Below, piece by piece: positions 1 through 64,000 of a stretch of 64,000 nt of DNA. This DNA is from Polytrichum commune (Eukaryota > Streptophyta > Polytrichopsida > Polytrichales > Polytrichaceae). The DNA is taken from contig OX485805.1 of assembly GCA_950295325.1 (NCBI GenBank), positions 28,197,501 to 28,261,500 of the forward strand. Direction: 5' to 3'. A model generated the notes under the pieces. It saw only the letters and a list, made by a program, of their open reading frames with translations, did no database searches and had not been told where the DNA came from. The translations under genes were made by a program, and so were the position numbers. Every line of letters begins with the position of its first letter. Position 1 is the first letter of the stretch.

Positions 1-1127
1 ACTAGAGCTGGATTATGGTGCTCTGACTATGAAGATAATTCTTATGCGATGTGAGTGGATTAAAACCCAAGACAATCGAGGCAACCCCACATACATCCGC
101 GACGATGCAGGATTCCTTACAGTGAACTTCCGCCACAAACTCCCTCGCCTGGCAGACCCTTTCATCTTTCCGAGCCAGGCGACACAAATCTTCTTCTCAG
201 ATGTTATTGAAAGACCTGGGTGGAAAGTTGTGTTACGGAAAGAGGCACGAGCTAGACGGGAAGTGGTGGAGGTTGCAGACGCATTTATTTGCACATCAAC
301 GAAGAGTACCGGTTTAAGAGCTCCAGACAGATTGCCCGTTCCTGCAGGCACAATAAATCTAGTTGGTGCGATCGAATTGTCTGAGGAAGACAATGTGCTA
401 GCAAATGCAGGGTATTAGGAACTAATGCAATTTACTAGCCATGGCTGTATCATTCAAGTTGATGCGAAATTATGTTAAGGATTTAGGGTTTTCATGTAGA
501 TTCATTTTAGGTGCCGGGTCAAGTATTTGTGGCGTGTACATTCTTGTGTGCACTGTGTTCCCAATTTTGTGCAATTATTGAACATATTCAGCCACGAATA
601 TATCCTCATTGTCATTCCCTAAACAAGGAAGTTCCCCCCCCCCCAAGCAGAAGCTGCGTTGGCATCCGAAAAAATCAAACCCAAGTATTGTGGTGATGAA
701 GAACCCTATGACTGATAATCCGTCACTCAAAAAGGACTGCGATCACGTCATCATAACAAACTGCCCGTGAAACTTTTGTGTGATGACCTGGTTGTCCATG
801 TGAAAACATAGAGTCATTTTGTAGTCAAGTGACAGTGGAATACCCACGCATGGTAAGTCACTGTAGTGGACTTATATGACTGCGAGACTTCGTGAGACAT
901 CCGTCGTCTCCATCCAGCCTCATCCCAGTCTGTTCAATGGAAAAATGCGGATGAACGTGGCACGTCGCAGCAGGTTCATCTTTAGTCACACTCCATCACT
1001 ATGTAGTGACTCGAAGACCGTGGCTAGAGCTTGAGTAGTGCCAAAAGTGAATCTGGAGTCATTCAGAAGTAACTTCGGACATGAAGTCATTTCTTGCAGT
1101 CACATTTACCCCCGGTTTTTAGTAGTG
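1..1127 (+). mobile_element. CACTA (En/Spm) transposon, 3' portion
   Basis: The segment begins inside a transposon ORF carrying a DUF4216 domain (2-418) and ends at 1127 in a terminus that reads, on the minus strand, CACTACTAAAAACCGGG, the classic CACTA inverted end. Between 720 and 1110 short motifs around AGTCAC/GTGACT recur in both orientations, as expected for subterminal repeats of this superfamily. The bases after the terminus (1128-1130, AAA) would be the 3-bp target duplication, but the other end lies outside the window so this cannot be confirmed. 419-1110 otherwise holds no gene. Confidence 0.82.
2..418 (+). CDS. CACTA transposon protein, C-terminal DUF4216 domain (partial)
   Basis: Open reading frame entering from the left edge and ending at TAG 416-418. 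The frame is open from base 2, before the first ATG at 29, and reads LELDYG then MKIILMRCEW, the usual start of the DUF4216 block in plant CACTA transposon proteins. Other family hallmarks follow: DDAGFLTVNF, then ADPFIFPSQATQIFF, then GWKVVLR. DUF4216 lies near the C-terminus of the CACTA transposase (TNP2-like) ORF; its molecular role is unknown. About 139 residues are visible with no internal stop, so this copy is young or once active. The catalytic transposase part, if present, is upstream of the window. Assignment is by motif recall, not database search. Confidence 0.85.
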   Translation, partial: LELDYGALTMKIILMRCEWIKTQDNRGNPTYIRDDAGFLTVNFRHKLPRLADPFIFPSQATQIFFSDVIERPGWKVVLRKEARARREVVEVADAFICTSTKSTGLRAPDRLPVPAGTINLVGAIELSEEDNVLANAGY

Positions 1128-3349
1128 AAAGACTTCAATGTTGTGATAGGATTACTTGACATGTGCAAAAATGAGAGAGGAACAATTTAAGAATGTTGGT
1201 ATGGGAAAGTATTTATGAAAGGTGGAGGGATAGTGCTCGTGGAGAGAGAGAATACATACAAAGAGAAGTGATGTTTGAGCATATTATTCTATTCAACTAG
1301 ATAAAATATCATTGCTAGAAGTCAAGAAATATTACTCAGAAATAAGTAATCACTTGTGTATATAAGTTATCCTATCATTATTCACCTCCTATAAAGACAA
1401 CTAATCATACTATATCGAAGTCACAAAAGTGATCGATTGTTTACATATTGGAGGAACTAAGAATAATGAAAAAAAATACATATACGCACAACAAATTGTG
1501 AAGATTTCCGTAATTTTATTAGTGTGATTAGATTACAGGGTGAGATTGTTATGCAATGAGTATCAAGTGACCTATATATAGAGAGAGATAATTATGATGA
1601 TTTCTATTAAAAATATATTGTAATGATTTATAGCTACATTTATTTGCTAACTATATTGTAGTGGAAGTCTATCATATAAACATAATTTATAAGAAGAGAT
1701 TAAAGAATTGAGAAAGATGTTAGGAATGATGCGAGGATGTTTCCTTAAGATATTAAAAGTTTAAGAAAGTTGAGAATTAGTCGAGGTATTGTCAGACATG
1801 TGGAGAGGAAGTCTTTCCTACATGATACGAGAATGTCCAACCACAACTTGGTGATTGATAAATTTATGGCCACCTACATCTTACCATAAAAACAACTCCA
1901 ATAATGAAGATCAATGAGTAGGAGGATAAGAAAAAAAACAAAGGAGGAGAGGGTTTCGATTTAAATGAGATAGTTAGAGAGTGTGATCATTTATTGATGA
2001 AGTGAGATCACTTAGAAATACTTTGCTACTTTGCTACTTGGAGAAAATGATAGATAATTGCTTGGAGGAGATTAAATACTTGGTCACTTGGTCACTTGGT
2101 ACTTAGCTACTTTGAGGGAAGGGTAACTAGCCACTTGGAATAGAAGTAAGAACTTGTTAATTGGGTACTTGGTTACACGTTATCTACAAAAGAGTTACTC
2201 ATAAGAGATTATTTTGTTGATTTGAAAGGAAGAAAGAACTTGGTACTTGGATACTTGGTACTTGGAACCTAGTTACTCGGTGCGTTAATTGGTTACTCGA
2301 TGGAATGACTATATGAAATTATAAAGAACACTTTGAACATTATAAGCTACTTGGTGCTACCTCTCGACATAGAAAATAACACTGACTTTATTTTTTTATT
2401 TTTTAAAAACTCCGCTATGAATTAAGAGAAGTTTAGCTATACAAAGGGAGTGGATTTGTATCATTACAAAAGAACATCGTAAGAAAAGAAAAGAAAAGTA
2501 CGGCATATGAAGAGTTGCAACATATTTGGAGAAGTAGTTGTGAGCTCGATCAATGCTAAGTAGTACCAATTGAGACAAAGAGACAACTACGGCACATAAA
2601 AGAAACTTGAAAGAGATCCGATATGCTCGAGTTAAATGATTAAGAGTAACCTTTCATTTGAAGGGGACTACTTGAAAAGATGTCACTCAAGAAAAACCTT
2701 TAAGAAGATCAAGACATCCATCAACATAGTGGAAGAAGTCATCAAAAAAGGAGAACGATAAGCAATTGAGGAGGAGATTAAGTAAGTCTAGTCACCTTGA
2801 TCCAAATGATGTTCTTGATCATTACGATGCGGTCAACCCCATGACAAGTAGAAGTAGTTGAGCTTTACAAATATTAGATGTGTAGTTAGAAAAATACTTT
2901 ATATTATATTATTATTGTGCATAGAATAATCTCCACAAATCCAAGAGACGTGTGAAATTGGGCACACATTTTGCGGTTGAAGTTTGTTTATGGTGTTGCT
3001 TCACTTAATTTGGCTTGTGTGTTGTGTTGCTTGACCAATTTGTTGTCCCACCTTCAAGTATGACAAATTCTCCACGTATCAACTTGATCGTTTATCCTGT
3101 CTTTTGAAGCTCGTTCATTTTTCCCCATTTTTAGCAAATATCTTATGTTGAGTTGGTGCCTTATCCTCATCTAGTCCAAATTGTGCACTTGTTAGTTTCT
3201 TGCAGTCTCATACATAGGTTGTTCTTGTCACCTATTTGAAAGAATAATTGGTTGAGGTCTAGTTTGATTAAACTTTCATGCCCACTATGCTTTAGTAGTA
3301 CGTGGTATGTCCCCAAAATGTGTGTTGTAAAAATCCTTAGATGAGTTGT
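1128..3349. other. Gene-free, AT-rich interval
   Basis: No ORF here resembles a known protein and stops are dense in all frames. It contains the degenerate ACTTGGT-type repeat listed separately and several A/T-rich runs. Confidence 0.6.
2040..2320. repeat. Degenerate short tandem repeat (CTTGGTAC-like)
   Basis: Words such as ACTTGGTCACTTGGT, TACTTGGATACTTGGTAC and TTGGTTAC recur about every 8-12 bases across this stretch, giving an imperfect minisatellite built on TACTTGG. No coding sense was found. Confidence 0.6.
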
Positions 3350-3357
3350 AGAGTGTT

Positions 3358-3986
3358 CTTGGGGGGGGGGGGTCACTTCCTCTTATATTAGTGCATACAC
3401 GTGCGCTATGGACTTATTTATTGGGGGGCTATTTACTTGCTTAAAAGATTATAAGGTATGGTATTTTTCAAAATAAAGGTAAATGCTTGTATTTTAATAC
3501 ACCTTATCAATAATTATATATTTTTGGGGAATCATTGAGAAATACCTTATTTTACTTATATTGCCAACGAAAATTCAAAAGAAGATTCCAATTCAAACAA
3601 CGTGTTGAAATTTTTCCTCCCGGCACGTAGGTAGAGAACATTAACTCCACATTGGATACGTTGGGTTAGTAAAGTTCAAGCCAGCCAACCCGCAAAGTCA
3701 TTCATCCAAGCTTTTTCCATAGAAAATTACCTCTTTTCATCCACTAGCACAAACCCTACCCTAGACCCGCTACCCCTAGTATTTGTTTCTACGTTATTTT
3801 ACATGTACTGACTAGATAAAATAGGCCATTATATGTGATGGTATTTTACATGTAAACATGTTTCATTATTTAAAATCCCCCTATATTGTATGTACATTTT
3901 TTGAAAAAAATATCTATAATGAATATTTTAGACCTTATTTTTAATCGCATGTTGTTTCTATGATTTTCGCAAGTGACCCCCCCAAG
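3358..3986 (+). mobile_element. hAT-like MITE, full-length copy 1 (629 bp)
   Basis: The left end is CTTGG followed by a run of G and then TCACT. The right end is AGTGACCCCCCCAAG, its inverted complement apart from G-run length. It is flanked by an 8-bp near-identical duplication, AGAGTGTT at 3350-3357 and AGAATGTT at 3987-3994. An 8-bp target duplication is the hAT signature. There is no transposase ORF, so it is nonautonomous. The same family recurs at 46031-46275 (short) and 62928-63534 (inverted). Confidence 0.85.
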
Positions 3987-4774
3987 AGAATGTTCACATC
4001 CTCATTTTTTGCCATATTGGTCAAGTTTAGGTCTGAGCTACATTTTCCCCTTCCAATATCTCTCTTACTTGTGTTATGTGTGCATTATTTGATAAAGAAG
4101 GAGAAATGATTGGCCACCTTCTTTAAGTTAAATGACCATAGGCTCATATTTTCATAGATTTTTAAATGGACTTGTAATCAAATTATGTCCCTTTCTAACC
4201 TTGACATGTGAGAGGTGTCGGGAGAGTTTAATGTTGTCATAAATGTCTCAAAGCTAGAGAGATGCAAGAATCTTATTCCTCAAATCAATGTGACGTGTGT
4301 CAATGACATGTATTGTCTCTAGAGCATTTTATTCTTTGTGAATTTGATGTTTGGGGTAATAAGGGTAAAAACATGTACGGTTGACAATGAGGTCAGACTA
4401 CATGCATGATGTTCACAAGGATTGGAGTCCCACATACATGCTAGTACAACATAACTACCAACACTGCAACTCAAAACTGGTAATAGCATTCTAGGTTTAG
4501 GATTAAGCACGAGTGACAACCACAAGCAAGTACGATAGGGTTTCTTTTGAAATTAGTCATGGCATTTGGTAAGAGATTAGAGGTAATAGAAGGATCATCA
4601 CTAGCTTGGAGTTAGAAAATGCAACACTACATTAGAGAAGGACAAGGATTTCTAAGGATCTAGGGTTTAAGATCCATAGTGGTTTACGAGGAGAACTCTT
4701 AGCACCATATTTGAGGGTTTAAAATAAAGCAACCCTTGCTAGCTCCCCTTAATTTATCTTCACCGTTTCTCAAC
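3987..4774. other. Gene-free interval
   Basis: No ORF or RNA gene could be supported here. Confidence 0.5.
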
Positions 4775-6480
4775 TCTAGCAGGTGTCACGAGCGCTAACC
4801 CTGCACATCCCACACGTAAGCATGGTTAACTCCCTATAGCTTGGACCTCCAAGCTCATAGCTTGGTGACCAAAGCCTCATACCCATTCATTTGGAACTCT
4901 CCCCTTAATAGGTAGCCAATGATTAGGTGCAAACTTCTATTCATGAAAGTCCAATCTTGAGTTGAACGTCGCGTTGCTGGAGCAACACTACAACCTAAAG
5001 CATACTTGGCAACTTTGCCCCCATATTGGGCCAATGCCCATGGAGGCCACACCGTTCTGCCACGGGCGGAGTTGGTTGGCAATGCCGCCTCCCCAAATAA
5101 GCCTCTAGGACTTTGGGCAAGGCCCTACCCCACTGTCAAGTAACCTATTGTCTCTCTCATAGGAGTTGGGGCTATGTAGACATTTTTCTTTAGCCGTTGG
5201 GTTGGAGTCCCCTAGCAGCTTCAAATCTCCATAACTTCATCGTCTAACCTTCGATTTTATCAAGCGACTGGTCCATTGACATTTACTCGTTGCGGAGATG
5301 TCGTTAAACTCCTCACTTTCCCCATTCGGGCAACGATTGAAGGATTTATGATTGTTCTAACTTCAAACAACTTTGTGTGCCACTCCCATGTCACTTTTGT
5401 CCCACCACAACGCCACTTGGAGTGTTGGACATTGTCCCTTGGCAATGCCCCACTCAAATTGCCATATCTCCTAACCACACCTCCGATTGGGGAGTTCTTG
5501 AGTACTCTAAAATCCATACATCATAAGCTACCCAATGCTCATGGCCTTACCCTTGTAACTCCTAGTGCCGCGCACCTCTTCATGAGGAGTGCATGAAACA
5601 CCATGGGCACAAGGGGGACCCCGGAGTGATACCCGGGACTTGTGGTGTTGTTGGTGAGGGGGCCTAAGTGATCCTAGTGTGGGTGAGGGCCCCGGGCGTT
5701 GGGAACGCCTCCCACACACGGACACTAGGAGTCATGAGGGAAGGTCATTAGCTATGCATAGCTTATGGCGTGCAGATTCTAGAATGCTCAAGAACACCTC
5801 AATCAGAGGTGCGAGCTAGAAGATATGGCAATTTGAGTGGGGCACTGTCCCATGACAGCGCCCTTGGACAACAATGGTCTGGGAGTGGCTCCCGGGACTG
5901 CCAAGGTTTGAACAGGCATAACTTACTCAATAATTGCCCAAATGAAGAAAATGAGGGGGTCTATTGGTATCTACATGAAACGTAGATGACAATGGAGTGG
6001 TCTCATGTGATCATCAGAGATCATACAAGAAAGTTATGTTGTTCTAAAGCTGCTAGGGGCATTTAGCCCCAGTGGCTAAGGGAAAATGTCTACTTGGCCC
6101 CAACTTTTGTTCGAGAGACAAAAGGTTTCTTGATGGTGGAGTAAGGGCCCTGCCAAAAGTCCTAGAGGCTTATATGGATGAGGTGATGTGGCCAAACCCA
6201 CCCGAGGCCATGGGCATTGGTCCAATGTGAGGGCATAATTGCCTAGTATGGTTCGGGTTGTTGTAGTGTTGCTCCGGCAACACGATGATCAAAATAAGAT
6301 TGGACTTTCATGAATGGAAGTCCACATCTAAGAATTGGTTACCGATTAAGAGGTGAGTCCCGAAAACAAAGTAGGTGGGTTGGTTCCCTTCCTATGAACT
6401 ATAAGGTCCGCGGTACGGGGAGCTAATCATTTGTATGACATAATGCGAAGGTTTAACGCTAGTGACCCTTGTTAGAAGTG
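4775..6480. repeat. Large fold-back (imperfect inverted repeat, arms about 0.7 kb)
   Basis: The left arm, about 4775-5535, is the diverged reverse complement of about 5755-6480. Matched landmarks: GTTGCTGGAGCAACACTACAA at 4973 pairs with TTGTAGTGTTGCTCCGGCAA at 6261; CTTTCATGAATGG near 6305 pairs with the segment near 4940; GGCAATTTGAGTGGGGC at 5828 pairs with the segment near 5450. The spacer (about 5536-5754) contains a GC-rich block repeated in inverted orientation just beyond the right arm. Large inverted repeats with no coding sequence are typical of fold-back or MULE-like elements, but I see no clear terminal motif or target duplication, so the class is open. Confidence 0.75.
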
Positions 6481-6514
6481 AAAATGGGCAAGATTGTTAA
6501 GGGGGCTAGCAAGG

Positions 6515-6700
6515 GGGTTGTCACACCTAGTCTCCGTGGGTGGGAGGTGTTCTCAACTCCCAGGGCCCTCACCCACACTAGGATCACTTGAGCCCTCTCA
6601 CCTATGGCGTCACAAGTCTTGGGTGTCACTCCGGGGTCCCCCTTGTGCCCATGGTGCTGCAGGCACTCCTCATGGAGAGGTGCGTGACATGTTATCCCTA
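6515..6700 (-). repeat. Inverted copy of the fold-back spacer (5570-5725)
   Basis: The block containing GGGCCCTCACCCACACTAGG and ACTCCGGGGTCCCCCTTGTG is the reverse complement of 5570-5725. The copy therefore lies outside the main fold-back and faces its own original in the spacer. This creates a second inverted pairing and could reflect an inversion, or recombination between arms. Downstream, 6690-6862 stays open in the plus frame (residues like SENLYDFYHGGVMGG) but matches nothing I recognise. Confidence 0.7.
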
Positions 6701-6862
6701 AGTGTGCTCAAATTTTTGGAGGGTGATAAGATGGGTTTGTTAGAAAAAACGGCGAGTGAGAATCTGTATGACTTTTATCATGGTGGTGTTATGGGAGGAA
6801 GAGTGTCGGATGAGGTTATGGCCAAGGTAGAGGAAGTTGAGGCTATTTGTGAATTTTTGTGA

Positions 6863-9518
6863 GTAGGTTGTGTTGTCGTGGGTGAAGCGGAGGATATCGA
6901 ATGTGGTTGCTAGTTGTGCTCATAGAATGTTATCAATACTCGGAAGGCAGTAGGTTATTTGGGTGTACCAATTTTATGAATCTTTTAGACTCCAACACAA
7001 CCAATGTACACACGTCGATGTTGGCTCCATCCCTCGTTAATAATAAAATATCAACACAAACTCACGTTACCCCACACCTCAAGTTTCATGATATCAAATT
7101 TTTATCAAACCCATTTTTGTCATGGGCAAACAATATGTATACTGGTTGTGGATGATTGTTGCCAACATCGTGATCAACCAATATAGACACCTTTCGCCCA
7201 ATCCCTTCATTGTGAATCCCAATCACTTCTTCATTGCGCCATGATATGATTTATTGGAAGAGTTGGTGTTTAATCCATTGTGGGGGGTCCTCTTTGCTCC
7301 TTTTGTCCACATGCCTATAAAAACAAAAAAAAGTTTCAAGAAACTATATTTTCCCAATCATAACCTACCATGATGTGATATTCATGGACCCTTGCTTTAA
7401 GTTTACATGTTGGCATCTTTGGACCATAGTCCATAATATCTTTAGTGGATGAAAATGTACATAGAATCCCACATGGCAAGTATGGACAATGTTAGTTGGG
7501 ATTGTAAGGAGTTTTTCATGATTTCTTTTGATTGTAGGCTCGACATAAGCTTTGGTGGCAATTAAGGTTCACATTGAGGGTTTGTGCCCTCCAAAACACT
7601 TTGGGCTATAGTCTATGGGACTTCTCTATGGTCTCATCCCAAAAGCATGGTATCATGTGTTATGGGGCCATTCACGGTTAGGGTACTACTTTTGGCCATC
7701 TAACGGAAAACGGATTTTTTTGGATAACTTCACATGCTTGGTATGCTTAGACTTGTATTGTGAAGCATATTTTGGATCATACCTACATTTCATACTCCAT
7801 ATCGAGTACACTGACAAAGTTAATTTAGAAGGAATAGGGTCATCTAAGATATCCTTTTGATTCCTTAAAGGACATTCAGGAGTGTTGTCTTAATTGTTCA
7901 CCTTAGGATCAAGGAATGAAAAGGACAACAAGAATCAATCGAAACAATCCCAATTTTTTTCCTCACACTCATCGTTCAAGTGTGTACCAATAGAACCAAA
8001 TATGTATTGAATAGCAATTGCCCAACTTTACATGTGGCACCAAACATGTCCAAATATACATATACTCACGGCCACACGTAAAAGGAACGGCTAGTATTAG
8101 AATTGGACCAAAAAATTTATATGAATGGACATATGACACTTTTACCAAGGTACCAAGATACATAACAGGAAATAATTGACCACCAATGCACACCTAAATA
8201 GCAAAAAAATGCCACTAATGTGGCTTAGGGTTTAGGGTGATTATTAAATAATAATAAAAATATTTCTTGATAAAGCTTATGAACTATCTACTTGTTTATG
8301 TAAAATTTATTGATCAAATAATAGTAAATCATGATTAAAACCAAGATTAATGCGACAAAGTCCTTAAGTCCTTTGTCCCGAAAGTAGTACCCTGATCGTG
8401 AATGGCCCCTTATGTGTTATTTGTCATTTGGCGTTATGTGTTGCTATAACGTTTCATTGAAATTATCATCATGTCTTTATATAAGACAAGTGAATATTAT
8501 GCACATCAAGGAACATGAAATAACTTACTTGGTATAGAAATGATATTCACAATAAAAAGTTATAGCAATGTGTAACCTTGAATGATAACCCACACTACTT
8601 AGACTAGTTGGTGTACTACATTTAGTTGTCTAATTAGTGTGGGTCACACTAATTCCCGATTACCCACCTCATTTAAAAATATATATAATTTGAAGCGACC
8701 CACTATAATTTCCAGTGTGAAAAACCAATATGGTTTTTTGTTTGCATATTTGTATGAAAATTCAAGGCAAGGCAAGGACTATAATTTTACTAATGTAAAC
8801 CAAGGCACATACTATAAAATTAACGTGGGCCACACGAATTTCCAACCCATGTGAATTTCCCACCCACACTAATTAGATAAAACATTGTAGTTGGAGTAAT
8901 AAGTTAGAGGAGGGGTTGTTTACACCATGGACCACGAAGTTATCCCATGTCAGATGGCCTTTTTCCAATGGTTGCACTTCATGGTCATACTTCTATGGTT
9001 AGATTTATGAAAAATTCAAAATTTAAAGCCTTTGGGCCCCTTACTAGTTGTAACCCGAATGTGGACCAAGAGGAGTGACCATGCACCAAAAAGTGGATGT
9101 GCCAGTTTTTTTTATTATATGTTCAAAAAGGAGATTTTTGGATTTTTCTTTTCCATGTTTTACTTTCTCCCCTTCTTCCTTCTTTCTTTTCTCTTAATTA
9201 CAGTAACGTTGGCCAAAAGAAATGAAAAGAAAAGAAAAAGACTAGAAAATAGAAAACATCATTTCTCTACCACGATCCCTTGACTTTTGCAGAAAAAAAA
9301 ACCTCTTTTGCCTCTCTCATTGCAAAACCCATTGGACCATAATGTAAGTTAATGTAGGCTTGAAAATAAGTCTTTGGAAGACCTCAAACTTCATAGTCAC
9401 TATGATATTTTTTCCTTGATGTAAACCAAAGTGGTCCTAGAACAAGTTCAATGACCAATCACATATTTTAGGAAAGCAAGGGACGACTTCATGGTCCATG
9501 ATGTAAACTACCTGTGAG
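6863..9518. other. Gene-free interval
   Basis: No recognisable protein-coding or RNA gene. Short ORFs at 6901-7155, 7615-7860 and 9032-9283 are of chance length, and the last is a T-rich then A-rich low-complexity tract. Confidence 0.55.
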
Positions 9519-9704
9519 ACCTGAGAATAGCAAGGAGCTATGCAAAGAGCGGGGTTAGGTTAGGGTTAGGACATCACTATGGACTTATCTCCTTTGTTTT
9601 GTGTGTTCATAAAGTTCCCTTGTCACTCCTCAACATAATCGCCTACATAACAATTCTTGTTGCCACAAGTTTTAGTTCATCACACTTGTCATTGTGGACA
9701 AGCC
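9519..9704 (+). repeat. Direct duplicate of the segment just upstream of HBS1, distal copy
   Basis: It shares with 10273-10502 the ordered words GCAAGGAGCT, GGTTAGGGTTAGG, CAATTCTTGTTGCCAC and CATCACACTTGTCA. The proximal copy additionally carries a CTCTTCTCTTCTC/TGTTC tract. The two copies lie about 760 bp apart and the interval is mostly filled by the Harbinger MITE, so a tandem duplication came first or the MITE inserted at its junction. Confidence 0.7.
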
Positions 9705-9707
9705 TAA

Positions 9708-10233
9708 TGCCCCCTTCCCACCTGACTTTAGCTGAGAACCAAAGTATTTCCTGCAAACCGGGTAAAACTCCCTCGGTTATAGCAGAGACATCCGGCTATC
9801 CCAATGCACTTACAAGAACTTGCTCCGGAGATTGTCAAGCATGTTTTACTTGAGTAGCTTTCACACATGTTCATTGTTTTATCTACCAAGCAATAAATGT
9901 TGGGTAGTTTTTGTCCCATCCCCAAATGCCTTACTACTCACCTATCTTACCATTAGTTTTTGTTAATGGAGCTCCTCATGCCCTCATAGCTAAGACTAAA
10001 AAGCAACCAATCATAAGGGCGGGAGGCGACACTTTTAAAGCTCCTATAATCTTGCCTCATGTGTTAGGTACTGATGGAAGGGTAGGTCGGTGCTTGGGGC
10101 TTAAGACCTCCACTTGTAAGCCTTGCCACATCATTTGCCAACTAGGCTCGGCACTAGATAATGTCGATGGTGTGAAGGCCAGTTTGTTAGAACCAACTCT
10201 TAGTCTTAGCTAAAGTCAGGTGGGAAGGGGGCA
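9708..10233. mobile_element. PIF/Harbinger-type MITE, copy 1 (526 bp)
   Basis: The ends are perfect inverted repeats: TGCCCCCTTCCCACCTGACT at the left and AGTCAGGTGGGAAGGGGGCA at the right, continuing inward through TTTAGCT/AGCTAAA. The flanks are TAA at 9705-9707 and TAA at 10234-10236, the 3-bp TWA target duplication of PIF/Harbinger (Tourist) elements. There is no transposase; a 100-codon ORF inside is chance. A near-identical second copy lies at 18525-19049. Confidence 0.92.
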
Positions 10234-10272
10234 TAACCCTCCTCCAAGCTACTAATAAACTACCAGGTGGAG

Positions 10273-10502
10273 TAGCTGAGGTCTGAGAAAGCAAGGAGCT
10301 CTGCAAGGAGTGGGGATTAGGGTTAGGGCATCACACTGGACTCATCACTCTCCTGTCCTCTTCTCTTCTCTCCTCTGTTCTGTTCTGTTCTGTGTTGTGT
10401 TTGGTAGAGTTCACTCGTCAGTCGTTAAGTTAATCTCCTACAAGTTAATCAAGCAATTCTTGTTGCCACGAGTTTAGTCCATCACACTTGTCACCGTCGA
10501 CC
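10273..10502 (+). repeat. Direct duplicate upstream of HBS1, proximal copy
   Basis: Partner of 9519-9704. It lies 275 bp before the HBS1 start codon and includes pyrimidine-rich CTCTTCTCTTCTCTCC, a tract type common in plant core promoters. It may contain part of the HBS1 promoter, but no TATA box could be assigned with confidence. Confidence 0.6.
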
Positions 10503-10777
10503 TATTTGCTACTCGGAAAGTGGGATCGAAATGTCAGAAGGAGCCAAACGCTCTTCTCAGCTTCCAGTAGGAGTGTAGGTCCGTTTTCCAACTCATCAGT
10601 AGGCATCTGCAATTCAATCTGCAGAGCAGGGTGTCTGAAATTGCGACTAGGGTTTCCACCTCCATGACGTGTGGTCTGTGTCGCGGTAATAGGTCCTGCG
10701 AAGGACAGAAGGGGAGAGGAGCAACAGGTTTCCCGAGTCTGCTCTAGAGAGTTCGACGAGGAATTCGAGGGGCCACG

Positions 10778-13700
10778 ATGCCTCGCAAGTGGGGGAAAGC
10801 GGATTATGACGACGACTACAATGATTATGAGGAGGATTACGACTACGAGGAGGAGGAGGTTACCCCTGCTTCTGTTCAACCAGCTCACACTTCAGTGGCC
10901 TCCGCAGGTGAGATAGTTAAATACCAAACTTTCACTTTTCAAGCTGATTTAATTGGCGGGTGGAGATGGGGAGCTTGTGAACATCATGGACATACAAGTG
11001 TGCTTCATTGTTAATGTCTTGTTGGTTCCTACTCTCAAACTCCACAGCTCCTATTGCATTCTCTGGAACTCTGGAATACTTGTAAGGATGTCGACTTTGT
11101 TCAGAACGGAGCCTTTGAGGATTCCAGGAGAGTGGAGAATTGTAGGACACAGAATTTCGTGCGCTAGAGTCTCACTAAATTTCACCATCGATGTATCCAA
11201 TCACCGTAGATATACCCATTTACTTTCTGACTGTACAACTAGGGACGTGATGGTATAGATGGACTGCGTAGCACACTGACCGTGGAGGACAGCTATATGC
11301 TCGTGCTTGGTGATGAATTCTAGCAATGGTCTGAGTTTACATTCTAGCAGCGATCTAAGCTTGTTGATGCCAGGGAATTGGGTGATGGTTTTGTCAAGTT
11401 CGAAAACCATATTGACCTTACGATAACAAGCAGGAGTCCTCCACATACATTTGCCATAGGGAAACCCATAGGTTTTAGACGAAGACCTCTACCATACTTC
11501 TTGTTGAGCAGGGTTCTTAAACCTTAGTCGAAATTGTATTCAGTTCTAGAGGGAATGAGGACCTCGAGTTAGTATGGAGTTGAATCCGTGTTACTTCTCG
11601 TCCAAGAGGTCATGGGCTTTTGTAGACTTCTTTGGCACCTCCTTCAGGGCCTCTCCTGCTGAGGTCAATTTCGTGGTTGCAAACCTCTCTAGACGAGCTT
11701 ACAAACAATTGTGGACTGTGCTTTGTATCACATTTCTAGTGCGCACATGGAATTCTGTTGATCTTGGTCTTGTTGGCCGTCTGAATTCGAAAAGCACACT
11801 GGTGTGCAAGGCAATCAATAGATTCTTGAAAACCCTAAGTGCGTGGTAGGGACGTTATGGGCGTCTAATGTTGTTTACTCACCACCTCTGGACATGTAGA
11901 TACTATATACTTTAGACCTGCTCAAATGGTGTCTGCCATGTATCTAACTTATTGTTTTGTGTTGTCTGATTTGCAGGGAATGGCCAGAGTCTTATTCCTC
12001 TCCAGCAAAATTCAATACTTGAATTGGGAGATCCTGAAGCGGGGGAAGATATGTGGCGTTGCTCAGTTTGCACTTTTGATAATCCTTTAGATAGTGCAAC
12101 TTGTGACATTTGTGATACACCCCGGGAGGAACTTTCTGAGACACCAACTACTTCAAAAGGTTCAGGTACAACTTCTATTCCTATATTTGTAGTGAAGAGC
12201 TTGTTCTTGCTGTATTCGCTCACAAAGTCCACCATACGTATACCCACTTTCTGAGGGTACAACTAGGGATGCGATGGAATAGATGGATTGCCTTGCACGT
12301 TCAACGTGGATGATAGTCATATGCTCATACTTGGTGATGAATTCCAGCAATGATCTGAGCATGCAATCCAGCAGGGATCTAAGCTTGTTGATGCTAGGGA
12401 GTTGGGTTGGGCTGTGCACATGCACGATGGTGTTCTCAGTGTGAATGCCATATTGGCCTTATGATAACGAGCAGGAATTCTTAAATATTTTGAATAGTCT
12501 GTCTTATGTGCCTATATTCTCTTTGTTTCTGCAGCCATTATTGAACCTAAACATGAGCGTGGCTCAGCTCTGGCAAGAGCTCTATTTAAACCACTGCCAG
12601 GCACAAAGTCGGATAAAGCATCGCCTTCAACTTCCTCTAAAAGTGATGTCATGGACATGTATCAAAATCTTGGGAGCAAATTTGCGAATTCTCTATCCCT
12701 TAGTCCTAAAATAGGTGAGGATTTTATTTAAAACACTATTGGTTGACTATAAGAAATCATGTTTCCATCTCTGGGTATCAGGCTTTGGAAATTCAAAGTT
12801 GACATTGGCCCTCCTTGTCGAGGGATACAAATATTTGTTTGGTAAGATTGAGAGAGGTTTGACCCTTTAAGCAGCGTACTGGGAACAGCTCTCCTGTATT
12901 TGAAACAAATTTGCATTCTATTGAAAATCAATCCATTATTTTTGAAAAGAGGTTATCTCAATGTGTTCATAATGTGCCTGTAGAGCACAATTTTTTTGTG
13001 TGTGTAATAGAGCAGAGTCAACTCAGGCTTTTTTGGGAGCACCAGTGATGTGGAGTGTAGTCTTTGCCTTCTGTTTATACAAGTTTCAGCAAGGTGGTCC
13101 TTCTGTGTTGACAGTACATCCTGATGGGTATTAGTATGAATGCAACCTTACAAAGAGGTTGTTTTTGTCCTCAACAGTGCCTTTTAAATTTGATACTCCC
13201 TCTCCAGACGAGAAGAATTTAGCAGCTCGGGGTATCAGAAAGATACATGCTAGTAAGTGGCATTTCTTCTCTTTTATCAACCCTTACGGAGGTGCTTTTT
13301 GACAATTTCTATGGTTTAAGATGAAATGTTTGATGAACTCTTAACGCTGTTTTCCAAAACCAGAGATTGGATGAATTTGTTTAGAGCTTGAATGAAAGTA
13401 CAACCTTTAAGCAGAAAGATACAGTAAAGATTATATTCATGTAAATGAAGGCACACTAGGTATACTACAAGATTACCAGTTCATTTGTAGAAATACTAGT
13501 TGCTTCTGCTTACAACCAGTACTGCATACAGAAAGAAAGTTAATAATAGTGTAATTGTAGGTATTAACTTCTCATTTAAATAATGAGTCAAAATGCATAT
13601 ATTACACTCTGTGGAAGGTGCCAAAGTAATCTAAGTTAAGGTCCTAGCTGACGATATTGGCCAAAAAAATGAAAATTTTGAAAACGGTATCCAAGAAGCT

Positions 13701-16700
13701 CTGTGGGGGCGTCTCAGTAGTTTAATGGTTAAGTACACTACTCTGATATGTGCAATTAGGTTGCCCCATGCTAATTTATTGACATGCCACACTATTTTGA
13801 ATTTTTATTACCACATTAACAAAATACAGAAATTATTTGTGGTTCCTATCTGGATTGGTAAACAATGTTCTAAGTTTGTATTTTGACTTCGATCCAAGGT
13901 AAATTGCATGGGTACAGAGGCAACCTATTCATGAAGCCAACCTAATTGCACATACCAGTGTAGTGCTTGTAGTATATTGTGTGTGAAATAGCTATATATG
14001 AAGTGATATTGTTTTAGTTCCTACTTTATATTCTCAATCTATGAATATAGTTCAATCTCTTCAAATAAAGTTTCCATCTTTAATTTTAAATATGAAGATT
14101 CCCTGTCATGCATCTTTTTATTGAAGGAATGTTCCTAACAATCATCAGAGTCTCTCAATCTAATTTAGAGTAATTGTTTCTGAAGATGGACAGTTTCATG
14201 CATGCTTATTCACACATGTTGTACTCTCTGTTAACAGAACCCTCTACAATATCAGAGGAGGCACCAAACGGCTCCAAAATTGGTTCCAAAGCTATAGGTG
14301 CTTCAAAATTAGTCACACCTGCTCCAATATTGAAGTCAAAGGTGATTTCTGCAATTCCTGCTGGGAGTATCAAAACAAAGAGTCAGAGTTCTGCAACTGA
14401 TTATCAATCTCGTGTCACGAATGGAAGTTCTGCAGAAGCCCCTACAATTGAACGGGGTGATATAAATGAGACATTGAAACAAATGACCATCAACAACAAT
14501 CAGAAGAATTCCAAATCTAGAGAAGTTTCTGATGCCTCAACAAGCACGCATGGTCTACCATTGGAGTCTTATGTGCCAGAGTCATGGATGCTTAAGGAGA
14601 AGAAGGAAGATCAAAAGCGGCTTCTACATCTTATTGTGGTGAGAAACTCTTCAAAGATCTTGGTTTCTGGTTTGATAAGGATATTGTTCGACCTACTTGT
14701 GTTATTATTGGAATGTGGACTGATGTTACCTGTACATACTTTCAGTGAGTAGTTTTGTCAGCTATGTTCATGAATTTTGTGATTGGCTTTGAAAAGGAAT
14801 GTGATTGGCTAGGATCTAGTTATTGCTTACAAAGTGGTAAGTGTCTTGTTGTAGCTTTGGAGGGGACAGATACAGTGTCATGAAACAGGGCACTTGTAAC
14901 TTATATCTAATATATCTGTCCCTGGTTTTGTACTGTACAAAACTTACAGTTTGATCTAGACGATGCTGTCCTTCCAAATACTGTAATGCTTTTGCATCTG
15001 TCTCAGCACACTTTTTCTATGGACTCTGCTTTGTAGGTAGGACATGTGGATGCTGGGAAATCCACACTTATGGGTCGAATTCTACACCTTTTGGGCCGGG
15101 TCACTCAAAAAGAGATGCACAAGAATGAAAAGGAGTCAAAGCAGCAAGTAAGTGCCTGAAATATTTTTACCCAGATTACTCCAGGCAGATGTATCTCTTT
15201 TGTTGTGAATTACAGGAAGGTTGATGTTCTGTTTATTAAATAGTATCCTCTGTCTGGAACTGATACAAACTAGTGGTGATATGATTTCTGGCTGATGACA
15301 ATCTGGCATTATCAGCAGAGAGTTTCATGGTGTAGTAACAGAATACCACTTTTAAGATGTTGCCATGGTCTGGTTTAGTGTGATTTCTGGCATCTTGCAT
15401 ATGCAGTTATTAAGGTGAAATCCCTGTTGCAGAAATTTTTTCAATACCCTTCACTTTAATATTTCCAGGACTATTGGATTGCAGGGGAAGGGTTCATTTG
15501 CATATGCATTTGTGTTGGATGAGGGAGCTGAAGAACGTGCTCGGGGAGTTACAATGACAGTAGCTGTAGCTCATTTTGAAACTTCAAGGCTACGTGTAGT
15601 TCTCTTAGATGCACCTGGCCATAAGGATTTTGTACCCAACATGATTTCTGGGGCCTCTCAAGCAGATGCAGCAGTGCTGGTTGTGGATGCATCAATTGGA
15701 GCGTTTGAGGCAGGGCTGGAGGGAGAGGGTCAAGGGAGGGGGCAAACCAGGGAACATGCACAGTTGGCGAGGAGTTTGGGGGTTGAGCAGTTGATTGTGG
15801 CTGTAAATAAGCTGGATGCTGTAAATTATGCTAAGGAACGTTTTGATTTTATTAAGATTACACTTCAGCCATTTTTGAAACAGTGTGGATTCAAAGATGG
15901 AGCTGTGCAATGGGTGCCTGTCAGTGCAGGCGATGGTCAGAATTTGACAAGTGCTCCAACAGAGGCAGCATTGAAGGCCTGGTGAGTTAATCTTTTCTCA
16001 ACTTCCACTGATCATGCATGTCAAGAGATTTGTAGGAGTGGGAGTGAGTATTTGCCAGTGTTTGGATTTTGTGATCTCATTCTACAGGCACAAATATTTT
16101 GTTTGTGCAACCACAAGGAACATCTTCTAGCATGTTCTGGTTTCCCTGTGAAGGTGAAGAATGTCAAACTAGTTGGAAATGAGGATAGCCTGTCATAGCA
16201 ATAATTAAATGCTGTCAAAGCTACAAATCTCTTACTGTTATATACAATCACGACCCATTTTGGAGAAGTCAAGTGTGTCACCTTTTGGCCTTTGTTGGAT
16301 ATCACTGTGGTTGTTATCTAGGTTAAGCCCGTATTAGTATTGAGGTAGTTTGAGAATGGCATTGGGCAGGTACAATGGGCCCAGTCTTGTGGAGCTGGTG
16401 GACTCACTGGAGCCTCCTGTAAGGCTTGTGGCTAAGCCTTTACGCCTTGTGATTGCTGAAGTGATGAAGACTCGTACCCTTGGTGCTAGTGCATTTGGAG
16501 GGAAGCTTGAATGTGGTGCTATCCAGATTGGTACCAAGGTTCGTACCCTGCAGGATGATCCTATATTTATGAATAGAATAGCTATGGATATGGCTGATGT
16601 GGTTTTAAGTGTACATTGTTTGTGACAAACTTGCTGCTCTTGATTTCTTCATGTGGTGCCCCTTTGGTGGAATTGTTTTTACCTCTACAGTGTGCTTCTC

Positions 16701-17605
16701 TCAGTAGTATATTTATATTGGCTCCTAGCCGCATTTATGTAACGTGCTGGAACTATTAATACTCAATGTGTTGAATGTATCATAATAATGCAGGTGAGAG
16801 TGATGCCCTCTGGTGAGATTGCCACAGTGAAGAGTATTGAGCAAGATGGGCAACCGTTGAGTATAGCAAGAGCTGGAGAGGGCGTGGATGTCGGTTTAAA
16901 TGGCATAGACCCAGGAATGCTGTCACCTGGCGGGGTTATTTGTCACCCTGACTATCCAGTGCCTGTAGCTATACGTTTTGAGATTCGATTATTGACATTG
17001 GAGATCAGGATTCCTATTCTTACTGGCTCACAGGTTAGTTTCGTCTGTGTTCTTCCCTCGTGAGTAATATCACATATATTCCTGGTTCAGTGCAAATCCG
17101 TGTTAATCAGATCTCAAAGTCCATCTACTTGCTACTTATCCTAACTTCGTTTGTTTTGGACAGGTGGTGTTGCATGTTCACCATGCTAGACAGCCTGCAA
17201 GAGTGGCTCAGCTTGTCTCATTATTAGATCCAAAGAAGGGTACAGTGCTTCGACAGCGCCCTCGCTGTCTGACTGCCAATCAAAGTGCCATTGTAGAGGT
17301 AAACAAGCATTTCTATACCGTTTGTCGTTATGATTGAAAGCATGTGCTAGATGGAGATGAGGTGATTCTTGTTGGATATGGTAATTAAACATATTACACA
17401 GGTGCATTCCTGAATCAGCTGTATGAGTTGTTTCCTTCCTGGTTCTGAAAGCAGTCCTTCTGTTGCCATGTTGCAGATAGTGCCTGATGAACCAGTTTGT
17501 ATTGAAAGATTTACAGACTTTCGGGCTTTTGGTCGAATAGCTTTGAGAGAAGGGGGAAAGACAATTGCTGTGGGCATAGTCACACGGATATTGGAACAAA
17601 AATAA
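10778..17605 (+). CDS. HBS1: HBS1-like translational GTPase (ribosome rescue)
   Basis: HBS1 is an eRF3/EF-1A-family GTPase that with Pelota/Dom34 releases stalled ribosomes in no-go and non-stop mRNA decay. Exons: 10778-10907, 11977-12165, 12535-12714, 13178-13252, 14238-14638, 15037-15147, 15485-15981, 16370-16538, 16794-17033, 17164-17298, 17477-17605. All joins keep frame and give about 751 residues. The start [14 protein letters not shown] is the acidic N-terminus of plant HBS1. A RanBP2 zinc finger (W70, C72, C75, N79, C86, C89) follows, then the [12 protein letters not shown] motif. GTPase motifs: G1 GHVDAGKS at about 327-334, GVTMT, G3 DAPGH at 404-408, G4 NKLD at 470-473, G5 VPVSA at about 506-510. 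Domains II and III end in [11 protein letters not shown]. Exon 8 uses a weak GTTCGT donor. No internal stop is present, so the gene is probably functional. It converges with the dynein gene. Confidence 0.95.
11208..11440. repeat. Duplicated block in HBS1 intron 1
   Basis: Partner of 12230-12485 in intron 2. Shared words include CTTGGTGATGAATTC and GATCTAAGCTTGTTGATG. On the minus strand both copies stay open and encode similar peptides (INKLRSLL then LLEFITK then SLVV). In the part compared, silent and replacement differences look about equal, so I see no selection for protein. The pair is best read as a partial tandem duplication or two copies of a dispersed repeat. Confidence 0.75.
12230..12485. 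repeat. Duplicated block in HBS1 intron 2
   Basis: Second copy of the intron 1 block at 11208-11440, in the same orientation, about 1.02 kb downstream. Similarity continues past the core to a motif near CATATTGGCCTTATGATAAC, which matches CATATTGACCTTACGATAAC in intron 1. Confidence 0.75.
13733..13966. mobile_element. Small inverted-repeat element in HBS1 intron 4
   Basis: The segment starts with ACACTAC then ATGTGCAATTAGGTTG, and near the right end has the inverted complement CAACCTAATTGCACAT then GTGTAGT. The interior is AT-rich and noncoding, which fits a MITE of about 230 bp. No convincing target duplication was found. Confidence 0.6.
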
Positions 17606-18189
17606 TTGCCATTTATTCTTTTAGTTAATCTAGCTTATAATTCACTCATATATGTGCTTTTGCAAAATCTTGCTCCAAGTACACAGTGTATGTAATCTTG
17701 TAATATAGGCCAGGTTGGCATGTTGGTTGTAGACAGTAGATGCCTTTTCGTCATCTCAGTACATAGTGTGGGCTGGGTTGTCAGCAATACGACCTGATCT
17801 TAGGGGCATTCTTATTCATTATCAAAGTGAAGATGCTTGTGCTCATCAATCGGTCATATATCTCCCCCCCAAATTACTGACTATTGACTATTGAATCTAA
17901 AATGGTTATCATATTCTGAGCAAGTAGTCCAATCTTGTATAAACCCATGCCTTTTTAGTAACCATTTTCGGAGTCACACCTAAGCACACATCACTCAAAC
18001 ATAGGTGTTCAATTAAGATTATCAACCGAATTAGGCATGTCTACCCTGCTGTCAATCACAATGACACAAGTATGTGCTCTTAGGTTTCCTAAAAAACGAA
18101 TTGTGTGGATATGTCGGATATGTCCACTTCAGACTGTTCATTTTGTATCAGGAGAACGCTTAAGACTACAATAAAAATTGTATTTAGTG
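17606..18189. other. HBS1 3' flank
   Basis: It presumably contains the HBS1 3' UTR. AT-rich text with AATCTTGTAATATA-type sequence near 17690 could serve polyadenylation, but no site can be fixed. No other gene was seen. Confidence 0.45.
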
Positions 18190-18524
18190 TCAGAAATTCT
18201 ATTTGTCTTGCTCGATACTAATTGTAAACAGCCAATGTAGCGTCACCAACACTAAATATAACCTAACATTATTTGTCATTTCTTGTAATAATACTTGGAC
18301 ATTATACATTTATGATGTTGCAATTATTGTCAATTCCTAAGTGATTTTTCATCCAAAATTTAAACACCCATGACAGTAATTCATTACATAAATGTTAGGA
18401 TGCAAAATATACCAAAATTGGATGAACTAAACGTAAATTAGGATTCGTAAACTTATTCATAGGTGTTATTAGAAAAGTTACCACAGTGACATAAAATACC
18501 ATATGACAGGTAATACAATACTTA
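18190..18524 (+). mobile_element. TA-flanked MITE (larger type), interrupted by Harbinger MITE
   Basis: It matches 61222-61561 in order (TTGCTCGATACTAATTGTAAAC, TGTTAGGATGCA, then CAGTGACATAAAATACCATATGA). Its expected end continues at 19050 as TTAGTGTAGT, so the Harbinger MITE at 18525-19049 inserted just inside its right terminus. The left end near TTTAGTGTCAG is diverged. A further copy lies inverted at 21074-21452. Confidence 0.75.
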
Positions 18525-19049
18525 TGCTCCCTTCCCACCTGACTTTAGCTAAGACTAAAAGTATTTCTTAAAAACCGGGTAAAGCTCCCTCAATTATAGC
18601 GGAGGCATCCGGCTATCCCAATGCACCTACACGGACTTGCTCCGGAGATTATCGAGTAGGTTTTAGTTAAGTGGCTTTCACACATGTTCATTATTTTATC
18701 TACCAAACAATGAATGTTGGGTAGTTTTTGTCCCATCCCCAAATGCCTTACTACTCACCTATCTTACCATCGGTTTTTGTTAATGAAGCTCCTCGTGCCC
18801 TCATAGCTAAGACTAATAAGCAACCAATCACAAGGGCGGGAGGCGACACTTTTGAAGGTCCTATATTCTTGCCTCATGTTTAGGTACCGATGGGAGGGAG
18901 GGTCGGTGCTTGAGGCTTAAGACCTCCACTTGTAAGCCATGCCACATCATTTGCCAACTAGGCTCGGCACTAGATAATGTCGATGGTGTGAAGGCCAGGT
19001 TGTTAGAACCAACTTTTAGTCTTAGCTAAAGTCAGGTGGGAAGGGGGCA
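18525..19049. mobile_element. PIF/Harbinger-type MITE, copy 2 (525 bp)
   Basis: Same family, orientation and length as 9708-10233. The termini are TGCTCCCTTCCCACCTGACT (one change) and AGTCAGGTGGGAAGGGGGCA. The target duplication is TTA at 18522-18524 and 19050-19052, within the TWA rule. It is nested in an older MITE. Confidence 0.92.
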
Positions 19050-19064
19050 TTAGTGTAGTTATTT

Positions 19065-21073
19065 GAACAAGTTATGTCTACCTTAGGCTAGGAGAGTAGG
19101 TATGCCCTCCCTCAACCGAGCGATTCCAATTTTGAGGAGATGTATTTACTTCGTTAAGTGCACTTATCTCCAACCACCAGATGATTCACGATGTATGAAG
19201 ATCATAGATTTTTAAACCACATTCATAGATTTTGTGACCATCTACATGAGTGTGAATGAGTGATAAGACCACATCATTCCTCTACAGTGTGATAATATTT
19301 GTGACCTTATTATTTTGGATGATCTCTCTCCCCCTCACACACACATGCAATATATATGCATATGGATTTCTTGAATGTCTGCATGAAACTCCAAATGCTC
19401 AACATTCACATTCTGAAATTAAAATTGGATATATTTGGAAAACTTATAATTTTTTTGGGACATTTGCAAATGCAAATATGTAGTAAGTTGAGTATGAGTG
19501 TATTTGCTCACAAGTCCCGAACATGAGAGCAATAAAGGGTGAGTATTTGAGGTAAAGAGAGTCCATAAAAGCTAAGTTATATGATACCAACACATCATCA
19601 TGCTCACCACATATATGATTTAGCATGGCATCAAGACTGATCTCCCATGTTAATTAGGGTAGCCTCCATGATTAATCATATAACAAGTGTCCCTTGTCAT
19701 TTTCTTTGGTTGTCACCCCATTGAATGCAAGATAATTTATATGTGTTGATGATGTAGGCCACATTAAATTAGATGTATAGTGTAGCTCTTTATGTTCCTC
19801 CATGCCGGGTGACGTTTGCAGTTATAGCGTTTTGGAGCTTCTCCACTTCTAATGCGTCATCCTCCTCCCTTGGAAAACCTTCCTGCATAATGGCAATTGG
19901 CCTTGAATTGCAACTCACTATTGTTGTCAAGAAGGAACTATATTAAGGTATGAGGGCCTTTCATGGTTTTTTTTAAAAATCATTTTTTGTCAGGAAACTA
20001 TATTATAGTGGTGTGTGGTTAGGTGTGGATATAAAAATGGACACCAAAAAGACATGTGTTAAAAGAGATTGGATTACATGCTCAAAATTTGTTATCCTTT
20101 CTAGACTCAAAAGTTGGGGGGGGGGGGGGGGGGAGAGGGCACTAGATAATCATTTAATTTTCTCAAATTTTTTCACTTTGATATGTTCATATGAGCTCCA
20201 ATTTTTTTGAGATAAATGGCTATGGACACAATTAAGAATTGGCACCCATGATGCCAAGATGCCAATTTGCGTATTTCACATCGTAGGAGAAGTGGGTGTA
20301 GAGCTAAAAATGTCCATTTGTGACATGCTTACCTTAGCAACATCTACTATATGTAGACAAATGCTAGAGCACATGTCTTGTGCAATTGGAAAATTTGTAA
20401 ATATCCCACTATGATCTATTTGCATAATTTTCAATTGCACGTGACATGTGCTATGGTAAGATTCCAAATTCTTTTCTCATTCATGAAGATGTCGTGGGCC
20501 TTGGCATAAATGTTAACTCAACTTGGACCACAAAGATTCTCCCATTCTGGTGATACCCACCAAATATCAATAACTGATTGGTATTATAATATTTAATACC
20601 AGTCCAAAGGGATTTTAATTACCACTATTGATATTGTGTATCGATACCATGCATTCACCTATATAGTGATTCAACATTGATGTAAACCAAGGTATGTGGC
20701 CCTGTCGTGGGCACTTCCAACTCCACGTACAGTTTCGGTGGTTGCTTTGGATTGATCATTGTTTCATCCCATTAGCTAGTGCAAATCACAAGATTTCATT
20801 TCAACTCTCAAAATTGGACATGAGATGCCAAAATTATATTGAGGTCAAAGTGAATATTTTCTTCCTCATCAAGTGGTCACATAGGTGTCCCAAATGTCAA
20901 TGAGGGAACCTAGAATGGTGGCCTTTATTTTGAGTGCATGGTCCAATCTCATCAGTACACTTGTAATTTTGGTGTCCGTTCTTAACTACAAACCTTGCAA
21001 TGTACCACTCAAATATAGGTCTCTGATCAAGAAGAGCGACCACATAAAAGTCCAATACCTTATCCCAAATAAG
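19065..21073. other. Gene-free interval with dispersed repeats
   Basis: No gene recognised. 20000-20350 resembles 30640-31050 (shared GCTCAAAATTTGT, TTCATATGAGCTCC, GACATGCTTACCTTA). 20690-21010 resembles 60850-61190 (shared CACTTCCAACTCCAC, GGTCCAATCTCAT-like words). An uninterrupted G run of about 18 starts near 20116. Confidence 0.6.
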
Positions 21074-21452
21074 CTACACTAAATATGATATTTAGTGTCA
21101 TATGGTAATTAATGTCACTATGGTAACTTTTTGGGTGACACTTGTTATGAATAAGTTTACAAATACTATCATGGATGATGGATGAGTTTATCCATTGACT
21201 AACACCCTACCTTCTCTTATCAACAGCTTGTGATGAAATATAGTCACGGATGATTGAAATTTGGATAAATAATCAGTTGGTAAGTGACAATAACTGCAAA
21301 ACTGTAAATCTATAATCCCCCCAAAAGTTTACAAGGAATGACACATAATGTTGGGTTGACATTTAGTGTTGGTGACACTATAGCTCAGTTTACAATTACT
21401 ATTGAGCAAGACAATTAGATTTGGTGACACTAAATAACATATTCAGTGTAGT
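21074..21452 (-). mobile_element. TA-flanked MITE, larger type, inverted copy
   Basis: It reads TA, CACTAAATATGATATTTAGTG at the left and CATATTCAGTG, TA at the right. The interior (TTTACAAGGAATGACAC, TTACAATTACTATTGAGCAAG) is the reverse complement of the copies at 18190 and 61222. TA flanks suggest a Tc1/mariner-type MITE, though the CACTA...TAGTG ends also recall CACTA elements. Confidence 0.75.
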
Positions 21453-21665
21453 GAGTTGAGTGAGATACTCGAGGTATGCGGGCCTCAATCCAACACTAGT
21501 CTAGTCTTATCCATATGCCCATATTTGAGCTGTATATATGGCAATGCTTGCAGTCAAAACCGACCCAAAACACATTTGCTACGATGAAATTGGGTTGTGT
21601 GCTCAAAACAAGGACACCGTTCGAAGTGCAGTAGTTAACACAATTGGGAAGGCCAATGTGATCGC

Positions 21666-24600
21666 CTAAAGATGAAGGAGAATCTTGACTTCGACCCCCT
21701 GTAACCTTCGCATCTGAACCCCAATCTTGACACTTGAAACGACAATCTTCGTGACTCACAATTGCATGTGGAGTTGGAAGTGTTTGTTATAGGCCCACAC
21801 AATCGATGCAAGGTTTTGAGTGTTTGGGGGGTCCTGTGAGTTCTTACATATCGGAGAATGCGGATGGAGCCTGTACTGCCACCCAAGAGGAGGATTGGGG
21901 ACTCCTCTGTGAACACCATGCACGAAAGCACGCAATCGTCGATCAAATACGCCACCACTGGTTTCATCACCGAATTTTGCATGTCCCAAAGCTGCCATCC
22001 CCACATCACATTCAAACAAATGATGTAGCATCATTGGTTCCATCGTCCCAACGATTGAGAAGCACTAAACATCTCACCCGAAATTCATAAGATACAAGAT
22101 AGAGACGTGTCACATGACACCTCTCTTTGTCTTGTATCTTGTATCTTGTATCTAGGTGGCAGTTAGAGAGGGTGTCACATGACACTCGACGATACAAGAT
22201 AGATTGTGAAGACATAATATTAAGTAGCAAGTCCGAAATGACCTTCTCAAAAGAGCATCACACCGGCGTGTGCCGGTTTGATGCTTTGTCAAGAGCAAAG
22301 ATAGCGCCACTTTTGAGTTTTACTTAGGATGTTTTCAATTTATTTGGGTAGTTACTTTCAATGCTTAGAATCAAATATGTCGGTTTCTAGGAGAAAACTA
22401 ATGCCAAGTGGCAGTACAGGTTCTAATCTAGGCTAAATCACAATCTAAACACCTAAAAAGCAACGGGAAAGTTGGTGAGGTCAAAAAGGTAGTTGCACTT
22501 TTTGAAAAAGTCTCCCGACACCCGCATTGAAAAACCTTTTTGATACCTTTTTGGAGCTACTATATATTTGATTAATTATCCATTCATTCACCCTTGTTTT
22601 GCAAGCTTGTCCCTCCTTGTTGAGGTAATATTGCAGCACCTAAAGGTACCCTCCTAGCATTACTACTTAATGTTACGGACCAGTCTAATCAACACATCAC
22701 ACCAATTTCGATGCCACTCTTAATCACTCAGATAGTTAGTGTCGTCACGTAGAGTGTAAGCTAGCTGACAGGTTTCACAAAACACGATTTACCTCAATGT
22801 GACCATCCATGGAAGCCAATGCAAAGACACATGAATTTGTGAATGACCAGCGGACATCTGCAATGCTCATGTTGGTGGTTTGGAAGACGAGCAGGGCTCC
22901 TTCCTGCCAAGTGATCCCAATAACATCAATTGTCGATATGAACAAGCTGTAAAGCGCAATGATCAGTATCGAAGGTAGAAATACCATAACCTGTGAAAAT
23001 AAGGTGATTCACATTGAAGATCTGGTCTGACAATCATGAGATGATTTCCCAAGATAGACGAGAAGGATTCATGAAGAGTGCAAGTTGTTTCATATTTTCT
23101 TGCCCTGTACAAAAAATGCTACAATTTTTCAAAGTGGAAAGTTGTCCAACCCCCTTCTCATTCACTAGATTCTCCCTACACCGAACACGGTAATCTGCAT
23201 TTCCATACAGAACACCGCCTAAATCGGTTACCTCATGAGTACATTAACACTCGACTCTCATTGGCTACACTAAGTGTACACGCATTGAAGTTGCTGCCGA
23301 GCCATGATCCATTTTAGAAATGGCACTTCACCATTATGATGGCGGTCTAGTGCACGGCTTGAGGGTGGTTAACGGGTTATGGTATTTCTACCTTACAAAG
23401 TTACCAAAGAAAGAAGAAAAGAAGAAAAATGAAGAAAAAAATGATGGTGGTTGACGATGCGATGATGGTGTGTTGGCCATTACCAAGGAAATTAATTGTA
23501 GCATTCAAGATTGGCTTCATATGCTTACAAGTTTACTTCCCGGAGAGTGTGTCTATGATCCCGAGGTGCGAGGATGTTGAGGCTTGACGTTGTGGGCTTG
23601 AATGTTATGGAATCATATTGGCGTGTGGTATTAAGGTGAGTGCAATTATTGCAGACATTTTGAATATTTCAAGATATGTAGTGGTTTGACAACTAAATAA
23701 AACTCACATAAGCACATTAGAAAATCTACACGAGGAACGTACTCATTTAGCATGTGTTCTTGAAGTCAAGTCGAAAATCTCTTAAATTCTTGAAGTGAAA
23801 TTCATGGATGATCTAGAGTGTTTTACATACATACATACATATCTCATTATATCGGATATGTACATTTCAAACTTGGCTATGTGTATCTATGTGTTTGAAA
23901 TCATTATAGGTCATAATCCACTTTAGGTTTACACACCTTTAGCTTTTAAGGATCGGGGGTGTGTTTTTCCAAGTTACATGACGACTTGTTCAAACAATCA
24001 AAAATATTGAACTAATATGTATTCGATCTATGATGTATATATACATACTTAGCACAATGTACAAAAAAGAGGAAGTGAAATAAATCCATATGTGACAATG
24101 ATACTTAGATCTAGATGGTGTGTATTTGAGTCTAGGTTATTTTTTATGAGCTCAAATCTCCACGTCCTTCATTTAACATACATGCATGCTTTGATTGGAA
24201 TGATGTGCATTATAAATTTACTAATATTAGGTATGGCATTTTGATTGCTTTTAACTAAACTATCAAGTAGTAATCTCAACCCCCTTTATGTGACAATCTA
24301 AAATGGCCCTCTTAGACCTTAAGGGTTAAGAACATAAGGTATGTTGCCCTATTCTAGAGGGCTGCATGTTGAGAATTTTTTGGCTATTTATGTACAATGA
24401 CATTTGGCATGAAAGTTTTTTTCTATGTAGAAGAAATGAACAAAAATCTACCATAATGTTTTTAAAAATAAAATGTCATTTTTGAATTGATTATAATCCT
24501 TTCGACAAAGTGTTCTATAATAGATTTCAAAAGGTCTCATTTCAAACTTGAAAAACTCCTATCATAGAATCAAATTTTGTCTCTTATGGATAAATTTATC

Positions 24601-27600
24601 TTTACACACTCATCATGTGTCTTGGAACCCAACACCTAAGGTCAAGGCACCATAGTCGACCATGTCCATTTAACCAGTCACTAGGGTCATGTAATGCCGA
24701 CATGGATGAGATCTATATATTTTAGGCAAACGAAATTAAAGTTTATGTGATGGCGGCTTGTGAATGATTACCCTCATAAGAGTTTTTGACAATTCTCAAG
24801 GCCAAGAATTAACATTTAGATGAGTGGTTAGGGTTTAACCTATAGGTCAACTGTGTGTTATCCTAACTTTACCACTTCAAAATTTGTGACAATTTCCTTA
24901 TTCAAAAAATTTAAATTTAAATTTCATCCTCCTTAGAATATGTTCTCTTTGCAAGAAAAATATTTCCCCACTATTACTCCTCCTAAATAGATGCAAACTC
25001 TCTTATTCTATCGGTTATAGATGTCTCAACCTTGATGAGCTAATCACACACTAACTTCGCTTTAAATACCCTCACCAAGTGTCCTATATCCAATATCCTA
25101 GCCAACCAAACATAGTAAAGGAATTTAGGAAGGAGTTTTCTTGTCCTTGAATCCGTGCTTACCTTTACATATATAGAGAGATTGTATCATTGTGTTGTTT
25201 ATTTTTGGTACTTGTCTCTCCCATGTAAATGCTTATAAATTTTCTTCATGGAGATGGGCTCCACCTACCTCCAACACCTCCACTCCCTTATTATTCCATT
25301 GTATTGGGAACTTTGGGAGCCCTAGGACCCTATTTTGTGAATTTGTTCCCTAGAGCTTGACGAAAGGGCACCCCCTTGGTAATAGGACAACATACCTTAC
25401 CTTTGATTATGCAAAAGTGGTTTAATTGGGTAATTAGGCACAGTGTTGCACCAACCTGATCTTCACTCCAAAGGCGAACGGTCCAATCACTGCTGCAACT
25501 CAAAAACAGGCTTGATATAAATGGAGACCAACGCACCTGCAATGTTAAATTTACGTTATAATGAACATAAGTGACATATGTTCCTTGTAGTGCAACTATG
25601 CATCCACAAGGGGAGGTTGGGCAATTTAGAAGAACAAGTGTTGAAGTGGACAAATCATGGTGATTGGCTGGCCTCTATTAACCAAGTTTTGCCCATTCTA
25701 CCACATATTTTCCTAGGTGGTAAATTGCCCAAACTTCCTTGTGGGCCACAAAGCCTCATGACACACATGGGCTTCCATTTTGGGTCTCTTATCCTCAATG
25801 TGTTGCCAAATCTTCTCTTAACCATATAGAAGTTCATTACATACTCACATTTTGGATGGATAAAAACCAGTGATGGCATAAAACTATCACCCACATCTTG
25901 CACTAAAGCCCTTGATTATGATTATGGCAGATAGCAAACATGAACATAGCAAAAAGTTCTTGATGTCTCACAAACCTACTAGGTGCAAGCATGGTAAAGT
26001 GGATAGCTCTTGATCCTTGCACAAGTTTAAGTTTAAGTGATTCAAAACAATTTACTAACTTTGAATTTTGTGAGAAAAAAAAATCATAAACATATTAAAA
26101 ACACATTGATTTACAAAGCCAAGCAATTTATGTTGACAAAAAAAATCTCAAAAAAGGTTTGCATCTTTTAGAAGATGGTGCAAGTGGGTGTGCAAGTAGT
26201 GAAATTGAACAAGTAGTTGTTCCAATTTTGTTTTAAATATGATAGAATTACATTGAATTGATGATTTCCTACAAAAATATTTGATGATGACTTCAAGTAT
26301 GATGTATAATGAATTCAAGGAATATGGAAACATAAATCAAAGTTCAAAATAGTTAAGGTCATGAAATTTACAGCTTAAACCAAATCTAGCCATTTGCTTT
26401 TGAGCATAACTTTTAATGATAAGTTTCAAGGATCTAATCATGGTATTCTACATTTGTGTGCGGTATGTCAAAACAAAGGCATGCTAATAATAGAGGTCAC
26501 AATGAAAAGACATTCAATTTAAACAACATTGTGCTACAACTTTTAGACGTTTTACCAAAAAAACTATGGTTTAAAAATACCGTAGCACTTTTTTGTTCCA
26601 CTTTACCATGCTTGCACCCTAATATATATATACACTAGGAGGAATCCCATCCGTTTCAGCTTGATTCATCCTATGTGGCAACGCTTTTTGTTGCCAAAAC
26701 CACTGTATGGTAGCTTGAGTGGTGCGTTGCATTGAACAAGTTGCTTGCAACCACATAACAACTACTCAACCATGCTTTTGATAGCTGGTTGAAATGAACA
26801 TGCAGTCTCCTAGGGATGCGAAAAGTGTTTTAAAGAATTTATTTCGCGTTTCAATCATTCCATAATATTACTCAACCTTCATAGCATGCTCCATGTGACC
26901 AGTAATACTGGGCTAATTGTGCCCCTATAATTCTTGGCGGATTTCCCATGGACATGAACCTGAACACCTGCATTTTGAGCTTTGACCCCTGTGCCTAACT
27001 TGGGCTGTAAGACAATTTATCATAGAAAGAGAACAAGCATTGCAGGCTGAATAATGTTAATGTCCAGAAGAAGGAAGTGCGAGAGACGAACCTGATAAAC
27101 TGGACCATTGTGGCCCAAGTATGTCATCATGTACTGCTCACTATAAGATCGGTCGCATTTGTAGATGGGCCCTTCCTCTGAACCCACAAGGTAAATCCTA
27201 TTGTCCCCTCCACCCAATCATCCACCACATGTTCAGAGGAGATTTTTGGTGATTTTTAGGAATTCTCAGTTAAGGTGGCTTTACACATGAAAGGTGAGGT
27301 TTTGTTGGAATGGCAAAGTTTCTGTAAGCTTCATAAAATAATCACCCCGGGTCTTTGGGAGAGAATTCAAAACAGAGTCCTGCTGAGCGCCTGGATATGA
27401 AAGGTTGCGGTTGTGCACTTTTGCTCTGAGTGGGGACCTTCTTCAACTTCATCAGGTTCATGAATTCCAAGTCCTTCCATTTCCCACAAGTACGCACATA
27501 GTCATAAATTGAGAAAGTACCAAAGTACCATCAATACAAATGAACAATTCATAACCCACTACATACATGGGTGACTCTGCCAAAGGACTTCCTGAGAACA

Positions 27601-30600
27601 CCCATTGCTCCTAGAGATCACAATGGTGAGTTTTTAAATGTGAGTACAGAAACAGGAGTTTGTTATGTTTGACGTACATGCACATGTATCTATGACAAGC
27701 GTGTCTGTTGATTCATTCATTCACATTGTGATGGTATATATGCAGTTTGTAAATTACAAAAATAGTCTTCGGTGTTTGTTGGTAATACTTGGTTCACATT
27801 GTATAATCTACTATACATATTGGAACTCTAGAACAGAGAGGACGCATGAGCTTTGACACAGTCGATGTTCTAAAGTTCCAAATCGATTGGCTATTGGTGA
27901 CAACGTGTTGAGCAGACAGTGAAGGAAAGCCAAGGACATCAGTTCGTAAGCACAAGTATGACAAGCCAAGATTGCACCTGCTCAAACTAAGTTATTGCAC
28001 ATTTGAAAAGGATGAACAGTGAGGGCACATGGGTGGTGACAAAGTTGTCGTTCCAAAATGGACAGCCATCAATGGCGACATGTTGAGCAGATGGTGCCGG
28101 GATGGCCTGAGACAGCAATTCATATGCGCAAGGGCAACGGGCAAGGTTGGGATGGGCCCAAACTAGTATAATATATGTTGGTTCTTAGCAAGGAGGACCA
28201 GGGCTAGCTCAAACAATTCTCACCTTCTTGATGGACCATTGAGAAACACGGCCGTCAGTGGAGATAGAGACCAGGGACTCCCCATGCTCATGAGAATGGT
28301 CCACCCATTGCACCTTCCAAACAGGGTCACTGTGTTTCCCAGTGGCAACAGTACTCTTTACTATTGGCGTCACATCCTTTGGGTTTCGTACATCATAAAT
28401 GGCCAAATTGCCAGAGTAGAATCCAACTGCACTGTAATTGTTGTTCTCTTATCAATGCTCAACAACTTGATAAGGACTAAGTTAGAACTCCCCACAACAC
28501 CATTACACCTTCCTCTTCAATTTGTGGACCTTGTGTGCATAGCATAATTTGCCCATAATCGTATAAGGGAGCTGGAGTATGCACTTATACTCTAATGGGT
28601 TGGTAAGTCCATTTTTATCATTCACTAAGTTATTGTTTGGTGATCAAGGGTTTTTCCTCTTTTTTCTTGATTTTCAATAGGAGCAAGAGTGCCGTGGAAT
28701 TCAAAGATTAGTGGAGGTTGCAAGAAGCACGTATTTCCAATCAAGCAAGCAAGGAGGAAAAGAAATGCACCAGCAAGGAGGCTAGGACTTGATGTTGCGA
28801 AGTCCAAAGAAGTGACACCCGCTTGTGTAGGAATCACGGAGTGTGGGTAACATGGATTTTTCGGGGACCAGAATGCAATCATGCCATCTCGTTGGTTTGC
28901 GAACTCAAATTCACCATAGCCTACTGCAATCAAATTTTTGTTCACCTGCCTCAGAAGATGAAGATTCCTGCTTCCATCAGTCTTCAACAAGGTCTGATTA
29001 TGAAGAATTCACTGCGCTGATTATGGTAAATAATGTGAGCAGATGTATAGTGTGACTTACCCTGGTCGAGACTCAACCCTATAGTGTGGCCCACATTATA
29101 CACCATTACACAAGAAAACAACGTTCAACTCTAGTTACACTTGTCATTCCCTGTGACATGCCCACCTCCTTCCCCTAGGTTGGAAGTCTATCAATGCATA
29201 GTGTTTTCAATCCAATAGAAAAACTGCAATCTAAAACATGGTCTATGATATTGAAGAATGTTACTCAAAGTAAATGTTTTAAACCAAAAGTGAGTTCTTT
29301 TTTCTATCCAATTCACCTACTCTACCAAAATCTGGTTCTGCCAACTATGACATCTTCTCACACAAAGCAACACCATTGAGTGGAAAATTTGAAAATGGTT
29401 AGAAATAATAAAGATTCAGTTGCTTTACCTTGTTCCATGCCATACAACTTATGTTTCGGCCTGCCGTAATCTCACATTCAAAGTCCCACAGCAAGTGCAC
29501 AGACCCAGTTGATGGTTCCGTATCAGGCAAAATGACTTTCGGAACCACTTCTTCTTTCTCCTCAAACTCGGCCATTGGATCTATTGGCCCTGCTGGTGGG
29601 GGAGGGGCTGGTACCTTTGGTATGGGATTTCCATTCTTGTCCAGTTCGGGGGGAGGTTCAGGCTCTGGTATAATCTCCCTTGCCCTGAAGTCCATGTATT
29701 CCAACAGCTGTATCCAAATAATCATGGCGTGGGTTGCATTTAGTTGGAATCGGCTAAAATGCAGAACAACATAAGAACAACATAAAAATTTAGAGTGCCT
29801 ATCCCTCAAACAACTTAATGTCAAAAAGTTGGGTTCTTGGGTCCTCTTTGCAAATCAATACAAATGACGACACACTTGTACTGGTCTTCCAGTTTTCATT
29901 CCAGTGTGTATATGCACAAAGGACCACTGATGCAGCTTGTAGCTTCACAAGAAAATGAACGATTGACAGATCCACAAAAATAAAGATTAATCAAGAATTG
30001 AATACGTCATAAGGTTAAGTCACGAGCATTAGACTTATCCATTAACTCAATAGGACATTCCAGTGGGCGTTGGTTGTTTTGCATACAACATCTACCATGT
30101 TTGGTAAGTGTTGTTGCATGCTTGGAGGTAGTGTGGAGGTTTGAACAAAGAACATTCTATATTGGTTCATTAAGGGTCAAACTCATTTTGGCATGCCAAG
30201 AGGTGCTAAATGAGTTTGGCCCTCAATGAACCAAAATAGGTTGATCTTCATTAAAAACCAAATACAAAACCAAATACAAAACCAAATAATGTTTTGGAGC
30301 ATGTACCACAAGTGGAAATAAAATAATGCTTTTCTATGCAAAGCAACAGATGCAAAATAATAAAGGGCGACTCCTAACGTAAAAAACTCATCGAATTAAT
30401 TGGTATCTCTATTGATTGACAAAGAATAAAGCATCTAACATTTGCATAGATCATAACTTGGGGATGTGTAGTGGTCAGGCCTAGTGGTTTTGCTAACATG
30501 CCTAATCCTCATTGGAAACAATGAAGCATCTTTATTGCCCGTAATTGATGATCATGCCATGCCTGACCACTACGTCCAGTATGTGCATATGTCATCATAG

Positions 30601-33600
30601 GATTGTTTGTAGTCAGCACCCAATACCTATCCTACCGATATTGTGGCTCAGTAGGTTGGGCACCTAATGTATGCATGCCTTTTATGGTCACTCTTTTTAA
30701 TCGGATAGTCATAGTTGAGTGGTGTGTGTTGAAGTGTAGATCTAAGAACCGACATCATAAAGACATGGGTTTGAAAAAGTTTGGATTTCGTGCTCAAAAT
30801 TTGTGAAACATTCTAGGCTCAATAGTCAACATAATTTAGGGGGACCTATATGACCATTTAAGGGCCATTTAATGAGCTCAAGAATTTACACTATGAAGAT
30901 GAATAAGATATTCATATGAGCTCCAAAATTTGTGAGGCAAATGGCTACAGACATGGTTTGGATTTGCATGATTCAAATCATAGAAGAACTGGTGCAAAGC
31001 TAAAAGTATCCATTTAAGGACATGCTTACCTTACTACAACTCGTGGCAAGGCTCCTTCCAACCATTACCTAGTTCATAACGAGAGAGCTTCTGTCTTGAA
31101 TCTCCACTGTGGAAAGACAACATGTGCACCATGAGGAAGAAGGGTGGAAGAATTCATCACCACATCATGGTATGTATTGAGCACACAAGCTCTTTCGACT
31201 GCTTCCAAAGCCTTGAAGAGCTTGGGGATTTTGCTGATGTCCACGTCGGGTGCAACACGTAGTTGGGAATCCACTTGGCTGTCCATTGCACTAAGTCCCG
31301 TGGCCACAGAAGACGGGCTCATTGTTCTCATCATATCATCCACCTGCCCTTCTGTTCCTCCACTTGTCGACGGGCGCCGGGAGGCTACACTGGTGCGTCT
31401 CGATTTTTTACCGAAACCGGATTGCCTTCGCGAATTTAAACCCCCACTTGTCGAGGCCCTCTTGGAGTTCCATCCACCTGCCGTAGACTGTCGCCGTGAT
31501 TCCTGCATTGCTCAAGCCCTAACTCCAATACAGTTACTTACATTCATCAATGTCACCATATCATTCTTAACCCTCAAAAGGGCTAAGGGGTTCAATGTAC
31601 AGCCATACACACAATTTATATGAGCATCACCCAGTGTAATAATCATATTTTAACTTTTAGAATTTAGAATTTATTTTATTCATTGTCGCATGTCAAGGAG
31701 AAAATTAAAATACACTCACATGTGTATTTGATGATAAAATACTAAGTATGTATTTGCATCCAACGGCACCCATGCTATATACTTTAACCCAAATCCTCAA
31801 TAGCATTGATGTACTCAACCAATTTGAAAAGTGCACTAGAAGAACAAATTAGTTTAGATTAGGTCACTTTTGACACATTTGGCTGAAATTGAAAGTACGT
31901 AGCTCAAAGACGCATTTTTGTGCATGGAGAGGCCCAGATTGGGCCTCTCAGATGCTTAGAGGTTAAGCGTGTGTTAGGAAATTCTCATTCTATTCTAGCT
32001 TTAAGAATAAATCCAATAACATTTGTAATATGCGGACTAAAACAATTTTTTGATCATCTTGGAGGAGTATCTGTACCGGAGGACTTGTCGGTGGAGTAAC
32101 ATTGGGACCATCCAGAGCTGTGAAAATTTCTGGCAACAGCACAACCGTGGTTGTAGGATTTGTGGTTTTATTATCCTTGCTCCCGTATGGCACCACCTTC
32201 CAAGGTTGGTATGGATCCGGCTTTGCCTTCCCCTCAACGGTGTCCACAATATCCCATGAGTTTGCCTGCCCACAACCATTGCATTCAAGCACTTAAGTGA
32301 TTTGAAAGGGGGTGTTGTCTCTCATATTTGAGATTTTATATCAAACCTTGCTAGAGGTTCATACCATTGTCGGACTGGTATCACCCTTTTCTTTAAGCCA
32401 CATGGATTTATAGAACAAGGATTTTACCTCTCTTTTTTAATACCAGTAGGTCATGGGTATTTGCGACTATATTGTTTTTGATACAAATCAGGTCTATATA
32501 CGATCCAAAAACATCTATACCTAGGTATAGTTACCCTAGTATCAATATGTATTGATATTGTATTGAGATCGTAACCCAATTAAAGACTCAGGGATACAAA
32601 GATTCACTGATCAAGTATCAATATACAACTAATATTACAAGTTTGATGCCAGTCAGGTGGGTTCTTTGATACCATTATTAATATAGTGTATTGATACCAT
32701 GCATGCACCTATAAACCGATCAAACATTGGTCCATAACAATTTCATAATCACAAGTCCAACTATAAAACCATGTCGTTGAGACCTAGTTACCAGGGTAAT
32801 TATAATTAGAACTTCAAGTTTCAGAGACCTTTTAAGCCAAAAAGAACTTGAACTGTTGACACGTGCATACTCTAATACTGCTCAAAGTGGTGGACATTAT
32901 GGAAGGCGTGTTGTCTTAGGACAAGAACACAAACACAACATGAGAAAATGAGTATTGAATTCCAAGGCTCACTTGGACAGCATCTGATTGAGTAGACAAG
33001 GCTGATGCTTGAGCTTCCTTGTTTTTTTGAAGGCTGTAGAGGGTTTGACTCACATTTGCCTGGTAGTTATCACTGCCTAGTTTAACCTGCACAACTTTCA
33101 ATGACCAACGTTGGCAAATATCAATGATCATATCTTTTTTGAATATGCTAGAGCTGCAAGATAAATTTGAGAGGACATAAACATTACTATATGAAGGAAG
33201 GGATTTTACTTGCCTGATCCCCAGAAAGTTGGGTGAACATGATACATAGATCAATCCTTGGTCTATTTGTTTCCTTTTTCTCCAAATTTTCATTCTCAAT
33301 CTAATTATTCTATGCACCAGAATCATACCCTAAGGAGCTCTTCATAGCGTGCATTTCTCTCAAGAACTTGGTTGACATTTTCAAAGGCGGCATTCAGATT
33401 GTATCCACGCAAGCTCAACATAATTTGATGGGGACTATCAGTGATTGTAACCGAGATGAGCTTCTCCAATTCCTGCAGACGCAATCATTCAGCCATCAGA
33501 ATTAAAAATTAAAAAAATTAAAAAGAAGAAGAAGAAGAAGACAATGTAATACCTTTACTCCATATACATGAACATGAGCATAATAGTACATGAGATTCAT

Positions 33601-36152
33601 GCCATTGATACAATATTTGGTGATTACTGTCATTAAAGCACCTGCTGTGAAGAACACAGTGGCGTAATATGGTTCATCCTTCTAAAGGATATTCTATCTT
33701 TTTAGATGTTCACAATGGTGTTGGATAGCGCTGTTGAGTTGAGCACACGGAACCCCTTTGTTAATCTAATATTATTCACATTGGATATGATGGTCTGTTG
33801 GTACTTTTGATAGATGCCAATACAAAATACCTTCTCAGCTGTTGGTGTCACAATCGGAGCTGGAACCATGACTACTTTGCGTTTTTGAGCACGCGGAGTT
33901 TCGAGCATCATAGAGCCTCGAAAGCTTCTGGACCTTCGGGATTCTTGACCATCCGAAAGGTCTTGAAGTTCTATGTCCGTACCCAAGTCCACTGTCTCAG
34001 GTGTCAGACTTCCCGCTGTGCTAGTCACTGAGAATCCTGTCCGGCTGCAACAATTTTACAACTTATATAAAAAGATTTTATCATACTGATAAGCTGGGTT
34101 GATTATCATATTCTTGGCCATTTAGAAGCTTGAACATGGAATTTTTAAACTTTACTAAACTGATTGTGCTAAAATGTGTGGGCAGATGTATAGTATGACT
34201 TACCCTACACAACCCTATAGTATGGATCACAATATACACCATCACGCATGAAAACAAATTGCAACTTACAAAACATCATGTTCCCATGATATGCCCACCT
34301 TCCCCTAGGTTGGTAGTCTTCCAAATGCACTCTTTTTTATCCATTAGAAATGATTGTAACCTACAACATGGGCCTCTGGTGTTTAATACTGTGGATTGGT
34401 GAATAGTGTGCACCCACGCAATTGTCCCCAATGTTATTATTGTGGAAGTAAGCTAAAATATGTGGCACACAGTATTTACCATAAGCAGTGTATTTAGAAA
34501 GCGGCTTAACAAGAGTTGACCCTCAAGATGCTACAACACCAATCCTTAAGACACTAAGGGCTGATATACCTATGGTAAAGCATTCAGAGAGACAGAATCA
34601 GAAGGGAAAAAGAGGTCATCCCACCTATAAATTGGAGCAGAGTGTTCAACATCTGTAAATTGCGACTGCCCACTGACACTCATGAGCTTCTCATGCAAGA
34701 CTGTTGGCTTCAAGGTTGTCAATGGCTTTGGAGTCACGTCTTTCCCGTTCTCATTAAACACCTGAGAGATTTTCAAGATGTGTCCCCATGTGACCAACAT
34801 TTATACATCACAATGTTGGAATTCTACGTCGAAACCATGCCTTGTGTAATTATAATTTCACATGCTGATGAAAGTTTCAATCTTCAGTTCCACATACTCA
34901 AGATGCTTTTCACCCCAGTTTTCACCCTTTCAAAAAAACATAAAAAGATTCCAGAAGAGTTTTCTTAACACAGATACCATGGTGGTGCCAAACTACTGTC
35001 TTTGGAGGGCTTTGACCAAATGACAGTCAATCCAGAAAGGCCCATACTCACCATGCACTACTTTGTTCAGAATTTGACCAATCATATACAAAGCATGGTG
35101 GATGCAGTACAAAAAACTACACTCACTTGAATGGGTTCGTCCTGGCCCTTCTTTTTCCTCCCACGCATGGGTCTCCCTGATCGATTGCTAGCCCTGCACA
35201 AAAGCTCTCATCAACAACAAAGATTTTCTCATCAAACCCTAAGTCCACAAAACTGCAGATTTGTCCGGATACTCTAAAAATGATTCCATTTGCACCAGGA
35301 GCCTTACACATATTACTCAAGAACCTTATGGCACATTTGATGTCATCCTCTTACTTTTCTGTATGGAATTTGTTTGAAAACTGGAATCAGAATTGTGATA
35401 TGCGGTCCAATCATTCTTACTTACTTTAGCCTCAAATGAAATTATTCTTTGCATATCCGGATAACGTAAGAACGATTCCATTTGAGCTGAAAGTCTAAAA
35501 AAGACTACACAATAATGTTTAGGTTATGGTACATTTGACTCTGCCACTTCCTTTTTCTTTTCTAAGGAAGTTGTTCAGAAAGAGAGAACCTAAGAATGAT
35601 TCCATTTGGACCGGGAGATCACAACACACACTAACTCAAGAATGGCACATTTGACTCTGTTATCCTCTCATTCTTTTGTGTACAAGTTGTTCGAAAACTC
35701 GAATAAGAATCGTAATGTGCGGTCGATTCGTTCTTTCCTACTTACTTTGACGAGTAGGAGATTTGTGAGCTTCCCGATTGACGTCGGGAGGATGGATAAG
35801 TGGAAGTCTTCGATCCGGGCGCCCCCGTTTGCATCGCAGCCGCATCCGCTCGTGCCTTTGCCAAGTTGAATTGGTTGCGATTGTTCTCGCGCTGCCCTAA
35901 CGGCAAGACGGGCAATCCCGTTACGCCTTGTTGTGACTTGCTGGGAGAGTTCGGCCGCTTGGGGGACCCGGAGGCCGCGTTCTCGCCCTTCTTCGCGTCC
36001 ATTATCAGTGAGTTCGGTTTGGATTTCCCAGCCGATGATGCTCGTTTGGGAGACCCTTTATCCAATTTCTTATCAGACTGTTTCGCAGACCCGGGCCGCT
36101 CTGGCGATCCTTTCTTGGACCCTGCTTCCTTTCCTTACTTTCCCTCCGCCAT
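21666..36152 (-). CDS. DNAI4: Axonemal dynein intermediate chain DNAI4/WDR78 (IC138-like)
   Basis: WD-repeat intermediate chain of inner-arm dynein f/I1, acting in the axoneme of motile flagella, here presumably sperm. Minus-strand exons: 36152-35746, 35193-35127, 34761-34625, 34044-33831, 33472-33329, 33086-32973, 32265-32077 (3' border uncertain), 31502-31161, 29707-29429, 28945-28771, 28426-28224, 27473-27346, 27197-27092, 25536-25456, 22903-22793, 21991-21848, 21713-21666 (last one tentative). Frame holds through all joins, about 960 codons against about 850 in human DNAI4. Hallmarks: VFNENGKDVTPKPL (exon 3), a serine/arginine-rich segment (exon 8), AVERACVLNTYHDV, ISCMAWNK, NLIAVGYGEFEF, DPVWKVQWV, SISTDGRVSQWSIKK, IYLVGSEEGPIYKC, GHNGPVYQVRWSP. 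WD repeats fill the C-terminal third. Exon 1 has an in-frame TAA at 36137-36135, six codons after the ATG at 36152. The next in-frame ATG is 36002, giving about 912 residues. Confidence 0.9.
22090..22206. repeat. Clustered inverted repeats in dynein intron 15
   Basis: GTGTCACATGACAC, a near-perfect palindrome, occurs at 22107-22120 and 22172-22185. GATACAAGAT at 22091 and 22191 faces a triplet of CTTGTATC at 22131-22152. The region can fold into alternative hairpins. A separate small hairpin, ACCGGC...GCCGGT, lies near 22263. Confidence 0.7.
27840..28150. repeat. Diverged tandem duplication in dynein intron 11
   Basis: Two units of about 180 bp share GTTCCAAA, GACA then TGTTGAGCAGA, CAGTTCGTAAGC/CAATTCATATGC and GCAAGGTTGGGAT/GCCAAGATTG. 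Noncoding. Confidence 0.5.
29035..29240 (+). repeat. Dispersed repeat in dynein intron 9
   Basis: It matches 34180-34375 in intron 3: GCAGATGTATAGTGTGACTT, AACCCTATAGTGTGG, then CCTTCCCCTAGGTTGG. It has the same orientation in both introns, so it is either a mobile element or an intra-gene duplication. Confidence 0.7.
30162..30234. repeat. 27-bp-arm hairpin in dynein intron 8
   Basis: TTGGTTCATTAAGGGTCAAA begins the left arm, and the right arm ending in CAATGAACCAA is its inverted complement with two differences, both G:U compatible if transcribed on the plus strand. The loop is about 19 bases. Confidence 0.75.
30468..30573. repeat. Small inverted-repeat element in dynein intron 8
   Basis: Exact 13-bp inverted ends GTAGTGGTCAGGC (30468-30480) and GCCTGACCACTAC (30561-30573) enclose about 80 bp. 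It could be a micro-MITE or a structured intronic element. Confidence 0.7.
30640..31050 (+). repeat. Dispersed repeat copy (partner 20000-20350)
   Basis: Ordered matches to 20000-20350 include AAAGACATG, GCTCAAAATTTGT, ATTCATATGAGCTCC and GACATGCTTACCTTA. It lies in intron 8, about 100 bp downstream (in transcription) of exon 8. Confidence 0.65.
34180..34375 (+). repeat. Dispersed repeat in dynein intron 3
   Basis: Partner of 29035-29240; see that entry for the shared motifs. Spaced about 5.1 kb from it in the same orientation. Confidence 0.7.
35270..35745. repeat. Tandemly repeated dynein intron 1
   Basis: The phrase AATGATTCCATTTG recurs at about 35279, 35472 (one change) and 35594, and CACATTTGA-TGTCATCCTC-like phrases follow each time at about 35333, 35528 and 35648. 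The segment with CTTACTTACTTTAG near 35418 matches CCTACTTACTTTGACG at 35738, so the exon 1 donor region itself was duplicated. Most of the intron is built of these units. Confidence 0.75.
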
Positions 36153-37080
36153 GGCGTGGTAAGTGTTGATCTCAATTAATTGCACTCAGCCTCACGAATC
36201 TCAGAGTCGCCAAGTTAGGTCAAGACCACGAAACCCTAGCAACGGCAGGTGCGATATCGATTTTGAAGCTCAAAGTCCACATATAGTTTACATGCGGCAA
36301 ATTATTCGTCTTCCTAAGAACGATACTGCACAAATTAGATCACCATCCTCACATTTGGAACCACGCAAAACACCACCCCCAGACTGCACACCGTAGAGAA
36401 AATGGCCATCGAAGGAGATGGAGATACAAGAACGTGAGTAAGTTACATGCACCAATCGTTGTTCAGTAATCCGACATCGAATTGATGTGTTGCATCATCT
36501 ACAAACTTGCAACTATTGGATCCTTTCTTGGACCCTAGTCCCTCCTTTCCTTTCTTTCTCTCCACCATGGCGCCGATGGGGGGTAATACCTATTAATCAA
36601 TCCGGTCCTGCTTAATTCATTGGCACTCAAGCCCACGAATCTCGAGAAATCTCGAGCCAAGTTAGGTCAGGACCACGAAACCCTAGCAACCGCGGGTGTG
36701 AGATCTATTGTTAAGCTCAGCATCCACCATTAGGTACAAGCGGAAAATTTGTCTTCCTAAGAACGATACCCCACAAATCAAATTAACCTCGTCACAAAAC
36801 TGAATCTCCGAGTCGCCAAGTTAGGTCAAGACCACGAAACCTAAGCAACAGCGGGTATATGAAATCAATTTTGAAGCTCAACATCCACCACTAGTTTACA
36901 AGCGGCAAGTTTGTCTTCCTAAGAGCGACACTTCACAGATCACCCTTGTCACATTCAGACCCACGCGAAAACCACCTCCGGAGTGCATACCCTGGAGAAA
37001 ACAGCCATGGAATCAGGAGGTCACGACAATAAGAACGTAAGTTACATGCATCAATCGTTGTTCAGTAATTCAACATTCAA
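36105..37080. repeat. Triplicated dynein promoter/first-exon block
   Basis: Three diverged direct units lie at about 36105-36515, 36517-36800 and 36801-37080. All carry CCAAGTTAGGTCA then GACCACGAAACC and TCTTCCTAAGA. Units 1 and 2 share GGATCCTTTCTTGGACCCT, which is the reverse complement of the start of dynein exon 1. Units 1 and 3 share GAGAAAA then AAGTTACATGCA then CAATCGTTGTTCAGTAAT. Unit 2 has its own minus-strand ATG at 36568-36566 with a short exon-like ORF. The block probably contains the dynein promoter. Confidence 0.85.
37007..37036 (+). CDS. Candidate divergent first exon (very short)
   Basis: ATGGAATCAGG begins at about 37007 in a good plant start context (CAGCC before it), and the frame MESGGHDNKN runs into a consensus donor GTAAGT. 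The paralogous position in unit 1 (near 36403) also has ATG, about 11 codons (MAIEGDGDTRT) and a GTGAGT donor, so start-plus-donor architecture persists in both copies. No second exon could be recognised downstream. It may be the start of a divergent gene with distant exons, a decayed one, or coincidence. Confidence 0.3.
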
Positions 37081-37137
37081 AATGTACATTGCAAAATATG
37101 TACTACAACAATTGACTGGGGGGATGGAGATTCATTA

Positions 37138-37164
37138 CTTCTTCTTCTTCTTCTTCTTCTTCTT
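37138..37164. repeat. CTT microsatellite
   Basis: An uninterrupted run of about nine CTT units. At 37279-37308 follows GGTTCGGTTTC repeated about 2.5 times. Confidence 0.85.
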
Positions 37165-38815
37165 GATCTCCTTCCTCCATGCTCTTCCCTTACGCCAAAG
37201 GTAGGACGGAGGGGGACGATCGGGTTGAGGAGTGATGACAGGTAAGTCTGGTAATGTCCCACTCCCGTGACATCCTTCCCGGTTCGGTTTCGGTTCGGTT
37301 TCGGTTCGTGCTCCACCACCCATACACGGTATGCTAACACGGTATATCCTACGTCCTACATTCTTGGGATTTTGGCACATTGTGGCTTCAACACAAATCC
37401 CATAATATTGGTAACCATTAAAGGACTTAGGGTCTCAATTTATGACCAAATACACAAATTAACACGGGCCTCATCAAGTTCATAAATCGTATCTAATATA
37501 TTCATGGGTTAGAACATTGTTTTATACATTGTCTCATGTCAAGCAGAAGGAAAACATTTATTCATACTTGAAATTGATGATCAAAATACAACATATGTAT
37601 TTACATCCAAGGTCACTCAAGTTGCGCATTTGAATTCAAATCTTCACTACCATCAAGGTATTCAAGGTGTATTTGAAGAATGAGTTAATTTTTGTTATGG
37701 TCACTTTTAACATAATTGACTCATAATGGAATATATATGTAACTCAAATGCATGTGTTATACATGGAGAGGTCCAATTTAGACATGTTAGACCCTCAAGG
37801 GTTAAGTCTCGATAACGTGAAGATGAAGCAACACCCATCGTCCATGTTGATGGCAACATCAAAGGACATGGTTGAGTCGCATGGTGTTGTAACCCTTAAA
37901 GGATGAAGGGGCTCAATGTCAACACATATGCATGATTTCAACAAGCCTCACCTAGTCTTACATTCAAATTTTTAAAAAAATAGTTGATTATAAAATAGTA
38001 CTTAGTAAAATATTTGAACATGTCAAGGGGAATATGCAAAATTACAAATATGCTTTAGGATATATAAGGCTCTCTCTCTCTCTCAAACTACTTTAAAGAG
38101 TGTTTGCATTTGTTAGTTTTGGATGTAGACATGTAGAGTTTTGGAAATGTGTGGTAGATGAGGACATATGACAATCCTTGGCAAAGAGCAATAAAGTGTT
38201 GAAAAATGGATTCATAGATTACACTCATTTTTGGTACGCTCTTGTTGTTGTTCTCCTTGCAAGATATCATATTGCTTATGGTTTATAATGCGAGGGTGTT
38301 GAATGTGTTTGTGGAAGTGCACATTGGACAACATGCATCTCAAAATGTGTTACCAAGATATGCATTAGGAAGTGGTTAGGACACATGTGCGAGGATGTGA
38401 CACTCGTGTTAAGAGGTCCCGCATAAATGATTAAAATGACCCAAAAACCCTATCATATGTTGGTAGAGCATTAAAAAGGCCATATCATGACTCAATTTGT
38501 GAAAAACTACGTCCAAAAGTTGGGCAACTTGACCATAGATATAACATGTTTGGCAATATGCAAGCTACTAGAACAACCTAAAAACTCTAGCATAATCACT
38601 AGAGACATCAGATCCAAGCATAGTGAAAATGGCCTCAGGACGCTAGCCACATAGGCCATAAAATCACTTGGTAGGTAGTGTTCAAAGCATGTCTTCATGC
38701 CTCATGCCTTAGAAGAGAGTTTAAGGGTAGTCCATGCCAAGGGAGTTGTCTATTAATGAAGGACCAACTTTGGAGACATTTTGGAAAAGTTCGGGCAATA
38801 CTAGAGGCAAACAAC

Positions 38816-39017
38816 TACGTTGTCATGGTATTTAGTGTCACTTACTATTTGGAATTACACAATGCAACTTCTTATTCGTGGGTCTATTTTTTTATTAGCG
38901 AAAGTTGAATAGGTTGTTCAGAGATTTTGCTTGGTATGATATTAAATTCTTAGTAAATAGTTTTAGCATTGTGTAACCCCAAATAGTAAGTGACATTTAA
39001 TACCATAGATGGTGTAG
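38816..39017. mobile_element. Short TA-type MITE (about 200 bp)
   Basis: TATTTAGTGTCACTTACTAT near the left faces ATAGTAAGTGACATTTAATA near the right. The core has AATTACACAATGC opposite GCATTGTGTAACC. This is the same short family as 62256-62452 and 48223-48440. Confidence 0.7.
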
Positions 39018-40149
39018 TGAATGGAGCAAGGATGGATTGTGGGGGGAGTGAGAAAACTATTAACATAATGAAACGCATTGGACCTCCTCTCTCAAATCCC
39101 TAAAATTTTGAAAGAACTATATGATCTAAATTTGGTTTTTATACATGGGACCCATCACCTTTAATCTTGGCTTGGTCTATGCAATGTTGAATTGGCCTAC
39201 CGATCCTACTTAGTATGACAACTTAGAAAGTTGTATTTTAATATTCCAACCCTACTGTTCTAGTATGTTGATTTAAGTCTTAAATAAACCGTGAGTCACT
39301 AATACATACCATTTGAACACTTCTTTTAGCCAACTCACCACGAGTTTGACCTAAAGACAATACAAATAATTCTAATGGATTTATTCTTTCGTTGGGGGGG
39401 GGGACCTAGAAAATGGGATATCATTGTGTAACACCAATTTTTAGTTTTCGGTAGGAGCACATATTTTGTTTTGTGACCTATTATGGACATTTGAAGCTGA
39501 GGGTGTAGTGGACACAAAGCAAGTGATCACATAGTTGTAAATAGTCCAAACACCAAGTGGATGCATAACTTAATGTACGTGCACACGTGCAATGTCCATC
39601 ATGCAACAGACTATAATGGAAACAAATGACTGAAGGTCTCGACATATGTAAAACCATGGAGTTGCCGAATTTACACTTTAATGAACTATAGGTACACTGA
39701 AGGTACATAAGATTCTATAAACAAATGTGGAACATTAGTTGTGGTCCCACATGCTCACAATCATGAGGTCCATGCAAGGCTATAACTAGATACGCTATTC
39801 AAGAAACTCTTCATCCCACACAAAAGGAGAATTGAACGCCTAGATGGGTACCACAAACAACTATCTCTACATGGCCGTCATGGATTGAAAATTGTTTTGA
39901 CTAAATAATTCCATGAAAAGAATGAGATATGATTCAAATTGAGTCGCATGGCTTCCAATTCCGTTTTCGAAAGCTATTCCAATTGGATAATGGACACATA
40001 AACCGGATTAATCTAAGTACCCAATTAGCTCTCCGAAGTGTTGAGAATGGGTGCGACTACCTTATCTTATTATGTCCAAATATAAGTTGTCATGGTGGTG
40101 AGTCATCATGAGTCCCGTCTCTGGGGATGGTAGGGTTCACCCACAAGTT

Positions 40150-40412
40150 ATAAAACGGACCTCACTATCACTTACTAAGCAATTTTACATCCAACTTTCA
40201 ATCATCCATGACAATATTTCATCACAAGACTGTTAGGATGCATAATATAACAAATTTTATATCCATATTTCACTAATTAACATGGTTTTCATCCAAACTT
40301 CAATCCTCTATGACAATATTTGTAGATTTATTCATAAGAAGTGTTGTTAGAGAAGTTACACAGTGACACAAAATACCACATGACTCTAAATACAATATTT
40401 AGTGTAGTGATT
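40150..40412 (+). mobile_element. Partial MITE of the larger TA type
   Basis: It shares CTGTTAGGATGCATAATATA, TTATTCATAAGAAGTGTTGTTAG and the right end ACAATATTTAGTGTAGTG with 18190 and 61222. The left third is absent, and an internal segment (CATCCA..TTTCAATC) is duplicated. Confidence 0.65.
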
Positions 40413-41671
40413 CATCAACTAGTAGGAATTATGGCGCATGTTTTAGTTCATGGCAACTATATATGCTCTTTCTTCTACCTAGTGTGGGCTTCATTAATTC
40501 AGACTTTCATCACTATTTTAGCTAACTTGATCTAGTGTGGTACACTCTTTAGTACAACAAGACATTATGTTTCATAAATAAACATGGGGCTTATACACAC
40601 AATCATAAAAGCAATCTAAAAACACATTATTCGTGCCCAACCAATGGCAACATGAAGACATGCTAAGCCGTCTTGATATTTGTAGAGATATTATTCACTT
40701 TGTGAGTGCTTATATGTGCAAGGAGTGGTGGTAAAACATTGGAGTGGTGCCGGAAGCCCATGCAATGACACATGCAAACAACAATTATTTTACCGAGCCA
40801 CTTTGTTTCACAAATCATTTAATTAAAGTGGGTCACTCTAACTTGATGGCACATTATCTAAGCACCCACATTAGTTAGAATAAAGAGTGTATCGTGGGGG
40901 TACGATAAAAATCGTCCCTCTCACATAAATCCAATGGGGTCTTACTAGACAAAAGCAAGGATTTTTACCCACATTTCAGGGTTGACATAGGAACAAGAAT
41001 AGGATCCATGGCTTATACAACATTGGCTCGGGTTTGCACCCTCCCCCATGGTACGTAGTTGCCATGAAACTTTACACATTCATCAACTGGTAGACTTTGA
41101 AGGCGAGAGGGAATTTACCACTTTTACATTTAGCCATTTTGGGTCCACACGAGATTCATTCTACCCCTAGTCTAGTGCATCATTAGTGGCCATTCACCGC
41201 TTTTGGGTATTCTACCTTACACAACCTACACCCAAGACTCCCATTCTAATAGGGGCTCAGGGTAGGCCCAACTTCCAAGGTTGTCAGCCTTCGGAGATTT
41301 TTGTGCAAGGGTGGATAAACTTTAAAAAACCAGCCAACTTGGCTAACATGTAATGAACTGGTCTTCATGCGACAATGGGGCCCTCGCACTCCAACCAACA
41401 TGCAAAACATGCCTATCTAACATAAAAATGTATAACCGCCACCCGGGTTCAGCTAGCCACCGATAACTAGTAGCATGTTGTGTGAACAATACTCAAGATG
41501 AGCACTATCAATTTTTTGCAAGAGTAACCAAAACAACAGGGGCATAACACTTGGCAAATTCACGGTTGGTAACAACATCAGTCTCAAATGAGTAATGTTA
41601 CAATGCCTCCTAGATTCATTCTTATTCCCCCTCGATCGGGTCCTACTAAATGAAATTGGGGTCGTTGAACT

Positions 41672-41698
41672 TGAAAGAAAAGAAAAGAAAAGAAAAAT
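41672..41698. repeat. GAAAA microsatellite
   Basis: About five AAAGA units in a row. Confidence 0.8.
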
Positions 41699-42089
41699 TA
41701 ACGCCCGTACTTTTATACCGGCGTGAATGTGAGCCCGTTAGCCTTGTATTGATCACGGTGTTCCGTGATGCAGTATAAGGTGATTTGCCTCCGTGGGGAG
41801 GTGGGCTCTGGTGTAACATTAAGTATATCTAACCTTACTAAGGCGGGGAGATGGGTGTTTGTTTGTTATCTAGTTTCATTTTATTTAGAACCAGGTATGT
41901 GAGGTATTTGATGACGTTTTGGTGAATATGTTTCATAAGGAGTTTGATGCTGGACTTAGGGATTTTTAGTTGGGTTAGTTTTTCAATGGAGTGTTCGTGA
42001 ATGGCTCCTTTGACTCTAGTTGTGATGGTAATGATGGGGTTGTTGAACTTGAATTAGGATACCAACGTCACAATACCAATGTCCGGAGA

Positions 42090-42473
42090 ATGAGACCCGA
42101 GTGCTTCCAAGTCCAACCGGTTCAATAATCGGGGAGATTTTTGGGCATAGTCAGTTGAGATCCTAGTGTTTGCAAGTCCAACCGGCAGTTTCATGTAGAC
42201 AACCTTCGGTTTTCCTTTGTTAAATTGGGGTATATTCCACAGATTCCTCTAAAGTGATCGGTAAGTGTCATACAGTCTCCAACTTCAACCGGTTATTTCT
42301 CAAACTCAACCGGTTCATCTGTAACTAACTGCCGGTTCTCCCCGATCATAGAACCGGTTTACATGCTGGCATCGCTTGGTTTTCTTTCGTTAAGTTGGAG
42401 GCATATTCTATAGATTCCTCGACAAGGGTCGGTAATTATGCTGGAAGCCGTGAACTTCAACCGGATGTATCTC
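42090..42473. repeat. AACCGG-rich tandem repeat
   Basis: Units of about 180-190 bp contain AAGTCCAACCGG, a GGTTTTC/TTCGTTAA stretch, ATTCC/ATTCTATAGATTCCTC and GAACTTCAACCGG. Related single units lie at 55550-55745 and 62500-62686. The inverted-repeat element at 42474 is inserted into this array, which resumes between the two elements at 42975-43009. Confidence 0.7.
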
Positions 42474-42974
42474 AGGGCCACTTCACACACGAGCCAAGAG
42501 CCGTGACCATGACATTGTGAGAGCCCAAAAGAAAGTGTTCACAAGCCATCCCAAGACACCTTCAAAAGCATGTAGTGTGGTCATGGACCCGCAAGTGTAG
42601 TGTGAAGTCATATGTGACCAGGCCCTCAACCAAATGCTATTTCAATGAATTTCTATTCATGCGGGTTCTCACACATGATATAATAGAATAAACCAACGGT
42701 TGTGAGCGTTCGGAGTGTCATGGCCTCCCGGTTTTGTGATAGACCTACCTCCAAGAGATGATTTTTGAAAATAATCCAAGTGACCATGAAATATGATCCA
42801 CTTGATGCCATGTAGGAATCCATGTAGACTAAACATCCATCTTGCATTCACATACTCCGTTGGTCCCTCAAGCGTAGTGTGAAGCGAACTTGGACCGGCT
42901 CCGCCTTTTCTACCTTTGAGGGTGCTTGAAGTGCAATGGTCATGGGTTCATAGTCTCGTGTGTGAAGTGGCCCT
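42474..42974. mobile_element. Nonautonomous inverted-repeat element, family AGGGCCACTTC, copy 1 (501 bp)
   Basis: Ends AGGGCCACTTCACACACGAG and CTCGTGTGTGAAGTGGCCCT are perfect 20-bp inverted repeats. The flanking ATCTC appears on both sides but two bases out of register, so the target duplication is uncertain. The terminus resembles hAT elements. No transposase. Confidence 0.85.
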
Positions 42975-43009
42975 CGATCTCAACCGCTTCATCTGCAATG
43001 AGCTAACTT

Positions 43010-43604
43010 AGGGTCACTTCACACACAAGGCCGAAGGCCCCTGACCATGGCAATGTAAGAGCTCTCATTGGTCGAAAAGGAGGAGACCGTCCAAGTTCAC
43101 TTCACACTAGGAGGTGAAGGCCTAAAGGCCCAAAGAAAAGTTTTGTGGACGAAAAGCCTACATGGAGTCCTACATGGCAGGTTGTGGATAAGGATGCATA
43201 ATTTACCGGAATTTGCGTCAGACCCACTTCCAAGAGGTGGGCTTGACGCAAATTCCGGGAGACCACAATTCTTTTAATATATTTTTTTCCAGCAGGACAA
43301 ATTTGAGGACAGACTACATGGAAAATTCCAGAACAGATCCCAAGACAGACAAACACCACCAAGTAATTCTCTTAAATTGATAAAATTTGAAACATATTAT
43401 ATTAAACCAAACCTCCCCTCTTTTTCCGCCAACAAAGTATGCAATGGTCCCGCAATATGGTTCATTCTCACTTCACACAATGCTTGAGGGCCCGTGACCA
43501 CATAAAACGGCTTTCCCAACACCCATGGTACAGCCTTTGGATGAGAGTCAAGGGTCCTCACCATTACGAGGTCACGGCTCTTGGCTCATGTGTAAAGCGG
43601 CCCT
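43010..43604. mobile_element. Inverted-repeat element, family AGGGCCACTTC, copy 2 (595 bp)
   Basis: The left end AGGGTCACTTCACACACAAG and right end CATGTGTAAAGCGGCCCT are diverged inverted repeats. Flanking TAACTT occurs at 43004-43009 and 43605-43610. It lies 35 bp from copy 1. Confidence 0.75.
43206..43258. repeat. Compact perfect hairpin
   Basis: CCGGAATTTGCGTCA at 43206-43220 is exactly complementary to TGACGCAAATTCCGG at 43244-43258. An inner GACCCAC/GTGGGCT pair has one mismatch, and the loop is about 9 bases. It lies within the element at 43010-43604. Confidence 0.85.
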
Positions 43605-43745
43605 TAACTTAGTAGCCGATGCTCCACATTCATTCAGAGCACAAGACTTTACCCAACGCCAAGCAGCGGGCGGGCCAATGGAAATTCGCGGTATCATAAA
43701 TATAAAGGTGGCAGCAGAGTGGACAGTGGCAGTAGTGGGAGTGTG

Positions 43746-43782
43746 CAGGCAGGCAGGCAGGCAGGCAATCAATCAATCAGAT
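43746..43782. repeat. CAGG then AATC microsatellites
   Basis: About five CAGG units followed directly by about three AATC units. Confidence 0.85.
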
Positions 43783-44100
43783 AAGATATTCCTGATAACT
43801 AATTATTGAGGTCGGGAGGCGTCCTGGCCTGTAACAATTAGTTTACGTAGTCCTGCTTCCGACCCCCCCTCCCCCTTTCCTTTATGGGTAAAAGGAGTCT
43901 TCCTACTAACTTACATAAGAGCCCGATGACGCTGTCCTTTGTTACCAGGATATTGTTCCCCCTGCAATCACTGAAGCCTCACCTAAAAGACTTTTCTAAC
44001 AGTCTTCCCTCTGCCATGCCAGGCCAGGCCGCCTCACCCGGGGTAAGCGAGGGCGAGCTTCCATGGAGGCCGCTCGTCCACTAGATTCTAGAGAATAGTG

Positions 44101-44765
44101 GGTTGGAGGTGTGTGCATGTAGATAAGCACAAGCCGTCAATCAACTGTATTCTGGTGGCTTGTTAGAATGTGGAGGGCCGACGGACTTTTGTGTGTTCCA
44201 CTAAAGCACTTCTTAACCTGCAAGTGCCCATCACCGAAGGGTTGAAGACCGGTTTTAGGAGGAAGAGGCGTGCACATGTAAATTAAGCACGAGTTGTCAA
44301 CCAACCGCATTCTGGTGGCCTTCTAGAATGTGGAGGGCCATGGACACGGGCCGCCAGACTTCCGTGTGTTCATAAAGCACCTTTTAACCTAGAAGTGCCC
44401 ATCACCGAAGGGTTGAAGACCGGTTTGAGGAGGAGGAGGTGTGCACATGTAGATCAACACAGGTTGTCAACCAACTGCATTCTAGCGGCCTACTAGAATG
44501 TGAAGGGCCACGGACACAGGCCGCTAGACTTCCATGTGTTCACTAAAGCACCTTTTAACCTACAAGTGCCCGTCACCAAAGGTTTGAAGACTAGTTATAG
44601 GAGGAGGAGGTGTGCACATGTAGATAAGCACAAGCCGTCAACCAACCACATTATGGCAGCCTACTAGAATGTGGAGGGCCACAAACACGGACCGCTAGAC
44701 TTTTATGTGTTCATTGTAACACTTTTTAACCTACAAATACCGGTCACCAAAGAATTATAGGGGGA
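44101..44765. repeat. Satellite, 171-bp unit, about four copies
   Basis: The word GTGCACATGTA (one change in the first copy) recurs at about 44113, 44272, 44443 and 44614, spacing about 158, 171 and 171. Each unit carries TAGAATGTGGAGGGCC, a TTTTAACCT motif and GAGGAGG. Divergence is about 10-20 percent by eye. No coding sense. Confidence 0.85.
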
Positions 44766-45424
44766 GGAGGATGAAGTTAGTAGGTGGACCAAAATTTGAG
44801 AAGATGAGAGTATCTAATTGGCACATACGAACCCGAAGCCCCACCAGATTCCATCTACATTTGGGTGGGTTTATTCTTATTCCCACTAGAATCTGGTGGG
44901 CGAGCGGCCTACATGGAGACACGCCGTAAGTATTCCAAACAGCACCCAAGATACTTCTTCTGGCACTGTTATGAAGAATGATGATGATCGGTGATCATGG
45001 TGGCCAGAGTCCTTTTTATAATTTTTGTCACTCAAATGCCGGTGATTTATCCTCCCTCGCCTCTTGTTTTTACCTCAACTCCCACTCATTCCTATCCAAC
45101 AGAAAGTACTAAGCGACTGCCACTGGTGGCAGGGGGAAAAGAAAAAATTGTATGATGTCCATGATTAGAGGAGATCATTTCTGCTACAATATCATTGTGT
45201 GAATGGCAGTGCAGGCCGGCACCCTTTCCCTTTGCCGATGCAAGGCCAACTCATGGTGGTAAGTACTCATACCTTAACACACAAAATGATTGCCACTCTC
45301 CATTGTCTAGGTTATTGACGATACACCTCTCAATGGCCGGGCCGTGACAACTTGAACCCCGCGCCCGCCCGCGGAGGGGCCATCATAGCTTAGGTACGTC
45401 ACTTTATTCCGGTGTATGATACCC

Positions 45425-46790
45425 CCACGTTGAACCCTAACATTAATGACCGTCATTGCGTTTCCATGATCACTCCGACTCCTCCCTCCCGCCGGCACTT
45501 CGTCAACGCAAACCAAACATTATTATGTTGGGGTAACGTGGTCGATCGCTATTAACGTCTTTCACGCCTGTTACCATGGATTACCATTCGGAGTTATGTG
45601 TTGCTATGGTTCTTTCAGAGATGATAAGTTTGTAAACCCCAAGTAACATTGTTTTTATTCTATTGTAATCCCACGAATCCCAACATTAATGACTATCATT
45701 GGCTTTCCACGTTCACTTTTGAGTCCCACCGGCACTTGCTTGACACAAACAAACACGGTTATGTTTGGGTAAGGTCATAGCTATTTGACGTCCTTCACAC
45801 CTATTATTGTGGATTACCATTTGGAGTTTTGTGTTGCTATGATTCTTTTACAGATGGTAAATTTGTAAACCCCAAGTAACACTTTACTCTGTTGCATTGT
45901 AATACCACGAATCCCAACATTAATGACCTTCATTGGTTTTCCACATTCACTTTTGAGTCCCACCGACACTTGCTCGACACAAACAAACACGGTTATGTTT
46001 GGGTAAGGTCATAGCTATTTGACATCTTTCCTCGGGGGGTTCACTCCCTCTTATATTTTGCATACACGTGCGTTCGGGACCTATTTATTGGGGGGGTTAT
46101 TTACCTTGCAGAAAAGATTATAAGGTGATGGTATTTTACATGTAAACATGGTTTATTATTTTAAAATCCCCTATTTTACATGTACATTTTTTACAAAATT
46201 TATCTACAATGAATATATTGGACCCTATTTTTTATCGCACGTTGTTCTACGATTTTCGCCAGTGAACCCCCCAAGCATCTTTCACACCTATTACTGTGGA
46301 TTACCATTTGGAGTAATGCTTTGTTGTTGGGATTTCCAAACTCGAGTAACACTTCATTCTATTTGACTTGAATCCCACAAATCCCAACATTAGTGACCGT
46401 CGTTGCTTTTCCATCCTCACTCCGACTCCTATCAGCACGTGCTCAACACAAACAAACACAATTCTACTTCGGAAAGGTGGTAGCTCCTCACACCTTTCAC
46501 ACATGTTACCATGGGTTACCATTTGGAGTTTTGCATTGCCATAACTTTTACATCTAAGATTTTTTAAGCCCAAAGAATACTTTATTCTATCATATTATAA
46601 TGCCATGAATCCCAACATTAGTGACTGTCGTTGTTTTTCCATCAGTCTGACTACAACCAACATTGCCTCAACACAAAGAAAACACAACATATGTTTGGGT
46701 AAGGTCGTGGTAGCTCCACCCCCACTACACCTTTCATACCTATTACCGTGGTTTACCATTTGGAGTTATGTATTGACCTCACCTAGTGGG
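45425..46790. repeat. Tandem array, unit about 235-243 bp, about five copies
   Basis: AACATTAATGAC (AACATTAGTGAC in later units) starts units near 45439, 45682, 45916, 46388 and 46614. Each unit holds CACAAACAAACAC, TTATGTTTGGGTAAGG, CACCTATTAC, GGATTACCATTTGGAGTT and TAAACCCCAAGTAACAC. The long gap between units three and four is explained by the 245-bp MITE at 46031-46275. Confidence 0.85.
46031..46275 (+). mobile_element. hAT-like MITE, internally deleted copy (245 bp)
   Basis: Ends CTCGGGGGGTTCACT and AGTGAACCCCCCAAG (inverted, one mismatch), with an exact 8-bp target duplication CATCTTTC at 46023-46030 and 46276-46283. It keeps both outer parts of the 629-bp copy at 3358 but lacks about 380 bp of the middle. 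It sits inside a satellite unit. Confidence 0.92.
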
Positions 46791-49700
46791 CTTTCAAGCA
46801 ACCTTCAATTTATAGAGCAATCTTCTTCGTGTAGATTGTTTTCAATTTGGTATTTCACTTTTAACACGACCCCTTTAAAGCCGGCATTCCATTTTGACAC
46901 ATTAAAGATTCGTCAACATCTTCATAATTTGAACTTTGAATGTGAGCTTGGTGAAAAACAAGTATCAAACTACCGATGAGTGTGAGTTTAAGTTTTCAAC
47001 TCGAGCATTGATATTGGTAGTCAACAATTGGTAGTCACAGCTGCAACTGCCAAAAGTTGAAAAGTCTTGTAAGTTAGTCCCTGACCAGGAATAGATGTTG
47101 TGCTCTTTGGCCTTGGCCCCATCCAATCTTACCAAGGTAAAGGGACCCTAGTATGAATTTGGACACCATAGGGTTGTAATCTTTACTCACTTTGAGGTCT
47201 TTGATGGTTATTTCGGACTTGAATTTGCAAAAAGAAATTATTGTTTGTTTTATGATATATTTGATTCTATTTTGAAAACTTTTATACATGGAGGAGCATT
47301 GTTTTTGGTCGTCACTGGTTGCTAGTTCCAGCCACGAAAAAACCCCACCCTTCCCATGCACCACAACTTTAATGACACTTGCAATATGGTCACAAGTCAC
47401 CAAGTTGCTAATCATAATGAAGTCGAGTCCTATTACCTAAGCCAACCTATGTCAATGTTTGATTACCTCCATACCAACCAAAGGTCCAGTTCAACCACAT
47501 GGTGTGCTGCAAGTGGATTTAAGATCATGAACAAATCTTTGATGCCACAGTTTATACACAAACGCAATTGCAAACACTTGAATCCCACACCATTTATCTT
47601 AAACCCTCCACATCGAACGAGCATAATGAGGCGCCTAAGCTCCTTGATCCACACTTAACTCAAAAACCAAAAACCAAAACCCTCGGGCTTTAAGAATACT
47701 TGATGTTGTAACTGTTGGTTGAGAATGTAAGTTTTCACTAAGTAAAGTTATTTGCGGGCTTTAAGAATCCTCTGATGCTGCAGTTTACACAAATGCACAT
47801 GCAAACATTTGGATCCCACAACCGTCAACTGAATGCACCAAATGGTAAGGCCCAACTTCAACTTATTTAATAGTTTTGTTTAGTTTAATTTTATAGCATT
47901 TAAAGTCACGTACTATATGGGGTTACGCAATGCTTTAACTTTTGACTGAGAATGTAAATTTTCATGAAGTTTTGGTGGAACATGAAGTCTATAATAAGAA
48001 GTTATGATCTTGTGTAATTCCATATAGTAAGTGACACTATATACCATACGGTGTCCTATTCAACTAGTTATGTGTGTCACATACCTTTTCATGGTAGTGA
48101 TGCTTATTTGGAGGTGAAGCTAAGCATAAGATCTTTGATTACAATAAAGAAGAGAGCCTAGTTGAGATGGATGAACTCAAGTGCATGTGAAATTTATAGA
48201 AGTTGTTGCATATGCAAGACTATACTAAATATTGTGTTTGTTGTCACTTACTATTTGGACTTTCACAATGCTATAAATATTCATTGTACATCTCATTTTT
48301 TTGTCAGCAGTGGTCAAATTGGTTGTTTGGACAATATAGAACATTAACATCTTTACTTAGTAAAAAAATACATCGGCAGTAGAAAAATATAGCAATGTGT
48401 AACCCAAAATAGTAATTGACTCTGAATACAATATTTAGTGTAAATATAGCATTGCATAACTCCAAATATTAACACACACTAATTGGGATGAACGGTGTAG
48501 CTTACATGTTTCCAATATTCCCAGATTTTAGGCTCATGCAAGAGGAAATTAGATTAAACACACGGAGCAGATAACTTAACTAATGCCTTGACTAATAACT
48601 TGACTAATGAAGACCCATTATGCATTGAGTCATAAATTCTAAAAATACCTGCAATCCTAGATAATTTTCTCCCACCTCATGTGTGCCATTAGAAGTCTCT
48701 TAGTTACACAAAACATGTCAATAAGTTTAAACATGTAGAAGAATTGTTTGTCAAATTTCCAAATTTGAAGAGCTACCTACCACTTTACATACAAAATTAA
48801 TAGCAAACTCCTCCCCCAATCCCACTTCATATTAGAAGCAAATGCCCACACAAAGAAATGGTTATTTGTGCCCATATTGTTGCAAAATGTGTCCATCATT
48901 GTCTCCTCATTTGCCAATTTTGTTTGTTTGAAGTAAAGGCCCCATGTTCAAAATAAATGAACATGTCTTGCTGCCCAACGAGCATGAAAATAAAAAAATA
49001 CCCCAAAAAGTAAAATTTGCATGCCTCATTGTCATCCTTGGATTCATCCATTCATTCCTCTTTTGCGAGCTTTTCTATTGGAACATGACTACAATGAATG
49101 TTATATTTAGTGTCACTTACTATTTGAAATTATGCCAAATAAAAGCTAACATAACTCAACCTAACACAAGCAACGTTGAGAATAGCAAGATTGAAGTGCT
49201 TTTAGGATTGTCTTCACAAGAGCTTCATTGTCAAGAACAAATTCATACCACCATTGATAATCATTAATGCAAAATAAAAATTCTGTTGTATTTTCTTAAT
49301 TTCAATATATTTTGGTACAATGATATAGTCACCGAGCCGGTGTCTAGCACATGCCATCACTAGTAAGGTAATATGGAGGTAAGATTGGTAGGGCTCACTC
49401 AAAGAGCAACACCATATTCTGCGACATTGCAATGATGCAACATTGCGGATTCGTTATTCCATGATGCCATGTTGGTAGCTTTAGGTACCAGGCAAGGTGG
49501 GCAAGTGTGGCATTAGTATATTCTTGGAGGAGGGGGGGGGGATCCAATCAAATGGACACAAAATCTACCAACCTAGCAGATGGTTAAAGGAGAAAGAGTT
49601 ATCATATACGAGCAAACCTCTCATCCATCCGACACTTAAACTTGACCCCTATTGCTGATTCATCTCAAATGACCTCGAGTAGACTAATTCAGGATCTTTC

Positions 49701-50335
49701 AAACTAGATCCAGTGTCAAAACAACCAAAAAAAGCCTCCTGAATACACGCTACTCCATAGGTTATGTTTGATGAATGAGTAATTCTCTCTCTCTCCAACG
49801 ACCTAGACACACTCAAAAAGTTTACAGCCTCCTGCAGAGGTTACACCAGACAAAAAAATTCCATGTTACATATTTCAAAAAATGGTTGGAAGTGGGTTCA
49901 CAATCATTTAGGGGTAAGTAAGGTGCACTCAGAAAGAAATAATTCCAGTGTTGCTCTCTCAGTCACGTACCTACCTAACTTATTATGCAGTGACGATGGT
50001 GCACTTGTTACTTATGTCATTGTGTCTTTCTATATTTTTTTCTTATCTTTTCTTTTCCCCACATTGTAACACTAAGTACAGAACGTGGCTTTCTCGAACA
50101 CTTGGCTTTGATACAGATTTTTTCCTGTTGAAATCCATGGTCTTGTGGTTCACCATTGGAGCCATTTTGTCATTTGGATGATCATTAATTTTGTGTTATT
50201 ATCCTTCTAGATTATAATCACATTCTTGTGGCCCATAGTGTCATTTTATAATTTCGTTGGCCATACAAAAGGTTTGTGAAGATTTTGTTACATTTTTGGC
50301 TACTTTATTAGATATAGGTTCCATTCAAGCTTTAT
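46791..50335. other. Gene-free interval with MITE pieces
   Basis: No gene recognised. MITE-like pieces lie at 47895-48060, 48223-48440 and 49090-49145. A G run lies near 49531. Confidence 0.55.
48223..48440. mobile_element. Short TA-type MITE
   Basis: The left end TACTAAATATTGTGTTTG and right end ACAATATTTAGTG, with inner GTCACTTACTATTTGGA opposite CAAAATAGTAATTGAC, define the same short family as 62256-62452. Flanking bases TA are consistent with a TA target. Confidence 0.7.
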
Positions 50336-50572
50336 CATAATATCCAAGCACGCGTGGATCAGCTCGTTTGTTTGAAGGTATCTGTGAGAGACGAAGACAT
50401 TGTCATGACTTTGCCCGAGAGCTTATCGGCGTCGTATGAATACTTGATCATTGCCTTGGAGTCGATGCCGATGAAGGAAATATACGATGAACTACGTGAT
50501 GGTGCATTTGATGCACGAGATGTCAAAGCGCAGGGAGAAGGAGAGGGAGATGGTGCGCTCGAGCTTTGGCAT
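50336..50572 (+). pseudogene. Ty1/copia gag fragment, frameshifted
   Basis: One plus frame gives VDQLVCLKVSVRDEDIVMTL then SLSASYEYLIIALESMPMKE. After a 1-base frame change near 50480 the next frame continues MNYVMVHLMHEMSKRREKER. In copia Gag (UBN2/retrotran_gag_2 family) this order is DEDIVMTLL..SLP.SY.YL..ALE, MPMKELT and RLMHEMSKRKEKE, so the two frames belong to one ancestral reading frame. Neither the zinc knuckle nor pol is recognisable nearby. It is a dead fragment without visible LTRs. Confidence 0.85.
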
Positions 50573-51789
50573 TAAGCTCGGTTTTCATTGGCAAATGACC
50601 CATGTAGAATATGCTAGTGATGTCGTCTACTTACACAACATTAAACAATGGCAAAGTTTCCCTCTGTTACACCAACGTGGGAAGCATAGAATCTTTGATT
50701 CCAGAGCCTCGATCAACTCTGATTCCAGCGATTTCAAATTCTTTGATCCTCATTTGCAACTGCCAACGTGTTCAAGCTTCCAATGCTCGAATCCATCGGT
50801 CAGATGGTTCCATGAGGAGGGAGATGTCCACATTAGCCTCATCTACCTTAGGCAATGAGGATCAAAGAAATGAGACAATTCCTAGTGGTTTGGTAAAGAA
50901 ATGAGGGAAAGAAATGAGGCAATTCCTAGTGCTTTGGTACTTGATGGCTTAGGGGTTGTCCTTGGCCGGTGAGGTGGGGGTGGTCCTTAGCTCAGTTAGG
51001 TGGCTTGGCGGGTTGTCCACCGTGGGGTCCTTGTTACTTGGTTCTTTGTTACTCTCTACATGGCAGTGTGACGCATCCGAGGGGCTCTGCCTCCCCCCTC
51101 CCCGTTCTTCAAGTGCCGTTCCTTGGTTCTTAATGCATCATCGGCTTTGGCTTTTTGGTGTTCTGTCTCAAACATCAAATAGAAAATAAGTGTAAATCGC
51201 ATCCTGCATGTTTCCATGAGTTGGTGCAGTGGCCAAATCCTCAACACGATCCTCCTGGTCGGTCTGTCTCTATGTTATTGCCTAAAGAGCCAATCAGGTA
51301 GCCATAGCCTGTGATTCCTCCTGAGTCATCACCCCTCATTCCATGACAAACTTACAACAGCCAGTGATCATATCGACCCCCCACTCCTCCTCATCACACT
51401 ACCCATTCATGCTCGATTCAATTGAATATGTATTGGGCCCCACTAGGAAATAAAGAGTCCCCTTTGCAACATACCTTGCTCGTTTCGGGATTTGGTTCAA
51501 TACCAAGTGTAGCATGGCAACTTCGCTCATTTCGTTTGTCCTATTGGGCACGGCATACTATTTGGAGTGATGTGTTCCCGAAGTTGTTTAATGATTGCAT
51601 CATTGTCTTACCCAAATCATTAGAAGAAGTTTTGTCCATAACCATGTGTTGCAACTCGTCTATTGTAACTCTCCGTGGTGGAATATTATATAAAATACAT
51701 CATTTGGGTTGTCACCCTCTTCTATCGTAGCTTGCCATGACACTTGACCTACTCATTTGTCACAACGACATTGATTTTGGCATGTTGGC

Positions 51790-51968
51790 ATGAACTATCA
51801 TTTGGAGTAAGAGTTAGTGCACCTTTTAGGTGAGGATTTCGTCTCTTCTCATACTATATACCTAGCTATAGTGCACGTCAAGGAGCAAAAAATGATTATT
51901 GTGGTAAAGAAGGGAATTCCCATTTAGGAAAATGTGCTTAGCAACATGTAACCCCAAATGGTAATCTG
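51790..51968. mobile_element. Possible small inverted-repeat element
   Basis: CTATCATTTGGAGTAAGAG at the left is a diverged inverted partner of AACATGTAACCCCAAATGGTA at the right. The same motif occurs in the 240-bp array at 45425. Weak support. Confidence 0.4.
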
Positions 51969-51969
51969 C

Positions 51970-54900
51970 ACTTATAGGATAAATCACGGTGTTTGGGTGT
52001 TTAGGCTTGTAATGTCTTTGTTAGTTGGCCATTCCATGTAGGGTGGGTGTGAATTGCTCATATTGCTTTGTTGATGTTGTGTGTATGTGGAGTTGTTTTT
52101 ATTTTCCCCTCAAAGTTTTTGTTGTTTTCTTAGTGCGAAACCACCTTGTTGTTTGGTTCGTGAGGTGAGGGGTGGGTTTGGGCGAGTTATGTATTGTGTG
52201 TTCAATGCATTTGCTTAGGGAGTTTATGATTTGCTGGAATATTTCTTGGGTGGCTTACCATTCATTAGTTGTTATGTTATTGGTTTAAAGGTCATCGGTG
52301 AGTGTTTGTATTTCTCGGTTGCTTGCTTTGGAGAGCACTATTTGTAGTTGTTGGATGTTTTCTAGGGGTATGGAATATGTGATCCTTTGGTTGGTAGTAT
52401 GAGGGTGTGTTAATTTTGTGATGATGTTGTTGGGGCCTAGTTGTAGGTAGATGGGGTAGTAGTCTGAGTTTTGGTTATGATTGATTTGTGTGTGGCATAA
52501 ATTGTGAGCTTCTTGGGTTGAATTTGTTGTCTACGTACGTTGTGGATTCGTTTTTGTAAAGTTTGATTTCTTGTATCATTATGATGTGTAGTGGCTTTTG
52601 GATTGTATGTATAAGCTTTTGGATGTCTGGTAGGTTGGTGCTAATATGTCATGTGTTTCATGTAAGTTAGCTTAGATTTCAGGGTTCATGATTATATGTT
52701 ATGTGTATTGGAGTTGTAGTGGCGTGGGTGTTTGTGAGGCATTGGGGGTGATATAGCCTTTGATTTTGTATGTGTGCTCTTCTATTTCATATACTAGTTA
52801 TGGTGGGATAAAGGGGAGCTCACTCAATAGAGATTTTACAGTGATTGGCTAGCCCTCTGCTAGTTTTTTTTTGTTAATATGTGTGTATGTCACGTGTGTG
52901 GGAGAATGTTGACGGTGTTGGTTATTGGATATTTTTATGTGGTGTGCCAGGTTCAAGGGTCCTAAGTAGTGGTGTGGAGGGTTGGGGGTAGGTTTTGCAG
53001 GCGTCTTAGTAGGGTGAAGTTGCTTGGGTGGAGGCCTTGGATAGTATTTCATTGCAAGTTACGAGGATGGGGCTTATTGTGGTTATGAGCATGAAGAGTT
53101 TGTGGTGTGTTGTGTAAATAGTTAGGAGTTGCATGTGTGTAGCTAGGTGTGGTAGGTTGGATGTAACACGAGTGGTAGGGTGTTCTAGGTATGGGATAAA
53201 AAAGGTCCTCAAGGTGTTGATAATCCTCTTTGAGGTGTATGGTATTAGGGTGGGAGTGTTGTTTTTGTTTTTTGTGAATTCTTGAGGTTGGTGTTTCATG
53301 GTGGTTGAGATGGGGTCCAAGTTTAGTTGAACGTCCCCTCCGAGGAGGAGGATTTGTAGGTCATGGATGATGAGGCGTGCTTTTCATTATGTAGTAAGTT
53401 ATGCCCATTGATAGTGTACTATTTGGTGTGTGGGTAGAGTTGGTGCCGCATTGTGGGTATATGTGATTTTGCATGATATATGGTGTGAGTAGTGTATGGA
53501 TTAGTTAGCTCTTGTGTTTGTGTGATGCATTGTTTATGAGTATGTATGTGAGTTTGTATGTGAGTGAAGCTTTTGTGGTTAGAGGTTGTGTTTTGTTGTA
53601 TTGATGTGGTGCTTACAACTATTATGAGTAAGAGGGATTTCTTGGTGGTTGTGTAGATATGGTATCTTGTTTTTTTTGGATAGGACATATGGTGGGAGTT
53701 TGGAATTGGTACTTTCTTTTTTTATGCTTATGTGTAAGTTTGTGGGTTATGAGGATGCATTTTGGAAAAATCATGATAATCCATAGGAGAAGCTTGAGCT
53801 TTTTATTGATATGTAGATTAACACACAAAACAAGTAGAATGAGCCATTGTTGTGAAACTATGTGGGAGCTATTCATTGTGTGGTTGTAGCCTTGGTGTTG
53901 ATTGAAGGGGGTTGGGAAATCATCCGTGCGCACACGGGAGGGGGGGGGGGGGGCATGAAGTTGGAGTAGTGCGCCTCCAACGTGTGTGGATGAGCTTAGG
54001 ACTTGATGAATCGGAGCTACGAGGCTGGCGAGGGTGGTAACCATTGTTTGTGCTATGGCTTGCAACCTTTGGTTTTACAATTGGAACTCCATTGCCATGG
54101 CTCCCATTGCCAAGGCGACGCTTGTGGTTTGTGCTTTGAGTGTGTTGGTGGTGGTCTCCAAGCGTTTGTATGTGTTGAGGTTGATTGCACACACCATTGT
54201 GGCTATATATCTTTCCTCCAAGTTTCTCCTCCTAACCTTGCATAGTGCAGTTGAAATGTTTTTCAGCGAATGGTGGGTTGGTAAGTGCGGAGTTGTGCAT
54301 TGACTATATTTTTTGTGCGATTGTGTATCAGGTGGGAGTCTGGACGAGGCAAATGGCAGGAGGTTTGGCTCCGATCTGTCAGTGTTGTTGTGATGTGATA
54401 TGAAGTCAACACATTTTTTAAGGATGTATGCAAACTTTTTAGCCATTCAATGTAGATTGCGGTGTTACACATTGTATGTGACGCCACCCAACTTGTCTAT
54501 TCTCCTTGTGTTTGGGGGTGTGTCCGCAGCTCACTCCTAGTACATTCTCCTCGCCGAAGAGCTTTTTGATGACCTTCACCAATGGTAGATTGTGACTCTT
54601 TGTGGGGGAAGTTATTGACGACTAGGGTTGTGCTAATGTGTAGGTCGGACGGGTTGCCAGACTCGTGGTCTTAAGTGACACTAACCTTAAGATTCTCATG
54701 GTTGTAGACTAATCCATGTGCTATGATCGAGTCTTGTGTTTCTTCGGTGGCTAGTGTGAGAAATGCATAACCCTTCTCCACGTATGGTTTCATCGAAGTC
54801 AAAAAATTTTGATGCCTCCATAGTAGCTCTCCCTCACAAGTGTGTTGAAGATGCTATGTGTAGTGTGGTCTTGAAGTGTTGTGTCTTTGATGTGGAACCA

Positions 54901-55085
54901 AAGGTTTCCAGCTTTTGTGACTAGTTTGAAGCCTTTTTTTTTAATTTTGTTGATGACGCGTTTGCCCTTTTCTAGTTCCATCATGAACACTCGGTCTCCT
55001 CTGAAGAGTGTCAATCCATCCTTGAGTGGGTATTTGAGGTGAATTTTGAGGACATTTGCCCAATTCTTGGTAACTTGATTCAATC
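51970..55085 (-). pseudogene. Decayed LINE (non-LTR retrotransposon), ORF1 and endonuclease part
   Basis: Minus-strand reading across frameshifts. The 5' part (55083-54680) gives LKYPLKDGLTLFRGDRVFMM and, in another frame, KPYVEKGYAFLTLATEETQD, like the RNA-binding ORF1 region of plant LINEs. A proline-rich segment lies near 53940. In the endonuclease part, HDLQILLLGGDVQLNLDP near 53340 matches the LLGGDFN..LDP signature of the AP-endonuclease domain, and NQNSDYYPIYLQL near 52460 matches its terminal SDHxP motif, with His replaced by Tyr. Below 52400 follows a linker with tryptophan and basic residues. No reverse transcriptase motif was seen, and the copy stops near 51970. Many stops and frameshifts make it inactive. 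Confidence 0.65.
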
Positions 55086-55549
55086 TAATATCAATCAGGC
55101 TTGAGTAGTTTCTTCACTAAATACCAACATATGAGATCCATAGCAGACATCCTATAGCATTGAAAAAAAATAGCATATGTATGATTGTAATAGAATTGTA
55201 AATGTTTTGGTCGCACATGAGTGTGCTCCAGGTGTGCTCCAAGGCTCATGTGTTGACGCATTGCATGACTAATTGATTGTGGCATTAAAATTGATGTGCC
55301 ATGCTAATCAAAGTGTCCTCCGTGACTTGTCATGCGCAATCACAACAAAAAATCACTTGCACCTCTCTCCCCCCCCCCCCCCCTACATTGACAAAAGACC
55401 GCAAGGATCACCCCTCGAGAAACCAAGCTTCAAGCTCAGGTCCGGGCCTCGAGTCCCAAAGCAAGTCCTACATGAACGGGTAGTTTTGGATCCCAAGCTT
55501 CTCAAACCCAGACGCACCCTAATATGTACACTCCCAGTGTCTAGGGAGA

Positions 55550-55745
55550 TTCGATAATCTAGTGTTTCCAAGTCCAACCAGTTACATGTTGACATCTTAC
55601 AGGTTTTCCCTTATTAAGTTGGGATGTATTCCATAGATTCCTCTAAAAGGATGGGTAATTTTCCTGAAGCCTTGAACTTCAACCCATCATTTTTGCAAAT
55701 GCAACCCGTTCATCTGTACCTGGCAACCGGTTCGCCCTGATTCTT
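55550..55745. repeat. AACCGG-type repeat unit
   Basis: It shares TCTAGTGTTTCCAAGTCCAACC, TATTCCATAGATTCCTCTAAA and GCAACCGGTTCGCCC with the array at 42090-42473. Confidence 0.7.
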
Positions 55746-56225
55746 CTTCTCGTATCATGACCGGGCTTAATTGTTTTACCCACTGCAGGCCCCAGGGTTT
55801 GACGAGTCACTCGTAACTGGCACCCTAACTTTTCAGCGTGCCCAGCCATATATTCCATGTAGGTGGTCGCCAGCAAAGGCCAGCTACATCCCAGCGTGTA
55901 GCATATAAATGAGATAAAAATCGAGGCCCGCCTCACAAACTTGTCTTACTTACCACACTCATGATGAAGCACATAAATATATAGATCCCAAACCACCACC
56001 ACATCCTCATCATCCTCATCATCATCCTGCTCCTCCTTTTTTGCGAAAGTTGGATCACTCAACCCTCCTTACATGTCCGGCTGCCACATTTGAATTGAAT
56101 GACAATCGAACCCAGTGAGTGATGCAATATAAGTATTGTGCATGTTATCATGAAGCTCCAATGTTAATTGAGTCACGTACACCATCATCTCTCTGGGCTC
56201 TGATGAAGAAGGCCGGCCTGCGGGA

Positions 56226-56258
56226 AGGAAAAGGAAAAGGAAAAGGAAAAGGAAAGGA
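56226..56258. repeat. GGAAAA microsatellite
   Basis: About five GGAAAA units. Confidence 0.85.
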
Positions 56259-56402
56259 TTGGTTGATTACCGTGTAGATGGCATTCAAATGTCACTCCAC
56301 TCCACTCCACTCCTCTTATTGTTAGCCTGTTTGAATCATGGAGAATGATGAACCGAACCAACCCTAACCAGCATCATCATGTGCTTTGTAAGTATGTACT
56401 TT

Positions 56403-56938
56403 AGGGCCGGTTCGGATGGAGTCCCAAGTCCCAAGTCCCACTCATGTTAGCAAGTCCCAACGTGGAGGCAACGCTGCTAGAAATGTGGTTAGTTTCACGA
56501 CACGATGATTCGACACGAAGTGACCAGAATGACACGATCCCGACTCGGGTTTCGAGTCAGGCTCGTGTCATTATGGTCGCTTCGTGTCAAATCGTTATGT
56601 TATGAACTACCACGTTTCTAGTAGTGCAAAGTCCCAACTTTTGAACCTCCAGAAAGCATATTTTATGCTTATTGATTATTTTATTGCAAAAATACTCGTG
56701 GGACTTGTCTTGAGAGGTGGGTCTATCTATTTGCTCGACCTGACTCTCAACAGAAGTCCCAAGCCTCACTTCCAAAAAGCTTTGCCATGTAGGCATCCAT
56801 GTCATACTTGGGACTTAGGACTTGGGGCCCGTGTGAAGTGGCAAGTCCCAACTTCCATGCTCGCAACGGCTAAGATTGCATGGATGGACCTCAAGTGACT
56901 TGGGACTCAGGACTTGGGAACCCTTGTGAACCGGCCCT
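56403..56938. mobile_element. Inverted-repeat element, AGGGCCGGTTC termini (536 bp)
   Basis: The left end AGGGCCGGTTCGGATGGAGT and right end CCCTTGTGAACCGGCCCT are inverted. Subterminal repeats of AAGTCCCAAGTCCC recur in both orientations. TATGTAC occurs at both flanks, two bases away from the left terminus, as a probable target duplication. hAT-like; no transposase. Confidence 0.75.
56477..56621. repeat. Nested 145-bp fold-back with 60-bp arms
   Basis: CTAGAAATGTGG...GACACGAAGTGACC...ATGACACGA pairs with TCGTGTCAT...GGTCGCTTCGTGTC...CCACGTTTCTAG at about 80 percent identity around a 25-base loop that itself contains CTCGGGTTTCGAG. It is embedded in the 56403-56938 element and is likely a later insertion or a precursor-like structure. 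Confidence 0.8.
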
Positions 56939-57184
56939 TATGTACCTCCTTACAGTGGTAGCTTTAAGGACCTTTTCTCCCACTTGGTCAAAAACACTTG
57001 GGGTAATCTTGGCAAGAGATGTTCATGGAGAGAGAAGGGAAAGTAACATATTACGAGCGTACCTCTTATCCCATCCAACATAAAATCTTGCCGATACATC
57101 TCAAATGACCTTGAGGAGACTACTTCAGAGCTAATTCAAGTGTGATTTTTTTTTTAAAGTAACCTTTGGGTTGCATATTATTTC

Positions 57185-57745
57185 AAGTCTTTTGTGTTGG
57201 ATGAATGAAAGGTACGCTTGTATCAATGTTTCCTTTTCTCTAGAGATCACGACCTTTTAGATGGTCCTTGTAGTTATGCAAAGGAAGATTGAAGAAAGCG
57301 AGTCTAATCTGGGAACTCATCTCAAATTGACACCTATATTTGAGTGGTGTGCGGTTAGTGGATCAAAGAGCATGTCCACTAGCCTAGGCAACGCTAAAAC
57401 CTAAGACAATCTAATAAAAAGGACAAAGCACTCTCCACCATAGTCACCGGGGTCTAATTTCATCATTTGACCCCCACCGACTGTATGAATGAGAGATATG
57501 CTCGTATACAATAATTCCCTCTCTATGGAGATCATGATAATTGGGTCATTCCTTCTAAGTTATTGCAAAGGAAGATTAAAGAACGTGGGCTTGATTCAGC
57601 TACTTGTCTCAAATGGACACCTATTTATGAATCGTGTGCGGTTTAATGGATCTAAGAGCATGTCCACTAGCCCGGGCAACACTAAACCCAAACAATCTAA
57701 TAAAAGGGACATAGCAATCTCCACCATAGTCCCTGGCAAAGACGG
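57185..57745. repeat. Tandem duplication, unit about 300 bp
   Basis: 57185-57455 and 57485-57745 share TTGCAAAGGAAGATT-like, GTGTGCGGTTTA-like, AGAGCATGTCCACTAGCC and CTCCACCATAGTC. Noncoding. Confidence 0.75.
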
Positions 57746-57864
57746 TCCTTTAGGCTACTTATGTATGAGACCCCATGTCTTGACAAATTTGAATAGAAAA
57801 ACTTTCGTCCGGAAGAAGAAGAAAATTCAATAACAATATTATATATATTGTTATACCAACAAAT

Positions 57865-57985
57865 TGGTTTTTTGGACACTATGGAACATTAACAACATTA
57901 CTTGGTAAAAATTTACATCAATGGTAAAAGGATATAGCATTGTGTAAATCTAAATAGTAAGTGATACTAAATATCATAATTAGTG
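57865..57985. mobile_element. Partial short TA-type MITE
   Basis: Only the right half is present: GCATTGTGTAAATCTAAATA, then GTGATACTAAATATCATAAT and TAGTG at 57981-57985, followed by TA. Confidence 0.65.
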
Positions 57986-57989
57986 TAGT

Positions 57990-60849
57990 TTACCTCCACC
58001 TCAAGATTTTTCTCAAATATGCATGTGAAAACAAATGACACCACCATAACATAAGATCATAGCTACTTACCACACCTCAAACCATAGACTTGCCAATGAA
58101 ACTAGACGATAGACGACTATCCCAATCTCTAGATATATTAGACTATGACACTTTTGCTCTTATAATGAGGCACATTTTATGTTGGAATGTCCCTTATCTC
58201 TATCTCATGAAGGCTACCACACTCAGCCATTCTAAAGAATTAGTTGGTTTGAAACCATCTTGGTGTATTTTTAATCCCATTAACCTTTTTAGTTTTTCGG
58301 ACTTTAAAATCAATTTCATTTCATTATAGGTTGCCCTTAAACATTTACTTCCAAATATATAAAGGTGTTCCCAACATGTTGTCGTTTGTTCAAAATTATC
58401 ACAAATTCCATGTGACCCAATCATTCATGGCATTTCATATTATTCTATTCTTGAGATATTTTAATTTCTAATTGTGATTACAAAATTTGAGCGACATGAT
58501 CAACTATCTTATGTGTGGACTCATACCTTGACATATACCATTGTGCTAATTCACTTTAAGATAGGCAATTTTTCCACCTAACATCATGCAAATCTTGTAT
58601 GCATTATACTCTCAATAAGGTGTTCACTTAAATACATTTAACCTTCTTTGACGTTATGACTAAAATTGAATATTAAAAAAAAATGCTCACCCATTGATCA
58701 TATCCCACAATAAGATGTAGTTTCTTGAAGTGTTTCTTATAGTTTCTTGGCCAATGCATTTCAAACTGCAAATAAATTAATTGGCTATTTTCTTGTTGAA
58801 GTTTCCTTATGTTGTGAAATGTTGTGTCTTGGAGCACCATTTTCAATTCAAATAATCACAGTTGGTTTCGGATTCACTTCACGAGCTTTATTTTACAAGT
58901 CTCCCACACTCGAGTATATATATGGTGTAGTGAAGGTATTATTTTCATTGTGTCTTTCCCGTCTTCATTGACTCAAGTGGTTTTGGTTAGCATTGTTTCT
59001 TTGTAGTTTAGTAGCACTCTTTTATCTTTAGCAGGTGATATTTTACATTCATACACTTTAGTGCTGGTTAAGACTCTTTCCTTGTGTTTAGGTTAACACT
59101 CTTTCTCTGTACTTTTTGGTTCACAATGGTTTTGGTTAACACATTCAATTCAAGTTTGATTAATACTCCTTGTTTTGTTTTTTGTTAGCATTGTCACTCA
59201 CTACTCTAGACTTTGGTTTGGTTCCAATTCAACTCTGAGGATATCTATGAGTAGTGGAGATAATATAGTCAACACACACTAGTAATCAACATGCAAATTT
59301 CAAGAATTTGGGGGCGTGTAATATACCGTTGGAAAGGTCTTGAAAATACCTTTCTAACGGTATATTATATGCCCAGAATATTTTTTAAATTGCAGTCGTA
59401 AAAAATATTTGTAGTCATTTAGCGATTGCAAATCAGGCTAGTCAAAAGAACCGCAGCCAATTTCGGTTGCGTCTTTTTGGACATAGTTTTATACTAATGA
59501 TAGCGAACATTGATAACGATGAAGGGAAAGGGGGACCAATAAAAATAAAAAATAAAAATGTGATAAGATTGTATATATACTATAGACCAAAAGGAAGCAT
59601 CATTTGAGGAATACACACCCAAAAAAAGATGATAGTATGCCATGATAAAAGAAAAAACAAAGAGGTACATGTTAAGCATGTTCAAGATCATTATAATGAT
59701 TGATTTTTCTCTCATTTTAGTTTTTAATCATGAAGACCTCAAATAAGTATATCGTATATGCCGTCATTTCTTTTTACGGAACCTTTGAGAGATTGGTAAG
59801 TCTAATCCTTATTTTATGTGCAAAGGAGTAAGTGACAAATGTCTATTGGGCTTTCTCCTTACCGAAAAGCTAAAGCATGCTATAAGAATGTTCTCCTTTG
59901 GAGCACCCGCCAAGGCACAATAAGACTTCAATAGAGTTCAAAAAAATGTTGCCCATGAATGTCTCCTTGCTTGGTGTAGGGTGGTACGAAGATGTGTAAA
60001 GGGGGTTCATTGACGTGAACCCACATGAATTGTCACTATTAAGCAAATGTCAATTAACGGACAAAGAAGTGGGATGAACGTCAAGGAACTAGGTGTCTTG
60101 AATCTTTGAGATTACATGTAGTTATCATCATGACGATCTTTGGCAACCATATTTCTAATACTCATCCTTCTTGTCACACTCTTAGTCATGCATGTTTCTT
60201 GTAGATTGCAAAGATGGTGAATTTGTGCAGCTTAAGATGCATGACTCCTCTAATGTCCCCATTAAACAACGTCCACCTAGCACCAAGCAATCCAAGGAGG
60301 GTCACCGCAAAACCATGGTCAAGAAGTTGGCTCATATAACCAATGCTAGGGCAACTACGAATTTTGTGGTGGCTACCTTCAAACGGGTACAACAAATAGC
60401 CTAGCAAAATGCGTAATAGCCAATACAATGTGTTGCCCTACAACGCACTCAGGTGTAAATACCCCTTGAATCTAGCTACTTCTTAGTAGGCTAATTTGGT
60501 TGGGTTGCCCATTTAGGCAACAAGGATGACAAACTTAAGTATGAACTATGTTATGTTTTGTGTAATTTCCCCTTGAGACTATTGTGACTTGAAACTTAGT
60601 TTGGTCATGTTACATAATAGTACATTTGTAACCATGCATGTTCTCTTTCTAATGTAGAGACTAACCACATGTGATGATGTCATGGCTATTGTGAGTGGAC
60701 ATAATTAAACATTCCAATATGAAGAAGGATGTGTTGTTTGTTATATATAGTTATAATTATCCCTCTCGTGCTTTCATAATCAATTTGAAAGTGTTGGGAT
60801 TCTCAAATAACCTTGGGTCCATATAGTAGTTGATCATTGCTTAGTGGTA
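57990..60849. other. Gene-free interval
   Basis: No gene recognised. It holds the hairpin at 59319 and degenerate TTAACACTCTTT-type repeats near 59030-59190. A 70-codon ORF at 60192-60404 matches no family I know. Confidence 0.5.
59319..59367. repeat. 20-bp-arm hairpin
   Basis: TAATATACCGTTGGAAAGGT and ACCTTTCTAACGGTATATTA are inverted complements with one difference, separated by nine bases. Confidence 0.85.
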
Positions 60850-61190
60850 CTAAGGTATGGGGCCCTACTATGAACACTTCCAACTCCACATTCATTTCAG
60901 GCCATTCAATGGGATTGCAAAATGCCTTGCTAGCAATTGTATTTCATAAAATTTGTCGTTTCAAGTGTCAAAATTGGAGTTGAGGAAGAAAACTTATAAG
61001 AAATCGAAGTGAAGATTCTTCTTTCTATTTAAGTGATCACATAGGCCCAAATATGTTGACTACCATTGCATGAAATGATCTCCATATTCTAAGCATATAT
61101 TCCAATCTCATTATAAGATATGTCTTTTTGGTATATGTTATTAACTACAAAATTTTCATATACCTCTCAAACATGTGTTTCTACATAAGA
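60850..61190 (+). repeat. Dispersed repeat copy (partner 20690-21010)
   Basis: Ordered resemblance to 20690-21010: CACTTCCAACTCCAC, TCAAAATTGGA, AAGTG.TCACATAGG, CCAATCTCAT, TTAACTACAAA. In both places it lies directly beside a larger TA-type MITE. Confidence 0.65.
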
Positions 61191-61221
61191 TTGGCACTAC
61201 ATGAATAATCGTTCATTACTA

Positions 61222-61561
61222 CACTGAATATTATAGTTAGTGTAACCAATTCTATTTATCTTGCTCAATACTAATTGTAAACTGCCCATGTAGTGTCACC
61301 AACACAAATTGTAAGCCTAACAATATTTGTCATTTAAAAAAATATTGGGCATTATAGATTTACAATGTTGTTGTTATTGTCACTTACTAAGTGGATTTTC
61401 ATCCACATTTCATCCAAATTTCATGACGATATTTTATTTTATTAGTTGTTAGGATGCAGAACATACCATACTTGTAAAGTTGGGATGACAATATTTACAA
61501 ACTTATATATAAGAAGTGTCATTAGAGAAGTTCCCATATGACACTAATACAATCTTTAGTG
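61222..61561 (+). mobile_element. TA-flanked MITE, larger type, uninterrupted copy
   Basis: Begins CACTGAATATTATAGTTAGTG and ends AATCTTTAGTG. The interior contains TTGCTCAATACTAATTGTAAA and TGTTAGGATGCAGAACATACC. It serves as the unbroken reference for the split copy at 18190-18524. Confidence 0.75.
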
Positions 61562-62255
61562 CAGTGGTTCTCTTCCACTAGAGGTGTTTAAAGTTTATGA
61601 ATGTGGATTGTAATTCTACTATAAGAGCATATTATAAAATCATCCAACGGAATAGAACTAGTGGTAAGGAACCGCAATCCCCCTAAGGTAGATGGTGCTA
61701 AAACCAACACCTTAGAGTTGATTGTAAACTTCAATACAATACCATCCAATATGCTCTGTTGAATTCTCTCTTCTCATATTTGATGATACTTGGAAAAGGT
61801 ATAGAGGGTTTTAAACATCCCACCCATAACTAATACCCTAAAATCATGCACAACAATTACACATTAATGATGAGAATGTTCACCACCTTAACGTCAAGTT
61901 CACGTGTTAGTTTTGGACCATTTACCAATAAAACATTGAACCCTTATAACTTTTGCATATGGATCTCAAATAAGACATGCTTTATTGCGTTGGGGATCCA
62001 TACCGATTGCTAACAAGAACCATGTAAAAATTTCATTAATGTAAAATACAATTATATATGTTTACTCAGTGCTCAAAGTCACGGTTTCGGCACCATCTAC
62101 CTTAGTGTAGTGTTTGATTAAGACCTGCATATAATTTTATGAGTCACATGATTGGAACTTGGAAGCAATGAACATGAAGAACCAACCACTATTTACAAAC
62201 GACCCGATTGAGTTTGAGTAATAACTGGTTCAAATTCAAGATCTCTGGAAAACTA
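61562..62255. other. Gene-free interval
   Basis: AT-rich sequence with no supported feature. Confidence 0.5.
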
Positions 62256-62452
62256 CACTAAATATGTATTTAGTGTCACTCACTATTGGGAACTATGCAA
62301 TGCTAGAACTATTGACCGTACATCTTTTTGTTGGGTCAACAAAGGTCGAATTGGTTGTTTGGACATTACATATATATATTAATAATATTAATAAAGATAT
62401 ATAGGAATGCGTAACTTTGAGCAGTAAGTGACACTAAATATCATATTTAGTG
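62256..62452. mobile_element. Short TA-type MITE, best-preserved copy (197 bp)
   Basis: CACTAAATATGTATTTAGTG at the left and CACTAAATATCATATTTAGTG at the right are both self-complementary and inverted to each other, flanked by TA at each side (62254-62255 and 62453-62454). The termini can fold singly and as a pair. Confidence 0.8.
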
Positions 62453-62499
62453 TACTGATCCATGTAGAGGAATTTACAAAACATTCGCCAATTTAATAA

Positions 62500-62686
62500 A
62501 GTGAAACTGAAAGATGTCAATATGTAACTGGTTGATCTTGGAAACACTAGGATCTCGACCGATTATACCTCAAAATCCTCCCCGGACACTGCTTGGAACA
62601 ATGAGTGGGGAGAATTGAGTTACTTAAAGATGAACAAGTTGAGTTTGAGAAATATGTGGTTGAAGTTCAAGGCGTCAGGAAGGTTA
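62500..62686. repeat. AACCGG-type repeat unit, inverted
   Basis: It resembles the 42090 array on the opposite strand (TTGGAAACACTAGGATCTCGACCG). It borders the next element, as at 42474. Confidence 0.55.
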
Positions 62687-63670
62687 AGGGCCATTTCACA
62701 CACGAGCCAAGAGCCGTGACCATGAACTTGTGAGAGCCCAAAAGAAAGTTTCCAAAGGCCGTCCCAAGTCACCTCCAAAATCATGTAGTGTGGTCACGGA
62801 TCCTCAACCAAATGCTGATTCAATGAATTTCTATTCATGCAGGTCCTCACACATGATAAAATAGAAGAAATCAAAGGTTGTGAACTTTCATAATGCCATG
62901 GTCTCCTAGTTTTGTGTTAGGCCTACCCACGGGGAGGTCACTAGCGAAAATCGTAGAAACAACATGCGATAAAAAAAAAAGGTCCAATATATTCATTGTA
63001 GATAAATTTTGCAAAAAATGTACATATAATATAGGGTTTTTTTTAAATGAAACATGTTTACATGTAAAATACCATCACATGTAATGGCCTCTTTTATGTA
63101 GTCAGTACATGTACAATAACGTGGAAATAATTACTAGGGGTGGCGGGTTTAGGGTAGGGTCTGTGCTAGTGGATGAAAAGAGATAATTTTTTGTTGAAAA
63201 AACTTGGATGGATGACTTTGCAGGTTGGCTGTCTTGAACGTTATTAAACCAACGTAATTAATGTGGATTTAATGTTCTCTACCTACGTGTCAAGAAGAAA
63301 ATATTTAGCACGTTGTTTGAATTTGCAAAAAAATTCCAGTTTTCTTTGATAATATAAGTAAAATAATATATTTTTAAATGATTCCCCAAATATCTATAAT
63401 TAAATACAAGCATTTACCTTTATTTTGAAAAATACCATACCTTATAATCTTTTCCGCAAGGTAAATAGCCCCCAAATAAATAGGTCCTGAGTGCACGTGT
63501 GTGCATTAATATAAGAGGGAGTGACCTCCCTGAGGGCCTACCTCCAAGAGGTGGTTTTTGAAAATAGTCCAAATGACCATGAAACATGATCCATTGGATG
63601 CCACGTAAGAATCCACATAGACGTCAACATCCATCTTGCATTCACATCCTCCGTCGGTCCCTCCAGCGCA
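62687..63670. mobile_element. Inverted-repeat element, family AGGGCCACTTC, copy 3, split by a hAT-like MITE
   Basis: 62687-62927 plus 63535-63670 together match 42474-42880 (GAGCCAAGAGCCGTGACCATG, then CTACCTCCAAGAG, then CATCTTGCATTCACAT). The right end is lost at about 63670. The uninterrupted copy shows the empty target site at about 42733. Confidence 0.85.
62928..63534 (-). mobile_element. hAT-like MITE, full-length copy 3 (607 bp)
   Basis: Ends CACGGGGAGGTCACT and AGTGACCTCCCTGAG, with an exact 8-bp target duplication GGCCTACC at 62920-62927 and 63535-63542. The interior is the reverse complement of 3358-3986 (ATCGTAGAAACAACATGCGAT, GTTTACATGTAAAATACCAT). Confidence 0.93.
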
Positions 63671-63749
63671 GGGGTGTTTTTTCACAAAGTTTTTACCCGT
63701 CCACGTCCAAAAACCTCGAATTGAAAGGCAAAAAAAATTGCAACCCGTC

Positions 63750-63862
63750 CCAAAACCGGTAATTTCAAAACCAACCCGTCCATGGAAAGGTTAAAGGAAA
63801 AACAACCCGTCCCAAAACCGGTAATTTCTAAACCAACCCGTCCATGAAAAGGATAAAGAAAA
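63750..63862. repeat. Two-copy tandem repeat around AACCCGTCC
   Basis: CAACCCGTCCCAAAACCGGT then AATTTC then CCAACCCGTCCATG occurs twice about 57 bp apart, with a third partial at 63685. It continues toward the right edge without a recognisable gene. Confidence 0.75.
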
Positions 63863-64000
63863 AAAAACAAATTGATAAAGACAACCCGAAAGATGTCGGC
63901 ATGTGATTGGTTGCACTTGGAAACAATAGTATCTTCCTTCAATTCTGCTTTATCTATTTTAGCTGCCACCTACCCCATTTCGTCCACATAGACTAGTTCA

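Follow-up and report, generated by a model that had tools for sequence, protein, structure and literature searches.

A probably harmless stop at the sixth codon of an IC138/DNAI4 dynein gene, with a downstream start and a donor-like site that may bypass it

How might a dynein gene that carries a stop at its sixth codon still be translated? On the minus strand of the window (the whole 64-kb stretch of DNA analysed), the ATG at 36152 is followed by GCG GAG GGA AAG and then by TAA at 36137-36135, so that the frame from this start reads M-A-E-G-K-stop. A sequence-only reading of the window had described this stop, and had added that the lysine/glycine/serine-rich style continues behind it, that the other exons are free of stops and that a duplicate at 36568 has AAA at the same codon; all four observations hold, as detailed below. 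To account for the stop it had offered a start at the ATG at 36002, a polymorphism or sequence error, or transcripts that begin in the other unit. Among these options the start at 36002 is the most likely, and the stop probably has a plain explanation. The TAA is probably harmless, because a restart is possible 50 codons further on, or because the same bases may splice the stop out.

The interrupted frame belongs to a gene that, by its sequence matches and its WD40 repeats, is IC138/DNAI4 (WDR78), an intermediate chain of the inner-arm dynein I1/f; the broader term dynein used before can therefore be narrowed to the intermediate chain IC138. Sixteen exons, joined through GT-AG introns, give 947 codons with one stop, that at codon 6 (Table 1). 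Against Protein Data Bank chains, the best match of the model is Chlamydomonas IC138 (8glv, E = 6.6e-118), followed by the DNAI4 chains 8j07 (1.1e-106) and 9e5c (1.4e-71), each stronger than the other dynein intermediate chains, which reach 4.1e-69 or weaker. A chain labelled CFAP100 (9fqr, 1.2e-106) gives an alignment nearly identical to that of the DNAI4 chain, and one DNAI4-named chain (9y6s_7O) ranks lower, at 1.5e-61, under several other intermediate chains. The C-terminal WD repeats are present (Pfam WD40, 1.1e-11, 45.1 bits, cut-off 27), and similarity to IC138 covers query residues 118-366 and 584-940, with nothing significant between them. From the gene together with the style of its promoter, we infer that the source is a land plant with flagellate sperm. 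IC138 by itself is no proof of motile cells, since one study reports it even in the alga Ostreococcus, which is without most other dyneins (PMC2239267).

Table 1. Positions of the modelled exons, of the features around the early stop and of the upstream duplicates
Feature	Positions	Strand	Basis or remark
Unit 1: further diverged copy of the upstream region	36802..37076	-	78.2%
Unit 2: copy of the sequence in front of exon 1	36611..36778	-	80.5%
Unit 2: incomplete copy of the start of exon 1, with AAA as codon 6	36519..36572	-	87.0% over 54 nt
IC138 exon 1 (coding part, modelled)	35746..36152	-	donor AAA/GTAAGT, phase 2
Five codons before the stop (ATG GCG GAG GGA AAG)	36138..36152	-	sequence; start context GCCATGG
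In-frame TAA, codon 6	36135..36137	-	sequence
GTAAG donor-like site; candidate alternative 5' splice site after 36139 (AAA/GTAAGG)	36134..36138	-	PWM 5.85
44 open K/G/S-rich codons, coding-like, from stop to next AUG	36003..36134	-	coding score and composition
In-frame ATG, context ataATGG, likely start of the main ORF	36000..36002	-	sequence
Exon 2	35127..35193	-	16-exon model
Exon 3 (VFNENGKDVTP, aligned to IC138/DNAI4)	34625..34761	-	model and alignment
Exon 4	33831..34044	-	16-exon model
Exon 5	33329..33472	-	16-exon model
Exon 6	32973..33086	-	16-exon model
Exon 7	32077..32265	-	16-exon model
Exon 8	31161..31502	-	3' edge picked by frame and similarity; 31164 possible
Exon 9	29429..29707	-	5' edge picked by frame and similarity
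Exon 10	28771..28945	-	16-exon model
Exon 11	28224..28426	-	16-exon model
Exon 12	27346..27473	-	16-exon model
Exon 13	27092..27197	-	16-exon model
Exon 14 (WD repeat)	25456..25536	-	model and alignment
Exon 15	22793..22903	-	16-exon model
Exon 16	21848..21991	-	provisional 3' end of the gene; frame open to 21635

Elsewhere in the window, an open stretch on the plus strand at 15419-15985 matches an EF-1alpha-type GTP-binding domain (Pfam GTP_EFTU, 1.2e-33; NCBIfam EF-1_alpha, 1.7e-51, under its cut-off), and perhaps belongs to an HBS1-like gene. An open stretch on the minus strand at 17186-17620 has a sub-threshold match to Pfam DUF6349 (E 0.0004, 20.9 bits, cut-off 25). Tandem arrays lie at 44192-44752 (period 171 bases, 3.3 copies) and at 45487-46030 (period 234 bases, 2.3 copies). 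The segment 52001-54750 has a strong strand bias, being rich in G and T on the plus strand with C down to 5%, and its minus strand contains A/C-rich broken frames that include LLLGGDVQLNLDP, which we take to resemble a decayed 2A-like motif of retroelements; three ORFs scanned in this segment gave no Pfam match. A search of the 64-kb window against Rfam returned 0 matches at the gathering score.

Behind the TAA, the dynein frame runs without a further stop from 36134 to the donor of exon 1 after 35746, a length of 129 whole codons, and only 0.76% of 20,000 base shuffles of the same stretch remain open. The 44 codons that separate the stop from the ATG at 36002 comprise 10 lysines, 6 glycines and 9 serines, and their coding score in the dynein frame is reached by 0 of 20,000 intron windows and by 0.39% of 20,000 base shuffles. 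The score, which is in part a matter of composition because it was trained on the later exons of the same gene, is 0.48 in this frame and 0.24 and 0.00 in the other two, where stops are present. The openness of the 44 codons by itself is weak evidence for coding, and is also seen in 5.8% of intron windows and in 11% of shuffles.

The region in front of exon 1 is repeated upstream in two units. The duplicate at 36568 reads ATG GTG GAG AGA AAG AAA GGA..., with AAA (lysine) as codon 6, and it differs in length from the start of exon 1 by 3 nt, which preserves the frame. The two copies are 87% identical over 54 nt. The AAA fits a TAA that is the derived state, without proving the derivation. Unit 1 was considered for polarising codon 6 and set aside, its start being only 63% alike over 30 nt and placed beside a microsatellite. 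This microsatellite consists of nine copies of CTT/AAG at 37138-37164, just past the unit-1 ATG at 37180. Across 36209-36886, units 2 and 3 keep the element GCTAGGGTTTCGTGGTC intact and unit 1 has a changed form of it; we take the element to resemble the plant telo-box.

Our preferred reading, to which we give a probability of roughly 0.45, is that the AUG at 36152 now opens a five-codon upstream ORF and that the protein begins at the in-frame AUG at 36002. The early stop, the short ORF in front of it, the frame and context of the next AUG and the open, homologous body that follows are all present in the DNA. Between 36152 and 36002 there is no other ATG in any frame, so that a short ORF precedes the main AUG with none intervening, and the ATG at 36002, which lies 132 nt past the stop, has the strong context of A at -3 and G at +4; from this ATG on, the model runs for 897 codons without a stop. 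The earlier proposal of a start at this ATG is well supported by its position, frame and context. In the scheme that we propose, the ATG at 36152 would probably be the original start, and one base difference at codon 6 would have turned it into the head of an upstream ORF of M-A-E-G-K-stop. Transcripts would begin upstream of 36152, and ribosomes would either terminate at the TAA and resume scanning, or in some cases bypass the first AUG. The next initiation, at the AUG at 36002, would yield a protein that is 50 codons shorter at an apparently unconserved, lysine/glycine/serine-rich N-terminus.

Several points bear on how such initiation might proceed. A review states that reinitiation follows short upstream ORFs and needs a minimum spacing, and also that eIF3 enhances reinitiation markedly only where the mRNA has specialised sequences (PMC5972666), the latter of which counts against the upstream-ORF reading. 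Also against it is the near-perfect context of the ATG at 36152 (GCCATGG), which implies that leaky scanning would be low. Seven more ATGs lie in 36480-36153, so that which AUG comes first depends on where transcription starts. Moreover, the coding look of the 44 codons would also be compatible with alleles in which the stretch is translated, or with an error in the sequence.

What would be lost by starting at 36002 appears small. Exon 1 ends in residue 136 of the model. Of the four alignments shown, three first become significant at residues 118, 143 and 151 of the query, equivalent to 124, 149 and 157 in the model, and the fourth has only a non-significant stretch in the N-terminal region. 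Nothing in Pfam matches the part of exon 1 downstream of the stop at 0.01. As homology in these alignments becomes significant no earlier than the final 13 codons of exon 1, the affected N-terminus seems to be unconserved, and dropping the first 50 codons, or even almost the whole of exon 1, would cost little or nothing that is common to the aligned relatives.

The last of these points also applies to a fourth option, which the sequence-only reading overlooked. The bases of the TAA form part of a GTAAG motif in the same phase as the donor of exon 1 itself, and it is conceivable, at about one chance in four, that the change producing the TAA also produced a 5' splice site, so that translation from the AUG at 36152 would begin MAEGK-ASNRSGRPMRG... 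If base 36139 were joined to exon 2 at 35193, exon 1 would lose 393 nt, or 131 codons with the stop included, without a shift of frame, and the product would have no stop over 816 codons; the residues skipped by this join have almost no similarity to the aligned solved relatives. With a donor PWM built from just 14 donors of our own gene model, a narrow basis that weighs against the idea, the site scores 5.85, second among the GTs of exon 1 to the exon's own donor (AAA/GTAAGT, 6.37) and well ahead of the third best (2.95). Of the 15 modelled donors, whose leave-one-out scores range from 2.80 to 8.38, 8 score lower than this site, which is in this sense as strong as those of the gene's introns. 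The duplicate reads AAAGAAAGG at the same place and has no GT there. Among the other single-base changes that would create a stop in exon 1, 1 of 64 also yields a donor this good, a fraction that is not a significance level because the splice-donor idea arose after the site was seen.

Other comparisons temper this splicing alternative. Among 908 non-donor GTs in 37200-21800, 56 score at least as high as the TAA site and 116 pair with U1 equally well or better; among the 15 gene donors, whose U1 energies lie between -3.8 and -9.6, 12 pair more strongly than this site does (-5.0). The real donor of exon 1 has one base different, is a little stronger and sits closer to the acceptor. The match in phase is weak evidence, as phase 2 is shared by 10 of the 14 GTs listed for 36152-35741. 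A composite of the two mechanisms seems slightly less probable still: one substitution would create both the stop and the donor that removes it, and the allele would make two IC138 proteins, one starting at 36152 and without nearly all of exon 1, the other starting at 36002. If true, the nonsense change would be one that cancels itself.

Somewhat less plausible again is that the TAA is a base error of sequencing or assembly, or belongs to one allele, and that codon 6 is usually a sense codon with translation from 36152. In its favour are a lone stop in an otherwise open exon, the coding score of the stretch immediately after it and the lysine codon that the duplicate carries at codon 6. However, the other 15 modelled exons have neither a stop nor a frame error, so that the sequence is not visibly poor.

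The proposal that transcripts come from the other unit fares worse, and we regard it as improbable. Here transcription would begin in unit 2, at an ATG (36568) of similarly strong context (GCCATGG), and splice straight to exon 2, which would make the TAA intronic. In its favour, 4 of the 8 GTs listed in unit 2 could be spliced to exon 2 with the frame kept, and 36453 (4.97) and 36507 (4.78) score highest among them. All four, however, score under the TAA site, the two best pair weakly with U1 (-3.8 and -1.4), and the tail of the unit-2 frame past the repeat has a non-coding score and a GC content of 0.37. Splicing of an upstream exon into exon 1 past the stop seems unlikely, for the 12 AG sites there are not preceded by pyrimidine-rich tracts (6-44% pyrimidine), although this range overlaps the 28-67% of the gene's modelled acceptors.

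Least probable of all, marginally below the preceding proposal, is an early pseudogene with the TAA as its first disabling change: an apparent start followed by a stop would look like this, but the 947 codons of the 16 modelled exons contain no further stop, a frame-keeping GT-AG chain can be drawn throughout (with edges chosen with the frame in mind), and similarity spans query residues 118-366 and 584-940 with a gap between. Two further routes were considered and rejected. The context TAA GGA does not resemble familiar contexts of stop-codon readthrough. RNA editing of UAA occurs in plant organelles and is not known in nuclear mRNA. The literature matches listed contain nothing on the present case, and as the searches were few this does not imply its absence from print.

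If real, the locus illustrates how a nonsense change near the start of a gene can be tolerated, through a downstream start or through splicing, and annotators should place the start at 36002 or seek a very short first coding exon. The case adds little that is new on dynein itself.

Compared with known IC138/DNAI4 proteins, the gene is most alike in the N-terminal third and the WD repeats, where it gives its best sequence match, and it differs in an N-terminus of about 120 lysine/glycine/serine-rich residues without detected similarity and in the in-frame TAA at codon 6. The preferred reading, a five-codon upstream ORF followed by initiation at 36002, resembles short upstream ORFs of the GCN4 type with reinitiation, in that the ORF is very short and the next AUG in any frame follows 132 nt on in a strong context; unlike that system, the putative upstream ORF here is in frame with the coding sequence and probably derives from the coding sequence itself. 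Exonic mutations that create a cryptic 5' splice site are a known kind of event, and the putative site at the TAA is like them in that one base difference gives a GTAAG absent from the duplicate. It would differ from the usual created cryptic site in that the same base would both make and remove a stop, with the frame kept.
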